From contig JAJSAM010000050.1 of NCBI GenBank assembly GCA_024274785.1, forward strand, positions 1-64,000: a DNA stretch of 64,000 bases, read 5' to 3'. The translations under genes were made by a program, and so were the position numbers. Below the pieces are notes generated by a model. That model did not search any database and had not been told where the DNA came from. It saw nothing but the letters and a program-made list of their open reading frames with translations. Shown piece by piece: positions 1-64,000 of the stretch. Every line of letters starts with the position of its first letter. Positions within the stretch are counted from its first letter, which is position 1. The DNA comes from Planctomycetota bacterium. Lineage in GTDB: Bacteria; Planctomycetota; JAJSAM01.

Positions 1-1347
1 ATGATGCTCGGCGTGATGGCCCTGATCGTGATTCTGGCGGTCATGGATGGGTTTCAGGCCCAGCTGCGCTCTACGCTCCGTGGCACGCTTTCCGATCTGA
101 TCATCACCGTCAACTACGACAGCGACTTCGAGTCGTGGGAAGAGCTTCTGCTCAATACGGAAGGGGTCGAGGCGGTCTCGCCGCACCTGCAGAGTTTCTG
201 CCTGGTGGCCGAGATTGCGAAGGATGCCGGCAGTTCCGGTCGCGCCCGGCCCGCGCAGATGGACGGGGGGCTGGTGATCGGCATCGATCCCCGGCGCGAG
301 GCCGCGGTGTCGTCGTTCCGGGAGTACCTGGTCTATCGGGAGCGGGGTGCGCTCGCCGCGCCGAAGGACGAGTGGCAGTCCTCCACACCGGACCCGGAGC
401 GCCCCTTCGCGGTGATGAATCCCCGCTGGGATGACCGGGCCGGCGTGATCCTCGGTGTGCAACTGGCGCGGAAGCTGAATGTCTGGCCCCCGAGGATGAA
501 GCCGGGAACCGAAGAGGATCCGGTCTATCTCTACGATCGCGTTTACCTGACGACGATGGTGCGGGACGAGGAGGGGGGAGGGTTCCGGGCGGAAGAGCGT
601 GATTTCTGCGTGACGGGCATCTACGAATCCGGCAACCAGGACATCGACGCGCACATCGCCTACATGGACCGCGCCGCCGCCCGGGAGTTCTTCAAGATCA
701 AGCGGGACCCCCAGGAGATCCGGGTCCAGCTCAGCGACTATGGCCGGATGCGCGACAAGGTGATCCGGAACCTCTACGACCGCCGCCACGACATCTACGC
801 CCAGACCGCTACCCGGCGCGTGAACTGGCCCGAGCACCTTCTGCAATTCCAGGTACGGAGCTGGGAGGATGTCCGCCGGAACTTCCTGAACGCCATCAAC
901 AACGAGAAGGGGCTGATCGCGATCATCGCCGGGATGGCGTTCGTGGTGACCGGGTTCATGATCTTCTCGATCCTCTCGATGATTGTGACGATGAAAACTC
1001 GCGACATCGGGATCCTGAAGGCGATCGGAGGCACCACGCAAGGCGTTCTGCAGATCTTCATCGTGAACGGTCTCCTGGTGGGGGTGATCGGATCCTCGTT
1101 CGGGCTCGTGTCGGGGCTGATCTTCGTCCGGCACATCAACACGGTGAAGGACTTTCTGAACCGCGTCTTCGGCTGGGAACCGTTCCCCCAGAACATCTAC
1201 CTGTTCTCGGAGATTCCCACGCGGGTGGTGCCGGAGGAGGTGGCCATCGTGACGATCATGGCCCTGCTGGTGGCTTTGGTGGGGGCCATCCTGCCGGCCC
1301 TCCGCGCGTCGCGGATGGACCCGGTGGAGTCGCTTCGCTATGAGTGA
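1..1347 (+). CDS. Lipoprotein-releasing ABC transporter permease (LolC/LolE type), 5' end cut by window edge
   Basis: Inner-membrane permease of the Lol system, which extracts lipoproteins from the inner membrane for transfer to the outer membrane. The visible 448 residues begin inside what should be the first membrane helix (LGVMALIVILAVMDGF, close to the family's usual GVxALIVVLSVMNGF), so the true start lies upstream of the window. A long periplasmic domain of about 280 residues follows, then three membrane helices (about 305-330, 350-375, 410-435) and a typical FtsX-fold end, LRASRMDPVESLRYE. The KTRDIGILKAIGGT segment is the cytoplasmic coupling loop common to LolC/E and MacB. The stop overlaps the start of the ATPase gene by 8 bases. 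LolC, LolE or a combined LolF cannot be told apart here. Confidence 0.9.
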   Translation: MMLGVMALIVILAVMDGFQAQLRSTLRGTLSDLIITVNYDSDFESWEELLLNTEGVEAVSPHLQSFCLVAEIAKDAGSSGRARPAQMDGGLVIGIDPRREAAVSSFREYLVYRERGALAAPKDEWQSSTPDPERPFAVMNPRWDDRAGVILGVQLARKLNVWPPRMKPGTEEDPVYLYDRVYLTTMVRDEEGGGFRAEERDFCVTGIYESGNQDIDAHIAYMDRAAAREFFKIKRDPQEIRVQLSDYGRMRDKVIRNLYDRRHDIYAQTATRRVNWPEHLLQFQVRSWEDVRRNFLNAINNEKGLIAIIAGMAFVVTGFMIFSILSMIVTMKTRDIGILKAIGGTTQGVLQIFIVNGLLVGVIGSSFGLVSGLIFVRHINTVKDFLNRVFGWEPFPQNIYLFSEIPTRVVPEEVAIVTIMALLVALVGAILPALRASRMDPVESLRYE

Positions 1348-2068
1348 AACACTGCTTGTCGCCCGGGGGATCAGGAAGAACTACCGCATGGGGTCGAGCG
1401 TGATCGAGGTGCTGAAGGGCCTTGATCTCGAAATCGGGGAAGGGGAGGTCGTCGCGGTCGTCGGCGCCTCGGGCATCGGCAAGTCCACGCTGCTGCACAT
1501 CCTCGGCCTGTTGGACCGCCCCGATCAGGGCACCGTGCACTGTCGCGGCATCGACCTGTTCTCCCTGTCGCAGCGCGAGCGCGCGAGGTGGCGCAATCGC
1601 ACCTTCGGCTTCATCTTCCAGTTCTACCACCTGGTTCCGGAACTCACCGCTCTCGAGAACGTGATCCTCCCGGTGATGATCGGCAATGGGACCATGGCCT
1701 GGTCCGGGAAGAAGAAGGCGGCGGGAGAGCGGGCGCGGGAGATCCTCGTCGATCTGGGCCTGGAGGGCCGGCTGAAGCATCGACCTCCCCAACTCTCCGG
1801 TGGAGAGCGGCAGCGGGTGGCCATCGCGCGGGCCCTCGTGAACGACCCCGATCTGCTCCTTTGCGACGAGCCCACCGGTAACCTGGACCCGGAGACGAGC
1901 ACCGGGGTAAGCGAAGCGCTGTGGCGCATGAACGAGGACCGGGAACAGGCCATGCTGCTCGTCACGCACGATGAGCGCCTGGCCGCGCGGGCGGATCGCA
2001 TCCTGCGGATGGTCGAGGGGCGCCTGGAAGAGAGGGGCGCATCCATTGACCCGGACCCGGCCGGGTGA
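1340..2068 (+). CDS. lolD: Lipoprotein-releasing ABC transporter ATP-binding protein LolD
   Basis: Cytoplasmic ATPase that powers the adjacent permease. The 242-residue protein is of normal length for the family and has, in order, a Walker A (GASGIGKST, about 43-51), Q-loop (FIFQFYHL), ABC signature (LSGGERQRVAIARAL), Walker B (LLLCDEPTGNLD) and switch histidine (LLVTHD). The FQFYHLVPELTALENV segment is typical of LolD/MacB-type ATPases. Its ATG lies inside the end of the permease gene, implying translational coupling. No second permease follows, so the transporter may be a homodimeric LolF-like type, or the partner lies upstream of the window. Confidence 0.93.
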   Translation: MSETLLVARGIRKNYRMGSSVIEVLKGLDLEIGEGEVVAVVGASGIGKSTLLHILGLLDRPDQGTVHCRGIDLFSLSQRERARWRNRTFGFIFQFYHLVPELTALENVILPVMIGNGTMAWSGKKKAAGERAREILVDLGLEGRLKHRPPQLSGGERQRVAIARALVNDPDLLLCDEPTGNLDPETSTGVSEALWRMNEDREQAMLLVTHDERLAARADRILRMVEGRLEERGASIDPDPAG

Positions 2069-2081
2069 TAGGGTTTTCACT

Positions 2082-2360
2082 ATGTGGCGCATCGCTTTGA
2101 TCGTTCTGCTGGCGGGCTTTGCGGCCTGCTCTTCCCCGGCCGCCAATATGGAGGAGAGTGATCCCTTCACCGAGGCTCGGCCCGTGGATGGCGGTCTCTA
2201 TGCCGATCTGCCGGACGCCCCCGCTCCGGTCTCGGGAGCTGTGCTGCGAGCGCTCAACGACGAGTGGGAGCACTCTCTCGCGGGCTGGTCGTTCACGACC
2301 CGCGCCATCGGCCGCTGGACCCAGCGGGACTGGGATCGCCTTTTCGGAGACTCAGAATAG
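2082..2360 (+). CDS. Small predicted lipoprotein
   Basis: A 92-residue protein of unknown role starting 13 bases after lolD, so probably in the same transcript. The N-terminus is a lipoprotein signal (MWRIALIVLLAGFAAC) with the lipobox GFAAC, which gives a lipidated Cys16. The mature part is short, acidic at first (EESDPFTEARP) and Trp-rich near the end (AGWSFTTRAIGRW). It may be a client of the Lol system beside it, which is inference from position only. The 3' end overlaps the convergent gene at 2352-2906 by 9 bases. Confidence 0.65.
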   Translation: MWRIALIVLLAGFAACSSPAANMEESDPFTEARPVDGGLYADLPDAPAPVSGAVLRALNDEWEHSLAGWSFTTRAIGRWTQRDWDRLFGDSE

Positions 2361-2906
2361 GCGGTAGTCGTCGCGCTCCGAGACGGGAGGACCGAGGATC
2401 TCCGCGAGGAGCACGGCCTTTCTGAGGTTCTTGCGACCGAGGGCCGTCGGGCCGCCGCTGCGCCGGGACCGCATCCTGCCCACCTTCTCCGGCCCGGTGC
2501 TCTGTTGGATGGAGGATCCGATCCTCGGGTTCCTTCGCTTCACCTCCGGGGGAACCGGCTTCCGGGGGAGACGGGGAGGCTCCGAGGGCCCACGGCGGGT
2601 GGGGGCCTGTTTCTCGAGCATGGGGGGAGGCGCGCGCCGCACCGGTGGAGCGGGGGCGCCCTCCCGCCCGTCTTCCTCACCGATGCCGCGGCCCCCGAAT
2701 CGCCCGGGGGGCCCGCCCTTCAGATAGCGGTTGATCTGCTCCTGGACCGCCTGGGCGAGGTTGATCTTCTTCCCGTCCGGGCCGGCGGCGGTCTTCTCCA
2801 TCACCTTCCGGATCAGGGTCACGATCCCGATGATGGCCATGATCAACACGTAGGCGATGTAGGAGAAATCACCACCGGCCAACAGCAGGCTGAGAGAGTT
2901 TTCCAT
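2352..2906 (-). CDS. Small membrane protein in the FloA/NfeD operon
   Basis: A 184-residue protein of unknown function, last gene of the NfeD-NfeD-FloA operon, starting one base after the floA stop. One membrane helix lies at about residues 14-30 (YIAYVLIMAIIGIVTLI). A low-complexity Pro/Arg-rich cytoplasmic region follows, then a conserved-looking tail, LRKAVLLAEILGPPVS. The ATG at 2906 is preferred over upstream in-frame codons because these would run into floA. Position suggests a role at FloA membrane microdomains, but this is inference. Confidence 0.7.
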   Translation of the reverse strand: MENSLSLLLAGGDFSYIAYVLIMAIIGIVTLIRKVMEKTAAGPDGKKINLAQAVQEQINRYLKGGPPGRFGGRGIGEEDGREGAPAPPVRRAPPPMLEKQAPTRRGPSEPPRLPRKPVPPEVKRRNPRIGSSIQQSTGPEKVGRMRSRRSGGPTALGRKNLRKAVLLAEILGPPVSERDDYRLF

Positions 2907-2907
2907 C

Positions 2908-3960
2908 TCAGGACCCCGGGGCGATGGGCGTGCTGCGTTCGTCACCGCCGACCGAGTTGCGCATGTTGGTGTCGGCCTGGATGTTCTTCAGCCGGTAGTA
3001 GTCCATGATCCCGAGGTTGCCGGACCGGAATGATTCCGCGATGGCGAGAGGGATTTCGGCTTCCGCCAGGACGACCTTCGCGCGGTTTTCCTGGACCGCG
3101 GCGTTCATCTCCTGTTCGGCGGCCACGGCCATGGCGCGTCGCTCCTCGGCCTTGGCCTGGGCCACACGCTTGTCGGCCTCGGCCTGCTCCGCCTGCAGGC
3201 GGGCGCCGATGTTCTCGCCGACGTCCACGTCCGCGATGTCGATGGAGACGATCTCGAAGGAGGTGCCGGAGTCGAGCCCGCGGCCGAGCACGGCCTTGGA
3301 GATGACGTCGGGATTTTCGAGCACCGCCTTGAATGTCGCGGCGGAACCGATGGCGGAGACGATGCCTTCACCGACCCGGGCGATGATGGTGTCTTCGGTG
3401 GCTCCACCGATCAGGCGGGCCAGGTGGGTCTTCACCGTGACCCGCGCCTTGGCGCGGAGCTGGATGCCGTCCCTGGCCACCGCGTCCAGGGTTTCGCGCC
3501 CCTTGCGCGGATCGGGGGCATCGATGACCTTGGGATTGACGCAGGTCCGGACCGCTTCGAGGACGTCGCGGCCCGCGAGGTCGATGCCGGTAGCAACGCG
3601 GAACTTGAGGCCGAGGTCGGCCCGGTCCGCGGCGACGAGCGCCTGGACGACTCTGGTGGGATTGCCGCCGGCCAGGTAGTGGGCTTCGAGTGCCCGCGCG
3701 TCCGCATCCACGTCGGCCTGCACCGCCATGATCTTGGCGCGGACGATGACTCCGGGTTGTACCTTCCGCAGGCGCATCATGATGATCTGGACCAGTGAGA
3801 TCTTCGCTCCCGCCAGGTACGCCTGGATATACAAGCCGAAGTAGGTGATGACGAAGAATCCCACGATGAGCAGCAGGATGATGAGGACGACCACGCCGAC
3901 GATGCCGGCCGTGCCGGCCTTTGCCAGTACGGAGAGGCCGAGAATACTCTGAATCGACAT
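2908..3960 (-). CDS. floA: Flotillin-like protein FloA
   Basis: SPFH-domain membrane scaffold protein that forms functional membrane microdomains. The 350 residues match bacterial FloA in length. An N-terminal hydrophobic hairpin (about 15-50, [19 protein letters not shown]) is followed by the SPFH region and an Ala/Glu/Lys-rich helical C-terminus ([18 protein letters not shown]), the oligomerising part. The [10 protein letters not shown] and [17 protein letters not shown] segments are FloA hallmarks. Its ATG overlaps the stop of the short NfeD gene (ATGA), and NfeD proteins are known partners of flotillins, so the operon is functionally coherent. Confidence 0.94.
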
Positions 3961-4472
3961 CAGGAAAGCTCCCGATCAGTTTCCGGGGGCGGAGCATCTC
4001 TGACCGCCCGAACCACGATTCGATTACCAAGTACTTCAATCACCCGGACATCGACTCCGGGATCGATCATTTCACCGCGGGTCACGACATCCACGCGGTG
4101 ACCGTCCAGGCGGGCGATGCCGCTCGGGCGGAGCGTTGAGATCGTCACGCCGGTCTTTCCCGCGTGTGCGCTCGTGTGTTCACTGGGCGCGGTCGGTTCC
4201 TCGCGTTTGGGCCGAAACAGGATCATGTGTTTGCCGAGGGCGGTCTTCGGGAAGATCCTGAAGGCCGCGACCAGCGAGATCGGGATCCCCACGGCAGAGA
4301 CGCCGATGAGCGACCAGCCGAAAGCGGAGTTCACTTCGAAGGCGAAGTAGAAGGCCCCGCAGAAGGCCCCGACCGCCATGAGCGTGAGCGCGCCGAGTGA
4401 GGGGATGAAGACCTCGAGCAGCAGCAGGAAGAAGGCGACGATCAGTAGGGTGAGTGCGTAGGCGACCTCCAT
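3960..4472 (-). CDS. Short NfeD-family membrane protein
   Basis: A 170-residue membrane protein with several hydrophobic helices in the first 80 residues ([21 protein letters not shown], then two more) and a C-terminal OB-fold NfeD domain, about 105-160, with the family pattern TTLRPSGxxxxxGxxxDVVTxGExI seen here as [19 protein letters not shown]. It is the class that pairs with flotillins. It starts 1 base after the long NfeD stop and overlaps floA by ATGA. The ATG at 4472 is chosen because it begins the first membrane helix. Confidence 0.88.
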
Positions 4473-4473
4473 C

Positions 4474-6486
4474 TCAGGCCTCCTCGACCACGATTCGGTT
4501 GCCCTCGGCGCGGAGGACCCTGACCGCGGCGCCTCGCTCGACGAAGGACCCCTCGGTAACGGCATCGACGGGTTCATCGCCCACCTCGATGCGGCCCGCC
4601 GGGCGCAGGTCGGTGACCGCGACGCCGCGCCGGCCGACGAACTCGGCGAGGATCCCGGTGATCGCGCTTCCGCTGCCGGTGAGCCCCTGGCTGCCCGCGG
4701 GCCCGGCTGGCGAGAGGATCACGCGACGCCCCAGTTCGGTCTTCGGCAGGTACCGGGCGACGAACACGATCGCGATGATGGAGAGCACCCCCGCCACAGA
4801 GAATTCCATGAGCCAGTTGAGGGGGATGTCCGCACCCCACATCCGTCCCGGGGTGGGGAAGGGATACTTCTCCGACGCCATGTACAGGCTGACGAGCAAC
4901 AGGGCGAAACCGCCGAGCCCGGCCACACCGAAGCCCGGGATGACGAAAATCTCGAGGAGGATCAGGAGGACGCCGAGCATGAAGAGCACGATCTCGAGCC
5001 CGGTGCTGATCCCCGCAATGGCCGACGCCGAGAAGAAGAGTGCGAAGCAGATCAGGGCAATGGAGCCGGGGATGCCGAAGCCCGGTACCTTGAGTTCCAT
5101 GTAGAGGGCGGTGATGCCCCCGAAAAAGAGGAGGATCTTGATGGTCAGCAGGAACCGGGAGGTCTCCTCGGCCCAGCTTTCCCCGAGCCGGGTGACCTCG
5201 CCCTCGTCGATGCCGAGCCGTTCGAAGGCATCCTCGCGACTCTTCACCGGTTCATCGCAGAAGCCGTACTCGTAGGCCTCCGCGGCGTGAATGGTGAAGA
5301 GCTTGCCGGCGGGGACGACGGTCTTCCGGGCCAGCGACTTTCCGTGCTCCGCCTCGCGCTTCTCGATCTCCTCCGGAGAGAGAAACAGGATGGTGCCGTC
5401 CGCGAAGGTCACCCGCTCCACGGCCATCTCCTGTGTGATCATGGCCTCGGCGAGTGCGACGGGGTAGCCGTTGCGGCTCGCGTACTTGCGGAACAGGGCC
5501 CGCAGCGGCGACTGGATCTTCTCCCCGAGCACCTGGTAGCCCTCGGGGCCGATGGCGATGGGCTGACAATCGCCGATGATGCCACCTTCGCCCATGATGA
5601 TGACGTTGCCGGCGAGCGAGACCAGGGCGGCGCCGGAGTAGGCACCGCGGAAAATGAGCATGGCGGTCTTGACCTTGCAGTCGAAAATCAGGTCGCCGAT
5701 GTCCATCGAAGAGGAGACCAGTCCGCCGGGGGAATCCACCTCGAAGAGGATGAGGTCCGCGCCGGCATCGATCGCCTCCGTGACCCGTCGCTCCACGGAA
5801 GCCGCGAGAGTGGTGTCGATCTCGCGGTCGATGGGGATCAGGAAGACCTTCTCGAAAGGGCCCTCGAGAGTGGGGCTTCCTGCGCCGGGACGTAGCGCTT
5901 CCGGCAGGGCCGGCCGGAGTTCCTCGGCCTCCGCGGGGCGGATTGCGAGGGCTGTAAAGACCTCGGCGCGGGCCACGCACACCTTCTGGATCAACCCCAG
6001 TTCAAGCGCGTCCTCGGCCGATAGCCCCTGAGGATCCAGCAGGCGCCGGAATGTGGAAAGCGGAATGCCCCGCTCTCCGGCGATGGCGGAGATTCGCTGC
6101 CTAACCAGCCCCGAAGGAGACACCGGGCCGAGGCGGGCCGCCGGAAGCATGAAGGACTGATCCGCCCGCAGCACGATGGCGACGGCGCCGCCCGGAGCGG
6201 GTCGCGACACGAGCACGGCGATCGAGAGTGCCTCCGGCGCGGCGGCGACCGCTTTCGCCAACGTCAGCCCGGCCTGGTCGTCCACGGAATCGAGGGCGAG
6301 GTCGAGCAGGAGCAGGCGATAGTTCGCGGCGGCGAGTCGCTCGATCTCGCCCGCGGTGCGATCAGCCTGCGTCCGGCTCAAGTGGCCTTGCAGGGGGATG
6401 ACCGCACTCTCGCCGGCCAGGGCCGGCCGCAGGCAGGTCGCGATCAACATCAGGGGTAGAAGCAGTTTCATGGTTCTCATGGTCAT
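4474..6486 (-). CDS. Long NfeD-type membrane-bound serine protease (ClpP/SppA-like)
   Basis: A 670-residue membrane protease of the NfeD1b class. It has a signal peptide (ending near PALAGES), a divergent N-terminal SppA-like repeat (about 25-180), a second ClpP-fold domain (about 208-440), four to five membrane helices (about 445-600) and a C-terminal NfeD OB-fold. The second domain has the oxyanion region DSPGG at 251-255 and the candidate nucleophile Ser284 in RGAYSGAALVSLA. The first repeat lacks a clear nucleophile and may be structural. Family members cleave membrane proteins, including stomatin/flotillin relatives, matching the floA neighbour. The ATG could instead be at 6471, which begins MKLLLPLMLI directly. 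Confidence 0.9.
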   Translation of the reverse strand: MTMRTMKLLLPLMLIATCLRPALAGESAVIPLQGHLSRTQADRTAGEIERLAAANYRLLLLDLALDSVDDQAGLTLAKAVAAAPEALSIAVLVSRPAPGGAVAIVLRADQSFMLPAARLGPVSPSGLVRQRISAIAGERGIPLSTFRRLLDPQGLSAEDALELGLIQKVCVARAEVFTALAIRPAEAEELRPALPEALRPGAGSPTLEGPFEKVFLIPIDREIDTTLAASVERRVTEAIDAGADLILFEVDSPGGLVSSSMDIGDLIFDCKVKTAMLIFRGAYSGAALVSLAGNVIIMGEGGIIGDCQPIAIGPEGYQVLGEKIQSPLRALFRKYASRNGYPVALAEAMITQEMAVERVTFADGTILFLSPEEIEKREAEHGKSLARKTVVPAGKLFTIHAAEAYEYGFCDEPVKSREDAFERLGIDEGEVTRLGESWAEETSRFLLTIKILLFFGGITALYMELKVPGFGIPGSIALICFALFFSASAIAGISTGLEIVLFMLGVLLILLEIFVIPGFGVAGLGGFALLLVSLYMASEKYPFPTPGRMWGADIPLNWLMEFSVAGVLSIIAIVFVARYLPKTELGRRVILSPAGPAGSQGLTGSGSAITGILAEFVGRRGVAVTDLRPAGRIEVGDEPVDAVTEGSFVERGAAVRVLRAEGNRIVVEEA

Positions 6487-6768
6487 CCGCTGGCTTGCTA
6501 GTCCGCGGGAATTGTAGCAGGGACCGCCGAGAACGCGAGGGAGGGGAATGCCGGAGCCCGCGGCAGCGACCCCACGTTGAGGCGCGAACAGGCAAGAATG
6601 ACCACGGGCTCCACGGTCTTGGTCGGGCTCGTATGCGATCCATTACGCGTCGATCCGGACCGAACTGGCATCTTCGAGCCACGATGGTCCAGATGGCGTT
6701 TGGCCCTGGTCGGCAAACGCTCCGGCGCTACGGCGGCGGAAACGCACCCTGAAAGCCGTCGATAACCC

Positions 6769-7773
6769 TCACTCGGGGGAGGACCTGTCCACGGCTCGGG
6801 CTTCCTCGATCATCTCCGGGAAGGGACAGTTGTCGAGTTGCTGCTGCCGTCTCAGGTTTTCCCATGGTTCCGGAAGCGCGGGATCCAGTGTGACGGCTCG
6901 TTCCCAATGCGAGATGGCTTCGCGGCGGCGCCCGGTGTGAAAGAGGAGATTGCCGAGGGTGTTCCAGCCCGAACCGGAGGATGGATCGAGACGCAGCCCG
7001 GTACGCAGTTCCGCTTCGGCCTCTTCCACGTCGTTCAGGCAAAGCAGTGCGGCACCCAGATTCAGGTGTGCGGCTCCGAGCTCCGGCTCGCGCTCGATGG
7101 CGAATGCAAAGCTCGAGCGGGCCTCCTCCGCTCGATCGAGCTTCAGGTAAACGCAACCGATCGCGTTGAACAGGGCCGGGCCTCCCCCGGTCGTGGAGAG
7201 CGCCAGCTCGAGCATCTGCAGGGCCTCGCGGAATTCCCCGCGACGGAAGCGGCTTTCGGCCTCTTTCGCGGCGAGGTTCGCGTCGGCGAGACGCTTCTCC
7301 TGATCCAGGCGGCGGAGCACGTCCGCCATCCCCCGAAGGAGATCGTCCTGTTGGGTCTGGGCCAATTGCCTGCTGGTCAGGATCTGGCGGATCCCCTCGT
7401 TCGCCTTTTCGGAGCCGGCGAGCAGTCCCTGCCGGGTTTCCTCGAGCATGGTGCGGATGGCGGTGAGGTGTTCGTTCCAGGTGAGAAGGCTCTCTTCCGC
7501 CTTGACGGTGCTCAGGGCGAGTGCGCTGCTGGCGTGGTCGAGGGCCTCGACGGACTTGGTCCCGACGAGCGAGACCTGGTCGATGATGTCCGGCATTCCG
7601 AGGAAGGAGCAGATTTCGTGGCCGGGGCGATAGAGGGCGCAGTCAAATCCGAGACACTGCACCAGGCTCGCCTCGGTACGGAGACCCTTCTCATTCACGC
7701 GGGCTGGTGTGCTGAGGATGGGACAGATATCCTGGCCGCGTCCCGGGCCGATATCAGCGGGGTTGGGGCTCAT
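6769..7773 (-). CDS. TPR-repeat protein with N-terminal cysteine cluster
   Basis: A 334-residue soluble protein. The first 60 residues hold spaced cysteines (CPIL, then QCLGFDC and HEIC), a pattern suggesting a metal site. A helical, probably coiled-coil stretch (about 65-170) follows, then four to five tetratricopeptide repeats, for example LFNAIGCVYLKLDRAEEARS and AHLNLGAALLCLNDVEEAEA. TPRs mediate protein-protein contacts; the partner is unknown. The ATG at 7773 overlaps the stop of the upstream giant TPR gene by ATGA, so the two are translationally coupled and probably work together. Confidence 0.78.
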   Translation of the reverse strand: MSPNPADIGPGRGQDICPILSTPARVNEKGLRTEASLVQCLGFDCALYRPGHEICSFLGMPDIIDQVSLVGTKSVEALDHASSALALSTVKAEESLLTWNEHLTAIRTMLEETRQGLLAGSEKANEGIRQILTSRQLAQTQQDDLLRGMADVLRRLDQEKRLADANLAAKEAESRFRRGEFREALQMLELALSTTGGGPALFNAIGCVYLKLDRAEEARSSFAFAIEREPELGAAHLNLGAALLCLNDVEEAEAELRTGLRLDPSSGSGWNTLGNLLFHTGRRREAISHWERAVTLDPALPEPWENLRRQQQLDNCPFPEMIEEARAVDRSSPE

Positions 7774-10700
7774 GATCGGACCGCCTGCTCGAGGTGGAAG
7801 GTCACTTGAAGCGGCACGGTCGAGGCCTGGTGGCGGGCGGCGTAGTGGCGATCGAGCAGCGTTCGCACCGCCCGGTGGGCGGGGTATCTCCGGGCGATGC
7901 GTTCGAGGCACTGCAGGCCCACGGGCTCGTCACCGGACCTGAGGGCCGATGCCCCGAGGGAGTACAGGTACTCGCGCTCGAAGGCGGTGAGGGGGCCGCC
8001 AACCGGGATGCGCCCGAGATGAGGGAACAGTTCGTCCCTGAGTTGCGCATGGCGATCGAGGATCAGCAACGCGTTTCCGCGAACGGCCAGGAGGCCGATG
8101 GGGGGGAGCGCCTCGTCTCCGGTAACCGGGGGAAGAGATCCGAGGGCTTCTTGCGGTGTCCCTCGCCAGAGCGCAATGACGCCCCGCTCGAGTTCCCTGC
8201 CGTTGTCCCGCTCGGGCAGTTGACTTTCGCGATGGCGGTCGAAGTCCCTGCGGATGCGGAGCGGAATCTCCTCGTTGCCGGGGTCGATCACGGTGCAGGT
8301 TCGCCAGTTCTCGAGCGCCGGCAGAAACTCCCCGAGTTCCTCCAGGACATCCGCCAATCGATAGTGGGCCATGAAGCGGTCGGACTTCCGGCGGGCCCGG
8401 GGCACGATATTGTTCTCGATCTGTTCGCGCGCGTCGCGGGGCCGGCAAAGGGCGCGCAGGGTTTCTTCGCGCAGGACGTGGGCCGGCAGCGACTCCGCTC
8501 GATTCGCGATAACCCGGTCGGTTGCGGCGAGGACTTCGGCGGCGGAGTGCGGATCGGTTTCGAGCAGTTCCCTCAGGCAGGCGACGGCGCGAAGGGCGGT
8601 CTTCGCGGCGCCGGTCGCGAGGAGCACCGCGGCCCGGGCCCGCACACTGAGGAATGGGGCCGGGGTGGGCCGGGATGAACAAAGCCGCTCCGCAATGACC
8701 ATGACTTCGGGCGCCGTCTCCGGTTCGCGGTCGAGCATCGTCGCCAGGCAGGCCGCCACCTCCTCCCGCTGGTCGATCGGTTCGTGAATCCTCACCGCCA
8801 GGGCGTGAGCAAACCGGGCATCCTCCGGGAAAGCCAGACTCAGGCGCTCGAGTTGCCGGAGCACCGGCTGATGATTTCCCGACGAGAGCGGCGCCACGGC
8901 ATGCAGCAGTGCCCGCTCGGGATCATCCGCCTCCGCTGCCAGGTCCGATGCGAGCAGATGCACGTTGGGATCCTTTGGCGCACTTTCGGCCGCGGCCTCG
9001 GCCAGGCCCAGGCCGCGCCGTATCGACTCGATCGGCTGCTCGGCCTTCTCGTCGAGCCCCAGCTCCACGACGCGTCGGATGTGGGGAATGGAGCCAGTGG
9101 CCCGATTTGCACGAATACGCGCTCTGGCCTGCAGTTCGACGATCGGGACGCTGTCCCCGAAGCTCTCGCGCCAGCGGGTGCACATCTCGTCCTGGACCAT
9201 CGGCTGATCCTGTTCGAACGAAACGAGGAGAGGGAACACCCGGTGGGCCAGCTCCGGCTCGGCCGCTCGACAGGAAGCCGTGAATGCCAGGTGCAGGAAC
9301 TCGCGGGAACCCGAGAAGGCGCTCTTTTCCGTCAACTTTCCGAGGAGGGCGGCGGCATCACCGATTCGATCCGCGAGTTCGTCACGCGCCAGGGTCTCCT
9401 TTCCCGCAGCGAGAACCCGCTCGAGGTCCCCGGCCCGGACCGCCAGGCGGAGGTCGTCGAGGATGAGATGATGCGCGCCCGGATTCGCGCGGATCAGGCT
9501 GTCCAGGCGGGTGAAAATCTCGCTGAACTGATCGGCTCCGAGGTCAGCCAGACGATGGTAGAGATCGATCTCGTCCTCGATGCGCCCCGTCTTCCGGGCG
9601 AGGTGCGCTCGCAGCCACAGGGCGGCCGGGCATGGTTTTGCGGTCTTGCCGATTTCGACCAGGGCATGATCGATCGCGCCGAGGTCCGCCCGGTCGACTT
9701 CCGCCCACCGGCCGAGGTGGGCGATCAGCTCGGGCCAGCGGTGGAGGTCCGTTAGCCAGATCGACTTCAGGTCCCAGGCATCGAGTTGTGCGGGGGTGAC
9801 CCTAGTCAGTGCGTCGAGGGCGGCCCATGCGTCATCGGTGTGCTCGGTGGCCATGCGCAGGTACATGAGGGCGGGTTCGAACTCGCGTCCCTCCGTCAGG
9901 TATTGCACGAGGGCGAACCTGGCTTCGTGCCGGTCCGGGTCCTTTTCGAGGACGGCGTCGATACCCGCCTGGGCAGCCACCGGATCCACGGGGAGAACCT
10001 CGACGAAGAGGGCGGCCGCTTCTTCGATCAGCCCGAGTTCGACGGAAATGTTCCCGAGCAGGATCGACCCTTCGGGGCCGAGTGTGGAGATACGGTGGCG
10101 CTCCGCGAGCAAGGATTGTGCTTCCCTGATATCGGCCGGTATCCGCTTCTCGAGGGTATCGCGGCCGAGGGTCAGCAGTTCTGCCGTGGGGCGATCAATC
10201 TCGATGGCGGTCGCGAGGAGCCTTCGCAGTACGAGGTCGTCCATGCCCTCCTCGGGGCGGATCGTCCGGAGCCAGCGATACTCCTGCTTCGGGTGTCCCG
10301 CATCGCCCATATTCATCGCCACCGCGGTGGCATCCTGAAAGCGCTGCGCTTCGATCAGAAGCCGGCAGCGGAGGACCAGGATGGGCAGGTCCCGCCGACC
10401 GACGAGATGCTCCTGATCGAAGACCGTGGCAAGTTCGGAACTCGAGTGCGGAGCCTTGGCGAGAGCATCGGCGAGGAAATCGATCGCGACCTCCGTGCGC
10501 CCGGTCCGGAATAGCAGGGAGGCGAACCGCACGGCCCGGGCCGGCTGATCGAGGAACCGTTCGCGCCAGTGAAGGGCGTGCTCGATTCCGGCGTCGAGGT
10601 GCTCGCGGGAGAGTTCTGCGAGCCTCTCCAGCGCAGCGGCGGCATCGTCCATACGCTCCTGGATCAACAGGGAGCGAACGGTCAGGACTCCGGCCAGGGG

Positions 10701-12125
10701 ACGAGCCTCCCCTTCGAAGGTCCAGGATCCCAGCAGGTTCTGGACCCGGTCGGCATGATCGGTACTGCGTTCGAGCAGCGACTCGAAACTCCTGATCGCG
10801 CCCACTCCGTCGCCGGCGCGATGCCGGGCGCGCCCCAGCACGAGGAGGTATGGCGTGTGGCCGGGATAGCGCGCCGACATCGTGGTCAGTGGCTTGAGCA
10901 GTGCCGCGGGATCGTCTGCGGATCGGAGCAGCCGCCGAAGTTCGACGGTGGCCTCGGCATGTTTCCCGAGAGCGGCGAGGCTTTCGGCCTTGAGCAGTAC
11001 GAAATCGGCGGCGCGTGCCGCATTGCCCGCGGCAAGGCTCCACTCGCGCAGAAGCTCGTGAACCTTTTCGGGACTCTCCGGGAGGAGCTCGCGGAGGGCG
11101 CCGGCGAACGCCTCGCGGCGGTCCATGCGCCCCAGGATCCAGGCATGCAGGAGCCGCGGTGCGGACTGTTCGGGAAATCGTGCGATCAGGTCGTTTGCGC
11201 GATCGAGAAACGACTCCAGCGCTCCCTCTGTGGCATCCGTCTCGGCCATGGCGCGCAGTTGGACCAGAGCTTCGTCCAGGCGAAGCTCATCGCGATAGAG
11301 GTCGAACAGGAAGGAGCGGGTTCGGATGCTTCGGGGCGCACGTTTCAGCGCAAGAAGTGCGGCCGACTCTTTCTCTTCGGTGTCGAGGAGCGTCTCACTG
11401 CTCTCCCGTTGAAGGAACCCCACGAGCGCGACGGGATCGGTCGCAATGATCCTGGAAATCGTCGCATCTGCATTCGGTCGATTTCCGGTGAGTAGAAATG
11501 CGACGGCGCGCATCCAGAGCAACTCTACATCGGTCGGCATGGGCATCCGGGTGAGAACTTCCGCGGCGTGGGATCCCACCGGTGGGGGTCTGGCGGAGAG
11601 TCGGGCGAGCGCGGGATACGCCGCCTGCTCCTTCTTGAGTGAGAGTGCGAGGTGCACCAGGCCCAGGTCCGCCAGCGGAGAGTCAGGCGTTTCCTTCCGC
11701 AGCGATTGAAAGGATGTTCGAAGCGCTTTGCGTGAGTTCGGGGGGAGTTGCGGAAAGGAGCGGGCGGTGTCCAGGGCGAGGTCGAACAATTCGCAGGCGG
11801 CGCACTGCATCCAGACGCGGTAGAGGTGCCGGTAATTCGATTCGACGGTGGGGAGGTGGCGAAGGGCCTTCAACAATCGCACGCGTTCTGCGGCCAGCGG
11901 ACGTTCAGCGAGCGCTCCTTCGGCGAAGTTGAGTGCATCTTCGTGCTGGTCGGCTTCCATCAGCAATGTCAACCGGGCCATAAGAAGATCGAGAGGAGCG
12001 TCGGGCAGGCCGGCGTTGCCGATCATGCGGTTCAGCGGTATGAGGGCTTTCTCGATATCGCCGGTCCTGGCGAAAATATGCCTGGCCTTACGGCAGCACT
12101 TCTCGACTTTCCCCTGACTGATCAT
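7770..12125 (-). CDS. Giant TPR/helical-repeat protein (1451 aa)
   Basis: A very large soluble protein composed almost wholly of degenerate TPR-like helix pairs (for example KALIPLNRMIG, ALNFAEGALAERPL, ALVQLRAMAETD). No enzymatic motif, signal peptide or membrane helix was found. Such proteins act as scaffolds. It is divergently transcribed from the kinase/FHA/PP2C cassette, with a 349-base intergenic region holding a perfect 14-base palindrome, so co-regulation or a shared process with the phospho-signalling genes is possible. Start at the ATG at 12125, giving MISQGKVEKCCRKARHIF. Function unknown. Confidence 0.8.
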   Translation of the reverse strand: MISQGKVEKCCRKARHIFARTGDIEKALIPLNRMIGNAGLPDAPLDLLMARLTLLMEADQHEDALNFAEGALAERPLAAERVRLLKALRHLPTVESNYRHLYRVWMQCAACELFDLALDTARSFPQLPPNSRKALRTSFQSLRKETPDSPLADLGLVHLALSLKKEQAAYPALARLSARPPPVGSHAAEVLTRMPMPTDVELLWMRAVAFLLTGNRPNADATISRIIATDPVALVGFLQRESSETLLDTEEKESAALLALKRAPRSIRTRSFLFDLYRDELRLDEALVQLRAMAETDATEGALESFLDRANDLIARFPEQSAPRLLHAWILGRMDRREAFAGALRELLPESPEKVHELLREWSLAAGNAARAADFVLLKAESLAALGKHAEATVELRRLLRSADDPAALLKPLTTMSARYPGHTPYLLVLGRARHRAGDGVGAIRSFESLLERSTDHADRVQNLLGSWTFEGEARPLAGVLTVRSLLIQERMDDAAAALERLAELSREHLDAGIEHALHWRERFLDQPARAVRFASLLFRTGRTEVAIDFLADALAKAPHSSSELATVFDQEHLVGRRDLPILVLRCRLLIEAQRFQDATAVAMNMGDAGHPKQEYRWLRTIRPEEGMDDLVLRRLLATAIEIDRPTAELLTLGRDTLEKRIPADIREAQSLLAERHRISTLGPEGSILLGNISVELGLIEEAAALFVEVLPVDPVAAQAGIDAVLEKDPDRHEARFALVQYLTEGREFEPALMYLRMATEHTDDAWAALDALTRVTPAQLDAWDLKSIWLTDLHRWPELIAHLGRWAEVDRADLGAIDHALVEIGKTAKPCPAALWLRAHLARKTGRIEDEIDLYHRLADLGADQFSEIFTRLDSLIRANPGAHHLILDDLRLAVRAGDLERVLAAGKETLARDELADRIGDAAALLGKLTEKSAFSGSREFLHLAFTASCRAAEPELAHRVFPLLVSFEQDQPMVQDEMCTRWRESFGDSVPIVELQARARIRANRATGSIPHIRRVVELGLDEKAEQPIESIRRGLGLAEAAAESAPKDPNVHLLASDLAAEADDPERALLHAVAPLSSGNHQPVLRQLERLSLAFPEDARFAHALAVRIHEPIDQREEVAACLATMLDREPETAPEVMVIAERLCSSRPTPAPFLSVRARAAVLLATGAAKTALRAVACLRELLETDPHSAAEVLAATDRVIANRAESLPAHVLREETLRALCRPRDAREQIENNIVPRARRKSDRFMAHYRLADVLEELGEFLPALENWRTCTVIDPGNEEIPLRIRRDFDRHRESQLPERDNGRELERGVIALWRGTPQEALGSLPPVTGDEALPPIGLLAVRGNALLILDRHAQLRDELFPHLGRIPVGGPLTAFEREYLYSLGASALRSGDEPVGLQCLERIARRYPAHRAVRTLLDRHYAARHQASTVPLQVTFHLEQAVRS

Positions 12126-12239
12126 TGAACGTGCCTCGAGTCTCAGCGGTTCGGATTGGCGGGAATCGGCGCGGGCCCACTCCGTGCCCCGGCCTGGCCC
12201 GCCTGAATCCTACCGGTGTGGCCATAGGAGGGCAATCAG

Positions 12240-12253
12240 ACAGTCCGGACTGT
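12240..12253. promoter_or_regulatory. Perfect 14-bp palindrome, candidate operator
   Basis: The sequence acagtccggactgt is its own reverse complement and lies between two divergent operons, 115 bases from the TPR start and about 220 from the kinase start. The symmetry and position fit a dimeric regulator site. No regulator is identified. Confidence 0.35.
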
Positions 12254-12302
12254 ATTCCTCCGGCTCGGGGCCGACACGTTTGCGCAAAACCTGCCTTGCC
12301 TG

Positions 12303-12331
12303 TTGACGGGTTCTCGCGATTGATCCAGAAT
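12303..12331 (+). promoter_or_regulatory. Candidate sigma-70-type promoter for the kinase cassette
   Basis: A -35-like TTGACG (12303-12308) and a -10-like CAGAAT (12326-12331) are separated by exactly 17 bases. They lie about 150 bases upstream of the first kinase gene. The -35 element is good, the -10 weak. Confidence 0.35.
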
Positions 12332-12474
12332 CAGGGGGCGAAGCCTGTAGGGCAGGTCTTCTCAGGATGGCGCGCGGGGAAATGCGTTACTGCTGCACAT
12401 CGGCGTTCACTGGTGGTGCGATCGAGCGCTCTGGCCCTTTCAGCTGATCCTGTTCCCGAGTGCAGGAGTGTCCG

Positions 12475-13566
12475 TTGTTATCGGATGAGAGATTGAATCT
12501 CTGTGGTTGTGGTTACCGCGTCGGCGCCCTGGTGAAGTTCTGCCCGCACTGCGGCAACCGGTTGAGAGATGATCTCTGCGATGCCATCCTCGCCGGCGGC
12601 GCGATCCGCATTGTCCACTTGATCGGTGAAGGTGGCTTCGCGACAGTGTATCTGGCGACCCATGAACGGCACGGCACGATTGCGGTGAAGGTGTTGAAGG
12701 AGGAATTCGCCGGCGATCGGATGGTGCTTGAGCGCTGGCGAACCGAAGTGGAAGCGAACCTCCGCTTCGTGCATGACAACAAGCCGGCGACCTGGGACAG
12801 CGGTGAAGAGGTAGTGGAGGGGGCGAACGGGAAGAGGACGATCCAGTGGCTGGCGATGGAGTATGTGAAGGGCTATTCGCTGGAGAGCTACCTCGCGCAT
12901 CTGGATCGACACCACCGGGTGCTCAAGCTCGATCAACTCGTTGACCTGATGGATCAGGTGCTCGATGTCGTGGTCGCCGCGCACGATCACGGTGTGGTCC
13001 ACCGCGACCTCCATCCGGACAACATCAATATCACGGTCGGGCCGGCGGGAGTGGTGCGTGCGCGCGTCCTCGACTTCGGGATTTCCCGTCTGGTGGACCA
13101 GCCCGCCGCGGGAAACGGGGAGCGCGTGGGGCGCTCGCGCTGGATGTCGCCACAGCAGTCCGCGGGTGAGCCCGTCGACCACCGCACCGACATCTACAAC
13201 CTGGGGCTGCTGCTTTACCGGATGCTCACCGGGCGCCATCCGTACGTGGACCGTCGGACCGGGGACTTCATGTCGCCCGAGCAGGCGCCGGAACCACTCC
13301 CCCCTTCGAAGGTCCCGGGGTTGCCGGTTCCGGTGCCGAGACGGTTCGATCGCATCACGAAGAAAGCCCTGCAGATCAACCCGCGGAAACGGCAGCGTGA
13401 CGCGCGGACCTTTCGGCGGCAGTTGGCGGCGACGATCCGGCCCGTTCGCTCCGGGCATCGGGTGTTGTGGTTCTGGGTGGTCGTTCTGCTCGCGGCGGGG
13501 GCGGCAGCGGTGGTCTGGAAGCTGCCGGTCTTGCAAGCGATCTGGATGGAAAGGGGAGGTGGATGA
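12475..13566 (+). CDS. Zn-ribbon Ser/Thr protein kinase, membrane-anchored
   Basis: Hanks-type kinase of about 363 residues. The N-terminus holds a zinc ribbon (CGC then CPHC, about residues 10-26). The kinase domain has the glycine loop (GEGGFATVYLA), the ATP lysine (AVKVLKEE), the catalytic loop (HRDLHPDNIN) and DFGIS, so it should be active. The usual APE is replaced by MSPQQ. One membrane helix near the C-terminus (VLWFWVVVLLAAGAAAVVW) leaves almost nothing outside, so it lacks a sensor ectodomain. The TTG at 12475 is preferred because AGGAG (12464-12468) sits 6 bases upstream; a GTG at 12460 is the alternative. First of five coupled phospho-signalling genes. Confidence 0.88.
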   Translation: MLSDERLNLCGCGYRVGALVKFCPHCGNRLRDDLCDAILAGGAIRIVHLIGEGGFATVYLATHERHGTIAVKVLKEEFAGDRMVLERWRTEVEANLRFVHDNKPATWDSGEEVVEGANGKRTIQWLAMEYVKGYSLESYLAHLDRHHRVLKLDQLVDLMDQVLDVVVAAHDHGVVHRDLHPDNINITVGPAGVVRARVLDFGISRLVDQPAAGNGERVGRSRWMSPQQSAGEPVDHRTDIYNLGLLLYRMLTGRHPYVDRRTGDFMSPEQAPEPLPPSKVPGLPVPVPRRFDRITKKALQINPRKRQRDARTFRRQLAATIRPVRSGHRVLWFWVVVLLAAGAAAVVWKLPVLQAIWMERGGG

Positions 13567-14552
13567 TCGGTGGAAGGGTGGAGTGCGAACACTGTCATGA
13601 ATTGGTGTTCGTGAGTGACTACCACAGCAATTGCAGCCATTGCGGAAAGCGCCTTCATGTGTCCGGCGGGTCGAAGACGCGATGCGCGAGACTGGATGAC
13701 GAGGACACCGCGCCCCCCACCGCGGTCATCCGCGAGGCGCCGCCGGAAGGCGGTTTTTCGACCGTGGCCATCCCCGGGCGCGGGGCCGGACATGGCGAGG
13801 ATATGCCAGCCACCGGTCGCATCGCCGAGGGGCGTGGAAGCGGGCCGCCGGCGATACCGGAGTGCATCACCATCGATGCGGAAATCGGGGGGCCGGAGGC
13901 CGGCCATCGGGCCGCGTTGGTCTTCGAGCGGGGTGAACACGGGCGCGAACGCCACACTCTGGCCGGTGCGATGTCGGTTCTGGGGCGGGATGAGGGGTAT
14001 CCGCGCGAACTCCGATTTCCCCTCGACGACCTGTTGTCCGCGGCCCATGCGGTCTTCACCTATTCCGGCGAGCGGGTCACCGTGCGCGACAACGGCAGTC
14101 TGAACGGTGTCTATCTGAAGGTGGAGGGGCGGACCGCGCTCCGGGGTGGGGAGCAGATTCTCATGGGCTCGCTTCTGTTCCGTTTCGAAGAAGTGCGCGG
14201 CGCGGGAAGGCGCGGTGATCGGGGAGAGACGACGGGCACACGGGGCATGCGTGCGGGGCTTTCCCGGCCGGTCGGTCAGCTTGTGGCGATCGACGTGACC
14301 GGGGCGGAAGGCTTGACCTATCAATTGCCGGCGGAGAAGACGCTGATTGGCCGGGAGAGCGGCGCCTACACGTTTGCCTGGGATCGGCGGTTGAGCGCCA
14401 GGCACGCCCAGTTCGAGCAGGTCGACGGTGTATTCATGCTGGAGAATCTATCACAGGCGAATGGCACGTTCCTGCGGATCCGGGAGAGAGTCCTGGAGGA
14501 GGGGGATGTCCTCCGGATCGGAGCGCAGATCATCAGGGTGGAGTATGAATAG
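13563..14552 (+). CDS. Double-FHA protein with N-terminal zinc ribbon
   Basis: A 329-residue protein without membrane helix. It has an N-terminal CxxC...CxxC zinc ribbon (CEHC and CSHC), a low-complexity linker, and two forkhead-associated domains, about 115-215 and 235-325. Only the second has the standard phosphothreonine-pocket pattern (IGRESG, then LSARHAQF and NGTFLRI). The first (LGRDEG, then LLSAAHAVF and SLNGVYL) is looser. FHA domains read phospho-Thr, so this is a likely effector or scaffold for the flanking kinases. The ATG overlaps the kinase stop (ATGA). Confidence 0.85.
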   Translation: MIGGRVECEHCHELVFVSDYHSNCSHCGKRLHVSGGSKTRCARLDDEDTAPPTAVIREAPPEGGFSTVAIPGRGAGHGEDMPATGRIAEGRGSGPPAIPECITIDAEIGGPEAGHRAALVFERGEHGRERHTLAGAMSVLGRDEGYPRELRFPLDDLLSAAHAVFTYSGERVTVRDNGSLNGVYLKVEGRTALRGGEQILMGSLLFRFEEVRGAGRRGDRGETTGTRGMRAGLSRPVGQLVAIDVTGAEGLTYQLPAEKTLIGRESGAYTFAWDRRLSARHAQFEQVDGVFMLENLSQANGTFLRIRERVLEEGDVLRIGAQIIRVEYE

Positions 14553-15630
14553 GCTCAGGCCGAGGAGTGCCGCGATGCTGGCGAGAATCTCCGGGAAGAC
14601 CGCCCTCGGGGAGCGGGTGACGAACGAGGATACCTTTCTCGTGGCGCACCTCGGAACCGGTCGGGTGGGGGCGGGGCAGCACCGGATCTGCGAAGAGGGG
14701 GTGCTGCTCGTGCTCTCCGACGGAATGGGCGGTGCGAGCTTCGGCGAGGTGGCGAGCGAACTGGCCGTCTCGGCGGTCCATGAGTCGATCATGGAGAGCT
14801 GGGTCGCTTCCGATCGTGACACTCCGGAGGAACTGCAGAACGACTTCAGAAAGGCATTCGCCCGGGCCAACCAGGCCGTGCGTGAGCGGTCCCGGGAGGA
14901 TCCCCGGTTGCAGGGGATGGGGGCGACCCTGACCGGGGCGGTGCTGCTTCCGGGGACGCTGGTACTGGCCCAGGTGGGAGACAGCCGCTGCTACGTCTGC
15001 CGCGAGGGCCTGCTCGAGCAGGTTACGGATGACCAGACCGTGGTGGCGGACATGGTGGCGAATGGCCAGATCACACCGTTTCAGGCGGAAGACCATCCCA
15101 AGCGGAACCTGCTCTCTCAGGCCATCGGTTACGAAAACGACCTGCGGCCGCAGTTTGCGAACCTGCCCTTGCGGCCCGGAGACCGCGTGCTGCTCTGCAG
15201 CGACGGGCTGACCGATGTCGTTCCAGATGATCTGATCAGGGAGGTTCTCGGGAGTGAGAGCGATCCCGGGGCGGCGGGCGATCGGCTGGTGGAGATCGCG
15301 CTGGATCGTGCCGAGCAGGCGGAGATTCCCTCGGACAACGTGACCGTGCTGGTGGCGTTCGTTTCGGAGGATCCTTCGTGCCGGCCGCCGCGCGGACCCG
15401 CCGCCGCTGATGACGGCCGGAACCAGGTGCCCGCCGGGAGGCCGGTGTCGGCCGGAAGGGGCTCGCCGGAGCCCGAACCGGATCGCATGGTGGAGTTGTC
15501 GGAGCAGATCCTGAAGACGTTGCGTTCGCTGGAACTCATGAGTGCCCATGTGCGTCGGCAGATGGTCCTGGTGGTGGCGTTGCTGCTGGCGATCCTGCTG
15601 GCGGTCGTCGTGTCGATCATCCGTACGTGA
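14545..15630 (+). CDS. PP2C-type Ser/Thr phosphatase with C-terminal membrane anchor
   Basis: A 361-residue PPM-family phosphatase that should reverse phosphorylation by the neighbouring kinases. Metal-binding motifs are all present: TNED near residue 27, SDGMGG, GDSRCYV, CSDGLTD and the terminal SDNVTVLV. A Pro/Gly-rich linker follows, then one C-terminal membrane helix (QMVLVVALLLAILLAVVVSII), placing the catalytic domain in the cytoplasm at the membrane. The ATG at 14545 overlaps the FHA gene stop by 8 bases, indicating coupling. Confidence 0.92.
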   Translation: MNRLRPRSAAMLARISGKTALGERVTNEDTFLVAHLGTGRVGAGQHRICEEGVLLVLSDGMGGASFGEVASELAVSAVHESIMESWVASDRDTPEELQNDFRKAFARANQAVRERSREDPRLQGMGATLTGAVLLPGTLVLAQVGDSRCYVCREGLLEQVTDDQTVVADMVANGQITPFQAEDHPKRNLLSQAIGYENDLRPQFANLPLRPGDRVLLCSDGLTDVVPDDLIREVLGSESDPGAAGDRLVEIALDRAEQAEIPSDNVTVLVAFVSEDPSCRPPRGPAAADDGRNQVPAGRPVSAGRGSPEPEPDRMVELSEQILKTLRSLELMSAHVRRQMVLVVALLLAILLAVVVSIIRT

Positions 15631-15644
15631 AGGAGTCAGGCAGC

Positions 15645-17129
<1,485 letters not shown>

Positions 17130-18071
17130 ATGATCCAGTGCGGTTCATGCGGGAAGAACATCACCGGCAGCGGGCTCTACTGCAGCGAGTGCGGGCAGCC
17201 GTTCGATGCCGCGCGAGCCCGGGCGCCAGGTCCGTCTCGCGGAAAGACGCGTCACATGGGCGAGGCGGGACCGAAACCCGGCCAGTGGTGTCCCCGGTGT
17301 GACGAGTCCCGGCCGGCTGGAATCAAGTTCTGCAATCGTTGTGGCAGCAACCTCGAGGCCCTCGACGATTCCGGGACATCCGTGTACCCCGCGGCGGCTC
17401 ACAGTCGGGCGGAACTGCTGATGATCCGGCGGCGCCGGGAGCCGGAGGTCGTGCCGATCTACGAGGACCTGGTCGTGGGCCGGGGCAGCCGCTGCGGATT
17501 TGCATTGGAGGGCGACCCCTACGTCTCTCCCCGGCATGCGCGGTTCTACTACGAGCGGGGATCGGTCCGGCTGTGTGTGCAGGACCTCGACTCGCTGAAT
17601 GGGGTCTACTTCCGGGTCCGGGGGAAGCGGAAACTCTGGGACCGCGACCTGTTTCGCATCGGACGGCACATCTTCCGCCTGGAGAAGGTGGAGCGCACCG
17701 CGGAAGAGAGGAAGGAGATGACGAAGATCGAGGAAAACGTGGACGGCACCGAGGTGCTCGGCACTTCCGGAGATGCAATCTCCGCCCGCCTGATCCTGCG
17801 CCTCGACACCGGCGAGAAGGGCAAGGAGTACTCCATCGGCGGGAGGTCGATCGTGATCGGCCGCGGCGGCGGTACCCACAACTTCATGTCCGACAAGATG
17901 ATCAGCAAGACCCACGCGAGAATCAACGTGCTCGGTAACGGCAGCTTCGAGTTGGAAGACCTGAACAGCAACACGGGGACGTGGGTTCGCCTGCGCGGCG
18001 AGGGCACCTATCTGGATGACCAGGCAGAACTGCTGATCGGCCTGCACCGGATGCGGGTCCGGTATGTGTGA
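17130..18071 (+). CDS. FHA-domain protein with two N-terminal zinc ribbons
   Basis: A 313-residue protein starting immediately after the kinase stop. Two zinc ribbons (CGSC...CSEC and CPRC...CNRC) occupy the first 75 residues. Two FHA-like domains follow (about 105-190 with VGRGSRC, SPRHARFYY and SLNGVYF; about 215-310 with IGRGGG, ISKTHARI and NTGTWVRL). It repeats the architecture of the gene at 13563 and is probably its paralogue. Last gene of the cassette, followed by a strong terminator. Confidence 0.87.
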   Translation: MIQCGSCGKNITGSGLYCSECGQPFDAARARAPGPSRGKTRHMGEAGPKPGQWCPRCDESRPAGIKFCNRCGSNLEALDDSGTSVYPAAAHSRAELLMIRRRREPEVVPIYEDLVVGRGSRCGFALEGDPYVSPRHARFYYERGSVRLCVQDLDSLNGVYFRVRGKRKLWDRDLFRIGRHIFRLEKVERTAEERKEMTKIEENVDGTEVLGTSGDAISARLILRLDTGEKGKEYSIGGRSIVIGRGGGTHNFMSDKMISKTHARINVLGNGSFELEDLNSNTGTWVRLRGEGTYLDDQAELLIGLHRMRVRYV

Positions 18072-18081
18072 TCCATGAACA

Positions 18082-18117
18082 AAACCGGCCGCCCCACAGC
18101 GGAGCGGCCGGTTTCTT
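18082..18117. terminator. Bidirectional rho-independent terminator
   Basis: A perfect 11-bp stem (aaaccggccgc with gcggccggttt at 18104-18114) encloses an 11-base loop and is followed by ctttat. The T-rich end is present on both strands, so it can end both the plus-strand kinase cassette and the minus-strand tRNA transcript. Confidence 0.85.
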
Positions 18118-18122
18118 TATCC

Positions 18123-18198
<76 letters not shown>

Positions 18199-18240
18199 GG
18201 GGATTTCATAGATCGGGCCCCTTTCGGGGGCGAAGCGCAG

Positions 18241-18269
18241 ACTCTACGCAGGGCGGGATATGGGGTCAA
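18241..18269 (-). promoter_or_regulatory. Candidate sigma-70-type promoter of tRNA-Ala
   Basis: On the minus strand, TTGACC (18264-18269) and TAGAGT (18241-18246) are separated by exactly 17 bases. They lie about 43 bases upstream of the tRNA 5' end. The region after the -10 is GC-rich, as in stringently controlled stable-RNA promoters. Confidence 0.55.
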
Positions 18270-18437
18270 GTTTCTGCGAGTCGTCTTCCTCGATATCGAA
18301 CCGGCGGCTCGGTGGGGCGGTACGGACCCGGGATGGGCGGGTGAGACTGAAATTGCTGGGTCGGTTCTTTTCGCCTTCATAGCATGGGGGTTTGGCCTGA
18401 TCCCGCCGCCTTTCTCGCTTTCCAGAGGGTTCGACGC

Positions 18438-20933
18438 ATGGCCGGGGACCGTTACGACATTTCCGCTCTCGAGGCCCGCTGGCAGAAACAGTGGGTCGAT
18501 CGTGAGCTCTTTCGCGCTTCGGATGAGCCGGAGCGGAAGTCCTATATCCTCGAGATGTTCGCCTATCCGTCCGGCGACATCCACATGGGGCACTTCCGTA
18601 ACTACTCCGTCGGCGACGCCGTCGCGCGGTACCGGATGATGCTGGGCCACGACATCCTGCATCCGTTCGGCTGGGACGCCTTCGGTCTTCCGGCTGAGAA
18701 TGCGGCCATCGATCGCGGAATCCATCCGAGCGAGTGGACCGAAGGGAATATCGCGACGGGGCGCCGCACACTGAAGGGACTCGGGCTCTCCTACGACTGG
18801 AATCGGGAGGTCGTCACGTGCCGCCCGGATTACTACAAGTGGTCGCAGTGGCTCTTCCTTCTCCTCTTCGAGCGCGGGCTCGCCTACCGCAAGGGATCCT
18901 TCGTCAACTGGTGCACATCCTGCAAGACCGTGCTCGCGAACGAGCAGGTCGAGGACGGCGCGTGCGAACGTTGCCACAGCGCGGTCGAGAAGCGCGACCT
19001 TGAGCAGTGGTTCCTCAAGATCACCGATTACGCGAAGCGCCTGCTCGACGGTCTCGACACGCTCGACGCCTGGCCGGAGAACATCAAGGCCATCCAGCGG
19101 AACTGGATCGGGCGCTCCGAAGGCTGCCGTGCCGTCTTCCCGGTGGAAGGTGAAGAGGAGGCCATCGAGATCTTCACCACCCGTCCGGACACTCTCTATG
19201 GCGTGACGTTCATGGCGGTCGCGCCGGAGAGTCCGTGGGCACGGCGCCTCGTCAGGGGTACCGATGCGGAGGAGCGGGTGGAGCGCTACATCGAGCAGGC
19301 GATGGCGCGCTCGGAGATCGACCGGCTGGCCGAGGGCCGGGAGAAGGACGGCGTCGATACCGGACGATTCTGCATCAATCCGCTGTCCGGAGAGAAGGTG
19401 CGCATCTTCGTCGCCGACTACGTGCTCGCCACCTACGGCACCGGCATCGTCATGGCGGTCCCGGCCCACGACCAGCGCGATTTCGAGTTCGCGACGAAGT
19501 ACGGAATCCCGATCAAGGTGGTCATCAACCCGCCGGACCGGGAACTGGTCGCCGCGGAGATGACCGAGGCCTACGTCGAGCCGGGCATCATGGTGGACTC
19601 CGGGCCCTTCGACGGGGTGCACTCCACCGAGGGGATCGAACAGGTCGCCGCCCACCTCGCCGAGAGCGGTATCGGGGGAGCGACCGTGGAATATCGGCTC
19701 CGGGACTGGCTCATCTCGCGGCAGCGGTACTGGGGCACTCCGATCCCGATGATCCACTGTCCCGATTGCGGCGTCGTACCGGTGCCGGTCGTGGATCTCC
19801 CGGTCGTTCTCCCGGAAAACATCGAGGACTTCCTCCCGAAGGGCCGCTCGCCACTCGCGGACGTGCCGGAGTTCATGAATGTGAGTTGTCCGAAGTGCGG
19901 GTGCGCCGCGCAACGGGATCCGGACACGATGGACACGTTCATGTGCTCGTCCTGGTACCAGTTTCGCTACGTGGACGCCGGAAACGCCGATGAGATCTTC
20001 GATCGGAAGAAGGCTGATGCGTGGCTTCCGGTGGACCTCTACATCGGCGGATCGGAGCACGCCACCGGGCACCTCATCTACTTCCGGTTCCTCACGAAGG
20101 TCTTGAAGGACGCGGGCTATCTCTCGTGCGAAGAGCCGGCGACCGCCCTCGTGAATCATGGAATGGTCCGGGATCGCGAAGGCGTGAAGATGTCGAAGCG
20201 ACTCGGCAACGCGACATCCCCGATCGAGGTGATGAACGAGTACGGCGTGGACGCGCTCCGGTTGGCGATGTTCTTCTTCGCCCCGACGAAGGATGCGATC
20301 TCCTGGAACGACGACGCGGTCCACGGCGCGAAGCGATTCCTCAGCCGGGTATACGAAACCGTCACGGGGCTGATCCCACGGGTAGCCGGTTCGCCCGTGG
20401 AGTTCGACCCGGACACCTTGACCGACCGCGGCAAGGCGGTGCGGAGGAAGTGCCATCTCGCGATCCGGCGAAACACGGACGGGTTCGGGGCGGACTTGAA
20501 GCTCAACACCGGGGTGGCCGCGTTGATGGAGTTCGTCAATGAACTTCGCGATATCGATCCGGCGGATATCCCCGAAGGCGACCTCCCGGCCTACGCCGAA
20601 GCGGTGCGGTCCATCGTGCGGCTGCTCGCGCCGATCACCCCGCACCTCGCGGAAGAACTGCATGAGCGGATGGGCGGGAAGGGCACGGTGTTCAAGGCGG
20701 GGTGGCCGGAGGTCGATGAGGCCGCCTGCATGACCGCCGAGGTCGAAGTAGCGGTGCAGGTGAACGGCAAGGTGCGCGGCCGCGTCACCGTGTCGGCAAA
20801 AGCATCCGAAGAAGAAGTCGTTGCCGCGGCGAAGGCCGCCCCGGTGGTGTCGAAGCATCTCAAAGGTATGCAGATCATCAAGGTTATCCACGTGCCGGGC
20901 CGGTTGCTCAGCATCGTGGTCAAGAGGGGTTGA
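18438..20933 (+). CDS. leuS: Leucyl-tRNA synthetase
   Basis: Class I aminoacyl-tRNA synthetase of 831 residues that charges tRNA-Leu. HMGH (49-52) is the HIGH motif and KMSKR (about 583-587) the second signature. The CP1 editing domain is present (TTRPDTLYG, GTGIVMAVPAHD). Cys pairs CTSC, CERC, CPDC and CPKC suggest Zn-binding knuckles, and the C-terminus (VQVNGKVRG) is typical of bacterial LeuRS. The ATG at 18438 is taken because it begins the conserved YDISALEARWQKQW. proS follows 3 bases downstream. Confidence 0.97.
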   Translation: MAGDRYDISALEARWQKQWVDRELFRASDEPERKSYILEMFAYPSGDIHMGHFRNYSVGDAVARYRMMLGHDILHPFGWDAFGLPAENAAIDRGIHPSEWTEGNIATGRRTLKGLGLSYDWNREVVTCRPDYYKWSQWLFLLLFERGLAYRKGSFVNWCTSCKTVLANEQVEDGACERCHSAVEKRDLEQWFLKITDYAKRLLDGLDTLDAWPENIKAIQRNWIGRSEGCRAVFPVEGEEEAIEIFTTRPDTLYGVTFMAVAPESPWARRLVRGTDAEERVERYIEQAMARSEIDRLAEGREKDGVDTGRFCINPLSGEKVRIFVADYVLATYGTGIVMAVPAHDQRDFEFATKYGIPIKVVINPPDRELVAAEMTEAYVEPGIMVDSGPFDGVHSTEGIEQVAAHLAESGIGGATVEYRLRDWLISRQRYWGTPIPMIHCPDCGVVPVPVVDLPVVLPENIEDFLPKGRSPLADVPEFMNVSCPKCGCAAQRDPDTMDTFMCSSWYQFRYVDAGNADEIFDRKKADAWLPVDLYIGGSEHATGHLIYFRFLTKVLKDAGYLSCEEPATALVNHGMVRDREGVKMSKRLGNATSPIEVMNEYGVDALRLAMFFFAPTKDAISWNDDAVHGAKRFLSRVYETVTGLIPRVAGSPVEFDPDTLTDRGKAVRRKCHLAIRRNTDGFGADLKLNTGVAALMEFVNELRDIDPADIPEGDLPAYAEAVRSIVRLLAPITPHLAEELHERMGGKGTVFKAGWPEVDEAACMTAEVEVAVQVNGKVRGRVTVSAKASEEEVVAAAKAAPVVSKHLKGMQIIKVIHVPGRLLSIVVKRG

Positions 20934-20936
20934 CCC

Positions 20937-22376
20937 ATGGCCAGGGGCTTGGTGAAACGGAACGAGGACTATTCGCGCTGGTATTCGGATGTGATCCGGG
21001 AGGCCGAACTGGCGGAACACGCGCCGGTGAAGGGCTGCATGATCATCCGGCCGTACGGCTTCGCCATCTGGGAGGCGATCCAGCGGGCCCTCGACGACAT
21101 GATCAAGGAGACCGGGCACGTCAATGCGTACTTCCCGCTGATGATTCCGGAATCGCTTCTGAAGAAAGAGGCGGAGCATGTCGAGGGCTTCTCGCCGGAG
21201 TGCGCGGTGATCACGCACGGCGGCGGCAGGAAACTCGAGGAGCCGCTCTACGTGCGCCCGACCTCCGAGGCGATCATCTGCTCCACCTACGCGAAGTGGA
21301 TGAGCTCCTGGCGCGATCTGCCGATCCTGATCAACCAGTGGGCCAACGTCGTCCGCTGGGAGATGCGGACCCGGCTCTTCTTGCGCACCACCGAGTTCCT
21401 CTGGCAGGAGGGGCATACCGCGCACGAGACCGAGAAGGAAGCGGTGGAGGAAGTCCTGCGCATGCTCGAGGTCTACCGTCGCCTGTCCGAGGAGTGGCTG
21501 GCCATGCCGGTGATCACTGGCGTCAAGTCGCGCTCCGAGACCTTCGCCGGCGCCATCAACACGTACGCCATCGAGGCCATGATGCAGGACCGCCGCGCCC
21601 TGCAGGCCGGAACGTCGCACTTCCTCGGCCAGAACTTCGCCAGAGCCTACGACATGCAGTTCCAGGGCCGTGGCGGCGCGCTGGAGTACGCGTGGTCGAC
21701 ATCGTGGGGCGTCTCGACCCGACTCATCGGCGGGCTGATCATGTGTCATTCCGACGATCAGGGGCTGGTGCTGCCGCCGAAGCTGGCGCCGCACCAGGCG
21801 GTGATCGTGCCGATCTATCGGACGGATGACGACCGGGCCGCACTGCTCGAAGCCGCAAACGGTATCGCCGCGGAGGCGCGCGCGCTCGGCGTGCGCATCA
21901 AGGTCGACGACCGCGATCACCTGAAGCCGGGCGCCAAGTTCTTCGAGTGGGAGAAGAAGGGCGTGCCGGTGCGCATGGAAATCGGCCCGCGGGATCTCGA
22001 GAGCAAGCAGGTGGTGCTCGTGCGCCGCGACCTCGGAAAGGCCGGCAAGGAGTTCGCGCCGATGGAAGGACTCGCCGCCCGATTGCCGGGGATCTTTGCA
22101 GAGATGCAGCAGGCCCTCTTCGACCAGGCGCTCGCGAATCGGCGTGACCACACCATCGACATCGACTCGTTTGACGGCATGCGCGAGGTGCTGAACGGCG
22201 ACCTCGCCTTCGTGAATGCCTGCTGGTGCGGGAGCGAGAAGTGCGAGGCGTTGGTCAAGAAGGAGACCACCGCCACGATCCGCGTGATCCCGGACTCCGG
22301 CGAGAACAACGAGGGCGTCTGCGTCGTCTGCGGCGAGGCCGCCACCCGCAAGCCGGTCTGGGCCCGGGCCTACTGA
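20937..22376 (+). CDS. proS: Prolyl-tRNA synthetase, short archaeal/eukaryotic-type
   Basis: Class II synthetase of 479 residues that charges tRNA-Pro. It lacks the large INS editing domain of ordinary bacterial ProRS. It ends with the C-terminal extension of the archaeal/eukaryotic form, with Cys motifs WCGSEKCE and VCVVCGEAA and the terminal Tyr (RKPVWARAY). Motif 2 (VVRWEMRTRLFLRTTEFLWQ) and motif 3 (GLIMCHSDDQGLVLPP) are intact. This form occurs in scattered bacteria. Probably co-transcribed with leuS. Confidence 0.96.
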   Translation: MARGLVKRNEDYSRWYSDVIREAELAEHAPVKGCMIIRPYGFAIWEAIQRALDDMIKETGHVNAYFPLMIPESLLKKEAEHVEGFSPECAVITHGGGRKLEEPLYVRPTSEAIICSTYAKWMSSWRDLPILINQWANVVRWEMRTRLFLRTTEFLWQEGHTAHETEKEAVEEVLRMLEVYRRLSEEWLAMPVITGVKSRSETFAGAINTYAIEAMMQDRRALQAGTSHFLGQNFARAYDMQFQGRGGALEYAWSTSWGVSTRLIGGLIMCHSDDQGLVLPPKLAPHQAVIVPIYRTDDDRAALLEAANGIAAEARALGVRIKVDDRDHLKPGAKFFEWEKKGVPVRMEIGPRDLESKQVVLVRRDLGKAGKEFAPMEGLAARLPGIFAEMQQALFDQALANRRDHTIDIDSFDGMREVLNGDLAFVNACWCGSEKCEALVKKETTATIRVIPDSGENNEGVCVVCGEAATRKPVWARAY

Positions 22377-22689
22377 CCGGAACCACGGACTCGAACACCG
22401 CGCGGCCCCGCTGCAATGGAGGGTCGATCTCCGTATCGACCGGGCCGGCGGTCCGGGAGCGTCACGCAGAAGCTGCGCGCGCCGCGAGAATCTCGAACGT
22501 CAGTACTACAGTGTCCAACTCCGCCCCGGGGGCGAAACCGGACACTGGACATCCGGACCGGGAGTACCGCCAGATCTTGGGGTGTTTTCGGTTTCTTTCC
22601 CCATATTTGCGACTTCCTGACTTTACAGATTGTCGGCCTCAGGCTATTCTGAAGGCGTTCGTGATCCGACTGGGAGGGAAGTCCGAGCC
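22377..22689. other. Intergenic region after proS
   Basis: No gene is supported. It holds an imperfect hairpin at 22511-22545 (gtgtcc/ggacac outer arms, cgccc/gggcg inner arms) without a clear T tract, and a good promoter at 22622-22650 for the next gene. Confidence 0.5.
22622..22650 (+). promoter_or_regulatory. Sigma-70-type promoter of the coiled-coil gene
   Basis: TTTACA (22622-22627) and TATTCT (22645-22650) are separated by exactly 17 bases. They lie 40 bases before the ATG at 22690, which is preceded by the ribosome binding site gggagg. It is among the best promoter matches in the window. Confidence 0.6.
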
Positions 22690-23526
22690 ATGTCGACTCC
22701 ATCATTCATCAAGCGGTTCCTCTCTCTGGGCAAGGGCGAGGAAATGTCCGAAGACAGTGTGGACACCATGACGGGAACCGGAGAGGTCCAGACCGCGGTC
22801 GGCGGCGAGGCCGCCATCCGACCATCCATCACCGAGATCCTCTTCCGCCGCCGCGGTCTGGAGGTCGAAGAGGAGGAGGCCGAGAGCACCGCGCTCGTAC
22901 CGGACTCCACCGCAGAGCGTCAGCTCAGCCGGCGGGAAGAGACCGCCCAGAAGCTGACCGAAGGCCTGGACAACATGTCAAGCCTGCTGAAGGGCATCAA
23001 CGAGAAGCTCGATTCGGGCAATGAGCGTGGGCGTGCCCTGGTCGACAGCATCGAGGATCTGCCCGAGGTCTTGCGCTCGATTCCCGAGACCAACCGCGCC
23101 CAGATCGAGTTCCTCGGGACGATCTCCCGTCAACTCGACCTGCAGAGCGTCCGTACCTCGGAGATGATGGACCAGTTCCAGTCCATTCCCACCCTGCAGC
23201 GCGAGCAGACCGAGAAGCTCGGTGACATCGCGGAGCGCCTGGAGGAGAATTCCGAAGCGCAGCGTTCGCACCTCGAGGGTGCCCGGGAGGCGCAGCAAGC
23301 CAACCTGCAGGTCTTTCAGAACGCCCAGAACAAGTCGTTGAACCTGTTTCACAAGGCGCAGCAGCAGAGTCTCTCCATGCTGAAGGGCGCCCAGGCGAAG
23401 CAGGCCCGGCAACTCGAGCAGCTGGTGGTGAATACCCAGAAGTCGATGAACCGGGTGATGATTGCCTGCGTCGCGGTGGTTGGCGTGGTGATCGCCGGTG
23501 CGGCGGCGGTGTTCTTCCTGGCCTGA
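22690..23526 (+). CDS. Tail-anchored coiled-coil protein of unknown function
   Basis: A 278-residue monocistronic protein. The first 90 residues are acidic and probably disordered (VEEEEAESTALV). A long heptad-rich, Gln/Glu/Leu-rich helical region spans about 95-245 (for example GLDNMSSLLKGINEKLDSG and NAQNKSLNLFHKAQQQS). A single membrane helix at the very C-terminus (VMIACVAVVGVVIAGAAAVFF) gives a tail-anchored topology with the coiled coil in the cytoplasm. I do not recognise the family. Its own promoter and terminator indicate independent expression. Confidence 0.75.
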   Translation: MSTPSFIKRFLSLGKGEEMSEDSVDTMTGTGEVQTAVGGEAAIRPSITEILFRRRGLEVEEEEAESTALVPDSTAERQLSRREETAQKLTEGLDNMSSLLKGINEKLDSGNERGRALVDSIEDLPEVLRSIPETNRAQIEFLGTISRQLDLQSVRTSEMMDQFQSIPTLQREQTEKLGDIAERLEENSEAQRSHLEGAREAQQANLQVFQNAQNKSLNLFHKAQQQSLSMLKGAQAKQARQLEQLVVNTQKSMNRVMIACVAVVGVVIAGAAAVFFLA

Positions 23527-23536
23527 CCGCGGAGCC

Positions 23537-23586
23537 GCTGAAAAAGGGGCCAGGCGGACAGCAGCGCGCCTGGCTCGCTTTTCAGC
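23537..23586 (+). terminator. Terminator-like hairpin
   Basis: A long interrupted stem: outer arms gctgaaaa (23537-23544) and ttttcagc (23579-23586), inner arms gccaggcg (23549-23556) and cgcctggc (23567-23574) with a 10-base loop. The tcgcttttc segment supplies the T-rich end. It lies 10 bases after the coiled-coil gene. Confidence 0.6.
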
Positions 23587-23746
23587 CCGCGTTGCTCGGC
23601 ACTGCAAGCGATCCGAGGGTCGAACTCCGGGGCGACCGCGCCAGACCAGGGCCGAACGCCTTCCGGACCAGTTCAGCGGCCACGGAACAGCCCTCCGAGG
23701 TGGCCGTCGAAGTCGCGGTCGGCGTGAGCCGGCTCGATCCCCCTGA

Positions 23747-24742
23747 CTAGTCCTGCTTCGCGATCTTCTTCAGGGCCTGCCGGTCCCTCCAGTCCATGAG
23801 ATCCGCCCCGTCACGAGCCAGTAGACGGGTGGCTTCGAGCTTCGCGGCGGCGGCATCGATCTTCGAGAGGGCCGTGACGGCAGAAGCAAGCAGGTCGGCG
23901 TTCTCCATCCGCATGTAGTCGATCAGAATACGACGGGCATGCACCCCGCCCATCCGACCCAGATTGTAGAGGATCTTCCCACGGACTCCGCCCCAGCCGG
24001 GCTGGGCGAAAACGAGACCGATGGCCGCAGCCCCTCTCGGTTCTTTCAAATCACCGAGGGCTTCCGCCGCACTGTAGACCAGGTCCGGAGTCTGGTCTTC
24101 CTGCACCCTCGTCACGAGGTAGTCGCGCACGCGCTGCGTGTCCGCGATCGAGAGGCAGGTGAGGGCGATCCCGGCTTCACCATCATGCTTCGGATCTTCG
24201 GCGAAGTCGATCAGCACCTGCTCCAGGCCGGGTTGGTACGTCTTTCGGAGCCAGTCCTTCTGCCAGGTGGCGCGGAGGCCCGAGCGCATCAGGGCGACAA
24301 GGGCCCGGAAACCGTCGGACCCCTCGGCAACGAATGCGTCGAGCGCCCCCGGATCCGGCCTGCGGTTGCGAAGGGACATCTCGAGTCGATAGGCCGCCTG
24401 GAGTGCCGCTTCGGAAGCGCCAACCACCTTGCCGGCGGCGAGGATGTTTGCGGGAAGACTCGGACGCTCGGCCCGACCCGTGCCGACTTGCGTCGCCGGT
24501 GCGGCGGATTGCCCGGATCGCGAAAGCTCCTGTTCCAGGATTCTGATTTTCGCCTGCGCCCGGCTCAGTTCGGCCTTGAGGTCCCGTTCGGTCCGGTCTG
24601 CCACCCTCAGCGGCGTGCGGCTCGGCCCCGTGGACACGCCTTGTTCCGATGAACCGAGACGGACCAGGCCGAGCGCGTAGGCGAAAAGAAGGAGTGCGAT
24701 GGCGACTCCCAGACCGGGCAGGAAGACTTTGAGAACTCTCAT
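23747..24742 (-). CDS. Membrane-anchored helical-repeat (HEAT-like) protein
   Basis: A 331-residue protein with one N-terminal membrane helix (VFLPGLGVAIALLLFAYAL), a coiled-coil segment (AELSRAQAKIRILEQEL) and a C-terminal half of HEAT-like helix pairs (TPDLVYSAAEALGDLKEPRG, SAVTALSKIDAAAAKL). No catalytic motif. The ATG at 24742 overlaps the sirtuin stop by ATGA, so the two genes are coupled. Function unknown; HEAT repeats usually mediate protein binding. Confidence 0.75.
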   Translation of the reverse strand: MRVLKVFLPGLGVAIALLLFAYALGLVRLGSSEQGVSTGPSRTPLRVADRTERDLKAELSRAQAKIRILEQELSRSGQSAAPATQVGTGRAERPSLPANILAAGKVVGASEAALQAAYRLEMSLRNRRPDPGALDAFVAEGSDGFRALVALMRSGLRATWQKDWLRKTYQPGLEQVLIDFAEDPKHDGEAGIALTCLSIADTQRVRDYLVTRVQEDQTPDLVYSAAEALGDLKEPRGAAAIGLVFAQPGWGGVRGKILYNLGRMGGVHARRILIDYMRMENADLLASAVTALSKIDAAAAKLEATRLLARDGADLMDWRDRQALKKIAKQD

Positions 24743-25491
24743 CGCAGGCTCCTCGCACGTTCCCACAAGGCCGGGAGAATCGCCCCCGCCGCACCGGTCA
24801 GGTGGGCATCCGCCCGGTCGGACAAAGAGGTGGTATCCGGGTTCACGTCCACGAGGTAGGCTCCGGTCCGTTGCCCGTGCAGCGCCACCGCGATGGGCGG
24901 CCAGACGCTTGCGGACGTTCCCGCCACCAGCACGAAGTCGGCGGCTTCCGCGGCGGCTTGTGCGGATTCCAGAACACCGGGTTGATAGGTTTCACCGAAC
25001 CAGACGATGTGGGGGCGAAGCATCTTGCCGCACCGGCGACAGGCCGGCAGTGGCGCATCATCCGCATCGATCTCGTCCGGCAGGTCCCGGACTTCTCCGC
25101 AACCGGTGCAGCGGCTGCGATGGATGCACCCATGGAGTTCGACGATGTTCCGGCTGCCCGCCTGCCGGTGCAGGCCGTCCACATTCTGGGTGGCGACCTG
25201 AAAGGCGTCGAACGCTGGCTCCATTTCGGCGATGCTGAGATGGGCGGGGTTTGGTTCGGACTGCAGGCAGATCCGGCGTCGCCAGCGATACCAGCGCCAT
25301 ACGCGCTCCGGGTTGTCGGCAAAGGCGCCGGGTGTGGCCAGTTCTTCAGCGCGAAAGCCCTCCCACAGGCCCCCCGCCCCCCGAAACGTCGGAATCCCGG
25401 ATTCCGCGGAGACCCCGGCCCCGGTCACGATCAGCACGGTCCTGGCGCCGGATAGCGCCAAAGCGGCCCGCTCGAGCACCGATGAACTCAT
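24739..25491 (-). CDS. cobB: NAD-dependent protein deacylase (sirtuin)
   Basis: Sir2-family enzyme of 250 residues that removes acyl groups from lysines using NAD. It has GAGVSAESGIPTFRG (NAD binding), TQNVDGLH, the catalytic His in ELHG, four zinc cysteines (CTGC and CRRC) and AGTSASVWP. Tyr68 and Arg71 (WYRWRRR) reproduce the Y-x-x-R pair of class III sirtuins (CobB/SIRT5), which favours succinyl- or malonyl-lysine. The gene is divergent from the B12 operon and coupled to the HEAT-like gene. Confidence 0.93.
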   Translation of the reverse strand: MSSSVLERAALALSGARTVLIVTGAGVSAESGIPTFRGAGGLWEGFRAEELATPGAFADNPERVWRWYRWRRRICLQSEPNPAHLSIAEMEPAFDAFQVATQNVDGLHRQAGSRNIVELHGCIHRSRCTGCGEVRDLPDEIDADDAPLPACRRCGKMLRPHIVWFGETYQPGVLESAQAAAEAADFVLVAGTSASVWPPIAVALHGQRTGAYLVDVNPDTTSLSDRADAHLTGAAGAILPALWERARSLR

Positions 25492-25571
25492 CTCTCGACT
25501 CCAACTCGGATTAATGACGACATCGCACCGACTCCCAAGTTAGCATCTTCCCGTTCTTTTCAGTCTTGAAC

Positions 25572-25730
25572 CCAGGTATGCGTGTGAAGGGAAGGTGGTG
25601 TAAATCCACCGCGGTCCCGCCGCTGTAATCGGGGACGAAAGCCGCAACAGCCCACTGGAAGGGGTACTTCCGGGAAGGGGCGGCGAGTAGGACGATCCGA
25701 GAGCCAGAAGACCTTGCCGTGTGCCATAGC
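25572..25730 (+). ncRNA. Cobalamin (B12) riboswitch aptamer
   Basis: Hallmarks of the adenosylcobalamin riboswitch appear in order: gaagggaaggtggtgtaaat, then the core cgcggtcccgccgctgtaat, ggggacgaaagccgc, cccactgg, and the B12 box gagccagaagaccttgcc at about 25701-25718. It lies directly upstream of the btu operon on the same strand, followed by an intrinsic terminator, so binding should switch off uptake genes when B12 is sufficient. Confidence 0.93.
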
Positions 25731-25767
25731 GACCAGGAGGTCCCCGGGATCGGGATCCGCGCGTTCG

Positions 25768-25799
25768 GCCCCCGGGCTTCTTGGATCGGGGGCGTTTTT
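25768..25799 (+). terminator. Riboswitch expression-platform terminator overlapping the btuF start
   Basis: A 7-bp GC stem (gcccccg 25768-25774 with cgggggc 25787-25793) is followed by gttttt. The descending arm carries the only purine-rich ribosome-binding candidate (ggggg), 5 bases before the TTG at 25798, so the hairpin could block both elongation and translation initiation. Confidence 0.75.
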
Positions 25800-26667
25800 G
25801 ATTCCGGCCCCTTTCCATCGCCGATGGAGTGTCGCGGTAACACTCCTCGCACTGCTGCTCCCGCTTCCGGCCTGTGGCGGGCCGACGAGCCATGCGGACG
25901 GTCCGCCCTCGCGGATCGTCTCGCTCGTGCCCACTGCGACGGAGACACTCTTTGCCCTCGGAGCCGGCGACCTCGTGGTTGGCCGCTGCGCGTACTGCGA
26001 CTACCCTCCCGAGGCTGCGGATGTTCCCGCGGTGGCCGATGCCCTGTCCGCGGGAGCGGAACGTATCCTCGCCCTCGATCCAGACCTCATTCTGGTCGGC
26101 AGCGACGCGCAGGCGAGGGCTCTCGGCGCGCTTGCCGAGAGAATTCCGGTCCGCAAGTTCATCGCCGACGATCTTGCCGGCGTGCGCCGGTCGATTGCTG
26201 ATCTGGGGGAGTTGGTCGGGCGCTCCGGCCGCGCAACGGAACTGCTCGATGAGATCGATGCGGCCTTCGACCGGGTCCGGGCCGCGGCCGTGAACCGGGC
26301 GCCAGTTCGGGTGCTCTTCGTGGTCCAGCGCGAGCCGCTGCGCGTGGCGGGCGGTTCCAGCCACATCTCCGAACTGCTGACCGCCATCGGCGCGGTCAAC
26401 GTCGCCTCCGGGATGGATCGGCCCTGGCCCGAACTCTCCGCGGAGACGCTGATCCGCTGGAACCCTGAGGTTCTTCTCGACGGGAGCATCGCGCCGGATG
26501 GGGACGAAGCGGGGACTCTCGCCTTCTGGGCTCGCTTTGTCTCGCTCTCGGCGGTGCGAAGCGGTCGCGTGCATCGCGTCGCCGAGCCGGCCGTGGTTCG
26601 CCCCGGTCCGCGGCTTCCGATGGCCCTTGCGTACCTGGAGCGCATCGTGTGGGGGGATGGACGTTGA
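25798..26667 (+). CDS. btuF: Vitamin B12 ABC transporter substrate-binding protein
   Basis: Periplasmic B12-binding protein of about 289 residues. The N-terminus is a lipoprotein signal with lipobox LPAC (TLLALLLPLPAC). The mature part has the BtuF/FhuD-fold opening RIVSLVPTATETLFALGAGD and the segment VGRCAYCDYPPEA typical of BtuF. The TTG at 25798 is the only usual start codon in frame between the riboswitch terminator and the lipobox, so it is chosen despite being weak. The gene ends overlapping btuC. Confidence 0.88.
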   Translation: MIPAPFHRRWSVAVTLLALLLPLPACGGPTSHADGPPSRIVSLVPTATETLFALGAGDLVVGRCAYCDYPPEAADVPAVADALSAGAERILALDPDLILVGSDAQARALGALAERIPVRKFIADDLAGVRRSIADLGELVGRSGRATELLDEIDAAFDRVRAAAVNRAPVRVLFVVQREPLRVAGGSSHISELLTAIGAVNVASGMDRPWPELSAETLIRWNPEVLLDGSIAPDGDEAGTLAFWARFVSLSAVRSGRVHRVAEPAVVRPGPRLPMALAYLERIVWGDGR

Positions 26668-27683
26668 AACCCCTCACCGGTCGTCGCTTCACCACCTGGC
26701 TGGTCCTGCTCCTGATCGGACTGTTGGCGGCGATGTTCGTCGGGCTGTCGGTGGGGGCGGTGTCGATCTCGCTGCGTGACGCGCTCCGCGGCGAGGGCGA
26801 GGCTGCTTTCATCCTCTTCGACCTCCGGCTGCCCCGGGTGCTGTCCGCCGTCTTTGTCGGCGGCGCCCTGGCGGCGTGCGGCGCGGCGTTCCAGGCGCTC
26901 CTTCGGAACGCGCTCGCTTCACCGTTCGTGCTCGGCGTCTCCGGGGGGGGATCGCTCGGTGCGGTCCTGGCGATCGTCCTCGGGGTAGACGCGGTGGCGG
27001 TGGGCGGGCTGTCGATCAGCACCCGCCCGGCGTTTGCATTCTCCGGGTGTCTGGCCGCGCTGACGCTGATCTACTTTCTGGCGAGACGCCGCGGCCACCT
27101 GATGCCCCAGACACTCCTCCTTTCCGGGGTGGTCGCCAACGCCTTCTTTCTTTCCATCCTGGGGTTCCTGCAGTACCTCGCGACCCCTCACGAGGCGCAG
27201 GAGATCCTGCGTTGGATGATGGGCGGTCTCTACGGCCTGAGTCCGGAAGGGGCTCTGATGACCGGGGCGCTCGTGCTGCCGGGAGTGCTGGTGCTGACCT
27301 TGCTGGGGCGGTCCCTCAACGTGTTGACCCTCGGCGCCGAGACCGCCCGGCAACTCGGAGTCGATGTCTCTCGGGTCCGGGCGGTGGTGTTCGTCACCGC
27401 GAGCGTGCTGACCGGAGCGGCGGTGGCCGCGGCGGGGCCGATCGGCTTCGTCGGCCTGTTCATCCCACACGGCGTGCGCCTCCTGCTGGGCCCCGACCTC
27501 CGGCTCCTCGTGCCCGCGTCCTTTCTCGCGGGCGGCGGCTTCCTCGTGCTGGCGGACGCCCTGGCCAGGGTGATCTCCTCGCCGGGGGAGATGCCGGTGG
27601 GACTCGTTACCGCGGCGGTGGGCGCACCCTGTTTCATTCTGATTCTCATCAGTGGGCGGGCCCAGGCCGGAGGGCCGGCATGA
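26664..27683 (+). CDS. btuC: Vitamin B12 ABC transporter permease
   Basis: FecCD-family inner-membrane permease of about 339 residues with roughly ten hydrophobic helices. Family segments include LPRVLSAVFVGGALAACGAA, NALASPFVLGVSGG and GPIGFVGLFIPH. The TTG at 26664 overlaps the btuF stop (TTGA) and follows a gggggga ribosome site; a GTG at 26649 is possible. Riboswitch, BtuF-like and BtuB-like neighbours assign B12 rather than siderophore as substrate. Confidence 0.9.
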   Translation: MKPLTGRRFTTWLVLLLIGLLAAMFVGLSVGAVSISLRDALRGEGEAAFILFDLRLPRVLSAVFVGGALAACGAAFQALLRNALASPFVLGVSGGGSLGAVLAIVLGVDAVAVGGLSISTRPAFAFSGCLAALTLIYFLARRRGHLMPQTLLLSGVVANAFFLSILGFLQYLATPHEAQEILRWMMGGLYGLSPEGALMTGALVLPGVLVLTLLGRSLNVLTLGAETARQLGVDVSRVRAVVFVTASVLTGAAVAAAGPIGFVGLFIPHGVRLLLGPDLRLLVPASFLAGGGFLVLADALARVISSPGEMPVGLVTAAVGAPCFILILISGRAQAGGPA

Positions 27684-28459
27684 CGACTTCTCCGCTCGAA
27701 TTCCGGGAACTGGCGTTTCGCTATGCGAGTACGCCGATCTTCGCGGGCCTGAATCTGCGGATCGAACCCGGGCAGGTGACCGCGGTGCTCGGTCCGAATG
27801 GATCCGGAAAGACCACGCTGCTTCGCCTGGCTACTCGGATTCTGCGACCGGCGGGCGGGACGGTGGCGCTGGCCGGCCGGGACGTGTCCGTGCTGACGCC
27901 GCGGGAGGTGGCGCGACTGGTTGCCGTGGTCCCCCAGGAGGAGCCTTCGCTCTTCCCGTTCTCCGTGGAGGAGACGGTGCTGATGGCGCGCTCGCCCTGG
28001 AACTCCGGTTTCGGGTTCGCGACCGCCCTCGACCGGAAACGGGCCGCGGAGTGCCTCGAAGTGGTGGAGGCCGGCCATCTCCTGCGGCGGGATGTCACCA
28101 GGCTCTCCGGCGGGGAGCGGCAGCGCGTGCTGCTGGCGAGGGCGCTGGCCCAGGATGCGCCGCTGCTGGTGCTCGACGAGCCGACTTCCCACCTCGACCT
28201 GAAGCACCAGGTGGGCATCCTTCGCCTGCTGGAACGTCTGAAGGCCGCCGAGGGGCGCACGGTTGTCGTTATCTCGCACGATGTGAATCTCTGTTCCCGT
28301 TTCGCCGACCGGATGGTCCTGCTCGCTGCGGGTGCCATCCTCGCGGATGGCGCGCCGGCTGAAGTGCTCCGCTCCGAACTGCTCTCGGAGGCTTACGGCA
28401 CCCGGATTTCCGTTCGCCGGGTCGATGGCCTCGACTGGCCGCACGTGTTTCCCGATTGA
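27680..28459 (+). CDS. btuD: Vitamin B12 ABC transporter ATP-binding protein
   Basis: A 259-residue FepC/BtuD-family ATPase with Walker A GPNGSGKTT, Q-loop VVPQEEP, signature RLSGGERQRVLLARAL, Walker B LLVLDEPTSHLD and switch His (VVISHD). The ATG overlaps the btuC stop by ATGA. It supplies energy for BtuC-driven import across the inner membrane. Its expression should follow the upstream riboswitch. Confidence 0.92.
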   Translation: MTTSPLEFRELAFRYASTPIFAGLNLRIEPGQVTAVLGPNGSGKTTLLRLATRILRPAGGTVALAGRDVSVLTPREVARLVAVVPQEEPSLFPFSVEETVLMARSPWNSGFGFATALDRKRAAECLEVVEAGHLLRRDVTRLSGGERQRVLLARALAQDAPLLVLDEPTSHLDLKHQVGILRLLERLKAAEGRTVVVISHDVNLCSRFADRMVLLAAGAILADGAPAEVLRSELLSEAYGTRISVRRVDGLDWPHVFPD

Positions 28460-28478
28460 CTCCTTGGAAGGGCTCCCC

Positions 28479-30422
28479 ATGAAAGTGTCCCGTCTGCCGC
28501 TTGCCGCGCTCCTGTTCCTCGGTCTGGCCGGATCGCTCCTGGCCGGGGAGGCTGAGGCTCCCGATGAGACGGAAATCACCACCCCGACGAGTGTGGTGGA
28601 GGATGAAATCGTCGTCCTGGCGACGCGGCTGGGGCGTTCGATCGAAAACACCGGCGCGTCGGTGACGATCACCACGAAGGAGGACTTCGAAGCGCGACAG
28701 ACACGGCAGTCGGCCGAAGCGCTGCGGCCGACCCCTGGGGCGTTTCTCGCGTCCGGTACTCCCGGTACACCGACGTCGCTCTTCATCCGGGGCGCGGCCA
28801 GCAACCAGACCGTGGTGCTCGTGGACGGCGTGCAGGTCAACGACCCGACCCTCGGCGGCCAGTACAATTTCTACGATCTCGGGATCCTGAACTTCAGCAG
28901 CATGGAGGTGCTGCGCGGATCCGCCTCGACCTTGTACGGCACCGACGCCGCCGGCGGCGTGGTCAATTTCGTCACCGAGCGGGGAAGCGGTACCCCCCGG
29001 GCGCGTGCGCAGCTCGAGGGTGGCTCGTTCGGATACTACCGGGTGCTGGCGGGCGCCATCGGGGCGGTCGGGCCGCTGTCGTTCAACGTCGCGGGGGCGC
29101 GCCTGGCCTCTGAGAACGAGCTTGAAAACGACGGTTTCCGGAGTGATACGTTCGCCGGAACGGTCGGCTACGAGCCCCTCGACGGCCTCGTCTTCACCCT
29201 TTCCGCCCGCATGATCGACTCCGAGAAGCAGGACCCCTGGGACTTCCCGTTCGGCCCGCAGATCGAAGAAGACGACAACATCTTCCGTGATCGCACGACC
29301 AGCCTGGCCATTCTCGGGGTCGAGCACGATGTGAACGAGATGATCTCCTGGTCGCTGGCCGGCTGGCTCTTCGATGTGCGCTCCGACCTGAAAAACGGCC
29401 CCGACCAGTCCGGGGCTCCGGACGAGCTCGACAGCACGAACATCGCGAAGATCTGGAACGTCACGGGATCAGTGAAATTCAGCGTGCCCGAGGTCACCGA
29501 CTGGCTCGACGTGAGTACTATCGTCGGGGTGGAGATCGAGAACGAGCGTTCCGAGAGCAAGGTGACGACGGCCTGGGGACCGCAGCCGGATCTGGACATG
29601 ACCTTGCGGAACCGGGCGGCCTTCGCGCTGCTCGAACTCGTGACGTTTGAGCGCTTCACCCTTTCCGGCGGGGTGCGCCGGGACAAGAACTCGTTCTACG
29701 GCTATCGCACCACCGGATCGGCGTCGGCGCTGTACGACCTCGCGGTGACCGGCACCCGATTGCGTGCGAACTACGGCGAGGGCTTTCGCGGACCGCGTCC
29801 GGTGGAGTTCAGCGATCCATTCGTCGGCAACCCCGATCTCCGCCCGGAGAGCAGCGTGTCGATGGACGTCGGCGTCGAGCAGGAATTCGTCGATGGGGAC
29901 GTCGTCCTCGGGGCCACCTGGTTCAGGCTGCGCACGAACGACCTGATCGCCTGGGATCCCGGTACCGGAATCCTGGAGAACTTCCGAAAGGCCGAGACCA
30001 GCGGCGTCGAGCTCACGATGATGCTCCGCCCCGCGAAGGGATGGGAGGTGCTGGCGTCATTCACCGCGCAGGATCCCCGGAACAAGAGCGCCGGACCTGG
30101 TTAAGAGAAGATGTTGCCCGGGCGGCCGACGCGATTCGGGAGCGCCGAGGTCCGCTACCGCAGCGGCATCTGGTTCGCCGGGTTCGAGCTGTACACCTCG
30201 GACGATTACCCTTCAACCGGTCGAATCACTCCCGATGGGGACGTGCGCAACCACCCGGGCCGCAAGCTGCTGCTGGCGTTGCGCGGGCGTGTGGAGTTGT
30301 CGGAGAGTCTCGCGTTCACCATCCGGATCGAGAACCTCCTGAACTACGAGTGGTACGACAACGAGATCGCTCCGAATGGCCTGGGCCGCGGCGCCTACCT
30401 GGGAGTCGAAGCGGAGTTCTGA
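28479..30422 (+). pseudogene. btuB: TonB-dependent outer-membrane receptor (BtuB-like) interrupted by an in-frame TAA
   Basis: Outer-membrane B12 receptor of the btu operon. A signal peptide (MKVSRLPLAALLFLGLAGS), a TonB-box-like DEIVVLATR, a plug domain (SLFIRGAASNQTVVLVDG, GSASTLYGTDAAGGVVNF) and beta-barrel strands are visible. At 30102-30104 a TAA stop follows DPRNKSAGPG. The same frame continues with EKMLPGRPTRFGSAEVRY and reaches a normal barrel end (GAYLGVEAEF) at 30422. About 105 C-terminal residues, including the terminal aromatic needed for barrel insertion, would be lost. This may be a true nonsense mutation, a sequencing error or read-through. Confidence 0.85.
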
Positions 30423-30480
30423 TGCCGGTTCGATCTCCCGTTCAAGCCGGCGGGGACCGGGTGGTTCCAGCCGGATCAAT

Positions 30481-30507
30481 TTGTCACTGGAGGGGCTTTG
30501 AGATAAT
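30481..30507 (+). promoter_or_regulatory. Candidate promoter of the serine operon
   Basis: TTGTCA (30481-30486) and GATAAT (30502-30507) are separated by 15 bases, slightly short. They lie about 50 bases upstream of the DUF1015 gene start. Confidence 0.4.
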
Positions 30508-30555
30508 CTCCGGGCTTGTCCAGTCAGGCCGCCGTTTCGCGGCCGAGGAGTGATC

Positions 30556-31800
30556 ATGGCCGACATCCGCCCCTTCCGTGCGTTCCGCCCGCGACCCGAC
30601 CTGTCCGAGACGGTCGCGAGCCCCCCTTACGACGTCCTGAACTCCGAGGAAGCCCGGGAGATGGCCGCTGGAAACGAGAATTCCTTCCTGCACGTGGTCA
30701 AGCCCGAGATCGACCTCGAGCCGGGAATCGACCTCTACAGCCCGGCGGTCTACGCCAAGGGTGCGGAGAATCTTTCCCGCATGATCGCGGACGGAGTCCT
30801 GGTGCAGGACGAGACGCCCTGCCTGTACGCATACCAGCAGATCATGGGCGATCACAAGCAGGTCGGCCTGGTGGTCGGCGCGAGCGTGGACGAATACGAC
30901 CGGGATCTCATTAGCAAGCACGAGCACACGCGGCGGGTGAAGGAGGACGACCGCACCGCGCACGTCGATGCGTTGAATGCCAACACCGGTCCGGTCTTTC
31001 TGACCTATCGCCGGAAGGACGCGATCGACGTGCTGATCGACGAAGTGCGGCGCCGTGCTCCGGATGTGGACATGACCGCTCCGGACGGTATCCGGCACAC
31101 GCTGTGGGTCATTTCCGACCTGGAAGAAATCGAGGCAATCCGCGGTGAGTTCGCGAAGGTCGATTTTCTCTACGTGGCCGACGGCCACCACCGCAGCGCC
31201 TCGGCCAGCAACGTCGCCGCGGATCGCAAGGCCGCCAACCCGGGGCACACCGGCGGTGAGGAGTACAACTACTTCCTCACCGTGCTGTTCCCGGACGACC
31301 AGATGAAAATCCTCGACTACAACCGCGTGGTCTTCGACCTGAAAGGCCACTCCGCCGAGGAGTTCATGGCGGCCGTCAGCGAGAAGTTCGACGTGGAGGA
31401 GACCACCGATCCGAAACCGGCCAGGCGCCGCGACTTCGGGATGTTTCTTGCCGGCAAGTGGTATCGGCTCACGGCGAAGGAAGGCAGTTTCCCGGAGAGC
31501 GATCCGGTGAACTCTCTCGACGTCGCCATCCTGCAGAACAACCTGTTGAACCCGGTCCTGGGGATCGAAGACCCCCGTTCCGACAATCGCATTGACTTCG
31601 TGGGGGGCATTCGCGGACTTTCTGAACTCGAGCGGCGCGTGGCCGCCGGTGCAGCCGTGGCATTCGCCCTTTACCCCACGAGTATCGAACAGCTCATGGC
31701 CATTGCGGACGCGGGGGCGGTAATGCCGCCGAAGTCCACGTGGTTCGAGCCGAAGCTGAGGTCCGGGCTGTTCGTCCGGCCGCTCGGCGATCGCCCTTGA
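30556..31800 (+). CDS. DUF1015-family protein, serine operon
   Basis: A 414-residue cytoplasmic protein of the DUF1015 family. Conserved features include the opening IRPFRAFRP, SPPYDVLN, the HEHTRRVKEDDR segment and the ADGHHRSASA motif. The biochemical role is not established to my knowledge. The gene starts 5 bases after GAGGAG and is followed by serA and serC with no gap larger than about 10 bases. No serB-type phosphoserine phosphatase is nearby, so this family is a candidate for a serine-pathway step, which is inference from context. Confidence 0.85.
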   Translation: MADIRPFRAFRPRPDLSETVASPPYDVLNSEEAREMAAGNENSFLHVVKPEIDLEPGIDLYSPAVYAKGAENLSRMIADGVLVQDETPCLYAYQQIMGDHKQVGLVVGASVDEYDRDLISKHEHTRRVKEDDRTAHVDALNANTGPVFLTYRRKDAIDVLIDEVRRRAPDVDMTAPDGIRHTLWVISDLEEIEAIRGEFAKVDFLYVADGHHRSASASNVAADRKAANPGHTGGEEYNYFLTVLFPDDQMKILDYNRVVFDLKGHSAEEFMAAVSEKFDVEETTDPKPARRRDFGMFLAGKWYRLTAKEGSFPESDPVNSLDVAILQNNLLNPVLGIEDPRSDNRIDFVGGIRGLSELERRVAAGAAVAFALYPTSIEQLMAIADAGAVMPPKSTWFEPKLRSGLFVRPLGDRP

Positions 31801-31810
31801 GGAGGGACTG

Positions 31811-32698
31811 ATGAAGATCCTGATCTCGGACGCCTTCGACCCGGCGCTTCCGGAGAAGCTTGCCCGCTTCGGCGAGGTGTTCACCGACAAGGACCGGCTG
31901 CCCGAAGCGGACGTGGTGCTCGTGCGGTCGAAAACGAAGTGCACGAAGGAGTACATCGACGGCGCCACCAACCTGAAGCTGATCATTCGGGGTGGTGTCG
32001 GCATCGACAACATCGACTCTGAGTACGCGCGCCAGAAGGGCGTCGCGGTCCACAACACGGCATCCGCGTCGAGCATCGCCGTCGCGGAGTGCGCCATGGC
32101 GTTGATGATCGCGATCCCGGCCAACGTCATCCCCGGTCACATCAGCATGAAGCAGCGTGACTGGCAGAAGAAGGCATTGAAGCGCACGGAACTCTACAGG
32201 AAGACCGTCGGTTTCCTCGGCATCGGTCGCATCGCCACCGAGACCGCGAAGCGTGCAGCCGCCTTCGGCATGAAGGTCATTGCCTACGACAAGTACGTGG
32301 ACGAGTCCGACCACGCCGAGATGGTGACGTTCGATGAACTGCTTTCCCGATCGGACTTCATCTCCATGCACCTGCCTCTGACCAAAGAGACCGACGGGAT
32401 GATCAACAAGGAGAGCATGGGCCGGATGAAGGACGGTGTGATCATCGTCAACACCGGCCGCGGCAAGTGCGTGAACGAGGTCGACATGGCCGCCGCGCTG
32501 GCTTCCGGCAAGGTTCGGGCCTACGGGACGGACGTCTGGTACTCCGACCCGCCGAACTGGGACGAGTGCCCGCTGATCGATGCTCCGAACTGCACCATGA
32601 CCCCGCACATTGGCGCATCCACAAAGGAGAACCTGCTGCGGATCGGCGACGTGATCGAGGAGATCGTCGAAGAGTACGTGAAGGAGGGGAAGCTGTGA
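31811..32698 (+). CDS. serA: D-3-phosphoglycerate dehydrogenase, short form
   Basis: NAD-dependent enzyme for the first step of serine synthesis from 3-phosphoglycerate. The 295 residues contain the substrate segment RGGVGIDNID, the Rossmann motif GFLGIGRIA, and the catalytic Arg/Glu/His set around NTGRGKCVNE and MTPHIGAST. It lacks the ACT regulatory domain of longer SerA, so serine feedback through ACT is absent. Its stop overlaps the GTG start of serC. Confidence 0.93.
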   Translation: MKILISDAFDPALPEKLARFGEVFTDKDRLPEADVVLVRSKTKCTKEYIDGATNLKLIIRGGVGIDNIDSEYARQKGVAVHNTASASSIAVAECAMALMIAIPANVIPGHISMKQRDWQKKALKRTELYRKTVGFLGIGRIATETAKRAAAFGMKVIAYDKYVDESDHAEMVTFDELLSRSDFISMHLPLTKETDGMINKESMGRMKDGVIIVNTGRGKCVNEVDMAAALASGKVRAYGTDVWYSDPPNWDECPLIDAPNCTMTPHIGASTKENLLRIGDVIEEIVEEYVKEGKL

Positions 32699-33792
32699 CC
32701 CATCGAGTTTTCAACTTCAATGCCGGCCCGGCTACGCTGCCGCTACCGGTCCTCGAGGAGATCAAGGCCGAGTTCATCGACTACCAGGGCTCGGGCATGA
32801 GCATCATCGAGTCCAGCCACCGGAGCCCCGAGTACTCCGCAGTGCACCAGGAGACCATCGCGCTCTTCCACGAACTGCTCGGCATCTCGGATGACTACAA
32901 GGTCATGTTCATGGGCGGCGGCGCCTCGACCCAGTTCTTCACGGTTCCCATGAACCTGCTTCACGGCGGTAAGAAGGCGGACTACATCCGCACCGGCACC
33001 TGGGCGAAGAAGGCCATCAAGGAAGCCGAACTCTTCGGCGACATTCACGTGGCCGGGAACTCCGAGAACGACGAGGGCAAGTTCAACTACTGCCCGAACC
33101 AGTCAGAGCTCGATCTTCGTGACGGCACGACCTACCTCCATTTCACCAGCAACAACACCATCGCCGGGACGCAGTACCACACGTTCCCGAAGCCGGTTGC
33201 CGGCTCGTTCCTGGTCGCCGACATGTCCTCGGACATGCTCTGGCGGAAGTTCGATGCGACCGACTTCGGCATCATCTACGCCGGCGCGCAGAAGAACCTC
33301 GGCCCCTCCGGCGTCACGGTCGTGATCATGCGCAAGGACGTCCTCGACCTCTGCGCGGATGGCATCCCGACGATGGCGAGCTACAAGACGCACTTCGCCA
33401 AGGACTCGCTCTTCAACACCCCCCCGGTTTTCCCGATCTACGCCATTGGCAAGGTCCTCAAGTGGCTGAAGGGACTCGGCGGCCTTCAGGCCATGGAGCA
33501 AATCAACCGTGAGAAGGCGGGCCTGATCTACGGGGCCATCGAGGGCAACCCGGACTTCTACCGCTCTCCGATCAAGGAAGACAGCCGTTCGATGATGAAC
33601 ATCGTCTGGCGTTGCCCGACGGAAGACCTGGAGAAGCAGTTCATCGCCGAGGCGAAGGCCAACGGCATGTCCGGTCTGAAGGGCCACCGCTCCGTTGGCG
33701 GCTGCCGCGCTTCGGTCTACAACGCCCATCCGATGGAGGGGGTGAAGGCCCTGGCTGACTTCATGAACGACTTTGCGAAGAACAACGGCTGA
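32695..33792 (+). CDS. serC: Phosphoserine aminotransferase
   Basis: PLP enzyme (365 residues) that converts 3-phosphohydroxypyruvate to phosphoserine. It opens with the canonical FNFNAGPATLPLPVLEE, has the PLP Lys in AGAQKNLGPSG near residue 198, FMGGGASTQF for phosphate contacts, and the C-terminal GHRSVGGCRASVYNA. The GTG at 32695 overlaps the serA stop. A strong terminator follows, so the operon is DUF1015-serA-serC. Confidence 0.97.
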   Translation: MTHRVFNFNAGPATLPLPVLEEIKAEFIDYQGSGMSIIESSHRSPEYSAVHQETIALFHELLGISDDYKVMFMGGGASTQFFTVPMNLLHGGKKADYIRTGTWAKKAIKEAELFGDIHVAGNSENDEGKFNYCPNQSELDLRDGTTYLHFTSNNTIAGTQYHTFPKPVAGSFLVADMSSDMLWRKFDATDFGIIYAGAQKNLGPSGVTVVIMRKDVLDLCADGIPTMASYKTHFAKDSLFNTPPVFPIYAIGKVLKWLKGLGGLQAMEQINREKAGLIYGAIEGNPDFYRSPIKEDSRSMMNIVWRCPTEDLEKQFIAEAKANGMSGLKGHRSVGGCRASVYNAHPMEGVKALADFMNDFAKNNG

Positions 33793-33817
33793 CTTTTTCA
33801 GCCGGGAACATAAAAAT

Positions 33818-33846
33818 GCGGGGCGATCGTGATCGCCCCGCGTTTT
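33818..33846 (+). terminator. Rho-independent terminator of the serine operon
   Basis: The inverted repeat gcggggcgatc / gatcgccccgc (33818-33828 and 33831-33841) folds to a 10-bp stem with a 4-base loop, followed by gtttt. It lies 26 bases after serC. Confidence 0.85.
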
Positions 33847-33968
33847 GATTCCGCAAACAGAGGTGACGGAATCACGGTATGGTCCGTATAGAGTGTGGGT
33901 TCCGTGTTCTGAAGACCGTTTGTGGGAATGAGATTCGGCCTGCGGGTCGACCTTGATGGGAGGTTTCA

Positions 33969-36194
33969 ATGTTTCGCACGTTCCTCTTGACGGCGCTGGC
34001 GGCTCTGCTGCTGCTGCCGTCGGTAGCATTCGGGCAGGAAGACGCTACACCCAGGCTTGAGGACCTGGTACCCGATCACACCTTCCTCTTCGCTTCGGTG
34101 AACGACGTGAGCTCCATGCGGGAGCAGGCGTCGCGCACGGCCGTGATGAAGCTCTGGCAGGAGCCGGAAGTACAGCAGTTTCTCGCGCCGGGCATGGCCA
34201 TGATCGAGCAGCAACTCGCCATGCTGGAGAAGCAGACCGGCCATCGCCTTTCGGAACTCTGCGGCCTCCTGCAGGGACAGCTCGCGCTCGCGATTATCGA
34301 GTACGACCCCGCCTACGGCCCGATTCCCGACGCCGTCGCCCTGGTCGACCTCGGCAGTCAGATGGAGAGCTTCAAGAAGGCACACGCCGAGATGATGGCC
34401 GGTGTCGGGGATCAGATCAGCGTCAGCGTTGTCGAGTACGCCGGTGTTTCCTACCAGAATGTGACGTTGCCGATCGGGCTCGAGATCTCGGTGGGCTACC
34501 TCGGAAACGCCCTGGTCATCGCCAGCGCTCCGGAACGTATGGCCGGCATGATCGACGCCTGGAAGAAGGGGTTGCCGACCTCGCTCGCGAAGAGCAGGAC
34601 CTTTCAGGCGGTGAAGAGGAATACGGGGGGCGACGGCGCCTGGTTGAATGTCTTCTTCAATATGGAGTCGGTGCTCGGCTTCTTCGGCGAGCAGGTCGAC
34701 TCGATGACCATGCGGGCCATGGATGTGCTCGGTGTCCGCGAGATCAAGGCGCTGGGAATCGGCTCTTCGTTCCACGGGGAAGGCATCCGTGACACCTTCT
34801 TCGCGTATGTTCCCGGTGAGAAGGTCGGGATCATGGGCCTGATGTACACCTCGCCCGGCGACGGGACGAAGCTGCTCTCGCGCGTTCCGGCGAATGCGTT
34901 TTATGCGTCCGCGGGCCGGGTGGACCTGCACGAGCTGATGGGCCGCGTGCTCGAGATGCTCGGCGAGGTCGAGCCAGGCATGCTGGAGCAGGCCCTCGCC
35001 GGCCTCGGTCAGGCACGTGATCTGCTCGGTCTCGACATCCAGCAGGACCTGCTCCTGCCTTTTGGTGAGGAAATGGCCTTCTACGCCGCCTTGCCGGACG
35101 GCGGCGGGCTCATCCCCGACATCGTGTTCATGAACCGCCTCCGGGACCCGGACAAGTTCCTGAACTCCCTCGGAAAGCTGGTCCTCGCCGCGCAGGAGCA
35201 GATGAAGAACGACCGCCGGGTCAAGGTGGACCTGCGCAGCATGGAATTCATGGGCAAAACGATCCACTACGTGCACGTCGGCCACAAGCGGGGCGATCCG
35301 GTTCCGGTCATGCCGAGCCTCTACCTCGACGGCAACCTGGTCGTCATGGCTCTCTACCCTCAAGTCCTGAAGGACCACATTGCGCGGGGCCCGAATGCGC
35401 CTTCGATTCTCACCCGCCCGGACTTCGCCCGGGTCTTGAAGGGCCTGCCGGTAGGCATGGACAGCCTCGAGTACATGGACTTCAACGCGGGCATGCGGAT
35501 CCTCTACGGAACCCTCGCCCCGATCATCCAGCTTGCGGCCAACGACCTCGACTGCCCGTTGGACATGGCCTACCTGCCGCGCACCGAGACGATCGCGAAG
35601 CACTTCTTCGGCGGCGCGTGGGGCATGGACCTCGGCGAAGAGGGGCCGGCTCTGCACTCCTACACCCCCATGGGGCTGATGCCGCTGATGGCGGTTTCGA
35701 TGCTCCCGGCGCTGTTCCTGTCCAACTCCCGGGCGTCGATGCCCGCGGAGGTCATCTTCGCGAAGCCGGAGCCCATGCCGGAGCACGTGAAGCCGGAGAT
35801 CGAGGAGCCGAAAACGGTTCCGGCCGCGCCCGGCCGGCGGCAACTCGAGGAGATCTATATCGGTCTCCTGTTCCACTTCGCCCAGACCGACAAATTCCCG
35901 AAGGACCTGGGTGAGATGGTGGCGAGCCGCGCGATCGAAGATGCGGCGTCCCTCCTGCTGCCGGGAGACGAGGCACCGTTGACCACGGCCTCCGGACAAG
36001 AGACATCCTTCGCCTACGTCGGCCCGAAGCCGGGTTTTCTGACGAAGGGGCAGGAGAGCGTGATCTGGGTCTACGAGCGCGACGGACGCCCGGGCGGTAT
36101 GCGCTGGGTGCTCTTCGCCTCCGGTGACATCGAGCGGATCACCGAAGCTGACTTCCAGAAGCTGATCGAGGCGAGCCGGAAGGCCGCCAAGTAG
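33969..36194 (+). CDS. Large secreted protein, DUF3352-like
   Basis: A 741-residue protein with a clear signal peptide (TFLLTALAALLLLPSVAFG, cleavage near GQE) and no further strong membrane segment. The mature part resembles DUF3352-type secreted proteins: the opening LVPDHTFLFASVNDVSSM and repeated ALVIASAPERMAG-like elements. It also has a C-terminal segment (about 620-720) resembling the pilin-like SGQETSFAYVGP endings of substrate or surface proteins. No catalytic motif is evident. It is flanked by terminators on both sides and so is monocistronic. Function unknown. Confidence 0.75.
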   Translation: MFRTFLLTALAALLLLPSVAFGQEDATPRLEDLVPDHTFLFASVNDVSSMREQASRTAVMKLWQEPEVQQFLAPGMAMIEQQLAMLEKQTGHRLSELCGLLQGQLALAIIEYDPAYGPIPDAVALVDLGSQMESFKKAHAEMMAGVGDQISVSVVEYAGVSYQNVTLPIGLEISVGYLGNALVIASAPERMAGMIDAWKKGLPTSLAKSRTFQAVKRNTGGDGAWLNVFFNMESVLGFFGEQVDSMTMRAMDVLGVREIKALGIGSSFHGEGIRDTFFAYVPGEKVGIMGLMYTSPGDGTKLLSRVPANAFYASAGRVDLHELMGRVLEMLGEVEPGMLEQALAGLGQARDLLGLDIQQDLLLPFGEEMAFYAALPDGGGLIPDIVFMNRLRDPDKFLNSLGKLVLAAQEQMKNDRRVKVDLRSMEFMGKTIHYVHVGHKRGDPVPVMPSLYLDGNLVVMALYPQVLKDHIARGPNAPSILTRPDFARVLKGLPVGMDSLEYMDFNAGMRILYGTLAPIIQLAANDLDCPLDMAYLPRTETIAKHFFGGAWGMDLGEEGPALHSYTPMGLMPLMAVSMLPALFLSNSRASMPAEVIFAKPEPMPEHVKPEIEEPKTVPAAPGRRQLEEIYIGLLFHFAQTDKFPKDLGEMVASRAIEDAASLLLPGDEAPLTTASGQETSFAYVGPKPGFLTKGQESVIWVYERDGRPGGMRWVLFASGDIERITEADFQKLIEASRKAAK

Positions 36195-36220
36195 TCAGCG
36201 CTGACCGGCAACGACTCAAG

Positions 36221-36252
36221 GGGCCGCGCAACTCTCCTGCGCGGCCCTTTTT
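36221..36252 (+). terminator. Rho-independent terminator
   Basis: A perfect 10-bp stem (gggccgcgca 36221-36230 with tgcgcggccc 36238-36247), a 7-base loop and a following ttttt. It lies 26 bases after the large secreted-protein gene. Confidence 0.9.
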
Positions 36253-36418
36253 GCGTCTGGAAAGTGCCGCATCGTAGAGTTGTTCCGTTGGTGGACGGTC
36301 TTGCGCACCGCCTGGTTCTCTTGAGCGGGTGTGCGGGGGCGCTGTGGATCGGGCGTGGCGTTGTTGGGTCCGACCCGGTCCGTGGGCGACAATACCGGGC
36401 TTACCCAAAGGAGAGACG

Positions 36419-37456
36419 ATGCACGAGATTGCGGACTTTCGCAGCGACACGGTGACGCGTCCTTCCCCGGCGATGCGCCGGGCCATGGTGGAAGCCGAGG
36501 TCGGCGACGACGTACTCGGGGACGACCCGACGGTCAAGGTTCTCGAATCCATGACTGCGGACCTCTTCGGAAAAGAGGCCGGGCTTTACGTGCCGTCCGG
36601 TTCGATGGGAAACGCCGTCTGTCTCGGCTCGCAGGTCGTGGCCGGCGACGAGATCATCGTCGAGGAGTGGGCCCACTGCCTGAACTTCGAGGCGGGCGGT
36701 GTGGCCGGGCTGTTCGGGCTCCTGACCCGCACGCTCTCGAGCCATCGCGGTGCGATGGACCCGGACGAGATCGCCTCCTGGATCCGTCCCGGAGACCTGC
36801 ACGCGCCGCGGACCGCCCTGGTGGCGGTTGAGAACTCCCACAACTTCCACGGCGGTGCGGTGGTGCCGCTTGCGAACCTGACCGCAATCCGGGAACTCTG
36901 CCTGTCGCGGGGCGTGCTGACGCATCTCGACGGAGCGAGGATCTGGAACGCCGCGGCTACCTCCGGGGTACCTCTTCCGGAGTACGGCGCTCTCTGTGAC
37001 AGCATGTCGGTCTGTCTCTCGAAGGGGCTCGGTGCGCCGGTGGGTTCGGTGGTGCTCGGCACCCGGGCCATGATCGAGCGGGCCCGCGTTTTCAGGAAGC
37101 GCCTGGGCGGCGGGATGCGGCAGGTCGGGATTCTCGCCGCGGCCGGCATCCACGCTCTCGCCGAGATGCGCGGGCGTATCGGTGACGACCATGAGCATGC
37201 GCGGGTGCTGGCCGAAGGCATGGCCCGGCTGCCGGGACTGGAACTCGATCCCGCGGCCGTCGAGACGAACATCATCTTCGTGAAGGTGACGGCGATGCCC
37301 CCGCAGGAGTTCGTCGACCGGCTGCATGCCGATAACATCTGGACGCTCGCGCTTGGTGCGGAGGAGTGCCGATTCGTCCTGCACTGCGATGTGGACCGTG
37401 AAGATGTGGACCGTGCGCTGGCGGTCATGGCCGACGTTCTGCCGGGAGAGCGATAG
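36419..37456 (+). CDS. ltaE: Low-specificity L-threonine aldolase
   Basis: PLP enzyme of 345 residues that cleaves L-threonine or allo-threonine to glycine and acetaldehyde. Family segments are FRSDTVTRPSPAMRRAM, the VGDDVLGDDPTV segment, ENSHNFHGGAV, THLDGARIWNAA and the PLP lysine in SVCLSKGLGAPVGS (about residue 202). The ATG at 36419 follows AAAGGAGAG and is preferred over a longer in-frame extension. The stop overlaps the GTG of the phosphohexomutase. Confidence 0.95.
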   Translation: MHEIADFRSDTVTRPSPAMRRAMVEAEVGDDVLGDDPTVKVLESMTADLFGKEAGLYVPSGSMGNAVCLGSQVVAGDEIIVEEWAHCLNFEAGGVAGLFGLLTRTLSSHRGAMDPDEIASWIRPGDLHAPRTALVAVENSHNFHGGAVVPLANLTAIRELCLSRGVLTHLDGARIWNAAATSGVPLPEYGALCDSMSVCLSKGLGAPVGSVVLGTRAMIERARVFRKRLGGGMRQVGILAAAGIHALAEMRGRIGDDHEHARVLAEGMARLPGLELDPAAVETNIIFVKVTAMPPQEFVDRLHADNIWTLALGAEECRFVLHCDVDREDVDRALAVMADVLPGER

Positions 37457-38724
37457 TGGGCATCTACAAGGCATACGATATCCGCGGACACTACGGCACG
37501 GAGATCACTCTCGCACTGGCCGAACGGATCGGGCGGGCCTATGCGGAGTTCCTGAAGCCGGGAAGGGTGGCGGTGGGGCGGGACATGCGCTCCCACGGAC
37601 CGGGGGTGGCGAAGGCACTGGTCACCGGGCTGGTGCGCGGGGGCGTCGATGTGTACTTGATCGGCGAGTCGTCGACTCCGATGGGCTATTTCGCCATCGG
37701 TCACTACGGCCTCGACGGCGGCATCCAGGTGACCGCTTCACACAATCCCGCCGTCTACACCGGCTTCAAGATGTCGCGGGAAGAGGCCATTCCCATCTCG
37801 AGCGACTCCGGGCTCCGTGAAATCCGGAGCATCGTCGAAGGGGCGTCCCTGCCGGATGCCGCGGTTCCCGGGAAGGTGCAGGAACTCGACATTCGGGAAG
37901 ATTACACCGCGCATGTGCTCGCGCAGGCCGGGGAGATCCGTTCACTCAAGGTCGCGGTCGATGCCGCGAACGGGATGGGTGGCCTGGAGGTGGAGTGGGT
38001 CTTTCCGCACTTGCCGGTGGAGTTGATCCCGCTGTACCTCGAGCGCGACGGCAACTTCCCGAACCACGAGCCGAACCCTCTGCGGAAGGAGAACCTGGCC
38101 GATCTGATCGCGCTGGTCCGGGAGAGCGGAGCCGACGTGGGAGTCGGGTTCGACGGCGACTGCGACCGGGCCTGCTTCGTGGACGAGCGGGGTGAGGTGG
38201 TGACAAACGACATCACGACCGCGCTGCTCGCGACGGAAGTTCTGTCCCGGGAGAGGGGCCCGGTGGTCTACGACCTGCGTTCCTCCCGCGTGCTGCCGGA
38301 GACGATTGCCGCGAATGGCGGCCGCCCGATCCGGGAGCGCGTGGGGCATTCGTTCATGAAGGCCACCATGCGTCGCGAGAAGTGCGTGTTCGGGGGGGAA
38401 TTCTCGGGCCATTACTACTTCCGCGAGAATTTCAACGCCGACTCCGCCATCATCGCGGTGCTGAAAGTGCTCTCCGTGCTCTCCGCGGACCGCCGCAGCT
38501 TGTCGGAGATGCTCGCTCCGCTCCGGAAGTACCACATGACCGGGGAAACGAACTTCGAGGTGTTCGAGCAGGACACGAAGATCGAGGAACTGGCAGAGGC
38601 TTTCGCGGACGGCGAGGTGGATTTCGTGGACGGTGTCACGGTCCAGTACGACGACTGGTGGTTCAACGTGCGGAAGTCGAATACCGAGCCGCTCCTGCGT
38701 CTGAATCTCGAAGGTATGACCTAG
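37456..38724 (+). CDS. Phosphomannomutase/phosphoglucomutase
   Basis: Alpha-D-phosphohexomutase of 422 residues that interconverts sugar 1- and 6-phosphates for envelope polysaccharide precursors. The four family loops are present: the phosphoserine loop TASHNPAVYTG, the Mg loop FDGDCDRACF, the sugar loop GGEFSGHYYF and the phosphate loop KSNTEPLLRLNLE. It opens with IYKAYDIRGHYG. The GTG start overlaps the aldolase stop by one base. Mannose and glucose specificity cannot be separated from sequence alone. Confidence 0.93.
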   Translation: MGIYKAYDIRGHYGTEITLALAERIGRAYAEFLKPGRVAVGRDMRSHGPGVAKALVTGLVRGGVDVYLIGESSTPMGYFAIGHYGLDGGIQVTASHNPAVYTGFKMSREEAIPISSDSGLREIRSIVEGASLPDAAVPGKVQELDIREDYTAHVLAQAGEIRSLKVAVDAANGMGGLEVEWVFPHLPVELIPLYLERDGNFPNHEPNPLRKENLADLIALVRESGADVGVGFDGDCDRACFVDERGEVVTNDITTALLATEVLSRERGPVVYDLRSSRVLPETIAANGGRPIRERVGHSFMKATMRREKCVFGGEFSGHYYFRENFNADSAIIAVLKVLSVLSADRRSLSEMLAPLRKYHMTGETNFEVFEQDTKIEELAEAFADGEVDFVDGVTVQYDDWWFNVRKSNTEPLLRLNLEGMT

Positions 38725-38827
38725 CAAGCCTTCGAGGATGGGAAGCGTCGGGTTATGGATTACCTCGGTGAGCCGGTGGATCGTTAGCGGAAGTGGAAGG
38801 CGCGCCGCCCCTGCTCCAGAGGCACAA

Positions 38828-39751
38828 ATGACCGAACACGAAAACATGCGTGAGTACCAGTTGGCCGGCCGCCCCCGCGGCCCCGCCCCGCAGCGGCTGC
38901 CACCCTGGCTGAAGAAGACGCTCCCGGCGGGAGACACCACGAAGCCGGTGCGGAAGATCCTGAAGGGGCTCGGTCTCGTCACCGTCTGTGAGGAAGCCCG
39001 CTGCCCGAACCTGAATGAGTGCTGGTCCGCCGGGACCGCCACATTCATGGTCATGGGCGAGATCTGTACGCGCTCCTGCGGTTTCTGCGCGGTGGATGGA
39101 CCCCGGCGTCCGGCGGCGCTCGATCCGAACGAGCCGAAGCGGGTGGCCGGGGCCGTGGCGGCGATGAAGCTGCGCCATGTGGTGATCACCTCGGTGGACC
39201 GGGACGACCTCCCGGACGGTGGCAGCCATCACTTCGCCGACGTGGTCGTGAAGGTCAGGGAGGCCGTACCCGAGGCGGCCGTGGAAGTGCTCACCCCGGA
39301 CTTTCGGGGCGTCGCGGAAGATATCCTGCGCGTACTCGACGCCGCCCCGCACGTCTACAACCACAACGTGGAGACCGTGCCGCGCCTCTACGACCATGCA
39401 CGGCGGCAGGCCCGCTACGAGTGGTCCCTCGAACTCCTGGATCTCGTCAAGCGGTCGAGCGACGACGTGTACACCAAGTCGGGCCTGATGGTCGGCCTCG
39501 GGGAGGAGAAAGAAGAGCTCTTCGAGGTGTTCCGGGACCTGCGGGCGGTGGATTGCGATATCCTGACGATCGGGCAGTACCTCCGGCCGTCGGAGAAACA
39601 CCTGCCCGTGGAGAGGTTCGTGCCGCCGGAGGAGTTCGACGAATACAAGCGGGTGGCGCTGGGTCTGGGCTTCCGGGGAGTCGCCTCCGGCCCGTTCGTG
39701 CGCTCGTCGTACCATGCCGCGGAGGTCTTCGACCCGGTGCAGGCGGAATAG
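38828..39751 (+). CDS. lipA: Lipoyl synthase
   Basis: Radical-SAM enzyme (307 residues) that inserts two sulfurs into octanoyl groups to make lipoate. Both iron-sulfur clusters are represented: the auxiliary cluster CEEARCPNLNEC and the radical-SAM motif CTRSCGFC. FMVMGEICTR and GQYLRPSEKHLPV are typical, as is the terminal RSSYHAAE carrying the conserved Ser. The ATG at 38828 follows AGAGG by 5 bases. lipB is not in the window. Confidence 0.97.
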   Translation: MTEHENMREYQLAGRPRGPAPQRLPPWLKKTLPAGDTTKPVRKILKGLGLVTVCEEARCPNLNECWSAGTATFMVMGEICTRSCGFCAVDGPRRPAALDPNEPKRVAGAVAAMKLRHVVITSVDRDDLPDGGSHHFADVVVKVREAVPEAAVEVLTPDFRGVAEDILRVLDAAPHVYNHNVETVPRLYDHARRQARYEWSLELLDLVKRSSDDVYTKSGLMVGLGEEKEELFEVFRDLRAVDCDILTIGQYLRPSEKHLPVERFVPPEEFDEYKRVALGLGFRGVASGPFVRSSYHAAEVFDPVQAE

Positions 39752-39766
39752 ACTTCGGGAGTCGCA

Positions 39767-40534
39767 ATGGGCCCCTTGATTACCCTGACGACGGACTTCG
39801 GCGAAGGCTCCTACGTCGCGCAGATGAAGGGAGTGATCATCTCGCTTTGCCCGGACGCGCGGATCGTCGACCTCACCCACCACGTGGCGGCGGGTGATGT
39901 CCGGGAGGCGGCCTATCTGCTCGAGTGCTCCGTGCCCGCGTTTCCGGAGGACAGTGTGCACATCGTGGTCGTCGATCCGGGCGTGGGCACCGGGCGGCGC
40001 GCCCTTGCGGTCCGCTTTGCCAGGCGTATCCTGGTCGGTCCTGACAACGGAGTCCTTACGCCATTCCTCGATCTGGCGGATGAAATCCACGAGATAACCG
40101 AAGAGCGCCACTTCCTCCCAGAAGTGAGTCCGACCTTCCACGGACGGGACATCTTCGCGCCGGTGGCGGTTCACCTGGCGGGCGGGGCTCTGCTCGCGAC
40201 GGTCGGCGCCGTCCCGGCCGGGGATCCGGTCAAACTGACGGATCTGCACGCTGAGGGCGACTCGGGGCTGGTCCTGCACGTCGATCGCTTTGGCAATCTG
40301 ATCACGAACTTTCCGTCGGACGTGCTCAAGGATCGGGCGGATGGCCACTTGATCGGGCCGGACGCCGAGGTCAGAAACCGGGCGCGCACCTTTGGACAGG
40401 CGGCTTCGGGCGAGCCCTTCCTCTTCGCCGGAAGTGGAAGCCGTCTCGAGATCGCCTTTCCCGGGGGCCACGCCGCGGCGGTGCTGGGGTGGGACCGGGG
40501 CACGGCACTGAGATTCGCGGGGGGGGAGGCGTGA
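39767..40534 (+). CDS. SAM hydroxide adenosyltransferase (DUF62)
   Basis: A 255-residue enzyme of the DUF62 family that hydrolyses S-adenosylmethionine to adenosine and methionine. It has the family opening ITLTTDFGEGSYVAQMKG, the HHVAAGDVREAAYLL and VDPGVGTGRRALAV segments, the DNGVLTPFL loop and HGRDIFAPVAVHLA. It begins 15 bases after lipA, a radical-SAM enzyme, and its stop overlaps the larC start, so the three genes are likely co-transcribed. Confidence 0.92.
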   Translation: MGPLITLTTDFGEGSYVAQMKGVIISLCPDARIVDLTHHVAAGDVREAAYLLECSVPAFPEDSVHIVVVDPGVGTGRRALAVRFARRILVGPDNGVLTPFLDLADEIHEITEERHFLPEVSPTFHGRDIFAPVAVHLAGGALLATVGAVPAGDPVKLTDLHAEGDSGLVLHVDRFGNLITNFPSDVLKDRADGHLIGPDAEVRNRARTFGQAASGEPFLFAGSGSRLEIAFPGGHAAAVLGWDRGTALRFAGGEA

Positions 40535-41700
40535 AGATCGCCTGTTTCAACCCATTTTCGGGGATCGCCGGGGACATGACCGTTGGCGCGTTTCTGGACC
40601 TCGGCATGCCGCTCGATTACGTCGAACAGGCCCTCGCGGATCTTCCCTTCGACGGGTATCGCCTGGCTTCGGAGACCGTGCGCCGGGGGGCCTTCAACGC
40701 CACTCGCTTCAGCGTTGCCGTCAAGGACGGGCACGCCCATCGAAAGATGGCCGATGTTCGGGAAGTGCTGACGGGGGGGGGCTTGCCCAAACGGGTGGTG
40801 AAGCGGTCCCTCGACGTTTTCTTCGGCCTGGCGACCGCGGAGGGCCGCGCCCACGGCAAGGATCCGGAGGAAGTTCACTTCCATGAGGTTGGGGCGATCG
40901 ATGCGATCGTCGACATCGTGGGCGCCGCGCTCGGCCTCGAGTACTTCGGCGTGGAACAGGTATTCACGACCAGGGTTCGAGTGGGCACCGGCGAGGTGGA
41001 ATGCCGGCATGGTCTGATCCCCGTCCCGGCACCGGCGACGATCCAACTGCTTGCCGGTGTTCCGATCCTGATGTGCGAAGGCGAGGGGGAGACCGCGACT
41101 CCCACCGGCGCGGCGCTGTTGTCCGCCCTGGCGACGCCGGTGCCGCCGGAGTTCGAGTTTGTCCCAGGTTCGACCGGCTACGGCGCGGGCACCAGGGAGG
41201 ATACTCCGCTGCCGAACCTGCTGCGCATCACCCTCGGCGAATTGGAGGGCCCGGCTGGTGTGGACCGCGTGGTGGAGTTGCGCGCCAACATCGACGATCA
41301 GTCCGCCGAAGGCGTGGGCTACGCCATGGAAGCGCTGATGAGAGCGGGGGCGCTCGATGTCTGGTGCACTCCCGCGCTGATGAAGAAAGGCCGTCCCGGG
41401 GTGGTGCTCTCCGTGCTGGCGGGGGAAGTGGATGTCGCCGGTCTCGAGCAAACCCTGTTCGCCGAAACGACGACGTTCGGGGTGCGGCGATCGGTCCTCA
41501 CGCGGGCGAAGCTCGTTCGGGAAACCGTCGAGGTCGGGACTCCATGGGGGACGGTGCGGGTGAAGGTGGGCCGCCGCGGTGAATCCGCCCTGACGCGGTC
41601 GCCGGAGTATGAGGACTGCGCGCGTATCGCCCGCGAGGCGAAGGTGCCCTTGAAGGATGTGTTCGCCGCCGCTCTGGCGGCGATCAGCGAGCGTTCCTGA
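40531..41700 (+). CDS. larC: Nickel-pincer cofactor cyclometallase LarC
   Basis: A 389-residue protein that inserts nickel into the pincer cofactor of lactate racemase-type enzymes. It has FNPFSGIAGDMTVGAFLDLG, the His-rich HFHEVGAIDAIVDIVGAA, HGLIPVPAPAT and the C-terminal VVELRANIDDQSAEG and MKKGRPGVVLSVL. LarC1 and LarC2 regions are in one uninterrupted frame, unlike lactobacilli, which need a frameshift. GTG start overlaps the previous stop. larB and larE are not present in the window. Its last 17 bases overlap the convergent aminotransferase gene. Confidence 0.93.
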   Translation: MKIACFNPFSGIAGDMTVGAFLDLGMPLDYVEQALADLPFDGYRLASETVRRGAFNATRFSVAVKDGHAHRKMADVREVLTGGGLPKRVVKRSLDVFFGLATAEGRAHGKDPEEVHFHEVGAIDAIVDIVGAALGLEYFGVEQVFTTRVRVGTGEVECRHGLIPVPAPATIQLLAGVPILMCEGEGETATPTGAALLSALATPVPPEFEFVPGSTGYGAGTREDTPLPNLLRITLGELEGPAGVDRVVELRANIDDQSAEGVGYAMEALMRAGALDVWCTPALMKKGRPGVVLSVLAGEVDVAGLEQTLFAETTTFGVRRSVLTRAKLVRETVEVGTPWGTVRVKVGRRGESALTRSPEYEDCARIAREAKVPLKDVFAAALAAISERS

Positions 41701-42769
41701 ACCGGTCCACGGCCCCAGTGAGCAGTTCGAGAGCGGGACGAAGCACATCCACCGGAGTGCCGGCCGCGAGTCTGATGCGGTCCGGAGCGCCGAAGAAGTT
41801 CCCGGGCACCACCGCGACGCCATGTTCGCTGCGGAGCCATTTGCAAAGCGGGAGGGTGTCGGCGATCCCCTCGAAGGCGGGAAAGACGACGACGCCCGCC
41901 GTGTCGTCGACGCAACACACCTCCGGCCGTTCCGCCGCCCACGCTGCAAAGAGGAAGCGGCCCGGTTCGATGTACGCTCTGGCGTGTTTGCGCCGGACTT
42001 CGAGCTCCCGCAGCGCCTGTTCCGCCGCATAGGCCATGGGTGAGGGAGGGAGTACGGTCAGGTAGTCGAGCAGTCGAGCGGCCTGTGAGCGGACCTCGCT
42101 CGGACAGATGATCCACCCGGCACGCATGGCTCCGAGGCCGTAGACTTTGGTGAGGGAGGTCGCCACGACGATGGGGCCGTCGGCACCGCGCCAGGAGGTG
42201 CCGACCGGGCCCGGAAGGAAGTCGCGATAGACTTCGTCGACGAGGATTCGGGCTCCGTGCCGATCGGCCCGCTGCGCGAGATCCTGCATCAGTTCGACCG
42301 GTATCCGGACACCGGTGGGATTGTGGAGGTCCGTCAGGAGCAGCAAGCGGGCGCCGGCGCGAAATCCGTCCTCGACCTCATCCGGGTCCGGCAGCCAGCC
42401 GCTCCCGGCTCGGCGCAGCAGGGGAACGATCTCCGCGCGAAGGAGCCTGATCAGGCCGGGCAGGTTTTCGTACGCGGGGGTTTCGACGAGCACGCGGTCG
42501 GTCGAAGAGACGAGGACGGAAGTGAGCAGGAAGTTGCCCATCGTCGAGCCGGGCACGAAGAGGACGTTGGCCGGATCGACACCGTACCTCCGCCCGATGA
42601 GATCTTCGAGGATGTGATCGCCGTCACCGGTCGGCTTCTGGCGTGGGACCTCAGGGTGTTCGACGGGGGCCAGCGGGATGGCCGGAGCGGCGGAAAGGGT
42701 CAGGTCGAAAGGATGAATGCCGGAGTGTTTCCTGGCCCAGCGCATGTATCGGAATTCGGGTACCCGCAT
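41684..42769 (-). CDS. PLP-dependent class I/II aminotransferase
   Basis: A 361-residue fold-type I aminotransferase. It has PGSTMGNFLL (cofactor phosphate), DLHNPTGVRIP, VDEVYRDF and the PLP lysine in TSLTKVYGLGAMRAGW, followed by APDRIRLAAGTP near the C-terminus with the substrate-carboxylate Arg. The substrate cannot be assigned. The gene is convergent to larC and overlaps its end by 17 bases. Confidence 0.88.
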   Translation of the reverse strand: MRVPEFRYMRWARKHSGIHPFDLTLSAAPAIPLAPVEHPEVPRQKPTGDGDHILEDLIGRRYGVDPANVLFVPGSTMGNFLLTSVLVSSTDRVLVETPAYENLPGLIRLLRAEIVPLLRRAGSGWLPDPDEVEDGFRAGARLLLLTDLHNPTGVRIPVELMQDLAQRADRHGARILVDEVYRDFLPGPVGTSWRGADGPIVVATSLTKVYGLGAMRAGWIICPSEVRSQAARLLDYLTVLPPSPMAYAAEQALRELEVRRKHARAYIEPGRFLFAAWAAERPEVCCVDDTAGVVVFPAFEGIADTLPLCKWLRSEHGVAVVPGNFFGAPDRIRLAAGTPVDVLRPALELLTGAVDRFRNAR

Positions 42770-42861
42770 CCTGAGATCACATCGAATTCTGGTGCGGCTG
42801 CGAAGTTTCCCCGGAGGGGATTGTCTTTCCCGTGCCGCGGATGGGGATCTACCATCCAGCC

Positions 42862-43968
42862 ATGTGGATGCGGATCAAAGTGGTCACGCTGTTGCTCCTT
42901 CTCTCCGGTGTCGCGGCCGCCGCGGAGGAGACCGCCGGGCGGGTTACCGGGGACAAGGTTCGCGTGCGGGCCGGCCCCGGTACCCGGCATGCCGTACTGC
43001 TCGAGGTCAATCGGGACGACCTGCTGGTCGTGCTCGGGCGGGAGGGCCAATGGTCTCGCGTTCGCGTACCGGGCGGCTTCGTCTGCTTTGTGCATTCTTC
43101 GCTGGTGAAGGTGGCGGAGGGTGCCGCGCCGGTGATCTCCGCGTCGCGCGTGCGGTTGCGGGTGACGGCCGGCAAGGAGATCCTTCCGCTGGAGACCGTG
43201 CTCGAGCGCGGCGAGGCGATCGAAATCCTGGCCCGGGAGGGGGAGTGGCTGAAGATCATCCCCCCGGCGCGCACGCACCTCTACATCTTCGCTCGGTATG
43301 TCGAGGAACTGGGGCCCGCGCGTGAGTACCGTAAATCCCTGGAGCGCCAGGCGGCGGCCCGCCACGAGAGTCATACCGCGGCGAAGACCGTGGAGCAGCG
43401 GGAGAGCGAGGAGTTGGCCCGGCAGCAGGTGCTCTCGGAGGATGTCGTCGAGATGGGCAAGGCGGTGCTTGCGGGCGAAGGCGACACCGGGGACCTCACG
43501 GCACGGCTTCGCACCATCACCATGGAGACGAGTGACGATCTGACGCGCGGCTATGCCGAGTCGTTGCTGGTTCTGCTGGGGTTGCGCCGGGAGGCGGAGA
43601 CGCTTCGCGACCAACTCTCCCGGACCGATACGGAGCAAGAGGAGGAAATGGCCGCGCTGAGGGCGCGCGTCGATGCGGCGGAGGTGCGGTACAAAGATGA
43701 GTTGAAGAGGATCCGGACGCAGCGCGATCTGCGGAAAGAAGCATTTCGTCGTTTCGGCCTGGTGGAGAAGCGAAACGGCACGTTCATTCTGCGCATGGTG
43801 GATGGGCGGGTGGTGCATCTTACTTCGGATCGCTTTCGGCTCTCCGAGTACATCGGCAAGAGCGTGGGCGTCGTCGGTCGGATGATCCTGACCGATCCAC
43901 GCACCGGCGTCACGCACCTGAAGGTGGAGAAGCTCGAGATTCTGCCCGCGAGGGCCGGGGGAGGATGA
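42862..43968 (+). CDS. Secreted/periplasmic protein with two bacterial SH3 domains
   Basis: A 368-residue protein with a signal peptide (VVTLLLLLSGVAAAAEE). Two SH3b-like domains follow (about 24-75 with VRVRAGPGTRHAVLLEV; about 85-140 with VRLRVTAGKEILPLET). A charged helical region then precedes a C-terminal beta domain (about 300-360). SH3b domains often bind cell-wall peptides. The ATG at 42862 is taken; 42868 is also possible. The stop overlaps the sensor kinase start, so it may provide envelope input to the two-component system. Confidence 0.82.
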   Translation: MWMRIKVVTLLLLLSGVAAAAEETAGRVTGDKVRVRAGPGTRHAVLLEVNRDDLLVVLGREGQWSRVRVPGGFVCFVHSSLVKVAEGAAPVISASRVRLRVTAGKEILPLETVLERGEAIEILAREGEWLKIIPPARTHLYIFARYVEELGPAREYRKSLERQAAARHESHTAAKTVEQRESEELARQQVLSEDVVEMGKAVLAGEGDTGDLTARLRTITMETSDDLTRGYAESLLVLLGLRREAETLRDQLSRTDTEQEEEMAALRARVDAAEVRYKDELKRIRTQRDLRKEAFRRFGLVEKRNGTFILRMVDGRVVHLTSDRFRLSEYIGKSVGVVGRMILTDPRTGVTHLKVEKLEILPARAGGG

Positions 43969-45326
43969 GCTTCAGGCTCAAGCTGATCCTCGTCTTCGCC
44001 GGGGTGTTCACCCTGGCGTTCGGTGCGGTCGGTTACCAGGCGGCTTCGATTGCCGGCGACGTCGTGGAGAGCGGACTGGAGTCTCGCTTCGCCGCGCATC
44101 TGGCATCGGTCCGGGCGAACCCGGCCTTCTTCATTCACGAGGCGTCCCTTCGCGAGCACGACTTCAAGCAACTGGCGGAGATCTCCGGTTTCGAGATCGT
44201 CGTCGGCACTCTGGACGCCCGGCGGGTCACGGGTTCGAGTCTTCCTTCCGCCGGGGCTATCGCGGTCCTCGATGCGTTGCCGGGAGAGGATCGCTTTCAC
44301 TTGACGATCGAGGGCATCGCCTATCGTGGAGCCCAAGCCGTCGTGGCGGGACGCCTGCTGGTGCTGCTCGCCCCCGCGAAGCCGGTGGACGATGCCAAAC
44401 TCAGCGCGCAACTTCCGATCGTCGGTGGCATGGGAGTCGCGCTGGTCGCGGCGATCCTGCTCGGAGTGGTGGTGGCGGCCACGATCAGCCGGCCGCTCCG
44501 CAGGTTGGCCGATCGGGTTTCCCTGGTTCGCGGGGGCCGGTTGGACATCGACATCCCCTCGGGCGGTGGCGCCGAGGTGGAGGAGCTGTCGCGCGCCTTC
44601 CGGGAGATGCTCGCCGGGTTGGCGCGGTATCGCGATGAACTCGTCGGCCGGGAGAAAATGGCCACGCTCGGGCAGTTCTCCGCCGCGGTGGCCCACGAAC
44701 TGCGGAACCCGCTCTCCTCGATGCGGATGACCCTCGAACTGCTGCGACCGGGCTTTCCTCCGGAGGCGCAGGAAGACGCCGATTTCCTGCTGTCGGAGAT
44801 GGCCCGGCTCAATCACTCGGTGGAAGAACTGCTGTTTCACGCCGGCAGCCCACGCTATGTCTTTGCCGAAATGGACCTTGGCGAGGCTGTCGCGGGGCCG
44901 GTCCGGATGCTCGGCCCCATGGCCGCGCACCTCGGAGTTGAACTCGCCACCGACCCGTCGTCTGGGATGGTGGCCGTCAACGGCGATCTCGGGAAACTGT
45001 CCCAGGCGGTCACCAACCTGCTCTTGAACGCGCTTCATGCGGCACCCGCGGGCTCCGCGGTCCTGGTCGGGACCGGGTCGAGCCCGGACGGCGGAGCCTG
45101 GGTGCGCGTCACCGACGGTGGCGAGGGGGTGCCGGAGACCGTGCGAGAGGAACTGTTCAAACCATTCGTCAGCGGGCGCGAGGGCGGGACCGGCCTGGGG
45201 CTGGCGGTGACGCTATCCATTGCGCGGGCCCACGGTGGTGAGGTTTGCTACCTTCGAGAAGCCGGCGTGACCGCATTCACACTGGTGCTTCCGGGAAAGG
45301 ATGTTGTATGTCGCGGATCCTCGTGA
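43965..45326 (+). CDS. Sensor histidine kinase, NtrB-like
   Basis: A 453-residue membrane kinase: N-terminal helix (LILVFAGVFTLAFGAVGY), a periplasmic domain of about 110 residues, a second helix (about 152-173), a HAMP segment (ISRPLRRLADRVSLVRGG), a dimerisation domain with phospho-acceptor His244 in AVAHELRNPLSSMRM and an ATPase domain (TNLLLNALHAAP, VTDGGEGVPE, GGTGLGLAV). The short histidine-kinase core is typical of partners for NtrC-family regulators, and one follows immediately. Confidence 0.93.
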   Translation: MSFRLKLILVFAGVFTLAFGAVGYQAASIAGDVVESGLESRFAAHLASVRANPAFFIHEASLREHDFKQLAEISGFEIVVGTLDARRVTGSSLPSAGAIAVLDALPGEDRFHLTIEGIAYRGAQAVVAGRLLVLLAPAKPVDDAKLSAQLPIVGGMGVALVAAILLGVVVAATISRPLRRLADRVSLVRGGRLDIDIPSGGGAEVEELSRAFREMLAGLARYRDELVGREKMATLGQFSAAVAHELRNPLSSMRMTLELLRPGFPPEAQEDADFLLSEMARLNHSVEELLFHAGSPRYVFAEMDLGEAVAGPVRMLGPMAAHLGVELATDPSSGMVAVNGDLGKLSQAVTNLLLNALHAAPAGSAVLVGTGSSPDGGAWVRVTDGGEGVPETVREELFKPFVSGREGGTGLGLAVTLSIARAHGGEVCYLREAGVTAFTLVLPGKDVVCRGSS

Positions 45327-46708
45327 TTGACGACGAGCCAGGCATCTGCCGGGCCTTCGAGCGGTTCTTCAAGGGCAAGGGACACTCTGCGCGCACCGCG
45401 TCACGTGCTGAAACCGGGATCACTCTCGCGGAGGCCTACGAACCGGACGTCATCCTGCTCGACATCCGGCTTCCCGGCATGAGCGGCCTGGATGCCCTCT
45501 TGAAGCTCCGGGGACTCGATCCGAGCGTGCCGGTCGTGGTGATGACCGCATACGGGACGATGGACACCGCCGTGCTGGCCATGAAGCGGGGCGCCTACGA
45601 CTATGTCCTGAAGCCGATCGACCTGGCGCGGATTTCCGCAGTGGTGGGGCGGGCGCTCGAGGGCCGGAAGATCGCGGCGGAGGCGGATACCGGTCCGGCC
45701 CTGAAGGGCAACCTGGCTCTGTCTCGAGAGGGTAGTCTGCCGGTGCTGGTCGGACGTACCGCGGGGATGCAGGAAGTGTTCAAGAGGATCGGTGCGGTCA
45801 GCGACTCCGATACCTGTGTGTTGATCACCGGGGAGAGCGGCACCGGGAAGGAGATGGTGGCGCGCGGCATTCACAACGCTTCTCCCCGGGCGGGGCGGTC
45901 GTTCGAGAGGGTGAGTTGCGGGGCTCTCCCTGAGGACCTGCTGCATTGCGAACTCTTCGGTGTGGCACCTGGCGTCGAGTCGGTTCCGGGTGCGCGCCGG
46001 ACCGGACGTGTCGAGAGTGCCGAAGGCGGCACGATCTTCCTCGAAGACGTGAGCGAGATGCCGGCTTCGGTGCAGGTCCGCCTGCTCGAGTTGCTCGAGG
46101 AGGGAAGGTATGAACCGACCGGTGGGGATGAGACGCGGCCGGGAGACGTTCGCATCATCAGTTCCAGCGGCCAGGGCCTGGAGGAACTGGTGCGGGCCGG
46201 GCGCTTCCGGGAGGATGTCTTCTATCGGCTGAACGTGATGACGATCGAGGTACCGCCGCTTCGGGAACGGCTCGCAGACATTCCGGTGCTGGCGGCCATG
46301 TTCCTCGGGACGGCGGGTACGGACTCCGTGCTGTCGAAGGAGGCCCTGCGGATTCTGGTGACGCACTCGTGGCCGGGAAACGTGCGGGAACTGCGAAGTG
46401 CGGTGGAGCACGCGCTGGTGCTCGCACGAGGGGGGGCGGTTCTCCCTGAACATCTCCCCGACACCGTCCGCTCCACGGAGCAATCGGGGGCACGGGACGA
46501 GTCTGAGCAGGTGCGCGGTCTGGTGGATTCGCTTCTCTCGGGAGATCTGCCTGAGGGGGAACTCTTCGCCAACGTCATGGACCGGTTCGAGGCCCCCCTG
46601 ATCGCGGCCATTTTGAGCCGGACGGACGGCAACCAGGTCAGGGCCGCGAAAGTCCTGGGGATCCACCGGACGACGCTGCGGTCGAAGATCAAGAAGCACG
46701 GCCTGTAG
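45308..46708 (+). CDS. NtrC-family response regulator with degenerate sigma-54 activation motifs
   Basis: A 466-residue regulator: receiver domain (Asp52 in LDIRLPG), AAA+ domain (about 145-380) and Fis-type HTH (about 430-466, VRAAKVLGIHRTTLRSKIKK). Walker A is intact (GESGTGK, 175-181), as is REDVFYRLNV. However, the GAFTGA loop that contacts sigma-54 is replaced by GVESVPGA (222-229), Walker B reads TIFLED instead of TLFLDE, and the sensor I region is ISSSGQG. It may bind DNA and respond to phosphorylation but not activate sigma-54 in the usual way. The ATG overlaps the kinase gene by 19 bases. Confidence 0.9.
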   Translation: MSRILVIDDEPGICRAFERFFKGKGHSARTASRAETGITLAEAYEPDVILLDIRLPGMSGLDALLKLRGLDPSVPVVVMTAYGTMDTAVLAMKRGAYDYVLKPIDLARISAVVGRALEGRKIAAEADTGPALKGNLALSREGSLPVLVGRTAGMQEVFKRIGAVSDSDTCVLITGESGTGKEMVARGIHNASPRAGRSFERVSCGALPEDLLHCELFGVAPGVESVPGARRTGRVESAEGGTIFLEDVSEMPASVQVRLLELLEEGRYEPTGGDETRPGDVRIISSSGQGLEELVRAGRFREDVFYRLNVMTIEVPPLRERLADIPVLAAMFLGTAGTDSVLSKEALRILVTHSWPGNVRELRSAVEHALVLARGGAVLPEHLPDTVRSTEQSGARDESEQVRGLVDSLLSGDLPEGELFANVMDRFEAPLIAAILSRTDGNQVRAAKVLGIHRTTLRSKIKKHGL

Positions 46709-46914
46709 GCGACGGTTCGGGGGACGGGTTGAGCAGTGGGTGCGCGGAAGCCATGCCCCCGATACGGCTCTGAACCCACCACGCCGCATCGCCCGCGGGA
46801 GTCCCGCCTGTGCCGGGAAACCGCCCACCTTTCCCGGCCCTCGGAGGGTCGAGCCGGAAGCCTGTCGGACCGCAGTCGGCTTGGCGCGAGAGGCGTCTTG
46901 CCCGACGAGACTGC

Positions 46915-48174
46915 CTAGCGGATGGGCTTGTCCTTCAGGAGGCCATAGCGTTTCGTGAGCATGTCCTTGAAGACGGAATCCAGGTTGACGCCCCAGCGTT
47001 CCTCCACATCCTCGTAGATGGCGATCGCCTCTTCGTACAGCTTGATCGCCTGGTTGCGGTGCCTGGCGCGCTCGGGCTTTCCGGGCATGGCCTGGACGTA
47101 GTGCGCATCCGCTTTCCGGCGAATCGCATCGGCCTTCGCGATGAGGGCGTTAACCTTCGGGTCGGTGGAGCGGGGCATGCTGTAGTTGCTGGCGCCGATG
47201 CCGCTCGGCGGAGGCTTGCCGGCGGTGGTGTCGGGGACAGTGTCGTCGATGCCGGGTCGGCCCACTCCGCCGGGGAGCGCGTCGAGTACGGCGGTCCGGG
47301 TGTATTCACCGGAACGATAGAACAGCTTCATCAGCTCCACCGTTTCGTCGGCGCGGGCCGAGGCGCCGGTGGTGGCGCGCAGGCGCTTGTACTCGGCGAA
47401 CAGGGCGGCCTCGTAGCCATCACCGGGCGCGTCGATTCCGCGCTCCAGCAGGTAGGTCAGGTGGTCGCGGAGATCGTTGGCCTGGCAGAAGCGGCCGAGG
47501 TCGAGATAGTCCTTCGCCTGCTTGAGCGCCTGGTGGCGGCGCTGGTACTCGCGCTCGGCCAGTGCGCGCTTTTCGTGAGAAGTTCGCGCCACCACGAGAT
47601 CGCGCAGTGCACTCTTCTCGAGCCTGGCGCCAACACCGTCGGGGCGCTTGAACGTGATTTCATCGTCGTTCTCGGAGACGACCTCGGCATAGAACGGGTC
47701 CCCGCCGGGCAGTGTGATGAGGGCCTGGGGCGGTCCCTCGAGCGCGGCGCCGACCTCTGTATCGCCGAGGAGCGCCCGGAACAGACGGGCTTTACTCTCG
47801 ATGGGGTCGCGCTGGCCGACGGGCCGGGTCCGGGCCTTCCTGAAGGACGCCAGGGCCTGCTCATAGTCGCCTTCGAGATAGAGCTTCCGGCCCTGCTGCC
47901 AGTCATCGACGGTGCGCTCGACCTTCGAGGCTGCCGGGGGGGTTGGGTCGGCGGGGTCGGTTTCGCTCGCCGGCATGCCCGGCATGGCGTGCTCTTCGGG
48001 CACATCCGTCGAAAAGAAGTCCCTGATTTCATCCGCGAGGTCCACCGGGGCCTGCGAGAAGTTGTAGGAGTCACCCCGGTAGCTGGCCTTCTGCCGCTCG
48101 GTGACGTAGTACGCCGTCAGCGCCAGGGTGGCCAGAATGAAGAGGATCACGACACTGTTGAAGAGTCCTCGCAT
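46915..48174 (-). CDS. Single-pass membrane protein with TPR-like segment
   Basis: A 419-residue protein with an N-terminal membrane helix (SVVILFILATLALTAYYV) and a large soluble part. An acidic linker is followed by a TPR-like helix pair (DWQQGRKLYLEGDYEQALASFRKA), a beta-rich segment, and helical C-terminal repeats (RNQAIKLYEEAIAIYEDVEER). No enzyme motif. The downstream region to the RR gene shows no clear terminator. Function unknown. Confidence 0.75.
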   Translation of the reverse strand: MRGLFNSVVILFILATLALTAYYVTERQKASYRGDSYNFSQAPVDLADEIRDFFSTDVPEEHAMPGMPASETDPADPTPPAASKVERTVDDWQQGRKLYLEGDYEQALASFRKARTRPVGQRDPIESKARLFRALLGDTEVGAALEGPPQALITLPGGDPFYAEVVSENDDEITFKRPDGVGARLEKSALRDLVVARTSHEKRALAEREYQRRHQALKQAKDYLDLGRFCQANDLRDHLTYLLERGIDAPGDGYEAALFAEYKRLRATTGASARADETVELMKLFYRSGEYTRTAVLDALPGGVGRPGIDDTVPDTTAGKPPPSGIGASNYSMPRSTDPKVNALIAKADAIRRKADAHYVQAMPGKPERARHRNQAIKLYEEAIAIYEDVEERWGVNLDSVFKDMLTKRYGLLKDKPIR

Positions 48175-48237
48175 CGGTTCAATTATCCCAGTTATGCCGC
48201 GCGCGTGACAGTAGTACGTTGGCCGGAACGAGAGGCT

Positions 48238-49377
48238 TCAGTATCGCCTGACGAGCTTCGCCCCCGGATAGTAGTGGCCAAGGATGTCGGAGGCAGCCGC
48301 TCCCTGCAAAGCCATACCCCTGGCACCCATCTGGCAGAGACCGACGCCATGACCGAAACCACCTCCTTCAAATCGGATTTCCGAACCGGAAATCTTGATG
48401 CTCAGGATCAGCGTGGAGCGCAGCAGCGCCGGGCCGAGCGCCATGCGAACTTCCGCCGCGGACCTCTCGACCGTACGGTCACCGGTCAGCACGAAGGTCC
48501 TGGCTCGACCTCCGCGATCCGTTTTTCCTATCGAGATATCGCGCAGCTTTCCGGCCATTCCAAGCGCTTTCCCGGCCTGGGAAAGGGAGATCGGGACGCT
48601 CCACCGAAAAGTCCGGCTTCCTTCACAATATCTGCACGGTACGCCCGGAAGCGACAGGATGGGCGCCCCGCCGAACACGTCGTGGGCCGCGGCGGTGTGC
48701 CCCCCGCAGGTGGAATGAAAGTACGCGGGCAGGGGCTTCCCGGCGCTCTTCAGAATCATGCCGCGCGTGCCGGCGACCGCTTCGAAGAGGGGGCCCGCGG
48801 CTACCAGGGGAGTGCCGCGATAGACCTGGTCGGACTGGTCGTCGGCCACGTCGAAGGACCGGGTGGGCCCCCTGATCGAGGTCTTGTGGAGGGCGTAGGT
48901 GCGTGCGGCGATGGCCTGGGCCCGGAGCGCGGCGGGCGGAAAGGACGCTCCGAGTTCGGCTTCGAGCACACCGGGGAGGTAGGACTCGAGGTCGGTCTCG
49001 ACCATCAGGTCGACGCCGAGCTGGCCAGGCTCCATGCGGAGTGTTCCGCGGTAGGGCCGACCGCCGAGACGGAACCTCCGGTTCTCAGGAATGAGCCGTC
49101 GCGCTTCGGAGATACTCGCCCCGGCCGTGCGCAGGTCACGGTTGAGCGAGGTGCCGGAATCGATGAGCTTTCCCGTCGGAAGGGAGACCAGCCGGTAGGG
49201 GCCGTCCACCTCGATGCGGTTTGTGCGATTCCCGATGAGTGAGCGGAGACGCACGCGGATCGGGGGGGCCGGGGTCGCGGTGGCGGGTCGTGCTGGGACC
49301 GATGGCGTCCGGGCGGGAGAAGACGATCCGGAGCAGCAGGCAAAGAGCCCGGGGAGCAGCGCGAGTACCGGGAGCAT
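48238..49377 (-). CDS. SpoIID/LytB-domain lipoprotein
   Basis: A 379-residue protein with a lipoprotein-like signal (LPVLALLPGLFAC) and a SpoIID domain (about 100-375). Family segments are DLESYLPGVLEAELGASFPP, ALRAQAIAARTYAL, FHSTCGGHTA, CRYC and FEGGGFGHGVGLCQMGARG. SpoIID proteins are peptidoglycan glycan-strand lytic transglycosylases; in non-sporulating bacteria the domain is called LytB and modifies amidases. It starts 14 bases after ruvB, in the same orientation. Confidence 0.9.
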   Translation of the reverse strand: MLPVLALLPGLFACCSGSSSPARTPSVPARPATATPAPPIRVRLRSLIGNRTNRIEVDGPYRLVSLPTGKLIDSGTSLNRDLRTAGASISEARRLIPENRRFRLGGRPYRGTLRMEPGQLGVDLMVETDLESYLPGVLEAELGASFPPAALRAQAIAARTYALHKTSIRGPTRSFDVADDQSDQVYRGTPLVAAGPLFEAVAGTRGMILKSAGKPLPAYFHSTCGGHTAAAHDVFGGAPILSLPGVPCRYCEGSRTFRWSVPISLSQAGKALGMAGKLRDISIGKTDRGGRARTFVLTGDRTVERSAAEVRMALGPALLRSTLILSIKISGSEIRFEGGGFGHGVGLCQMGARGMALQGAAASDILGHYYPGAKLVRRY

Positions 49378-49391
49378 GCGCCTGGTCAGGA

Positions 49392-50399
49392 TCAGAACAG
49401 CCCTCCGGTTTCACCGTCCGGAATGACTTCTTCGGCAAGGGGAGTCGGGGTTCGTCCACGGGGGGTCTTCAGGATGAAACCCCGCTGGATGAGATAGGGC
49501 TCGTAGACATCCTCGATCGTCTGCTGCTCTTCGCCCACGGAGACGGCGATGGTCTTGAGCCCGACCGGGATGCCGCCGGCCCGGAGCAGGGTGGCCAGGA
49601 TCTTGCGGTCGACGGGGGAGAGCCCGTGGGCGTCGATCCCGAGCCTCTCGAGGCCGTTCTCGGCGACGCTCATCGTGATCCGGTTGTCCGCTTCGACCTG
49701 AGCGAAGTCCCGCAGGCGCTTCAGGAACCGGTTCGCCACCCGGGGGGTGCCGCGGGCCTGCCGGGCCACCAGGTCGGATGCCTCTTCGGCGATGGGCACG
49801 GCGAGGCGCACCGCGGACTGCAGGATGATCCGGGTCAGGTCCGCGGGAGGATAGAGTTCGAGTTTCTCGTTGACCCCGAAGCGTGCCCGGAGCGGTCCGG
49901 AGATCTGGCCCTCACGGGTGGTCGCCCCGATGAGCGTGAAGCGCCGGAGGTCGATACGGATGGATCGGGCGGCGGGGCCCTGGTCGAGCACGATGTCGAG
50001 CGAGAAGTCCTCCATGGCCGAGTAGAGGTATTCCTCCACGACGATCGGCAGGCGGTGGATCTCGTCGATGAACAGGATGTCGCCGGTGTTCAGGTTGGTG
50101 AGGATTCCGGCGAGGTCCTTCGGGCGGGCGAGCGCCGGGCCGGACGTGGTGTGGATCTCGGTCCCCATCTCGCGCGCGATGAGGTAGGAGAGGGTCGTCT
50201 TGCCGAGCCCCGGCAGACCGGAAAACAGCAGGTGGTCGAGAGGCTCGCCCCGTTCCCGGGCGGCCTGGATGTATACCTTCAGGTTGTCGATCAGGCGGCT
50301 CTGGCCCACGAAGTCCAGGAACGACTGGGGCCGAAGCGCCAGGTCGAGTCCACGGTCCTCCGGAAGGCCGTCGGCGGCAAAAACAGGGTCGGTGTCCAC
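49392..50399 (-). CDS. ruvB: Holliday junction branch migration helicase RuvB
   Basis: AAA+ motor of the RuvAB complex that drives branch migration in recombination. It has LRPQSFLDFVGQ, Walker A GLPGLGKTTL, Walker B ILFIDEIHRL, LIGATTREGQISGPLRARFG with the arginine finger, RGTPRVANRFLKRLRDFA, and the winged-helix end QRGFILKTPRGR. The GTG at 50399 is chosen because GGAGAG sits 5 bases upstream; a GTG at 50423 is less likely. ruvA and ruvC are not adjacent. Confidence 0.96.
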   Translation of the reverse strand: MDTDPVFAADGLPEDRGLDLALRPQSFLDFVGQSRLIDNLKVYIQAARERGEPLDHLLFSGLPGLGKTTLSYLIAREMGTEIHTTSGPALARPKDLAGILTNLNTGDILFIDEIHRLPIVVEEYLYSAMEDFSLDIVLDQGPAARSIRIDLRRFTLIGATTREGQISGPLRARFGVNEKLELYPPADLTRIILQSAVRLAVPIAEEASDLVARQARGTPRVANRFLKRLRDFAQVEADNRITMSVAENGLERLGIDAHGLSPVDRKILATLLRAGGIPVGLKTIAVSVGEEQQTIEDVYEPYLIQRGFILKTPRGRTPTPLAEEVIPDGETGGLF

Positions 50400-50577
50400 G
50401 AGAACTCTCCGCAAGTGCGGCACACATGGGTAGCAGCGATGCGACAGGGTAACAACAGTCTAACAAGAAGCATCGCCTGCGAATACCCGAATCCCACCGC
50501 CCCGCACACCAGCGTGAAAGGAAAACACGCCCCCAATACCGTGCGGCCTGGCGAGAAATGCAGGCTAGACTCTGCGC

Positions 50578-51321
50578 GTGGCCGACGAACAGGACACCAT
50601 CAGGGATTCTCGTCGCATCCGGCGGATGTTCAGCGGGATCGCGGGAAGCTACGACCTCCTGAACCACCTCCTCTCGATGAACCAGGACAAGCGGTGGCGG
50701 CGGAAGGCGTGTGCCCTCGCGGCCGGAGAGGGACCGGTGCTGGACGTCTGCGCCGGTACGGGCGACATGGCCTTCCAGTGGCAGGAGAGTGGAGCCGCCG
50801 AGCCGGTGACCGCGACCGATTTCTGCCATGAGATGCTCGTGCTCGGCGAGGAGAAGAGCGCGCGTCAGGAGCTTTCGAAGCGGGTGCGGTTTCTGGCGGC
50901 CGACACACTGGCCCTGCCGTTTTCGGATGACCGCTTCGGCGTGGTGTCCGTGGCCTTCGGCATCCGGAACGTATCCGACCTCCGGGGCGGGATCCGGGAA
51001 ATGGTCCGCGTCGCTCGCCCCGGCGGGCGGGTGATCATCCTTGAATTCACCATGCCGGGCCATCCGATCTTCAAGTCCATCTACCTCTTCTATTTCCTGT
51101 TCGTGCTTCCTCTGGTCGGGAACCTCGTCTCCGGCACGGAGGAGAGCGCCTACAACTATCTGCCGCGATCGGTCCTCAACTTTCCGAACCAGGCCCGCCT
51201 GCTCGAGATCATGAGGGAAGAGGGCCTCTCCGAGGTGACCGGCACCAACCTGTCGCTCGGGATCGTGAACGTCCTCTCCGGCCGGAAGACTCTCCGATTG
51301 GAGGACGGGGGCGGGCCGTGA
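50578..51321 (+). CDS. ubiE: Demethylmenaquinone/2-polyprenylbenzoquinol methyltransferase
   Basis: SAM-dependent C-methyltransferase of 247 residues, the last step of menaquinone (MenG) or a middle step of ubiquinone synthesis. Family segments are RRMFSGIAGSYDLLNHLLSM, DVCAGTGDMAF (SAM binding), AFGIRNVSDLRGGIREM and NYLPRSVLNFPNQ. GTG start. First gene of an eleven-gene co-directional run to 60095, in which each gap is 23 bases or less. ubiX and ubiA/mqnP nearby support a quinone pathway, probably menaquinone. Confidence 0.94.
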   Translation: MADEQDTIRDSRRIRRMFSGIAGSYDLLNHLLSMNQDKRWRRKACALAAGEGPVLDVCAGTGDMAFQWQESGAAEPVTATDFCHEMLVLGEEKSARQELSKRVRFLAADTLALPFSDDRFGVVSVAFGIRNVSDLRGGIREMVRVARPGGRVIILEFTMPGHPIFKSIYLFYFLFVLPLVGNLVSGTEESAYNYLPRSVLNFPNQARLLEIMREEGLSEVTGTNLSLGIVNVLSGRKTLRLEDGGGP

Positions 51322-52037
51322 GCGGCCGTGCTTCGAAGTACGTTCGCGAGTCCCGTGCGCTCTCCGTCAGCCTGGTGCTGGTCCTGCCGCTCCTGCTCAC
51401 CTATGAGGTGGGGATCCTCCTCTTCAGGAGTCCGGTGGAGAACCTGGCCGGATTGTTCGTGAAGCGTGTGATCGCGGTCTTCGGAGACCAGGTGTTGCTG
51501 GTGCTGACCGGACTCGTGGCCGCGGCGTTCGTGGTGGCGCTCCTCGCCAAGCAGCGGAGACCGGAAAGAGAGTTCCGGCTCTACGGGGTGATGCTCCTCG
51601 AGTCGGTGTGCTGGGCCGTGCTCCTCGGACCCGTCGTTGCGGCCATCGGTTCCCGGGTGCTCTCTCTGGGGGCGGTCGGGGACCTGGATCAACCCGCTCT
51701 CCGGGTGATCCTCCTGATGGGTGCGGGCGCCTGGGAGGAGTTGGTGTTCCGGTTCGGAATGCTGGGCGGCTTCCTCTGGCTCACGACCGGCCCGATGAGA
51801 GGCAATCGCGCGCTGATGACGCTGGCCGGGGTGGTACTTTCGAGTCTGGTCTTCGCCATCTTTCACCACATCGGCGAACTCGGGGAACCGCTCACGGCGG
51901 AGGCCGTGCTGTTTCGCACCCTGGCCGGCGTGGCGCTCTGTACGCTCTATCTTTCGCGGGGGCTTGGGATAGCGGTGTATACCCATGCGTTCTACAACGT
52001 CGGCCTCTTCCTGGCCGGCAAGCTGGGGGACGGTTGA
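51318..52037 (+). CDS. CPBP-family intramembrane glutamic protease
   Basis: A 239-residue polytopic membrane protein with about six to seven hydrophobic helices. The CPBP/Abi catalytic motifs are present: EELVFRFGML (motif 1, EExxxR), FAIFHHIGE (motif 2, FxxxH) and YTHAFYNVG (motif 3, HxxxN). Family members cleave prenylated or membrane proteins within the bilayer. The GTG overlaps the ubiE stop and the stop overlaps the ubiX ATG. The substrate is unknown. Confidence 0.88.
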   Translation: MSGRASKYVRESRALSVSLVLVLPLLLTYEVGILLFRSPVENLAGLFVKRVIAVFGDQVLLVLTGLVAAAFVVALLAKQRRPEREFRLYGVMLLESVCWAVLLGPVVAAIGSRVLSLGAVGDLDQPALRVILLMGAGAWEELVFRFGMLGGFLWLTTGPMRGNRALMTLAGVVLSSLVFAIFHHIGELGEPLTAEAVLFRTLAGVALCTLYLSRGLGIAVYTHAFYNVGLFLAGKLGDG

Positions 52038-52627
52038 TGAAACGCGTGTTCGTGGGGATGACCGGAGCGAGTGGGGCCCGGTACACTCTGGCCCTGGTGC
52101 CGGTGCTGGTCGGCGCCGGCATCGAAGTTGCCTTCTCCATGAGCGATTCGGCGGCGAAAGTGCTCCGGCTGGAGGAGGAGATCGTGGTCGATGCCGGCGA
52201 GCCGGACCTCGAGGCGCTCTTCGGAAAAGCTGCGGCCGGCGTGCAGTTTTTTCCGCAGGACATGGTCGAGGCGCCCGTTTCCTCGGGGTCTTTCGCGGTG
52301 GATGCCTCGATCCTCTGTCCCTTGAGCATGGGGACGCTTGGTTCGATCGCCGCCGGCACCTCCGCGAACCTCATCGAGCGCGCAGCCGACGTGATGCTGA
52401 AGGAGGGCCGCCCCCTGGTGCTCGTCCCCCGGGAGACCCCGCTTTCACTCATCCACCTCGAGAACATGGTCCGCGTGGCCCGGGCCGGCGCGGTGGTCCT
52501 GCCCGCGGCGCCGGCGTTCTATCATCATCCGACCTCGATCGATGATCTCGTCCGGCACATCGTGACCAAGATCACCGATCGCCTGGGGATCCGGCTCGAC
52601 CTCATCCAGAGGTGGGGGGAGCGGTGA
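52037..52627 (+). CDS. ubiX: Flavin prenyltransferase UbiX
   Basis: A 196-residue enzyme that makes prenylated FMN, the cofactor of UbiD-type decarboxylases. It has VGMTGASGARYTLAL (FMN phosphate site), CPLSMGTLGSIAAGTSANLI, RPLVLVPRETPLSLIHLENM and PAFYHHPTSIDDLV. The ATG overlaps the CPBP stop by one base and the stop overlaps the ubiA start, showing tight coupling. A ubiD homologue is not in the window. Confidence 0.96.
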   Translation: MKRVFVGMTGASGARYTLALVPVLVGAGIEVAFSMSDSAAKVLRLEEEIVVDAGEPDLEALFGKAAAGVQFFPQDMVEAPVSSGSFAVDASILCPLSMGTLGSIAAGTSANLIERAADVMLKEGRPLVLVPRETPLSLIHLENMVRVARAGAVVLPAAPAFYHHPTSIDDLVRHIVTKITDRLGIRLDLIQRWGER

Positions 52628-53493
52628 TGGGTATCTTCGCCCGGGTGGCGACCTACGGGCGCCTGGTCCGGTTCTCCCATACGATCTTCGCGCTGCCCTT
52701 CGCGGTGATGGGGGCGGTGCTCGGCACGGGGGGGCTTCCGGACCCTGCGACCTGCTTTTTCATCCTGATGGCCATGGTCGGCGCGCGCTCCATGGCAATG
52801 GCCATGAACCGTCTGGCCGACCACGCCATCGATGCCGACAACCCCCGCACGAAGGGCCGGGAATTGCCCGCGGGCCTCGTCTCCCGCGCGGAGGTGTGTG
52901 GCTTTCTGATCGTTTCGCTCGGAGTTTTCGTGGCTGCCTGCGCACTGCTGAATCCCCTGACGCTGAAACTGTCTCCGATCGTCATCTTCGTCCTGCTCTC
53001 GTATCCGTTCGCGAAACGATTCACCTCCCTCTGCCACCTCTGGCTCGGCGCCGCGCTCGGCCTGAGTCCGATCGGGGCTTTCGTGGCGGTGCGGGGGACG
53101 TTCGGGCCGGATGCGCTGGCGCCGTGGCTCCTGGGAGGTGCGGTCGTGTTCTGGACCGCTGGCTTCGACGTGATTTACGCCCTGCTCGACGTGGAATTCG
53201 ACAAATCGAAGAATCTGTTCTCGCTTCCCGCCAGCCTCGGTCCGGGTGGCGCGCTCGCCGTGTCCGCGCTCTTCCACGTGATCACCGTTGGCATTCTCGT
53301 TGCGGTGGGGCTCATCGTTCCGCTCGGCGTCGCCTGGGTGGTGGGGGTGGTGCTGGTCGCGGCGATTCTTTTCTACGAGCACTGGATCGTTTCGCCGAAC
53401 GACCTCTCTCGTGTGAACATGGCGTTCTTCACCCTGAATGGTCTGGTGAGTCTGTTGCTCATGGCCGCCTTGCTCGTGGACCGACTTGGTTGA
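52627..53493 (+). CDS. ubiA: UbiA-family polyprenyltransferase (MqnP-type)
   Basis: Integral-membrane prenyltransferase of 288 residues with about eight helices. The first Asp-rich motif is NRLADHAIDADNPRTKGREL, the second YALLDVEFDKSKNLFSLP. This arrangement is characteristic of the 4-hydroxybenzoate-type enzymes linked to the futalosine menaquinone route (MqnP) and found beside ubiX. It attaches the polyprenyl tail to the aromatic ring. ATG overlaps the ubiX stop. Confidence 0.93.
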   Translation: MGIFARVATYGRLVRFSHTIFALPFAVMGAVLGTGGLPDPATCFFILMAMVGARSMAMAMNRLADHAIDADNPRTKGRELPAGLVSRAEVCGFLIVSLGVFVAACALLNPLTLKLSPIVIFVLLSYPFAKRFTSLCHLWLGAALGLSPIGAFVAVRGTFGPDALAPWLLGGAVVFWTAGFDVIYALLDVEFDKSKNLFSLPASLGPGGALAVSALFHVITVGILVAVGLIVPLGVAWVVGVVLVAAILFYEHWIVSPNDLSRVNMAFFTLNGLVSLLLMAALLVDRLG

Positions 53494-53516
53494 CCCCTCA
53501 CCGGGGCTCTGGGACA

Positions 53517-54323
53517 ATGCGCACCGGAGGCGCCTTGGAAACCCTGACGATCGACCGTGCCGCCGCCCTGCAGACGGACTTCATGGAGCGGGTGGCGAGC
53601 CGGATCGAAGCAGTGAGCGAGTTTCTGGATCCGATCACCGGCCGTACGTTTCGCGGCCATGCAGCGCGGGTGGAGGAGTTCCCCTTCGACTTTTCGTCGG
53701 AGTTCGAGCGGGTGCAACGAGCCACCGGGGTCTTCGACGAGGTGCTGCTCGAGCGGATCGGCCGGGGGGCCCGGGCGCTCTGGGAGATCCGGCCGGCGGG
53801 GATCCTCCGGTTCGGGACGCAGATGCTGGTCCTCGCCGCGGTGTTGCCGCCGTTTCGGGAATTGCTGCTCGGCCTGACGCCGTCGGAGCGCGATATCGAC
53901 GACCTGCCGGGTGTCCTTCCGGAACGCGTTGCGGAAGGCTCGACGCGGGTCGTGGCGCTCCTCAGCCCTTCGGGGTGGCGGTGCGGGGGCTCGGCGGATG
54001 CGGCGCTCGGGGCGGGCGGAGATGTGCTGGTGCGCTTCGAACCGGCGCCGGGAGGCGGCTATCGGCCGTTTCCATGCGACGGTAACTGGCCTCCCGCGTT
54101 CCTCGCTCTCGAAAGCGATGAGGAACTCGAGTCGCGCGTCACGGAACTGGTGGCGGTCCGGCGGGCCGACCTGGTCCTTCGGGGGCTCGCCGCGCGGCAG
54201 GTTTCCCGAGAGGCGGGAGTGCCGGTGGCGATCGTGCAAGCGGCGTTCGCCCGTGCGGCGGGCCGGGACGAGTTCTTGCGTGCTGTTGAAACTGGCGGAG
54301 ACCTCGTGCTGAGGAGGAGCTGA
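53517..54323 (+). CDS. Conserved-context protein of unknown function, directly upstream of the ESCRT-like genes
   Basis: A 268-residue soluble protein I do not recognise. The N-terminus is helical (RAAALQTDFMERVASRIEAV). A mixed middle (about 70-215) follows, with a Gly/Ala-rich beta-like segment. The C-terminus has an HTH-like stretch (LAARQVSREAGVPVAIVQAAF). No membrane helix or catalytic motif. It lies 23 bases after ubiA and 4 bases before the first ESCRT-like gene, so it is probably expressed with that system. The ATG at 53517 is used; a TTG at 53535 with GGAGG 4 bases upstream is an alternative. Confidence 0.7.
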   Translation: MRTGGALETLTIDRAAALQTDFMERVASRIEAVSEFLDPITGRTFRGHAARVEEFPFDFSSEFERVQRATGVFDEVLLERIGRGARALWEIRPAGILRFGTQMLVLAAVLPPFRELLLGLTPSERDIDDLPGVLPERVAEGSTRVVALLSPSGWRCGGSADAALGAGGDVLVRFEPAPGGGYRPFPCDGNWPPAFLALESDEELESRVTELVAVRRADLVLRGLAARQVSREAGVPVAIVQAAFARAAGRDEFLRAVETGGDLVLRRS

Positions 54324-54327
54324 GCCG

Positions 54328-54960
54328 GTGTCCATTCTGGAAAAGATCAAGAGGCTGTTCGGCGGTGCGGACATTCCCGGCGATGTGGCGGAGATCTACC
54401 GCCTCTCGAAGAGCGAGGCGGAGGCGCTGGATCGCCTGGAGTCGGAGCGGGGCCGATCCGACCGGCATCGCGAAGTGCTGATCGGCGACATCCGGGCGCT
54501 CACCGAGGAAGAGGAGCGAGAGGTGGAGTCCGGGCGCGATGAGGAGTCGCCGATCCGGAGGCGCATCATCGCCAGGAAGGTGGCGGAGATTCGAGGCCGG
54601 ATCGGCCAGTTGATGAACCGCGTGGATCTGCTCACTCGCCGTGTGGCCTTGTTCGATCAGCAGGCCTCCCTGCTCCGGGATCGGGCGGTGCTCGATGCGC
54701 CGTTGCCCGAACGCGAGGAGATCGAGCAGGCCGCCGAAGACGCCCTGGTGGCCCGGCGCGAGTTCGAGGAGCGCGCGGAACTCGCCGACCTCTACCGGGA
54801 TGTCAGTCGGATCGAAGGAAGCACCAGGGGTGAGCAGGATCTGCTTCGGGAAATCGAAGGTGGCGGCGAAGAGGAGCTCTCCTTCGACGACATGCTGCGG
54901 GAGGAAGAGAGCCGGGTGAAACCTGGAAACGGCCGTGAAGGCCTTACCGAAGGGGCGTGA
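54328..54960 (+). CDS. Small charged helical protein, candidate divergent ESCRT-III-like subunit A
   Basis: A 210-residue all-helical protein without membrane segment. It opens with a short amphipathic stretch (MSILEKIKRLFG), followed by a long charged helical hairpin (about 20-130) and an acidic C-terminal tail (EGGGEEELSFDDMLREEE). The segment SPIRRRIIARK (74-84) recurs as SPVRRRIMARK in the next protein, which shows that the two are paralogous. The overall plan, basic core then acidic tail, fits ESCRT-III proteins, and the gene belongs to a tight cluster with an Snf7-like protein and a Vps4-like ATPase. Assignment is inference; a plain coiled-coil protein is the alternative. GTG start. Confidence 0.7.
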   Translation: MSILEKIKRLFGGADIPGDVAEIYRLSKSEAEALDRLESERGRSDRHREVLIGDIRALTEEEEREVESGRDEESPIRRRIIARKVAEIRGRIGQLMNRVDLLTRRVALFDQQASLLRDRAVLDAPLPEREEIEQAAEDALVARREFEERAELADLYRDVSRIEGSTRGEQDLLREIEGGGEEELSFDDMLREEESRVKPGNGREGLTEGA

Positions 54961-54961
54961 C

Positions 54962-55573
54962 ATGGGCATCTTCGACTGGTTCAAGCGCGATCGAAAGGTC
55001 ACGGACTACACCCCGGAGGAAGTGAAACGGGAGGAGGGGCGGCTGCATATTCGTGAAACGCAGATGATCGCACGCCTCGAGAAGAACGAGGTGGAGCGGG
55101 AAGCGATCTTCCGTCGGGGCTTCGATGTGAAGTCTCCGGTTCGGCGGCGCATCATGGCGAGGAAGTTCGAGGAGAAGGAGCAGGAACTCCGGCGGATCGA
55201 GCGCGACCTGTCCCGGCACTTGAAGGAGACCATGGCCGTAGCTGGGATTCGCTACCGTCTGGAACGTCGTGCGGCGGGTGACAGCTCTCTTCTCCGGAAG
55301 ATGGGTGGCGCCGAGATCGAGCGTCTGGCGGATCTCTGTGCGGACGACGAAATCGACGAGGAGATGTTCACCGAGAAGCTGACGGACATCCTCGGTGTGC
55401 TGGCCGAACCGGAAGGCGACCCTCTCTCGGGCATGGGGACGGGAGCGCGCTCGGTGCTCGACGTCTGGGAGCGCATGGACGAGGGAGTGATCGACTCCGT
55501 CGAGGAAGGCTTCAGCGAAGCGCAGGAGCGGATGCAGGATGGACCGGCGGAAGAAGATTCGCCACCGGCGTGA
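54962..55573 (+). CDS. Small charged helical protein, candidate divergent ESCRT-III-like subunit B
   Basis: A 203-residue all-helical protein. The N-terminus MGIFDWFKRDRK matches the short hydrophobic-then-basic start of ESCRT-III subunits. The helical hairpin covers about 15-100, with SPVRRRIMARKFEEKEQELR (58-77) aligning to the hairpin turn and second helix of CHMP2-type proteins as I recall them. The second half is acidic (DLCADDEIDEEMFTEKLTDI, then EEGFSEAQERM near the end). It begins one base after the previous stop. A clear MIM motif was not found. Paralogue of the preceding gene. Confidence 0.72.
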   Translation: MGIFDWFKRDRKVTDYTPEEVKREEGRLHIRETQMIARLEKNEVEREAIFRRGFDVKSPVRRRIMARKFEEKEQELRRIERDLSRHLKETMAVAGIRYRLERRAAGDSSLLRKMGGAEIERLADLCADDEIDEEMFTEKLTDILGVLAEPEGDPLSGMGTGARSVLDVWERMDEGVIDSVEEGFSEAQERMQDGPAEEDSPPA

Positions 55574-55583
55574 AAGGAGCGGT

Positions 55584-56189
55584 ATGGGCCTCTTCAAATC
55601 GAAGGAAGAGAAGCGGATCGAATGGACCATCGAGGTCCGCAAGGGCCTGGCTCGCATCAAACGCCAGATCAAGAGCCTCGAGAAGAATGAGCGGGGCTAC
55701 ATCGAGAAAGCCAAGCTGGCGAAGGGCATGGGTGCGGACGATCAGTTCGACTTCCTGAAGAAGACGCTGAAGAAGACCGCGGTACAGCGGAGGATGCTCG
55801 AGCGCCAGCTCCTGAACCTCTCGACCGCAGCGCAGATCAAGGACCAGGTGGAAGCCAACGCCTCGTTCGCCAGGAGTATGAATGCGGTGTCGAAGGCGAT
55901 CAGCCAGCAGTTCGGTTCCGTGAACCTGACGAAGACCCAGGCCCAGTTCGAGAAGGCCATGGCCCAGGCCGAGAATATGGAGGAGCGGATCACCCTCTTC
56001 ATGGACATGTCGGCGGAATCGATGCTCGGGTACGAAGGCGACACGGACGAACTGGTTTCGGACAGCGAGATCGATCGGATGCTCACCGATGAGGCGGCGG
56101 GAGAGGAGAGCGCGGCGCAGGATGCGGAGATCGCCGAAGGTCTGGCCGCGGTGCGGGACGAGCTCGAGAAGAACGGGCAGAAGAAGTAG
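55584..56189 (+). CDS. ESCRT-III-like (Snf7/Vps24-type) protein
   Basis: A 201-residue protein with the layout of eukaryotic/archaeal ESCRT-III, whose polymers remodel membranes. It starts MGLFKSKEEKR, like CHMP3/Vps24 (MGLFGKTQEK). It has a basic hairpin (about 12-95), a hinge helix (ARSMNAVSKAI, 96-106), a helix matching the Vps2/Vps24 QFEKAMAQAENMEERITLF region (121-139), an acidic stretch with EIDRML (162-167, compare EIDRIL in CHMP3), and a terminal helix DAEIAEGLAAVR (180-191) with the D-xx-L-xx-R-L-xx-L-K spacing of an MIT-interacting motif. The next gene is a Vps4-like ATPase. It resembles these more than PspA/Vipp1. Comparison is from memory of family sequences. Confidence 0.82.
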   Translation: MGLFKSKEEKRIEWTIEVRKGLARIKRQIKSLEKNERGYIEKAKLAKGMGADDQFDFLKKTLKKTAVQRRMLERQLLNLSTAAQIKDQVEANASFARSMNAVSKAISQQFGSVNLTKTQAQFEKAMAQAENMEERITLFMDMSAESMLGYEGDTDELVSDSEIDRMLTDEAAGEESAAQDAEIAEGLAAVRDELEKNGQKK

Positions 56190-56198
56190 GGCGGCCCC

Positions 56199-57290
56199 GT
56201 GAGCGCGCTCGACTTTGAACTCAGGAACTTCAGAAGGCTCAAGCAACGCGGACTGGCGGCACTCCGGACCGGGCGGAAGGGCGCGGCGCGCATGACGCTG
56301 CTCCGCGCCGCGGAGTGCCTCTACCGGATTGCGGCGAAGTCGCGGGAACCGTTCAAGGGGCAACGATGCCGGAGTGCCGGTGAACTGCTGAGCCTGGCCC
56401 GCAGCATCGGTGAAGGGCCCCTGGCGCAAGCGGTCGAAGGCGAGGAGGGCGGCGCGTCGGCCTTCGAGATGGTGGCGCGCCCCGACGTGGACTTCGACTC
56501 CGTGGCCGGTCTGGACGAAGTGAAGGAGGAGATCCGGCTGCGGATGGTGTATCCGTTCACGCATCCGGAGATCGCCAGGCGCTACGGATTGCGCGGCGGG
56601 GGCGGTGTCCTCTTCTACGGCCCGCCGGGGAACGGCAAGACGCTGCTGGCCCGCGCGGTGGCCGGGGAGATCGAGGCTGCTTTCTTCACGGTACGGCCAT
56701 CGGACATCATGAGCAAGTGGGTGGGGGAGGCGGAGAAGAACGTCTCGGCCCTGTTCGCGGAAGCCCGCGGGCGTGACCGGGCGGTCATCTTCATCGACGA
56801 GATCGAGGCCCTGGCGCCGGTCCGGACCGGTGAAGCCTCCTCGGTGATGACGCGCGTCGTGCCGCAACTGCTCGCGGAACTGGAGGGGGTCTCCGGGCGT
56901 GGTCCCGGGGCGCTCCTGTTCATCGGGGCCACGAATGCTCCCTGGGATCTCGATCCGGCGATTCTTCGACCGGGGCGGTTCGATGTGAAAGTGTATGTGG
57001 GGCTGCCGGATCGGGAGGCGCGCGCGGCGATCCTCAGCCTCGAGCTTTCCGGGCGGCCCATCGAAGTCGGTTTCGATTTCGACGCCGTGGCGGGCGCCCT
57101 GTCGGGCTATTCGGGTGCCGACCTGCGCAGACTCGTGGAGAAGACGGTGGGAGATACCTTCCTTGCCGAGATCCGGGGCGGTGGCGCCGGGAGGGTCTCC
57201 GAGGACGATGTGCTGTCCGCCGCGTCGGAGGTACGCCCTTCGGTGGGCGCGGAGGGGCGCTTGAGATACCGGGAGTGGGCACAACGTTGA
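56199..57290 (+). CDS. Vps4-like AAA ATPase with candidate N-terminal MIT domain
   Basis: A 363-residue cytoplasmic ATPase with a single AAA module. The first 75 residues form a three-helix segment compatible with an MIT domain. Motifs: VDFDSVAGLDEVKEEI (97-112), Walker A GPPGNGKT (141-148), pore loop MSKWVGEAEKNV (171-182) with the Lys-Trp typical of Vps4/katanin, Walker B FIDE (198-201), sensor I GATN (243-246) and arginines in RPGRFD (257-262). The C-terminal helix [15 protein letters not shown] (346-360) matches the signature of the Vps4/spastin/katanin clade. Vps4 disassembles ESCRT-III polymers, and three candidate substrates precede it. RPGRFD is more Cdc48-like, so the type is not pure. 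GTG start. Confidence 0.85.
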   Translation: MSALDFELRNFRRLKQRGLAALRTGRKGAARMTLLRAAECLYRIAAKSREPFKGQRCRSAGELLSLARSIGEGPLAQAVEGEEGGASAFEMVARPDVDFDSVAGLDEVKEEIRLRMVYPFTHPEIARRYGLRGGGGVLFYGPPGNGKTLLARAVAGEIEAAFFTVRPSDIMSKWVGEAEKNVSALFAEARGRDRAVIFIDEIEALAPVRTGEASSVMTRVVPQLLAELEGVSGRGPGALLFIGATNAPWDLDPAILRPGRFDVKVYVGLPDREARAAILSLELSGRPIEVGFDFDAVAGALSGYSGADLRRLVEKTVGDTFLAEIRGGGAGRVSEDDVLSAASEVRPSVGAEGRLRYREWAQR

Positions 57291-58369
57291 AAGCTGTCGA
57301 AGCCATAGCGAGACTGCGCGGCGGTGCGGTGCCGGTGCTGACGGTCTTCCACGGCGAAGAGCGCTGGTTCGCCGCGAAGGCGGTTGCGGTCGTCAGGGAG
57401 AAGTTTCTCGAGGGTGCCGAGGACCCCGCCGAGATCGTCGATGGTCCCCGGTCCGCAACGGACTCCGAGGGCGTGCCGCTCGCCAGAGCGCTGGAGGAGG
57501 CTCGCACGGTGCCGATGTTCGCCGGCCGGCGCGTGGTCTTCTACCGGGCGCACCAGCCGGAGAAGAAAGAGCCGGGGCTGTTGTCCGGTTTTGCCGCGTC
57601 GGAGTCGAGCTTCGTGCGGATGGTGTACAGTGCCCCGTCCCTCGGCAAGGCCGCGGAGAACGCCCTTACGAAAGCCGGTGCGGTGGTGGGCCATGCCCGG
57701 AAGCTGTTCGACAAGCCGTATCCCGGCCAGCCGCCTTTCAATACGCCCCTCAACAAGTGGTTCTGCGAACGGGTGAGGGAGCAGGGGCGACATATCGACC
57801 TGCGGACCGCACACCTTCTTACCGAACAGATCGGCAACGACCTGATGGCGCTCGAGTCACACCTCGAGCGGATCCTCATCACCGTCGGGTCGAAACCTGA
57901 ACTCTCCGAGGACGACGTGCGGAATGCGTTTGCCGGCGGGAGGGATTACGACGGTTTCGCTTTCGGGGAAGCGGTGTATGAGCGGGACGCGCGGGCCGCG
58001 TTTCGCGTCTGTCGCAGTGCCTTCACGGAGGGCCTGACGGACCGTAAGGGACGGCGCACCACGGTGGAGAGCGCCGTGGCCGCCCGGCTGCTCTGGTCCA
58101 TTCGCTTTCGCCTGACGGATGTCTACGCCGCCCGCACTCTCCTCGACCGCGGCGCGAGCCCGGATGAGGCCGCGAAAGGGATGACGACGGGAAGCCCCAT
58201 CGCGCGCCTAAGGGCGGTGGGCCTGGCGTCGGCGTTTCGCCGCGAGGCGCTGCTCGGGCATTTCGCCTTGCTCGAGAAGGCCGAGTCCGATCTGCACCAG
58301 AGCATCCCGGCGGCGACGGTGATCGAGGGCCTCATCCCGCGGCTGATCGGAGTGGATGCGCATGGGTAG
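57275..58369 (+). CDS. holA: DNA polymerase III subunit delta
   Basis: Clamp-loader subunit of 364 residues that opens the sliding clamp. It has the HolA opening [44 protein letters not shown] and the C-terminal collar end [21 protein letters not shown]. Sequence conservation is low across this family, as usual. The start is GTG 57275 or TTG 57287; both overlap the ATPase gene end, so the genes are coupled. The stop overlaps the mutL start. Confidence 0.88.
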
Positions 58370-60095
58370 CGGGCGGATTCGGATCCTGCCGGTGGATGTG
58401 GTCAACCGCATCGCGGCCGGCGAGGTGGTGGAGCGACCGGCCTCGGTGGTGAAGGAACTGGTCGAGAACTCGCTCGATGCCGGGGCCACCCGGGTCGAGG
58501 TGGAAGTGCGCGAGGGTGGCCGAAAGTACATCCGGATCATCGACGATGGCCACGGGATTCCGGCGTAAGACCTCGGCGTGATCTTCCTCAGTCACTCGAC
58601 CTCGAAGCTCAGTGACGTGAATGATCTGCTGCACATCGGCACTCTGGGCTTTCGCGGGGAGGCGTTGGCCTCGATCGGCGCGGTGGCGCGCGCGACGATC
58701 ACCAGCCGGCCGCCGGAGGCCGCCGAGGGTTTTTCAGTGGAGAACGAATTCGGACGGATCGGGAAAGTGCGTCCCGCCGCGTCCCGGCCCGGCACCACCA
58801 TCGAGGTCGCCGAGCTGTTCAGAAACGTCCCCGCGCGCCTGAAGTTCCTGAAGAAGGCGCCGGCGGAGATGGCCCGGGTCAGCGAGACGGTCTACCGGTT
58901 GGCGGTTTCCACTCCGGGGGTCGAATTCAGACTGACGCAAGACGGCCGTGCGGTGGCTCACTTCCCGTCCGACATGAGTGTGCGCGAGAGGATTTCGAGA
59001 GCCTTCGGTCGCGATTTGCGCGAGGAACTGATCGAGACCAAAGCCACGGCTGGGGACATGCATATCCTGGCCTTGATCGGACCACCGGCCCGGACGCGTG
59101 CGGACACGACGAGGATGCTCTTCTTCCTGAACGGCCGGCATGTCCGCGATCGCACCCTTCTGCATGCCGCCCGGCACGCCTACGAGGATCTGATCTTCGG
59201 GCGCAGGCAACCGTACGTTTTCGTTTTCCTGACGATGGACCCGGCGCGCGTGGATCAGAATGTCCATCCCGCCAAGCTGGAAGTGCGTTTTAGCGATTCG
59301 GGGTCGGTGCATTCACTCGTGCACCGTACGCTCCGGAATGCACTGACGAGTGCGGATCTCGCGCACCCGGTCGACCTGCCTGAGTCTCCGCCAGGGCCGG
59401 GACGCGAGGAGCGGATCCGTGATGCCATCGGGGACTTCCTCGGTCGCGGACGTCCACCGGAGCGGTCGCTGTTTGCGCCGGGCGTTCCCGGTGCGGGCCG
59501 GGAGAGCGCCGGCGGTGACATCGGCCGGGCCGTCGATTTCCTGCAGGTCCGGGACACGTACGTCATCGTGGAGACCGATGTTGGCATCACGATTCTCGAT
59601 CAGCATGCCTTGCACGAACGTGTGCTCTACGACCGCTTCAAGGGCCGCTTCCTCGAGGGAGCGGTGGCGGTGCAGCGGTTTCTCACGCCGGCGGTCGTCG
59701 AACTGACTCCCGTGGAAATCACCACGCTGCTCTCGGCGCGGGAGGAACTGGCGAGCATCGGAGTTCTTGTCGACGAGTTCGGCGAGGATGCCGTGGCGGT
59801 CCGCGGCCTGCCCGCGGCGGCCGACAACGCTGATCCGCTCCGCATCGTGGAGGGCCTGGTGGAGCGGCTGTCGGGCGAGCGCGCGCCCACGCGCGAAGAT
59901 CTGGTGGAGAACCTCCTCGCCACGCTGGCCTGTCGCGCCGCGGTCAAGGGCGGGGATCGCCTGCGCCGTGACCAGGTGGCGGACCTGTTGTCGGCGGCGG
60001 AGTCCCTGACGCATGCACACACCTGCCCGCATGGTCGCCCGACCGCGCTCTGTCTGAGCTACAACTCGCTGGAGCGCCATTTCAAGCGAAAGTGA
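58362..60095 (+). pseudogene. mutL: DNA mismatch repair protein MutL, interrupted by an in-frame TAA
   Basis: Mismatch repair ATPase. The GHKL motifs are present: [38 protein letters not shown] and GFRGEALASIGAV. The C-terminal part has DQHALHERV, TLACRAAVK and CPHGRP, the motifs of MutL with endonuclease activity. At 58566-58568 a TAA falls between GHGIPA and DLGVIFLSHSTSKL, where related MutL proteins have an acidic residue. The reading frame is unchanged across it, so a single base change explains the break. GTG 58578 could reinitiate but would lack the first ATPase motifs. Either a genuine null allele, a sequencing error or recoding. Confidence 0.9.
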
Positions 60096-60189
60096 CCCCT
60101 GGAGGGTGGTGCGCCGGCGCCGTAACGCTGATTCGGGACTCGATTGCCAGGATCTTCAGCTCGAGTGGCGTCGTGACCCCTAGTCCCGG

Positions 60190-61080
60190 TCAGTTGCCGG
60201 ATCGGGCCGGCTTGCGGAAGATCTTCGGGTCCAACTCCGTGTTGAACTCGATGCCGCCCTCGTCCAGGAACGTGGCCTTCAGCGAGATCCGGTTTTTCGG
60301 GGCGCCGAAGGGCTGCTCGTAGACCTCGATGCGAAACGGCAGCAGGACTCCTTCGATCCGGTCGTGCGGCGCCGCCAGGTACTGGAAGACGAAGGAGAGC
60401 GTCTTCTGCCCGGCCCGTGTCGCGAGAGCGGAGGCCTTCACCAGGCGGCCGTCATCCCTGGCGAGCCAGAGCATCAGGGTCGGCTCCGTCGAGTCCTGCT
60501 TGCGGTTGTCGCGGCGGATCACATCGCAGGGGAAATCCACCCGGCCGACTTTGATCGTCTCCTCCCGCTCGACCTCGAACTGCACGCGGTCGCCTTTCAG
60601 GTTGGCGAGGAAGAAGAGCCGGAGCAGGTACCTCGTCTCCGCGATCGTCTCGTCGATCTCCGCCCGGTCCGTCTTGAAGTCATCGCCGAGCAGGAATCGA
60701 TTGAGTTCGTTGTCCATGTACCAGTAGCGTTTGCCGTCAAAGCCCCGGATGATGTGATCGACGGCCGTCTTCCACTCGGAGCGGAACAGTACCTTCGGCC
60801 CGAATTGCAGGAACCGGCTGACCTCGATGGACATACGTTCCGGCGGCTGCGTGTTGTAGTTCCAGACGTGGCAGTTCATGCGCACGGTGAGGTTCTTTAC
60901 CGCACCCGGCTTCAGGAAGTTGTGGCCGCCCTGAAACTGAATGGCACGGTCGATCAGTTTGACGGCCTTCGTGGCCACGGGCGGGACCGGCGCGGGGTCC
61001 GAGGGATCCTCTGCCTGGACTCCCCTGCCCGCGAGCAGCAGGAAAGAGATGACGAGGAACTTCAGCATCAGGATCGGCAT
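60190..61080 (-). CDS. Secreted protein, DUF1571-like or lipoprotein-carrier-like
   Basis: A 296-residue protein with a signal peptide (LKFLVISFLLLAGRGVQA). The mature part is beta-rich and follows the style of outer-membrane lipoprotein-sorting or DUF1571 proteins: KNLTVRMNCHVWNY, FDGKRYWYMDNELNRF, FPCDVIRRDNRKQD and YLAAPHDRIEGVLLPFRIEV. No catalytic motif. It may handle lipids or lipoproteins in the periplasm, which is a tentative reading. The ATG at 61080 is taken; 61068 is possible. Divergent from the M16 genes. Confidence 0.72.
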   Translation of the reverse strand: MPILMLKFLVISFLLLAGRGVQAEDPSDPAPVPPVATKAVKLIDRAIQFQGGHNFLKPGAVKNLTVRMNCHVWNYNTQPPERMSIEVSRFLQFGPKVLFRSEWKTAVDHIIRGFDGKRYWYMDNELNRFLLGDDFKTDRAEIDETIAETRYLLRLFFLANLKGDRVQFEVEREETIKVGRVDFPCDVIRRDNRKQDSTEPTLMLWLARDDGRLVKASALATRAGQKTLSFVFQYLAAPHDRIEGVLLPFRIEVYEQPFGAPKNRISLKATFLDEGGIEFNTELDPKIFRKPARSGN

Positions 61081-61219
61081 CCGGCACATCCTTCTGGCTC
61101 CCATCGTAACTGGCAACTGTGCCGCGATCGGGGAAGGTGCTTCCTTCGCCCGGCCACTGCGTCGCGGGAACCTAGCTTACCCCTGTCATGGCAAAGTCAG
61201 TGCCGAATGCCGCCCTCCG

Positions 61220-61248
61220 TTGACGGTCCGGTACCGGAATGCTAGGTT
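61220..61248 (+). promoter_or_regulatory. Candidate promoter of the M16 gene pair
   Basis: TTGACG (61220-61225) and TAGGTT (61243-61248) are separated by exactly 17 bases, 46 bases before the GTG start at 61295. The -35 is good and the -10 weak. Confidence 0.4.
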
Positions 61249-61294
61249 TGTTCCGGGCGTACAGGCCGAACCTCTTTATCGGTAGGGAGATAGG

Positions 61295-62590
61295 GTGCCC
61301 GAGCTGAGTCCGGAGAGAAACCTGGTCGAATTCGAACTCCCCGGGGCGGTGCGACTCTTCGTGTACCGAACGGAGAAGTTCAAGACCTCGTTCGTGAACA
61401 TCATCCTTGGGCGTCCGCTCGATGAACGGACCTCCTGCGCCGCCCTTTTGCCCTATGTGCTTCGCCGCGGCACAACGAGCCACCGGGACATGTCGTCGAT
61501 CGCCCGCCTGCTGGAAAGTCTTTTCGGGGCGAGCCTCGATGTGGACATTCTGAGCTTCGGCGAGCGGCAGATGCTCTCCTTCCGGCTCGACCTGGTGGAG
61601 GAGCGCTATCTCTTCATGGGAGGGCGAGACCTCCTGGCCAAGGGCCTGGATCTGGTGCGCGAACTCTTCCTGGAGCCGGTCCTCGATGGGGGGTGCTTCC
61701 CGAACGAGACGTTCGAGCAGGAGCGGGAGAACCTGCGCCGTTTCGTTGCGGGCATGGTCAACGACAAGGGGCGCTATGCCTTCGACCGTTGTGTGAGCCG
61801 GATGTGCGAGGGCGAACCCTATGCGCGTTACGAGTATGGCGCACTGCCGGAAATCGACGCGCTGACTTCCGAGAGTCTGACGGAACTCTGGCACGACACG
61901 CTCCGATCCGCCCCGATCGATGTCTTTGTCGTCGGGAGCACGGATCCGGGACGGGTTCGCGATCTCGTGGTCGGGGCCTTCGGCGGCCTGCGAAGCGGCG
62001 AAGAGGTGACGGATCCCCCGCCGGCGGTTCGCCGCGGTCCCGGGAAGCTCACCAGGGTGGTCGAGCGGGACGACGTGATGCAGGCTCGGCTGGTCATGGG
62101 GTTTCGTACCAGGATCGGCTATGGAGACCCGCTCTCGATTCCGCTGGTCGTCTGGAACACGGTCTTCGGGGGCGGTGCGAGTTCCCGGTTGTTCCGTCAC
62201 GTGCGGGAGAAGCACTCGCTGGCTTACTACTGCTCGAGCAGTGTGGATCAGTCGAAGGGGGTCGCCTTCGTGCAGGCCGGCGTGGACGGGACTCAGGCGG
62301 GTCGGGTGGAGCGCATCGTTCGGCGGCAGATGGGCGACCTCGCGCGAAACGGCCCCACCCTCGATGAGGTCCGGGCGGCCAAGGCGTATCTGAAAGCCGG
62401 GGTGCTTTCCATTACCGACAGCGCGCCTCGCATTGCCGGGTTCTTCCTCGAACGAAGAAGTACCGGGGCGGTGATCGGGATCGGCGAACTGCTCGACCGG
62501 ATTTCGCGGGTGCGTCGTGCGGATGTGGCGCGGGCGGCGGCGACGGTTAAACCCGACACGTACTACCTGCTGGCGCGAGGGGACGAATGA
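61295..62590 (+). CDS. M16-family peptidase-like protein lacking the zinc motif
   Basis: A 431-residue protein with the M16 fold (for example RLVMGFRTRIGYGDPLSIPL, FGGGASSRLFRHVREKHSLAYYCSS). The place where active enzymes have HxxEH reads RDMSSIARLLESLFGASLD, with no metal ligands, so it is probably inactive and acts as a partner. The next gene is a catalytic M16 peptidase, an arrangement like YmfF/YmfH of Firmicutes and the alpha/beta pairs of other M16B enzymes. GTG start after AGGGAGA. Confidence 0.86.
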   Translation: MPELSPERNLVEFELPGAVRLFVYRTEKFKTSFVNIILGRPLDERTSCAALLPYVLRRGTTSHRDMSSIARLLESLFGASLDVDILSFGERQMLSFRLDLVEERYLFMGGRDLLAKGLDLVRELFLEPVLDGGCFPNETFEQERENLRRFVAGMVNDKGRYAFDRCVSRMCEGEPYARYEYGALPEIDALTSESLTELWHDTLRSAPIDVFVVGSTDPGRVRDLVVGAFGGLRSGEEVTDPPPAVRRGPGKLTRVVERDDVMQARLVMGFRTRIGYGDPLSIPLVVWNTVFGGGASSRLFRHVREKHSLAYYCSSSVDQSKGVAFVQAGVDGTQAGRVERIVRRQMGDLARNGPTLDEVRAAKAYLKAGVLSITDSAPRIAGFFLERRSTGAVIGIGELLDRISRVRRADVARAAATVKPDTYYLLARGDE

Positions 62591-62615
62591 ACCATCTGCG
62601 GGCGGAGGGTGACGC

Positions 62616-63926
62616 ATGAGCACCGCGGCCACCGTGTATCGCAGCGACATTCTTGGCGAGGAGGTCCATCGCTATGTCCTGCCTTCGGGGCTCCGCGTGC
62701 TGGTTCATCCGAAACCGGGCTACCTGAAGAAGTTTGCGGTGCTGTCGGCAAACTACGGTTCGGTGGATTCCCGGTTCGTGGATCCGGAAACCGGGGAACT
62801 GCGCGATATGCCCGCGGGCATCGCCCACTTCCTCGAGCACAAGCTCTTCGAGTTGAAAGAGGGTGACGCCTTCGATGCATTCTCAAGGCAGGGCGCCTCC
62901 GGAAACGCCGCCACCTCCTTCCGCACCACGAGCTTCTTTTTCTCCTGCTCCGAATACTTCGCGAAGAACCTCCGCACGCTGGTCTCCCTGGTGACGAGCG
63001 CTTCCTTCACCGCCGCGGCAGTCGAGAAGGAGCGGGGAATCATCGAGCAGGAAATCCGGATGTACGAGGACAACCCGGACTGGCGGATCTTCATGAACCT
63101 CGTGGAAGGTCTTTACCGCGATCATCCGGTGCGCATCGACATCACCGGTTCGAAGGAGTCGATCGCTCGAATCCGCTACCAGGACCTGCTTTCCTGTCAT
63201 CGCTGGTTCTACCATCCGGAGAACCTCTGCCTGGTGGTTTGCGGGGATTTGGACAGCGAGCGAATCGTTGCCACGGTTCATCGGGCCCTCGGGGCGGGCA
63301 GGAACGAGGGTGCCGCGGAGCGTATCGACATCGACGAGCCCCGGCGCGTGCTGCGAAACCGGATCGACGTGGAACTGCCGGTGGTCCGTTCGCGCCTCCT
63401 GATCGGGTTCAAGGACCCCTGGGTTCCGGTGCATGGCCGGGACCATCAGCGCCGCGATCTGGTGACCGCGATTCTGCTCGACCTCATGTTCGGCTCCTCC
63501 TCGCACACCTGGCAACGCCTGTACGAGGAGGACGTGATCGACGATAGCTTCTATGCGACCTATGCCGGCGAGGAGGACTTCGGGTTTGTCACCCTCGGCG
63601 GTGAGGTGGATGAGCCGGATCGCGTCCGGCGAAGGCTGATGCGCGAAATCCGGAAGTTCGGAAAGAAGGGGTTTTCCGCCGAGGACTTCGGGCGCGTCGT
63701 GCACAAGATGATCGGGCGGTTCGTTGGCGGCCTCGACTCAACGGAAGGTACGGCGTTCATGCTGCTCTCCTCGGAATTCCGTGGGGTGGACCCGTTCGTG
63801 ATCCCGACGCTGCTGCGGACCATCACGCGGGACGAAATCATGGAACGCCACGCGAGGCTGTTCGGCGACCGGAACCACTGCACGTCTATCGGTCGCAAAG
63901 GGAAAGGGCGGTCGCGGCTCGTCTAG
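62616..63926 (+). CDS. M16-family zinc metallopeptidase
   Basis: A 436-residue peptidase. The inverted zinc motif HFLEH lies at 71-75 (AGIAHFLEHKLFEL), and the third ligand is probably the Glu in ERGIIEQEIRMYED downstream. The protein resembles YmfH (LPSGLRVLVHPKPGYLKKFA and NLCLVVCGDLD segments). It likely forms a dimer with the zinc-less protein encoded 25 bases upstream. No signal peptide is apparent, so it is probably cytoplasmic; the substrate is unknown. Confidence 0.92.
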   Translation: MSTAATVYRSDILGEEVHRYVLPSGLRVLVHPKPGYLKKFAVLSANYGSVDSRFVDPETGELRDMPAGIAHFLEHKLFELKEGDAFDAFSRQGASGNAATSFRTTSFFFSCSEYFAKNLRTLVSLVTSASFTAAAVEKERGIIEQEIRMYEDNPDWRIFMNLVEGLYRDHPVRIDITGSKESIARIRYQDLLSCHRWFYHPENLCLVVCGDLDSERIVATVHRALGAGRNEGAAERIDIDEPRRVLRNRIDVELPVVRSRLLIGFKDPWVPVHGRDHQRRDLVTAILLDLMFGSSSHTWQRLYEEDVIDDSFYATYAGEEDFGFVTLGGEVDEPDRVRRRLMREIRKFGKKGFSAEDFGRVVHKMIGRFVGGLDSTEGTAFMLLSSEFRGVDPFVIPTLLRTITRDEIMERHARLFGDRNHCTSIGRKGKGRSRLV

Positions 63927-63999
63927 CGATGGAATCCCCGCCCTCGTCCTCCGCGGCATCCACCCATGCGACGTCGAAACGCTTGAACCAGGTGATCTG
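63886..63999 (-). CDS. Possible C-terminal fragment of a minus-strand gene entering from the right edge
   Basis: On the minus strand a frame open to the window edge encodes QITWFKRFDVAWVDAAEDEG and ends at a TAG at 63886-63888, overlapping the M16 gene end by about 40 bases. The aromatic-rich beginning looks protein-like, but 37 codons are too few to identify a family. Confidence 0.25.
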   Translation of the reverse strand, partial: QITWFKRFDVAWVDAAEDEGGDSIARRAATALSLCDR

Positions 64000-64000
64000 C

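What the first reader, a model, noticed from the sequence alone, without database searches (positions are those of the whole stretch)
54328..57290. Candidate bacterial ESCRT-III/Vps4 membrane-remodelling system
Four consecutive genes encode three small proteins with basic helical hairpins and acidic tails and an AAA ATPase. The third small protein aligns from memory along its length with Vps24/CHMP3 and CHMP2 (MGLF start, hinge helix, EIDRML, terminal MIM1-like helix). The ATPase has an SKW pore loop, a candidate MIT domain and the C-terminal helix typical of Vps4/katanin. Known bacterial relatives of ESCRT-III, PspA and Vipp1, work without a Vps4. A linked ESCRT-III plus Vps4 set in a bacterium would be a new system, perhaps for division, vesicles or membrane repair.
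Basis: partly seen in the sequence, partly recalled or inferred. Interest (0 to 1): 0.96.

Follow-up and report, generated by a model that had tools for sequence, protein, structure and literature searches.

The report
Bacterial ESCRT-III and Vps4-like gene cassette
A group of bacteria that lack the usual division protein FtsZ carries a conserved gene cluster that looks like the ESCRT-III/Vps4 membrane-cutting machine of archaea and eukaryotes, which published surveys say bacteria do not have.

Summary
Gene 3 (55584-56189) is a Snf7/ESCRT-III homologue: 23 of 24 orthologues hit Pfam Snf7, the family profile's best PDB hits are CHMP3, CHMP2A and Snf7, and the model's 15 best Foldseek hits are ESCRT-III, with weak E-values. 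Gene 4 (56199-57290) is an AAA ATPase with an MIT-like three-helix N-domain, a CdvC-like SKW pore loop and a C-terminal helix; its Vps4 membership is likely but unsettled, since its AAA domain scores better with Cdc48 and the trees are not firm. The cassette is no one-off. The Snf7-like gene is in 52 of 288 sampled planctomycete genomes, and at 46 of 57 named loci such an AAA gene lies beside it (31 of 32 with ample flanks). At 24 of 57 there is another ATPase, AAA1, whose N-domain profile hits VPS4 MIT domains first. The window's genome has a separate PspA and no FtsZ match. Genes 1 and 2 are conserved partners, related to each other, without proven ESCRT-III homology. Best reading: a bacterial ESCRT-III/Vps4-type membrane-remodelling cassette. 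Its cellular role, division included, is untested.

The parts
53517..54323 (+). P5: cassette protein of unknown fold upstream of gene 1; fused to the gene 1 homologue in 20 of 57 named loci
   Evidence: Family A8; found at 48 of 57 loci, in one frame with P1 at 20; no convincing Pfam or PDB match. Start inferred.
54328..54960 (+). Gene 1 (P1): charged, probably helical protein with acidic tail, GTG start; partner of unknown function, related to gene 2
   Evidence: family A3; A2-A3 hhalign E 2.8e-6; no Snf7 hit in 10 members.
54962..55573 (+). Gene 2 (P2): charged, probably helical protein with basic N-half and acidic tail; one or two copies in relatives, or a relative (P2b) in the same slot
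   Evidence: family A2; P2b family A9 in the slot at 26 loci, 21 of them among the 57 named; A9-A2 hhalign E 6.2e-10.
55584..56189 (+). Gene 3: Snf7/ESCRT-III homologue, 201 aa
55602..55730 (+). Gene 3 first helix (residues 7-49), corresponding to alpha-1
   Evidence: AlphaFold model.
55737..55913 (+). Gene 3 long helix (residues 52-110), corresponding to ESCRT-III alpha-2/alpha-3
   Evidence: AlphaFold model.
56067..56084 (+). EIDRML motif (residues 162-167); aligns with CHMP3 EIDRIL
56121..56153 (+). MIM1-like terminal helix (residues 180-190), candidate MIT-binding motif
   Evidence: The window's copy fits the loose pattern only; loose in 44 of 73 family frames against 11% of shuffles, strict in 10 of 73 against 0.6%.
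56199..57290 (+). Gene 4 (AAA2 type): MIT-like N-domain plus AAA ATPase, GTG start
56205..56405 (+). Gene 4 three-helix N-domain (residues 3-69), MIT-like
   Evidence: Blocks of 10 residues at pLDDT 84, then 92-96; profile searches.
56619..56642 (+). Walker A GPPGNGKT
   Evidence: Sequence.
56712..56732 (+). Pore loop SKWVGEA (K173, W174, V175, G176 invariant in the 33-row alignment)
   Evidence: CdvC chains have SKWLGEAEKNV.
56784..56801 (+). Walker B VIFIDE
   Evidence: Sequence; D200 and E201 invariant.
57249..57284 (+). C-terminal helix after the small AAA subdomain (residues 351-362)
   Evidence: AlphaFold model.

Best explanation
The window holds a bacterial ESCRT-III/Vps4-type membrane-remodelling cassette of Planctomycetota. 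Shown by computation: gene 3 is a Snf7-family homologue; an AAA ATPase with an MIT-like N-domain sits beside it across many planctomycete lineages; genes 1, 2 and P5 are conserved partners. Inferred: gene 3 polymerises on the cytoplasmic face of the inner membrane through its MGLF N-terminus and basic hairpin; its C-terminal MIM1-like helix docks on the MIT-like domain of the gene 4 hexamer; the hexamer draws the tail through its K-W pore loop and uses ATP to remodel or take apart the polymer, bending or cutting the membrane. Genes 1 and 2 probably co-assemble with, nucleate or position the polymer, and P5 is tied to gene 1 by gene fusion in relatives. In relatives with two ATPases (AAA1 and AAA2) these may act on different steps.
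For: Snf7: 23 of 24 orthologues hit PF03357, best E 2.7e-6; as control, three other charged families of the same loci do not: 0 of 22 and 0 of 10 with full lists, and none among the 25 of 29 families shown for 23 members. The family profile's first seven PDB hits are CHMP3 (four), CHMP2A and Snf7 (two), best E 6.1e-5; no PspA/Vipp1 chain is listed up to E 10. Foldseek ranks 1-15 are ESCRT-III; CHMP2A probability 1.00, TM 0.50/0.68. The own genome has a separate PspA over cut-off. ATPase: MIT-like domain; the AAA1 profile scores VPS4B, from MIT to AAA, at 239.8 bits against 180.6 and 210.8 for the two single domains of p97; AAA1 has SRFEKKILIPLPD where VPS4B has RRFEKRIYIPLPE. Linkage: AAA beside gene 3 at 46 of 57 loci, 31 of 32 with ample flanks.
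Against: Gene 3 alone is under Pfam's gathering score in hmmscan (22.3 against 27.3). Foldseek: no match at E 0.001 or less, best 0.083; TM only 0.21-0.26 for the CdvB2 hits. Gene 4: no Pfam MIT or Vps4_C hit at E 10; CDC48 and PAN profiles above CdvC (211, 201 and 188 against 185 bits); the 50 Foldseek rows shown are mostly p97/Cdc48, none of them Vps4 or CdvC; trees not firm. TPR_2 is hit weakly by 5 of 27 and 8 of 20 N-domains. The window's genome has no AAA1. Genes 1 and 2 show no significant relation to gene 3. 11 of 57 loci show no AAA gene nearby, one of them (L075) with ample flanks. Nothing is tested in the laboratory.
Confidence: 0.8

Rival explanations
1. Gene 3 is a divergent PspA/Vipp1 (phage-shock) protein, and gene 4 an AAA chaperone that regulates it, so the cassette is a variant envelope-stress system rather than an ESCRT-III/Vps4 set.
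For: PspA and Snf7 are one superfamily (PMC8281802, passages); PMC11237479 (passages) reports bacterial PspA beside AAA+ ATPases. In one search the Snf7 profile also rings, below its cut-off, in six of 14 control genomes at E 0.1, five of them not ESCRT organisms to my knowledge.
Against: No PspA/Vipp1 chain among the PDB hits of the family profile up to E 10 and no PspA family among the 25 of 35 Pfam families shown for its 24 members; the same genome has a separate PspA over cut-off; the MIM1-like tail and the MIT-like domain fit the Snf7 branch.
Confidence: 0.1
2. Gene 4 is a Cdc48/PAN-like unfoldase that acquired a three-helix adaptor domain and processes the gene 1-3 proteins as ordinary substrates or assembles a soluble complex; no membrane remodelling.
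For: CDC48 and PAN profiles score above CdvC; Foldseek's first hits are p97/Cdc48; gene 4 keeps RPGRFD, unlike the RRFE/RRFQ form of VPS4B and CdvC; AAA2 forms its own clade.
Against: Single AAA domain with MIT-like N-domain; p97 and FtsH fall on one side against AAA2, AAA1, CdvC, VPS4B and spastin at 99/94 and 93/86; pairing with a Snf7-like gene at 46 of 57 loci; AAA1 of the relatives looks like Vps4.
Confidence: 0.15
3. Snf7 similarity is an artefact of charged coiled-coil composition.
For: E-values of the single protein are modest, and Foldseek scores of long helices are weak.
Against: 23 of 24 divergent members hit the same family, gene 3 over nearly the whole profile, while the P1, P2 and P2b families do not (the last with 25 of 29 families shown); the PDB profile search ranks ESCRT-III first to seventh.
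Confidence: 0.04

Closest known systems
Archaeal Cdv system (CdvB ESCRT-III, CdvC/Vps4)
   Same: Snf7-family protein beside an AAA ATPase with an MIT-type domain; SKW(L/V)GEAEKNV pore-loop stretch in both; no beta-domain insertion seen in the gene 4 model; host without an FtsZ match.
   Different: Bacterial; partners P5, gene 1 and gene 2 have no counterpart known to me; CdvA was not looked for; two AAA genes at 13 of 57 loci; RPGRFD instead of RRFQ in gene 4.
Eukaryotic ESCRT-III/VPS4 (CHMP2, CHMP3, VPS4)
   Same: The gene 3 family profile aligns with CHMP3 over positions 13-170; MGLF start; MIM1-like tail; the AAA1 N-domain aligns end to end with the VPS4B MIT domain.
   Different: Sequence similarity is low; no VPS4 beta-domain in gene 4; eukaryotes were not searched for genes 1, 2 and P5 except by way of Pfam and the PDB.
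Bacterial PspA/Vipp1
   Same: Same superfamily of membrane-remodelling helical polymers (PMC8281802, passages).
   Different: The window's genome has both; gene 3 is closer to Snf7 by profile, has a MIM1-like tail and a linked AAA ATPase with an MIT-like domain.
Bacterial Snf7/PspA-AAA+ neighbourhoods of PMC11237479
   Same: That paper (passages) already reports Snf7-clade members in a few bacteria, and PspA or Snf7 homologues with a TM segment in operons with AAA+ ATPases.
   Different: It says that where a VPS4-like ATPase was transferred to bacteria snf7 is displaced by another gene; its held text has 0 occurrences of 'planctomycet'; the P5-P1-P2-AAA1-Snf7-AAA2 cassette is not in the passages read (12 of 26 places). 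Its supplements could not be read.

Membership tests
ESCRT-III (Snf7, PF03357) | Significant Snf7 profile match over the core domain | tested here: met
   23 of 24 members, best E 2.7e-6; own genome 28.4 bits, cut-off 27.3; the single protein in hmmscan is below the cut-off, 22.3.
ESCRT-III (Snf7, PF03357) | Order of helices: alpha-1, long alpha-2/3, alpha-4, C-terminal helix | tested here: met
   Model helices 7-49, 52-110, 115-149, 154-157, 160-199, mean pLDDT 72.8.
ESCRT-III (Snf7, PF03357) | ESCRT-III three-dimensional packing | tested here: inconclusive
   Foldseek ranks 1-15 ESCRT-III but best E 0.083 and TM from 0.21 to 0.68; pTM 0.51.
ESCRT-III (Snf7, PF03357) | MIT-interacting motif at the C-terminus | tested here: inconclusive
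   Pattern (recalled) enriched over shuffles: loose 44 of 73, strict 10 of 73, rows that repeat one genome's locus included; mostly absent in that form from the Phycisphaerae type; binding not tested.
ESCRT-III (Snf7, PF03357) | Polymerisation on membranes | not testable with these tools
   Needs protein work.
Vps4/CdvC | N-terminal MIT domain | tested here: inconclusive
   Three confident helices 3-23, 27-47, 52-69; gene 4 type: top PDB hit 2mpk, E 0.003, next a designed binder at 0.0091, Pfam MIT 0 of 27; AAA1 type: four VPS4 MIT hits on top, E 0.0037-0.0079, Pfam MIT 1 of 20; the two N-domain families are related, E 4.5e-6.
Vps4/CdvC | AAA domain in the Vps4/katanin/spastin clade | tested here: inconclusive
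   AAA1 with CdvC, VPS4B, spastin at 93/82 but 75/31 in the smaller tree; gene 4's type lies outside that group, next to it if the root lies with FtsH; the three AU tests reject nothing (p 0.211, 0.372, 0.408).
Vps4/CdvC | Aromatic pore loop K-W-x-G-E and intact Walker A/B | tested here: met
   SKWVGEA, GPPGNGKT, VIFIDE; key residues invariant in the 33-row alignment.
Vps4/CdvC | Vps4_C beta-domain (eukaryotic Vps4; recalled as lacking in crenarchaeal CdvC) | tested here: not met
   No Vps4_C hit at E 10 for gene 4; no insertion in the model. Not required for CdvC.
ESCRT system (both ESCRT-III and Vps4 genes, as used in PMC10936438) | Linked ESCRT-III and Vps4-type genes | tested here: met
   46 of 57 named loci; 31 of 32 with ample flanks; conditional on calling these AAA genes Vps4-type.
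PspA/Vipp1 | PspA_IM30 profile match | tested here: not met
   Snf7 is the only family listed for gene 3 at E 10; no PspA family in the 25 of 35 shown for the 24 members; the own genome's only PF04012 match is elsewhere, C1:6708-7358.

The most novel reading that the evidence does not exclude
This cassette is an ancient bacterial ESCRT-III/Vps4 machine that drives constriction or scission during cell division in FtsZ-less planctomycetes, with one or two MIT-type ATPases that act in turn on a composite polymer of gene 3 and the gene 1/gene 2 proteins.
Probability: 0.15. Interest if true: 0.98.

Novelty: new variant of a known kind. Interest (0 to 1): 0.9.

Why it matters
[quoted passage not shown] A linked, widely conserved ESCRT-III plus MIT-type AAA cassette in bacteria would change the story of where this machine arose. 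It also sits in a phylum whose division without FtsZ is an open question: P. [quoted passage not shown] The cassette gives named genes to test.

Tried and rejected
Gene 1, gene 2 and P2b as further ESCRT-III paralogues: no Snf7 hit in the Pfam lists shown; hhalign against gene 3's family E 0.012 for gene 2, 0.3 for gene 1 and 0.0023 for P2b; left open, not claimed. P5 as a winged-helix (ESCRT-II-like) protein: its C-terminal 60 residues look so to me, but Pfam and PDB gave nothing useful; not claimed. An apparent AAA1-Snf7 fusion in L037 was rejected: the joined frame runs through a stretch of N in the assembly. FtsZ and cassette as mutually exclusive: 10 of 288 genomes have a weak FtsZ-like match, none of them among the 52 cassette genomes, but chance alone gives that with p 0.13. 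Firm placement of gene 4 in the AAA tree failed. Several clusters of recurrent neighbours look like shadow frames (opposite strand or odd composition) and were not used.

Spread outside Planctomycetota was not examined. Two record titles name other groups (L041 Hydrogenedentes, L045 Sumerlaeota), and one says Proteobacteria (L040, whose match coordinates equal those in G176, a genome of the window's phylum).
Full report
What is there. The window is part of a 4.5 Mb, 83-contig genome, 90.4% complete. Its phylum is read from relatives: 50 of the 57 named records that carry gene 3 are labelled Planctomycetota. Between UbiE- and UbiA-type genes and a MutL gene (the ORF between, 57275-58369, gave no Pfam hit and is HolA-like only by my reading) lies a run of packed + strand genes: P5 (about 53517-54323), gene 1 (54328-54960), gene 2 (54962-55573), gene 3 (55584-56189), gene 4 (56199-57290).

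Gene 3 is a Snf7-family protein. On its own it hits Pfam Snf7 at E 1.1e-4 over residues 14-174 (profile 2-157 of 171), 22.3 bits against a gathering score of 27.3. Over the own genome the same family gives one match, 28.4 bits, over the cut-off; in that search, at E 0.1, six of 14 control genomes ring, none over the cut-off, Sulfolobus included. Of 24 orthologues from the phylum, 23 hit Snf7, best E 2.7e-6. A profile of the 24 against the PDB sequences has nine hits up to E 10: CHMP3 (four, best E 6.1e-5), CHMP2A, Snf7 (two), then carbonic anhydrase and FtsA at 0.86 and 1.2; no PspA or Vipp1 chain. As a control for coiled-coil composition, the charged families of gene 1 (10 members), gene 2 (22) and P2b (23) give no Snf7 hit, with the reservation that 25 of 29 families were shown for P2b. 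The AlphaFold model (24 rows, mean pLDDT 72.8, pTM 0.51) has helices 7-49, 52-110, 115-149, 154-157, 160-199. Foldseek against the PDB ranks CdvB2, CHMP2A-CHMP3, IST1-CHMP1B and CdvB structures at 1-15; the best E is 0.083, none is at 0.001 or less, CHMP2A has probability 1.00 and TM 0.50/0.68, while the CdvB2 hits have TM 0.21-0.26; BAR domains, ferritins and designed bundles follow. The C-terminal helix fits a MIM1-like pattern (recalled) more often than shuffles do: loose form 44 of 73 frames against 11%, strict form 10 of 73 against 0.6%. The 73 include second copies of some genomes' loci, the window's own copy fits only the loose form, and the Phycisphaerae-type tails differ.

Gene 4 is an AAA ATPase (Pfam AAA, E 1.5e-37) with intact Walker A and B and an SKWVGEA pore loop, K173, W174, V175 and G176 being invariant in a 33-row alignment. 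CdvC chains in the PDB have SKWLGEAEKNV at this place; gene 4 has SKWVGEAEKNV. The model (pLDDT 88.6) shows an N-domain of three helices, 3-23, 27-47, 52-69, a low-confidence linker at 74-87, the AAA core and a last helix 351-362, with no beta-domain. Its nature as MIT: a profile of 27 N-domains has chitin synthase 1 2mpk on top of the PDB at E 0.003 (that 2mpk is an MIT domain is recalled), followed by a designed binder at 0.0091; Pfam MIT is hit by none of the 27, TPR_2 weakly by 5. The other ATPase found in relatives, AAA1, has an N-domain whose four best PDB hits are VPS4/SKD1 MIT domains, E 0.0037-0.0079 over positions 1-73 of 80; Pfam MIT is hit by 1 of 20 and TPR_2 by 8 of 20. The two N-domain families are related (hhalign E 4.5e-6).

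Where the ATPases belong. Gene 4 scores 211 bits with NCBIfam CDC48, 201 and 188 with PAN models and 185 with CdvC; over 33 relatives the best E-values are 2.1e-75 for CDC48 and 2.6e-72 for CdvC. The 50 Foldseek rows shown are mostly p97/Cdc48, with one PAN and one NVL chain and no Vps4 or CdvC. The AAA1 profile gives VPS4B (2zam) 239.8 bits in one stretch from MIT to AAA, against 180.6 and 210.8 for the two single AAA domains of p97; for the other two-domain hits (AFG2, NVL, Rix7) no single-domain scores were printed, and 60 of 258 hits were listed. AAA1 has SRFEKKILIPLPD where VPS4B has RRFEKRIYIPLPE. In a tree of 65 sequences AAA1 groups with CdvC, VPS4B and spastin at 93/82, gene 4 and its relatives form a clade at 100/99, and p97/Cdc48 with FtsH stand apart from all of these at 99/94. 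In a smaller tree of 29 the first figure falls to 75/31 and the last to 93/86, and AU tests reject none of three alternatives (p 0.372 for AAA2 with the Vps4 clade, 0.211 for AAA2 with Cdc48, 0.408 for AAA1 with AAA2). So AAA1 is probably a Vps4; gene 4 is Vps4-like by architecture, pore loop and linkage, with its clade unsettled. The window's genome shows no AAA1: the best match of the AAA1 profile is gene 4 itself, followed by four weaker ones, two of which read as FtsH.

Conservation. By profile the gene 3 family is in 52 of 288 genomes drawn from the phylum, one copy each, in 22 families by the tool's labels; all matches lie at E 4.1e-47 or better. A scan of named genomes gave 57 loci: 50 labelled Planctomycetota, 5 without phylum label, 1 Pseudomonadota, 1 Sumerlaeota. 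With profiles made from these loci, an AAA gene of type 1 or 2 lies on the same strand within 5 kb of gene 3 at 46 of 57; AAA1 at 24, AAA2 at 35, both at 13; a gene 1 homologue at 44 (one, L041, only by a cross-hit of its gene 2 frame), gene 2 at 30, P5 at 48. Of the 32 loci with at least 5 kb before and 3.5 kb after gene 3, 31 have an AAA gene; the exception is L075. A relative of gene 2 (P2b; hhalign E 6.2e-10) fills the gene 2 slot at 26 further loci, 21 of the 57 named and 5 unnamed. P5 and the gene 1 homologue are one open frame at 20 of 57 loci, here called Phycisphaerae-type since 14 of the 20 bear that label. A gene 2 homologue is in 17 of 288 genomes, 11 of them with gene 3. Of the other six, four belong to the window's order (L096-L099); in L097, whose ORFs I listed, it stands between UbiA-like and HolA/MutL-like genes by my reading, as if the rest had been lost or never gained. 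In the fifth, G139, the contig ends just behind it; the sixth, G252, was not looked at.

Host background. The own genome has no FtsZ match; in the phylum 10 of 288 genomes have a weak one, none over the curated cut-off, while 13 of 14 control genomes are over it. None of those 10 is among the 52 with gene 3, which chance alone gives with p 0.13. 236 of 288 genomes show no gene 3 (some are incomplete), so the cassette cannot be the general answer to planctomycete division. The own genome has a PspA over cut-off elsewhere, C1:6708-7358.

How it most likely works. By analogy with ESCRT-III and Vps4 (established knowledge of those families), gene 3 would assemble on the inner membrane by its MGLF start and basic hairpin (net +12 over residues 1-115, -15 over the rest), offer its tail helix to the MIT-like domain of gene 4, and be remodelled by threading through the hexamer. 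Genes 1 and 2 (related to each other, E 2.8e-6) are partners of unknown role. In 19 of the 20 Phycisphaerae-type loci a protein kinase frame lies 3.6 to 5.5 kb upstream on the same strand (Pfam Pkinase 126.6 bits for the L069 copy, the only one tested), which may point to regulation. None of these steps is shown by experiment.

Literature. Nine full-text searches were made. [quoted passage not shown] PMC7615534 says bacteria lack a clear Vps4 homologue and raises the possibility of ESCRT-III roles in bacterial abscission; PMC11237479 reports Snf7 beside PspA in a Deltaproteobacterium and a Bacteroidete, Vps4-like ATPases in bacteria with snf7 displaced, and PspA and TM-bearing Snf7 homologues in operons with an AAA+ ATPase; PMC8281802 on PspA/Vipp1; PMC6952346 and PMC9871819 on FtsZ-less division; PMC7203096 (first 300,000 characters held), PMC7618577, PMC13051332 and PMC3349469 had nothing on such a bacterial set in the passages shown. 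No paper found describes this cassette, but the library lacks most subscription journals and bioRxiv preprints, and supplements could not be read. So the claim is not that Snf7 in bacteria is new, nor that a bacterial Snf7 beside an AAA+ ATPase is, but that this linked Snf7 plus MIT-type ATPase cassette, recurrent in one FtsZ-poor phylum, was not found in print in these searches.

Verdict. I file gene 3 as an ESCRT-III (Snf7) homologue, AAA1 of the relatives as a probable Vps4, and gene 4 as Vps4-like with open membership.

Noticed in passing
L062, L063, L066-L071, L073-L083, for example L069:5832-6872: A Hanks-type protein kinase frame (Pfam-tested in L069 only: kinase plus double zinc ribbon) lies 3.6-5.5 kb upstream of the Snf7-like gene on the same strand in these 19 loci; kinase-like frames lie near the cassette at 34 loci, though elsewhere position and strand vary.
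   Followed up: partly
L101:7990-8829, L102:7407-8159, L105:8730-9539: A lipopolysaccharide kinase (Kdo/WaaP, Pfam-tested in L101; the other two by BLAST) sits between AAA1 and the Snf7-like gene in three genomes, a hint of an envelope link.
   Followed up: partly
L062, L063, L066-L071, L073-L083, L085: P5 and the gene 1 homologue share one open frame at these 20 loci, so the two probably act together.
   Followed up: partly
L096-L099 (same order as the window): A gene 2 homologue occurs without gene 3 or its ATPases nearby; in L097 it stands in the syntenic place between UbiA-like and HolA/MutL-like genes, so gene 2 may have a role of its own.
   Followed up: partly
own genome C1:4954-7358 (L092, L116): The genome's separate PspA lies about 1.2 kb from a distant AAA match (E 3.9e-14 with the AAA1 profile).
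   Followed up: no
L041, L056, L045: Loci titled Hydrogenedentes (L041) and Sumerlaeota (L045) and one unlabelled (L056) carry the cassette or part of it; real spread beyond Planctomycetota or mislabelled MAGs, not resolved.
   Followed up: no
L106:3291-5294: A trypsin-like serine protease gene lies between AAA1 and the Snf7-like gene in one genome.
   Followed up: no
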